DNA from: Candidatus Latescibacterota bacterium
GTDB lineage: Bacteria; JAAXHH01; JABIQT01
Length of the DNA stretch: 8,967 bases
Direction: 5' to 3'
Assembly: GCA_018667995.1 (NCBI GenBank)
Contig: JABIQT010000970.1
Coordinates: 1-8,967 of the forward strand
The notes beneath the pieces were generated by a model that was given only the letters and a program-made list of their open reading frames with translations, was not told the origin of the DNA and ran no database searches. This document shows positions 1-8,967 of the stretch, piece after piece; positions within the stretch are counted from its first letter, which is position 1; the number at the start of each line of letters is the position of its first letter. A program made the position numbers and the translations under genes.

Positions 1-126
1 GAGTCCGGACGCCCTTGCGTTTGCAGTCGCGAGTGCGCAGGCAAGCAACATCGCCGAAAGGCATGTTGTGCCTTTGAGACGCAGAATCGATTGACGAAAT
101 GCTTGTTCTTTCTTGCCAAATTCCAT
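1..126 (-). CDS. N-terminal fragment of an exported protein (signal peptide), cut by window edge
   Basis: An open frame of 42 codons starts at an ATG at 124-126 and runs off the left edge. An AGGGA ribosome binding site (133-137) sits 6 nt before the ATG. The encoded start is charged (MEFGKKEQAFRQ), with more basic residues (R16, K18), then a hydrophobic core around residues 21-35 (TCLSAMLLACALATA), then an ANA-like cleavage site near residue 37. This is a typical Sec signal peptide, so the protein is exported. It begins 84 nt after the stop of the sigma-54 activator gene and on the same strand, so it may share its transcript or be one of its targets. The mature domain lies outside the window and no family can be named. 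Confidence 0.75.
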   Translation of the reverse strand, partial: MEFGKKEQAFRQSILRLKGTTCLSAMLLACALATANARASGL

Positions 127-132
127 GGGAGT

Positions 133-137
133 TCCCT
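133..137 (-). promoter_or_regulatory. Ribosome binding site of the exported-protein fragment
   Basis: AGGGA on the minus strand, 6 nt before the ATG at 126. It decides this start and is the main support for a gene whose body is outside the window. Confidence 0.6.
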
Positions 138-139
138 GA

Positions 140-176
140 CCGTTAAGATATTCTGATCGACCTGAATGATTAACGG
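140..176. repeat. Short inverted repeat between activator and exported-protein gene
   Basis: CCGTTAA (140-146) and TTAACGG (170-176) form a perfect 7-bp inverted repeat, with centres 30 bp apart, about three helical turns. It lies in the 84-nt gap between the two genes. It could be a two-half-site protein binding site; as a hairpin its 23-nt loop makes it weak. No T-run follows, so it is not a terminator. Confidence 0.3.
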
Positions 177-210
177 AATGCCGGGGGCGTCAATCCGAAA
201 TGAGATAGTG

Positions 211-1164
211 CTATTCGTGGTTATTGAGTCCCAATCTTCGAATGAGACTCACCAGGTTTGATCGGTTCATTTTAAGCTGTCTGGCTGCTTCGCTGCGGTT
301 GCCATCGCACTTCTCCAACGTATCCTCAATCAGCTGCTTTCGGAATTGATTCAAGGCCTCGGTGTAACCAAGCTGATGCGTTGATGGATCCGTCATCACA
401 GGATCTGCCTCGGGGATCTTCTCTGAATGATTCCCGAGATGTATCGGTTCACCCTTTTGGACGAGAGCTACTGCTCGGTCGATCTCGTTCTGTAACTCTC
501 TGACGTTTCCTGGCCAATGGTAAGATTTGAGGGCTTCGAGCACTCCGGGGGCGAAGTGGATGGATTTCTTCTGATCGCTATTGGCCCTGTCCAGGAATGT
601 CTGTGCAAGAAGAGGAATGTCATCGGGACGCTCTCTGAGGGCGGGCAAGTGAATGGGAAATACGGAGAGACGATAGTACAGATCGGTCCGAAAATGGCCC
701 GATTCTGCCTGCGCCTGGAGATCTTTATTGGTGCTGGCAATCACGCGTACGTCTACCGGCCTGGCGCCAAACTCGCCCAGGCGTTGCACCTGACGTTCTT
801 GAAGCACTCTGAGAAGATGGACCTGTGCCTCATCGCTCAATTCACCAATTTCATCCAATAGTGCAGTGCCACCCTCAGCCTCTTCAAAGAGGCCTGCCCG
901 GTCATCCTGGGCATCTGTAAACGTCCCCTTTTTATGGCCGAAGATGGTGCTGGCCAACAGCGTATTCGGCACAGCGCCGCAGTTCAGTTCGAGCATACGG
1001 TTACCGCGTCGATGACTGTTGTTGTGGATGGCCCGCGCCACCAATTCCTTACCAGTACCGGTCTCACCCGTAACCAGAATGGTCAAGTCCGAATCGGCTG
1101 CGCACTTTATTAGCGTGTGCACCTGCTGCATTTTTGCGGACGTGCCGATTATCTGATTGAGCAC
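211..1164 (-). CDS. Sigma-54-dependent transcriptional activator without receiver domain (PspF-like layout)
   Basis: A 317-residue enhancer-binding protein that would use ATP hydrolysis to open promoters held by RNA polymerase-sigma-54. Visible AAA+ parts in order are Walker A GETGTGKE (33-40), the L1 loop GTFTDA (80-85), Walker B LLDEIGE (102-108), sensor I around ASTNKDL (143-149), FRTDLYYRL with arginine fingers (158-166) and sensor II WPGNVREL (217-224). A Fis-type helix-turn-helix ends the protein (about 281-313, GNRSEAARQLKMNRSN). The AAA+ domain starts almost at residue 5, so there is no receiver, GAF or PAS domain. Length and layout resemble PspF, about 325 aa. The L1 loop differs from canonical GAFTGA in two positions but keeps the key F-T pair. 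The start is GTG with GGAG 5 nt upstream; an in-frame stop about 20 codons further upstream excludes a lost receiver in this frame. Two sigma-54-like promoters lie upstream in the same transcription direction. Confidence 0.93.
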   Translation of the reverse strand: MLNQIIGTSAKMQQVHTLIKCAADSDLTILVTGETGTGKELVARAIHNNSHRRGNRMLELNCGAVPNTLLASTIFGHKKGTFTDAQDDRAGLFEEAEGGTALLDEIGELSDEAQVHLLRVLQERQVQRLGEFGARPVDVRVIASTNKDLQAQAESGHFRTDLYYRLSVFPIHLPALRERPDDIPLLAQTFLDRANSDQKKSIHFAPGVLEALKSYHWPGNVRELQNEIDRAVALVQKGEPIHLGNHSEKIPEADPVMTDPSTHQLGYTEALNQFRKQLIEDTLEKCDGNRSEAARQLKMNRSNLVSLIRRLGLNNHE

Positions 1165-1169
1165 GTGCT

Positions 1170-1173
1170 CTCC
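1170..1173 (-). promoter_or_regulatory. Ribosome binding site fixing the GTG start of the activator
   Basis: GGAG on the minus strand, 5 nt before the GTG at 1162-1164. No ATG exists in frame upstream before a TAG stop near 1230, so this site supports the short, receiver-less form of the activator over a truncated longer gene. Confidence 0.55.
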
Positions 1174-1297
1174 ATTCAGCCCCTTATTAGGCGATACCGT
1201 CTTGAGCGGCTGAAGATCGAAGTCCTAAGATCTTACAACGACCGCATCCGTCTCAGGCGGCATGTTCGTCCGAGGGACCGTGAGATGTCTGATCAAT

Positions 1298-2569
1298 CTA
1301 AGTTTTAAGCTTCCTATTGTGCTTCGCTGCCGGGAAGAGGACGTTATTCAGTATCAATCGGTAACCCGGAGAATTCTTATGCAGATTGAGATTAGTAGGA
1401 GGGTCGTTGACGTTGTGCTCCTCATCTTCGGGGTCATGGCCACCGTAGAACACGAACGATCCCTTCCCGAAATTGTCGTAGATGTACTTCACGCGATCGG
1501 TCCCTGCTTCCTCGCCCAAGACTACGACCGTTCCCTTCAGAAGGCGTTTGTTGAACGTCGTCAGCAGACCGTAGAAACCGGCTATATAGCTGGCATGATT
1601 CTGTGTCAACATCGTAGGCACCGGATCGTGCTTGGCTGAGAATTCAAACAGGGTGAATGATTTCGTGGGCGTCTTATTCGCGTTTACCTGGTTCATATCG
1701 ATGTCGGAGTAGGCACCGTTTCTCGGATCTTTCTCAATGCTGAAATCCTTGAACGCGAAGGTTTTTTCATAATCCAATCCCGCTTCGCTTTTCCGAGTAA
1801 TCGGAGTACCGTCGTATTCAGGAGGTACGATATCGATCCCTTCGGCCGAGAGTGCAATCTCCAACGTCTCTGTAGACGAACACATAGCGAAAAGAAATCC
1901 GCCGTGGGCTACGTACGATCTTATGGTGCGGGCCAGTTCCTTCTTTTCTTCGGCGACCGACCGAAACCCAAGACTCTTGGACGTAGTCTCCGCAGATTCT
2001 TGCTGTTGTCTGTACCATTCGGTCTTTCGGAATGTGTAGAACTTACTGTACTGTCCTGTGAAGTCCTCGTGGTGAAGATGGACCCAGTCGTATTTCTCCA
2101 GCCAACCTGAAAGCACCTCTTTGTCCCAAATCTGATCATAGGGTACCTCTGCATAGTCGAGGGCCATAGAAACAGCGTCATCCCATGGCCGGTTATCGGG
2201 CGGGCGGTAGACAGCTATGCGAGGGGCTTTTTCGAGCAGCATACGCTCCATATTGTTGGCTTCCATATGATCATGAATTCGACGCAACTCCGCCGGACTC
2301 ACCGATGTAAAACTCACGCCCCGAAGTCGAGCGGCCCGGATAGATTTCTCACTCGCAGGCATCACAAAGGAGCCTCCCCGGTAGTTGAGAAGCCACTCCA
2401 CGTCCTCGTCCTCTGTGAGAGCAAGGTAGGCGAGTCCATAGGCCTTCAAGTGGTTGTTCTGTTTCAGTCCCATGGGTACCAGCATCTGTTGCCCGGCTGC
2501 AAAGGCTGTAGGCCACAGCGAAGAAACGATAACCAACGCAATTAAAAGACGTGAGATGTACTGTACCAT
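1298..2569 (-). CDS. Exported amidotransferase-fold protein, often annotated 'asparagine synthetase B'
   Basis: A 423-residue protein with a Sec signal peptide (hydrophobic residues about 8-24, AFA-A cleavage near 24-25), so it acts in the periplasm or cell envelope. From memory it matches a family common in Bacteroidota and relatives. Family-like stretches are VPMGLKQNNHLKAYGLAY (31-48), WLLNYRGGSF (59-68), GGFLFAMCSSTETLEIAL (223-240) and YGGHDPEDEEHNVNDPP (375-391), then the C-terminal SPGYRLILNNVLFPAAK. GGFLFAMCSS resembles a nucleophile elbow of class I glutamine-amidotransferase-like folds, with Cys230 the candidate nucleophile. True AsnB has Cys2 at the N-terminus and a C-terminal synthetase domain; neither is seen, so that name is very likely wrong. 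The true reaction is unknown. The ATG overlaps the TGA of a small upstream ORF (TGATG). The sigma-54 activator follows after 133 nt. Confidence 0.88.
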   Translation of the reverse strand: MVQYISRLLIALVIVSSLWPTAFAAGQQMLVPMGLKQNNHLKAYGLAYLALTEDEDVEWLLNYRGGSFVMPASEKSIRAARLRGVSFTSVSPAELRRIHDHMEANNMERMLLEKAPRIAVYRPPDNRPWDDAVSMALDYAEVPYDQIWDKEVLSGWLEKYDWVHLHHEDFTGQYSKFYTFRKTEWYRQQQESAETTSKSLGFRSVAEEKKELARTIRSYVAHGGFLFAMCSSTETLEIALSAEGIDIVPPEYDGTPITRKSEAGLDYEKTFAFKDFSIEKDPRNGAYSDIDMNQVNANKTPTKSFTLFEFSAKHDPVPTMLTQNHASYIAGFYGLLTTFNKRLLKGTVVVLGEEAGTDRVKYIYDNFGKGSFVFYGGHDPEDEEHNVNDPPTNLNLHKNSPGYRLILNNVLFPAAKHNRKLKT

Positions 2570-2772
2570 CAGCCGTCTGACCTTTCTGGCGAAATCTCAT
2601 TTTTCGCAGCGGAATGCTGTTGAGACAATCTATAGGGATCGGAAACGTCCGCGGCGGGCCGTTCCTGTTGCCCGAACGAACTGAGGCTCTGCCAACGGAG
2701 CACAGATGGAATAATTGGAACATTCTGAGTACTACATATTTGACTGATTGTGCTCTGATCGTCTGCACACAT
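2569..2772 (-). CDS. Small ORF (67 aa) overlapping the start of the exported protein gene
   Basis: This ORF starts at an ATG with GGAG 7 nt upstream (2780-2783) and ends in a TGA sharing one base with the ATG of the next gene, the classic TGATG overlap of translationally coupled genes. The product begins MCADDQSTISQICSTQ, is hydrophilic, has no signal peptide or membrane segment, and resembles no family I know. A sigma-54-like promoter (2825-2840) has its predicted start about 41 nt upstream of this ATG. The supports are the ribosome site, the overlap and the promoter spacing; the amino-acid sequence gives none. It may be a small protein, or an untranslated leader of the next gene that is open by chance. 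A further GTG in frame at 2787 lies upstream of the GGAG and is less likely. Confidence 0.4.
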   Translation of the reverse strand: MCADDQSTISQICSTQNVPIIPSVLRWQSLSSFGQQERPAADVSDPYRLSQQHSAAKNEISPERSDG

Positions 2773-2779
2773 GGCTATT

Positions 2780-2783
2780 CTCC
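2780..2783 (-). promoter_or_regulatory. Ribosome binding site of the 67-aa ORF
   Basis: GGAG on the minus strand, 7 nt before the ATG at 2770-2772. It favours this ATG over the GTG at 2787. Confidence 0.4.
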
Positions 2784-2824
2784 GCACAACGTTTTGAATT
2801 TGATAGGTGACATGCCTCTACAGT

Positions 2825-2840
2825 TACAAGTACCGTGCCA
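2825..2840 (-). promoter_or_regulatory. Sigma-54 (-24/-12) promoter for the small ORF, exported protein and activator
   Basis: The minus strand reads TGGCACGGTACTTGTA. This matches the sigma-54 consensus TGGCACG-N4-TTGCA at every fixed position except the -12 base (T for C), and GG to GT spacing is the required N10. With the -12 base at 2826, transcription should start near 2814, giving a leader of about 41 nt to the ATG at 2772. A sigma-54 activator gene lies downstream on the same strand. An inverted repeat that could serve as enhancer sites is centred about 78 and 154 bp upstream of the predicted start. Confidence 0.65.
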
Positions 2841-2886
2841 TATGAGAGATTTCTTTGGGCGGTGGGGCTTGTAATGGTTGTATAAA

Positions 2887-2972
2887 TTGTTTATTTGTAT
2901 ACAGTTGTAATGAAAATGGTCCCAATTTGGTAACGAGTCGCTTTTGATGTATAACCTTAATGAAATAAACAA
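2887..2972. repeat. Perfect 10-bp inverted repeat, candidate enhancer sites
   Basis: TTGTTTATTT (2887-2896) and AAATAAACAA (2963-2972) are exact reverse complements with 66 bp between them. They lie about 78 and 154 bp upstream of the start predicted for the promoter at 2825-2840, within the usual reach of sigma-54 activators. A direct repeat TTGTATA (2878-2884 and 2895-2901) overlaps the nearer arm. The arms are AT-rich in an AT-rich region, so chance is possible. Confidence 0.35.
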
Positions 2973-3048
2973 GTTACGTCCTTGTGGTCGCGTGAATCAA
3001 TCACCAGCTCCCATCAGGTAATCTGAGAGGATATTCCCGATCAATGGT

Positions 3049-3120
3049 CAGATACGACTAACCGCAGGCCAATTCTGGCCGAAATGTGCGGCTGCGCATA
3101 GACGGAGCGTAGTCGATCTG
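3049..3120. other. 72-nt nested stem structure (RNA fold or DNA cruciform)
   Basis: Read on the plus strand, CAGATACGACTA (3049-3060) pairs with TAGTCGATCTG (3110-3120): 11 pairs with one bulged A at 3054. Inside, CCGCA (3062-3066) pairs with TGCGG (3087-3091), and GGCCA (3067-3071) pairs with TGGCC (3076-3080) around a 4-nt loop, leaving a 6-nt bulge (3081-3086). An 18-nt strand (3092-3109) closes the junction; its CGC/GCG ends could pair. Twenty-one base pairs in 72 nt is far more than expected by chance in an intergenic stretch. It lacks the R/L boxes of an integron attC site and the T-arm of a tRNA. Confidence 0.5.
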
Positions 3121-3192
3121 CCTATAGATAGGGAGAACTGGCCCTGTCCAAGCGCTCTATCGAAGTATTCAATTAATGCATTTTGGGTAAAT

Positions 3193-3219
3193 TGTAGAAA
3201 ATGGGGTAGGTTTTCTACA
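3193..3219. repeat. 9-bp perfect hairpin at the predicted 5' end of the sigma-54 transcript
   Basis: TGTAGAAAA (3193-3201) and TTTTCTACA (3211-3219) are exact complements with a 9-nt loop. Transcription from the site at 3231-3247 should begin near 3221, so the hairpin would occupy the first bases of the RNA. A third copy of TGTAGA sits at 3223-3228, just before the predicted start, so the motif may also be a protein site. Confidence 0.5.
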
Positions 3220-3230
3220 TCTGTAGATAT

Positions 3231-3247
3231 TCGCAATAAGAGTGCCA
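3231..3247 (-). promoter_or_regulatory. Sigma-54 (-24/-12) promoter, consensus core match
   Basis: The minus strand reads TGGCACTCTTATTGCGA. TGGCAC and TTGC are both perfect and the GG-N10-GC spacing is exact. With the -12 C at 3233 the start would be near 3221. No protein gene follows at once; the reading enters a hairpin-rich 200-nt stretch and then the second sigma-54 site. A 25-bp palindrome is centred about 121 bp upstream of the start. The ten fixed bases are expected about once per million positions, so a chance match here is unlikely. Confidence 0.7.
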
Positions 3248-3329
3248 AGTCGTTCAGATTACTGATAAGCATGTCATCACTAATATTTTTAACTAGTTAC
3301 CTAAAGCTGCATAGCGATGAACCATATTT

Positions 3330-3354
3330 CACATGTGTCATAATCACACATGTG
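3330..3354. promoter_or_regulatory. 25-bp near-perfect palindrome, candidate enhancer (UAS) of a sigma-54 activator
   Basis: The arms CACATGTGT (3330-3338) and ACACATGTG (3346-3354) are perfect complements. The seven central bases continue the symmetry except for one mismatched pair around a central A. CACATGTG is itself a palindrome and occurs twice, with centres 17 bp apart. The centre at 3342 is about -121 from the start predicted for the promoter at 3231-3247, where dimeric Fis-type activators commonly bind. The activator encoded at 211-1164 is the obvious candidate, but this is inferred from position only. Confidence 0.5.
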
Positions 3355-3359
3355 GTAGT

Positions 3360-3429
3360 GCCTGTTTCTGGAGCGTAACTAATTGTAATAAGCTATATTA
3401 CGCTGTAAATGGATAATAGGGACACAGGC
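3360..3429. repeat. Nested inverted repeat, possible REP/MITE-like remnant
   Basis: GCCTGT (3360-3365) pairs with ACAGGC (3424-3429), and inside it AGCGTAA (3372-3378) pairs with TTACGCT (3398-3404). The ends read AGTGCCTGTTTCTGG and ATAATAGGGACACAGGC. Motifs of the form AATAGGGACAGGCAC are common at small repeats linked to REP-associated transposases and some insertion sequences, which is the reason for the guess. No transposase or target duplication is seen. It may instead be another regulator site for the promoter at 3231-3247. Confidence 0.3.
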
Positions 3430-3487
3430 TGTATATAAATCATACGTCTGCGAGGTACACCGTCGTCTGAAGGAACTGTTAATTCTG

Positions 3488-3799
3488 GTGATCATAGCGA
3501 TTTGGGCGAAAAATGATATCGGCGATCGACTTCAATTTGTAGGTGAGTCAGATTCCGCCGATTTGCCGGTACTGCAATCATTATCTCAGATCGTAGAGCG
3601 TGATCGCGTAGGTTTGGGGCTCGGTCATTGGCTCCCGATCAACATGAATCCAGAGATCGATTCTTTGCGTGATTTTCCGGCACCTATCGGGCCAGGTTCC
3701 CAGATTCCCTCCGAGCCATTCGTGCTGTTCATCTGGGTTCGGGGTGATGATCGTGGCGAACTGATTCACCTTTCCCGACAGGCGTGCCGGTGGCTATGA
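3488..3799 (+). CDS. Doubtful ORF of 103 aa in a coding-like, GC-richer island
   Basis: A plus-strand frame opens at a GTG, and without a start codon already near 3392, and closes at a TGA at 3797-3799. The product includes SDSADLPVLQSLSQIVERD and ends HLSRQACRWL; no family is recognised. AAGGA lies 13 nt before the GTG, too far to be convincing. A competing minus-strand frame (3581-3769, GTG start, 62 aa, beginning MNQFATIITPNPDEQHEW) has GC-rich third positions and is equally plausible. The island is visibly richer in G+C than the flanking 2880-3480. It may be a remnant of a decayed gene on either strand, or chance. Confidence 0.2.
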   Translation: MIIAIWAKNDIGDRLQFVGESDSADLPVLQSLSQIVERDRVGLGLGHWLPINMNPEIDSLRDFPAPIGPGSQIPSEPFVLFIWVRGDDRGELIHLSRQACRWL

Positions 3800-4169
3800 C
3801 CGGATTTCTCGCTGTGAATGGCTATAGACGCATTACGGCGCGGTCGTGGTAATGACAGGACGGGCTATGAGGATGGTATGGGGAACCCCACCGGGGATAC
3901 GGCCGCTTTGCTAATAGTAGCTATTAGGACAGACCGGACGGCATATGAGTACTAGTCAGGTGATTGGCTGTTAAGATGCGTGGAGAATGAAGGAGCTGGT
4001 TCGTAGATTTAGTTCAATTAGGATGGGAGGACATGAATCTAAACGAGCTGAGTGGAGCTACAGCCTAATTACTGAAGAGGGTGGCGACTGAATTCAGTGG
4101 ATGTTGTGGCCTTACGATCTGAGTAGGAAAATCGAATAGTTACAGATTCCGTGAGGCTTCAGGCAGATA
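3800..4169. other. Gene-free stretch with short palindromes
   Basis: No convincing gene is seen between the doubtful ORF and the end of lpxK. It holds CCCC-ACC-GGGG (3886-3895 region), a 7-bp inverted repeat CTAATAG/CTATTAG with a 3-nt loop (3911-3927), and a perfect 12-bp palindrome ACTGAATTCAGT (4087-4098). An 11-codon ORF at 4033-4068 has a purine-rich GGGAGGA, but it ends only 1 nt before the ATG, too close to function normally. No stem followed by a T-run, read from the minus strand, marks the end of the lpxK transcript. Confidence 0.5.
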
Positions 4170-5261
4170 CTATTTCATCCGATTGATTTCTGTGAGTTTC
4201 TCCTCCAGAATATCCTCACCGGATAATACTTCCAGCTCAATATCCAGAACCAGAATCCTGGATCGCTCGCACTCCAGTGGAATCCGTACTGCATCCTTTT
4301 CCGTCGTCACCACCCATTCGCATTGGTGCTGCTTTGACTGGTGTATAGCCCGGGATACTTCTGTGGCCCGGAAAAGGTGATGGTCCGGATAACGTACGGT
4401 CATGGATGTCAGAGCACCTAGCTGCCTGAGGGTTCGTTCGAAGGATCCTGGATTTGCGATTCCGGCTAAGGTCATTACACTCATGTCCGAAATATGGTCG
4501 AGGGGATACGGCTCGCTGTCAGACAGGCGTCGGAGGCCGTTGGGGCGGTACCGGGTTTCGAGCATAGGGACGCCGGGGTGGTAGGCTTGAATTTGCTGTT
4601 TCGTTTCTTCGAGGCGGTCCGACTGGTCGATTCGTGTCAGAACGACCAGGTCCGCCCTGCTGAGGGACGACCATGGCTCCCGCAGGGCTCCGGCGGGCAG
4701 CAGGTAATCATCGCGACGACTGGCATCGACAACTACGATATCGAGATCTCTCTTGAGTTGTCTGTGCTGGAATCCGTCGTCAAGAAGCACCACGTCAGGC
4801 TGAAACTGGCGGACCGCTATGCGTCCCGATTCTGCGCGGTTGCCTCCAACGATGACTGGGACCCCAGGTAGTGTGGTGGCAAGCAGCAAAGGTTCATCAC
4901 CGGCATCCTGCCAGCTCATCTGTGGACCCGCGCCTGTGGAGACAACCGCAGTTCCAGCATTCCTCCGACCATACCCACGACTGAGGATCGATGCACGATG
5001 GCCATTACGCGAGATCGCTCTGGCCAGGTGCCGCACGACTGGCGTTTTGCCTGCACCACCAGCCGTAAGGCCACCCACACTGATTACGGGTACATCGAGC
5101 CGTTCCAGCGGCGGATTTTCGGCCGAATAACGCTTATTGCGGAGTGCCACGCCAATCTTGTATAGCACTGCCGGGAGGCGCAACAGGGCACGTGTCAGGG
5201 CGATGCCCGGCGCACGATCAGCGGTGTTCGCAACCCGTTCAAAAAGACTGTACATTGACAT
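4170..5261 (-). CDS. lpxK: Tetraacyldisaccharide 4'-kinase
   Basis: It phosphorylates the 4' position of the lipid A disaccharide at the inner face of the cytoplasmic membrane. With the start chosen here it has 363 residues, close to the family norm. Visible motifs are the P-loop GGLTAGGAGKTP (63-74), DDGFQHRQLKRDLDI (161-175) with the conserved DDGFQH, LPAGALREP with downstream RADLVVLTR, AGIANPGSF, YPDHHLF and VTTEKDAVRI. The hydrophobic or amphipathic N-terminus fits membrane association. The start at ATG 5261 is preferred because AGGT (5268-5271) lies 6 nt upstream; a GTG eight codons earlier (5285) has no ribosome site. It follows waaA by 55 nt and is the last gene of the lipid A cluster. 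Confidence 0.95.
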   Translation of the reverse strand: MSMYSLFERVANTADRAPGIALTRALLRLPAVLYKIGVALRNKRYSAENPPLERLDVPVISVGGLTAGGAGKTPVVRHLARAISRNGHRASILSRGYGRRNAGTAVVSTGAGPQMSWQDAGDEPLLLATTLPGVPVIVGGNRAESGRIAVRQFQPDVVLLDDGFQHRQLKRDLDIVVVDASRRDDYLLPAGALREPWSSLSRADLVVLTRIDQSDRLEETKQQIQAYHPGVPMLETRYRPNGLRRLSDSEPYPLDHISDMSVMTLAGIANPGSFERTLRQLGALTSMTVRYPDHHLFRATEVSRAIHQSKQHQCEWVVTTEKDAVRIPLECERSRILVLDIELEVLSGEDILEEKLTEINRMK

Positions 5262-5267
5262 CAAAGA

Positions 5268-5271
5268 ACCT
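5268..5271 (-). promoter_or_regulatory. Ribosome binding site deciding the lpxK start
   Basis: AGGT (within GGATAGGT) on the minus strand, 6 nt before the ATG at 5261. It favours this ATG over the upstream GTG at 5285 and over the second ATG at 5255, which would be 12 nt away. Confidence 0.45.
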
Positions 5272-5316
5272 ATCCATTGACACACGATACGGCATGGATC
5301 ATCTGCCGTTAGTATT

Positions 5317-6594
5317 TCATGTGCTGATCAAGTATTTCTGTAGAAGCCCCAAAGATGCCTTTAGGGCGCCATCGCCTGATTCTACTGCTGCGGTCGCAGC
5401 TGCACCCATCTCTCTACGCATCGTGGCATCTTTCAGGAGCTCGAGGCTAACCCGCGCGAGCTCGGTGCCGTCGCGAATTTCCCGTCCGCCACCGCTGCTG
5501 AGCAATGCATCGGCACTTTTCCGGACGTTCTGGTAGTTTGGGCCAAAAAGCACTGGGACACCGTGTGACGCCGGTTCCAGAAGATTGTGTCCACCAAGGG
5601 GGACCAGAGTGGCACCCACAAAAGCCACGTCGGCCGCCCCGTAGAGATCTGAAAGCTCTCCGATGGTATCCAACAGGATGACCGTCGCAGGTCGATCACC
5701 CGACGCTCGGAGTGCGGTGCGTCTGATCCATTTGAGGCCGACCCCAGATAACATCCTCTCAACATCTGGCAGCCTGTCGAGGTGGCGTGGCGCCCATAGG
5801 ATCTTCAAGTCCGGCCTCTCATTGACCATTGCTTCACAAGCAAGCAAGACCTCTTTCTCCTCTTGCGCCGGTCGCGGACATCCGGCTACGAAGACGGGCG
5901 TGCTCTCATTGAGGAAAAGCGAACGGCGCAGTTCCGATCGGGATTTCTTGTGGGCATCTGCCAATTGATCAGATTTTATATTCCCGGTGACGGTGATTTT
6001 GTCAGTTGTCAGTCCGAAATTTACCAAGCGATCGGCGTCAATTTGGGTCTGAGCACCGACGATATCTATCTTCAATAACATATCCCTGAAAAGCGGGCGC
6101 ACCCACTTATTACGGGGATAACTCCGATCGGACATTCGAGCATTTATAAGGGCGATAGGACATCCAGCTCGCCTGGAGGCCGAGACCATAGAAGGCCAGA
6201 GTTCTCCCTCCAGAAGAACAAGCATAGCTGGCTTCAGGTGATGCAGAAGCCGGTTCATCAGGATAGGGATGTCAAGCGGCAGTAAGAAAGAGGCATCTGC
6301 ATCTGGTACGGATGATTTTGCCTGCTCCAGTCCCGTGGGTGTCGTTGTCGAGATTGCAATTCTGAAATTGGGATAGGTTTTTCGAAATGCCTCTACCAGA
6401 GCTGCCAGGCCGACCACCTCACCCAGGGAAGCCGCATGGAACCAGATAAGTGTCTGAGAGTGATCACCGTTGACCGTCGGCGCTGTTTGCAGTCGGCGAC
6501 GCAAATGCCAGGCATCCAGAGCCGCAGCGACAATCAAAACAGGTGACAGAAGCAGCGGTACCACTGTCATGAGAATGGCATAGAGTTTGGCCAT
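5317..6594 (-). CDS. waaA: Kdo transferase (3-deoxy-D-manno-octulosonic acid transferase)
   Basis: Also called kdtA. It transfers Kdo from CMP-Kdo to lipid A precursor on the cytoplasmic side of the inner membrane. The 425-residue length fits the GT30 family. An N-terminal membrane anchor (about 5-26) is followed by WFHAASLGE (51-59) with the catalytic-base Glu59, LLEGELWP (127-134), NARMSDRSYPR (151-161), VTGNIKSD (202-209), APRH (268-271), DTIGEL (309-314) and GGHNLLEP (334-341). At 237-246 the usual AGSTH/AGSTW-type segment reads AGCPRPAQEE, a local deviation. The ATG is two codons after an in-frame TGA and has no clear ribosome site. It follows the acyltransferase gene by 61 nt. How many Kdo units it adds cannot be read from the sequence. 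Confidence 0.94.
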   Translation of the reverse strand: MAKLYAILMTVVPLLLSPVLIVAAALDAWHLRRRLQTAPTVNGDHSQTLIWFHAASLGEVVGLAALVEAFRKTYPNFRIAISTTTPTGLEQAKSSVPDADASFLLPLDIPILMNRLLHHLKPAMLVLLEGELWPSMVSASRRAGCPIALINARMSDRSYPRNKWVRPLFRDMLLKIDIVGAQTQIDADRLVNFGLTTDKITVTGNIKSDQLADAHKKSRSELRRSLFLNESTPVFVAGCPRPAQEEKEVLLACEAMVNERPDLKILWAPRHLDRLPDVERMLSGVGLKWIRRTALRASGDRPATVILLDTIGELSDLYGAADVAFVGATLVPLGGHNLLEPASHGVPVLFGPNYQNVRKSADALLSSGGGREIRDGTELARVSLELLKDATMRREMGAAATAAVESGDGALKASLGLLQKYLIST

Positions 6595-6655
6595 GATTCA
6601 CGCGGCGTAATTGAGGTGAACTGGAACGGCTAATGGGTATGAGGGGCTTTATGGA

Positions 6656-7300
6656 CTAGCGTTTCGCTGTAGCGTCCTCGGCTTGATTCCGGACCTCTTG
6701 AAGTCTGTTTTCGAGGGTCAGTCGGTGATTCCCCATTTCTTCGCGGGAACAGTCTGGAGCGATGGACAGACACGGCCCAATGGCGACCACTGCGCGTGAA
6801 AACGGCCACGGAATCATGAATCGATCCCAGCTCGACAGGGTCTTCTTATGCGAGCAGGCAACCGCGAAGGGCACAATGGGCAGTCCTGAGCGTCTTGCGA
6901 TGTAAAGCGCACCGGCCTGGACCTTCAACCTCGGTCCGCGGGGACCGTCGACTGTAATTCCCAGGTCTACTCCCTGCGTTCCTCCTGATACCATTCGAAA
7001 CAAGGCTTTCGTTCCACCCCTCGTGGTCGATCCCCTGACTGTAGAATATCCCATATGCTCGATAGCGCGGGCAATGTATTCGCCGTCCCTATGTTGGCTG
7101 ACGAGGACGCGAATGCCCTGATCGCGAAAGGCATAGGTGGCAACCACTAGCCCCTCATGCCAGAATGCGTAGATCACGTGTTGTCCCTGATGGCGGGCGG
7201 CTGCGAGGTATGCTTCGCCTATAAAATCCACGGAAAGGGTACTGCCGAGAGTCCTTATGATTCCTGCGCCCAGTGGCCCAGCGAGAGCGGTCATACTCAT
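6656..7300 (-). CDS. DUF374 lysophospholipid-type acyltransferase (LpxJ-like)
   Basis: A 214-residue member of the DUF374 family (PF04028), distantly related to LpxL late acyltransferases. Family features seen are FWHEG (46-50), LVSQHRDGE (66-74), RGSTTRGG (89-96) and ITVDGPRGPR (115-124), then a hydrophobic IARRSGLPIVPFAVA. Some members (LpxJ, known from epsilonproteobacteria) add a secondary acyl chain to lipid A. The position between lpxB and waaA supports that role here, but the substrate is inferred from neighbours. ATG 7300 has AAAGGT about 10 nt upstream; a second ATG is two codons in. The gap after lpxB is 28 nt. No separate lpxL/htrB-type gene is in the window, so this may be the late acyltransferase of the pathway. 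Confidence 0.88.
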   Translation of the reverse strand: MSMTALAGPLGAGIIRTLGSTLSVDFIGEAYLAAARHQGQHVIYAFWHEGLVVATYAFRDQGIRVLVSQHRDGEYIARAIEHMGYSTVRGSTTRGGTKALFRMVSGGTQGVDLGITVDGPRGPRLKVQAGALYIARRSGLPIVPFAVACSHKKTLSSWDRFMIPWPFSRAVVAIGPCLSIAPDCSREEMGNHRLTLENRLQEVRNQAEDATAKR

Positions 7301-7328
7301 TCGGGAGCCGACCTTTCACCATACAGTT

Positions 7329-8474
7329 TCAATGGGTGTCCCCGGAAGACGAAGCACCCAACTCCAATGCCAGGGCGGCCACGCGCTCAGATGCCCCGGG
7401 TGTGCCCAGCTTTGTTCGGACGGTCAGGAGTTCTTCACGGGCCTGGGCCAAACGGCCCGGATCGCGGAGCCACGCGAGCGTCTCCGCTGCCAGTACCTCG
7501 GGGCGCACGTCGCCCTGTAGGAATTCTGGGACGATGCGCTTCCCGGCCACCACGTTCACGAGTCCGATATCAGGAATGGACACCACATGCTTACCGATCC
7601 ACCAGGATAAGGTGGACATCTTGTAGACCACGATGAGTGGGGTTCCAAAGCAGGCCGACTCCAGCGTCGCGGTACCGGAAGTTACCAGCAGCAGATCCGC
7701 GTGCTTCATGACATCATAGGTGAGGTCTTCTACCATGGGGATATCCTTGGAGCCCCCCATGAGAGACCGTGCGTCGGCTCGCCCGATTGTTGGCGCCAGT
7801 CCAATGACGCCCTGTACCTCCGGCATCTTGCTGCGTACGGCATCCAGCGTGGCGGACATTGGGCCGATGATGCGTGACACCTCTTGTCTGCGGCTGCCCG
7901 GTAGCAGCCCAACAATCGGCCTCGCGGGGTCAAGGCCTGCGGTCTGACAGAAGGCATCCCTATCAAACCGATGCATCAGTTCCTCCAGCATAGGGTGTCC
8001 GACGAAAGTGACATTTCCGCCGGCCTTTTCGTAGAGAGGCGCTTCGAATGGGAAAACTACGGCCATCTGATCCACCAGCTTCACGATCTTGTGGACCCGT
8101 CCGGGACGCCAAGCCCATATCTGAGGACTGATATAAAACAGGACCGGAATACCGAGCCGTTTGGCGATCTTTGCGAGCCTCAGATTGAAGTCCGGGTAGT
8201 CTATCAAGATCAGCACGTCCGGTCTCCGCTGCTCGAAAACCGTCTTGAGATGTTTCAGTGATCTTCGAATAAACGGGAGATGTTTAAGGACTTCCACCAG
8301 GCCCATAAATGAGAATTGGTTTATGTGATAGAAGAGCTCCATACCGACAGCACCCATTCGGTCTCCGCCGATTCCATACATTGAACAGGCCGGATCGAGA
8401 CGCTTCAAAGCCGCGGCCACACCGGATCCATGCAGATCGCCCGAGGCTTCACCAGCCACTATCATAGCTTTCAT
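7329..8474 (-). CDS. lpxB: Lipid-A-disaccharide synthase
   Basis: It joins UDP-2,3-diacylglucosamine to lipid X, forming the beta-1,6-linked lipid A disaccharide at the cytoplasmic membrane (GT19 family). The 381-residue length is typical. Visible motifs are GEASGDLHG (8-16), GIGGDRM (34-40), SPQIWAW (116-122), VGHP (158-161), LLPGSRRQEV (190-199), VTSGTATLES (264-273), and the C-terminal IPDIGLVNVVAG (300-311) with VPEFLQ. The start at ATG 8474 gives the family N-terminus, although no Shine-Dalgarno-like sequence precedes it. It follows the methyltransferase-like gene by 24 nt and precedes the DUF374 gene by 28 nt, so co-transcription is likely. Confidence 0.96.
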   Translation of the reverse strand: MKAMIVAGEASGDLHGSGVAAALKRLDPACSMYGIGGDRMGAVGMELFYHINQFSFMGLVEVLKHLPFIRRSLKHLKTVFEQRRPDVLILIDYPDFNLRLAKIAKRLGIPVLFYISPQIWAWRPGRVHKIVKLVDQMAVVFPFEAPLYEKAGGNVTFVGHPMLEELMHRFDRDAFCQTAGLDPARPIVGLLPGSRRQEVSRIIGPMSATLDAVRSKMPEVQGVIGLAPTIGRADARSLMGGSKDIPMVEDLTYDVMKHADLLLVTSGTATLESACFGTPLIVVYKMSTLSWWIGKHVVSIPDIGLVNVVAGKRIVPEFLQGDVRPEVLAAETLAWLRDPGRLAQAREELLTVRTKLGTPGASERVAALALELGASSSGDTH

Positions 8475-8498
8475 AGGGATTCGCGACCGGGAAACTGA

Positions 8499-8967
8499 TC
8501 AGCCAAAATACCAGCGTGCAACGATGGCCAGAGTAACGGCTGTCATAGATTGAAACGTGCGACGATCGCTCTTCAGAGCGGCTCTCAGGTCGAATGGCGG
8601 ACCGGCCGCGTGAGCGTACGTCCTGGGGCGCGGAAAGAATCGGGGCACACCGGCGAGGAATCTGGTGTATTCATCTCCAAAGGTCTCCTGCAGGTGTTCT
8701 TCCTCCAATGACACGATCATGGCATACTGAATACCGAATGCCAGAATAAAGACCACGAGCATATAGGGCATCCAGGCCCATGCCATGACACAGAGACCAA
8801 GGCTGAGCACAAAATTACCCACATAGATCGGATTGCGGACATGAGCATAGGGGCCGGTTGTGATTAGCATGGGTGCACCGACATGACGTGTTCGCGTGGC
8901 CGATCCCGCATAGCCCACCGACCACAGACGGATAGATTCCCCGAGAACCGCCATGGACCCCCCCAAA
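8499..8967 (-). CDS. Isoprenylcysteine/phospholipid methyltransferase-like membrane protein (C-terminal part)
   Basis: The frame is open to the right edge, so the true start is outside; the TTG at 8966 is only the first whole codon. The 155 visible residues carry GPYAHVRNPIYVGNF (about 38-52), hydrophobic membrane segments around 48-85, and EEEHLQETFGDEYTRFLAGVPRFFP (about 88-112). The RNP-Y motif and the E-E...F...Y..Y/F pattern are typical of the ICMT/PEMT/NnrU-like superfamily of S-adenosylmethionine-dependent membrane methyltransferases. A last hydrophobic stretch (about 138-152) may be one more membrane segment. Bacterial members rarely have known substrates; a lipid substrate fits the lipid A neighbours but is inference. 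Confidence 0.8.
   Translation of the reverse strand, partial: LGGSMAVLGESIRLWSVGYAGSATRTRHVGAPMLITTGPYAHVRNPIYVGNFVLSLGLCVMAWAWMPYMLVVFILAFGIQYAMIVSLEEEHLQETFGDEYTRFLAGVPRFFPRPRTYAHAAGPPFDLRAALKSDRRTFQSMTAVTLAIVARWYFG

Follow-up and report, generated by a model that had tools for sequence, protein, structure and literature searches.

A likely sigma-54 promoter far upstream of an activator-encoding operon in a Latescibacterota genome

Qrr and CrcZ are small RNAs whose transcription is driven by sigma-54. Pxr of Myxococcus xanthus, an RNA of ~108 nt, is likewise made from a sigma-54 promoter, which lies downstream of the neighbouring activator gene (PMC5568312). In E. coli, the tested sigma-54 promoters of relA, nagE, and yqeB have leaders of 360–760 nt (PMC4591121). 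Among sigma-54 activators, NorR with the G266D substitution, at the fifth position of the GAFTGA loop, escapes repression by its sensor domain and is constitutive (PMC2941729).

Here, we focus on a putative sigma-54 promoter, P1, in a stretch of 8,967 nt (the window) from a Candidatus Latescibacterota bacterium, whose nearest relatives among the genomes compared are Latescibacterota MAGs. P1 is like the E. coli relA, nagE, and yqeB promoters in lying several hundred nucleotides from a gene on the same strand, and its distance of 652 nt falls within their range of 360–760 nt. The E. coli promoters are located inside genes, are conserved, and have been tested (PMC4591121), whereas P1 is intergenic, is predicted from sequence, and has a second sigma-54-like promoter, P2, nearer the gene. 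As with Pxr, the sigma-54 promoter is followed by stable stem-loops, no protein gene stands directly behind it, and an activator gene is nearby; unlike in Pxr, the activator gene is downstream of P1 and the RNA is a predicted one. By analogy, P1 would resemble the E. coli long-leader promoters if transcription reads through, and Pxr if it stops early. The features discussed below are collected in Table 1.

Table 1. Position and character of the features discussed, in coordinates of the window.
Feature	Coordinates	Strand	Remarks
Sigma-54 activator gene	211..1164	minus	AAA+ and Fis-type HTH, no N-terminal sensor domain; GTFTDA replaces GAFTGA
P423 gene	1298..2569	minus	423 aa; ThuA / class I amidotransferase-like; signal-peptide-like N-terminus; diverged duplicate within a conserved family
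67-aa ORF	2569..2772	minus	GGAG 7 nt before ATG; TGATG overlap with next gene; probably not a gene
P2, second sigma-54-like promoter	2826..2840	minus	TGGCACGGTACTTGT; predicted +1 near 2814; one mismatch from pattern
G+C-rich block, long branched hairpin	3005..3142		A+T-rich flanks; single copy in genome
Hairpin	3193..3219	minus	TGTAGAAAA-N9-TTTTCTACA; +3 to +29 of predicted P1 transcript
P1, sigma-54 promoter core	3233..3247	minus	TGGCAC-TCTTA-TTGC; predicted +1 = 3221; exact pattern match
Palindrome	3330..3354		CACATGTGT-N7-ACACATGTG; candidate activator-binding site
Dyp-type peroxidase relic	3530..3904	plus	One frame, two in-frame stops; between lipid A cluster and P1

The P1 core and its surroundings

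The P1 core, TGGCACTCTTATTGC, matches TGGCAC-N5-TTGC exactly and holds its GG and GC dinucleotides at the exact -24/-12 spacing, as the original prediction had claimed; the start coordinate given there, 3231, takes in two extra bases outside the core. RNA synthesis is predicted to start 12 nt beyond the GC and to proceed leftwards. P1 is the sole exact match on both strands of the window, where 0.02 are expected from base composition, which agrees with the earlier claim that ten such fixed bases should occur by chance far less than once. When up to two mismatches are allowed, the window contains 13 matches against 8.0 ± 2.9, with no clear enrichment. The TTGC of P1 is followed by G, where A or T is usual, a point against the promoter.

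The genome (6.06 Mb in 1165 contigs) was searched with the same pattern, and the reversed pattern served as a control. The pattern matches exactly at 32 sites and the control at 9 (Poisson P about 2e-9), so about a quarter of the genome's exact matches, and fewer of the intergenic ones, are expected by chance. Many intergenic exact matches sit 15–235 nt ahead of good ORFs, which include a prepilin-like and a sigma-factor-like gene (named from their translations); at 652 nt, the distance from P1 to its gene is an outlier among the genome's sites. The genome encodes rpoN: the C-terminal part of RpoN lies at the edge of one contig (G000:C643), with a Sigma54_DBD match of 55.2 bits against a cut-off of 22.8. 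It also has at least nine sigma-54 activator-like matches. Because of the genome-wide excess, the many intergenic matches near gene starts, and the presence of RpoN, the P1 motif is a credible promoter.

Two other contigs of this genome, G000:C188 (L121) and G000:C289 (L134), carry an activator gene behind which, within 170–300 nt, come a sigma-54 site and a gene for a small or secreted protein. These cases suggest a recurring activator-promoter-target module in the window's own genome.

Upstream of P1 is a perfect palindrome of 9+9 bp, the centre of which lies 121 bp upstream of the predicted +1. The site of a sigma-54 activator is expected at about 80–200 bp upstream. An equally good inverted repeat arises in 49 of 3000 dinucleotide shuffles (1.6%) of the 200 nt upstream, and for this reason the palindrome is suggestive, and not conclusive, as the activator site of P1. 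It is not a genome-wide regulon motif, since the genome holds no second copy at up to three mismatches.

To the right of P1, a minus-strand lipid A gene cluster (lpxB, DUF374, kdtA, lpxK) ends at 4170. Beside lpxB, a minus-strand stretch at 8499–8966 encodes a membrane methyltransferase with a sub-cut-off match to LmtA (67.8 bits vs 325); LmtA is the Leptospira lipid A Kdo2 1-phosphate O-methyltransferase. Nearer P1 is a peroxidase relic, which shares 37% identity with a Dyp-type protein of Burkholderia that carries no annotation (E 2e-20). It has no Pfam match, and we take it to be of the Dyp-type family from its recognisable GYEDGTENP motif. The relic indicates that the DNA close to P1 is decaying.

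Such decay fits a reading that leaves the operon to P2 alone and takes P1 for a fortuitous match, or for a defunct promoter within eroding intergenic sequence. The control pattern, with its nine exact matches per genome, and the ORFs near P1, which lack a coding signal, point in the same direction, and P1 is possibly dispensable because the operon has a nearer promoter of its own. The clear genome-wide excess, the many intergenic matches near gene starts, and the palindrome at the distance expected of an activator site argue otherwise, and we regard a chance or dead P1 as rather unlikely. It was also considered that the motif could be a coding coincidence within a 74-aa ORF (3272–3051, minus), which reads it as TTG GCA CTC TTA TTG (L-A-L-L-L) and by eye resembles the start of a GAF domain. 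This was ruled out: the ORF has no Pfam GAF match, does not appear when the genome is matched to GAF_2 up to an E of 1, is outscored by shuffled controls in comparison with the GAF proteins of this genome, and carries no coding signal; no relatives of it were found by any search tried. P1 is likely a real sigma-54 promoter, as originally proposed, a reading supported by the genome-wide excess, rpoN, the position of the palindrome, and an activator gene on the same strand two genes downstream.

From P1 to the operon

The first credible start codon lies 652 nt from the predicted P1 RNA start, and over this whole distance the earlier remark on several hundred bases devoid of a credible ORF is borne out. 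Three small minus-strand ORFs of 74, 65, and 67 aa (3272 to 2569) have codon scores no better than those of shuffled sequence; the score was trained on the window's known genes, which reach z 6.7–8.8. The 67-aa ORF behind P2 was rejected as a gene on this score and on finding no relatives of it.

P2 and the operon that it faces were absent from the original prediction. P2 is nearer the operon than P1; from its predicted +1 it is 42 nt to the ATG at 2772 and 245 nt to the start of P423. Its variant of the pattern, TGGCACGN4TTGT, occurs eight times in the genome against once for the control, and several of the other sites are 30–55 nt ahead of good ORFs; it follows that this genome probably makes use of the TTGT form of the -12 element. 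No terminator-like site was recognised on the minus strand from 3221 to 2570. The region occurs only once in the genome, on which ground a MITE or similar repeated element was rejected, and DNA similar to 2570–3480 was found in none of 15 same-order genomes.

The predicted P1 transcript would begin, at +3, with a 9-bp hairpin. The stretch between P1 and P2 (381 nt) is more stably folded than any of 100 shuffles (z -3.45), mainly because of the block at 3001–3160, where G+C is 53% vs 35–36% in the flanks. In a folding scan of 444 windows, 3041–3160 on the minus strand comes out on top (z -4.07), tied with an unrelated one, 1121–1240 on the plus strand, in and just before the activator gene. Folded alone, the central hairpin gives about equal values on the plus (z -2.79) and minus (z -3.07) strands. 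As both strands fold alike, the fold signal alone does not prove a minus-strand RNA. No known RNA family was recognised, as Rfam gave no match.

These folds bear on a second alternative, that P1 drives a separate small regulatory RNA of roughly 220–380 nt, ended or processed before P2, in the manner of Pxr, Qrr, and CrcZ. The hairpin at +3, the strong fold of the P1–P2 stretch with its top-ranking segment, and the G+C-rich block between A+T-rich flanks all favour such an RNA, and Pxr too has an activator gene next to it and a sigma-54 promoter in front (PMC5568312). On the opposite side, no terminator-like site delimits a discrete RNA, and neither Rfam nor the 15 same-order genomes yielded a known family or a homologue from which a conserved structure could be read; the plus-strand folding of the hairpin would also be expected of an inverted repeat at the DNA level. 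We consider a separate small RNA unlikely. The original prediction had offered either a non-coding RNA or a very long leader. The leader is favoured by the missing terminator, and the free RNA is disfavoured by the lack of an Rfam match and by the strand symmetry of the hairpin. With no terminator found between the promoters, a long, partly structured leader is likelier than a separate small RNA.

The P423 gene and the sensor-less activator

The P423 and activator genes both lie on the strand of P1. P423 stands at 63% to its family, and the orthologue in the same genome (contig C901) is 73–76% identical to its relatives. The predicted structure of P423 (pLDDT 81) resembles class I amidotransferases and ThuA at low similarity, and the protein would be a secreted ThuA/amidotransferase-like one. 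Among the 34 P423 homologues in other genomes, none has an exact sigma-54 site directly in front or an activator gene close by, the one distant match (29%) being about 2–3 kb away (L093); these homologues are thereby ruled out as carriers of the same promoter.

The activator has the AAA+ interaction domain, intact Walker motifs, and Fis-type HTH of a sigma-54 activator (bEBP), with profile matches to PF00158 (3.9e-65) and PF02954 (1.2e-8). The protein begins directly at the AAA+ domain, and GTFTDA occupies residues 80–85. Its best NCBIfam resemblance is to NorR (PRK05022), and the G to D change at the fifth position of GTFTDA is that of NorR G266D (PMC2941729). Membership of the NorR family is nevertheless not supported: the score of 351.5 bits is below the cut-off of 476 and covers profile positions 190–511 only, with no full GAF-AAA+-HTH match; unlike NorR, it lacks a GAF domain, and there are no norVW-like genes in the window. 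From its sequence alone, which decides for neither, the activator may be permanently on, or it may be decaying.

The closest homologue of the activator, an 831-aa protein in another genome, G011 (53–54%), has GAFTGA in the loop, and its N-terminal part reads as a beta-propeller-like sensor joined to the AAA+ and Fis HTH domains. Its gene is followed, 190 nt on, by a perfect sigma-54 site. At this locus (G011:C43, L118), the gene spans 2040–4535, the sigma-54 site is at 4727, and two CTGTACAAATWAT repeats stand between them; a transposase-like zinc-ribbon ORF comes immediately after the site. These repeats differ from the palindrome upstream of P1. An activator site shared between them and the DNA upstream of P2 was rejected, as 77 of 500 shuffles were as good.

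It is quite improbable that a different sigma-54 activator of the genome has P1 and the palindrome in its regulon, the operon having two inputs with P2 answering to the local activator: this variant, which is compatible with the reading preferred below, draws on the nine or more activator-like matches, on the lack of a palindrome counterpart upstream of P2, and on the different repeats at L118, but the palindrome has no other copy in the genome within three mismatches.

A proposed tandem arrangement and its significance

The reading that we prefer, and on which our confidence is evenly balanced, is that P1 is real and is the distal of two tandem sigma-54 promoters, with a long leader into the P423-activator operon and the palindrome as activator site. 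P1 and the proximal P2 would both fire leftwards on the minus strand. An activator hexamer, whichever activator that may be, would assemble at the 3330–3354 palindrome and loop onto P1. The RNA from near 3221 would then run, as a 652-nt and partly structured leader, past P2 into P423 and on to the sensor-less activator gene, and the operon would be able to feed its own activator. A more elaborate reading strikes us as very doubtful, namely a sigma-54 unit with two promoters, of which the distal one produces a structured regulatory RNA, as a leader or as a small RNA, and with a naturally sensor-less activator whose GTFTDA loop has the NorR-locking change, the whole being a switch that feeds itself and controls a secreted protein present in duplicate.

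Nothing at the P1 locus appears to fall outside known kinds, and the locus seems to be a further instance of a familiar type of switch and not a new system. A literature search of limited scope on sigma54 in Latescibacter found no relevant paper. The sensor-less activator, with its GTFTDA loop, parallels in nature the NorR variant made in the laboratory. If P1 is used, it would add an intergenic case from Latescibacterota to the long-leader sigma-54 transcripts of E. coli, and would link such a leader to an operon encoding an activator of its own that seems to be unregulated.
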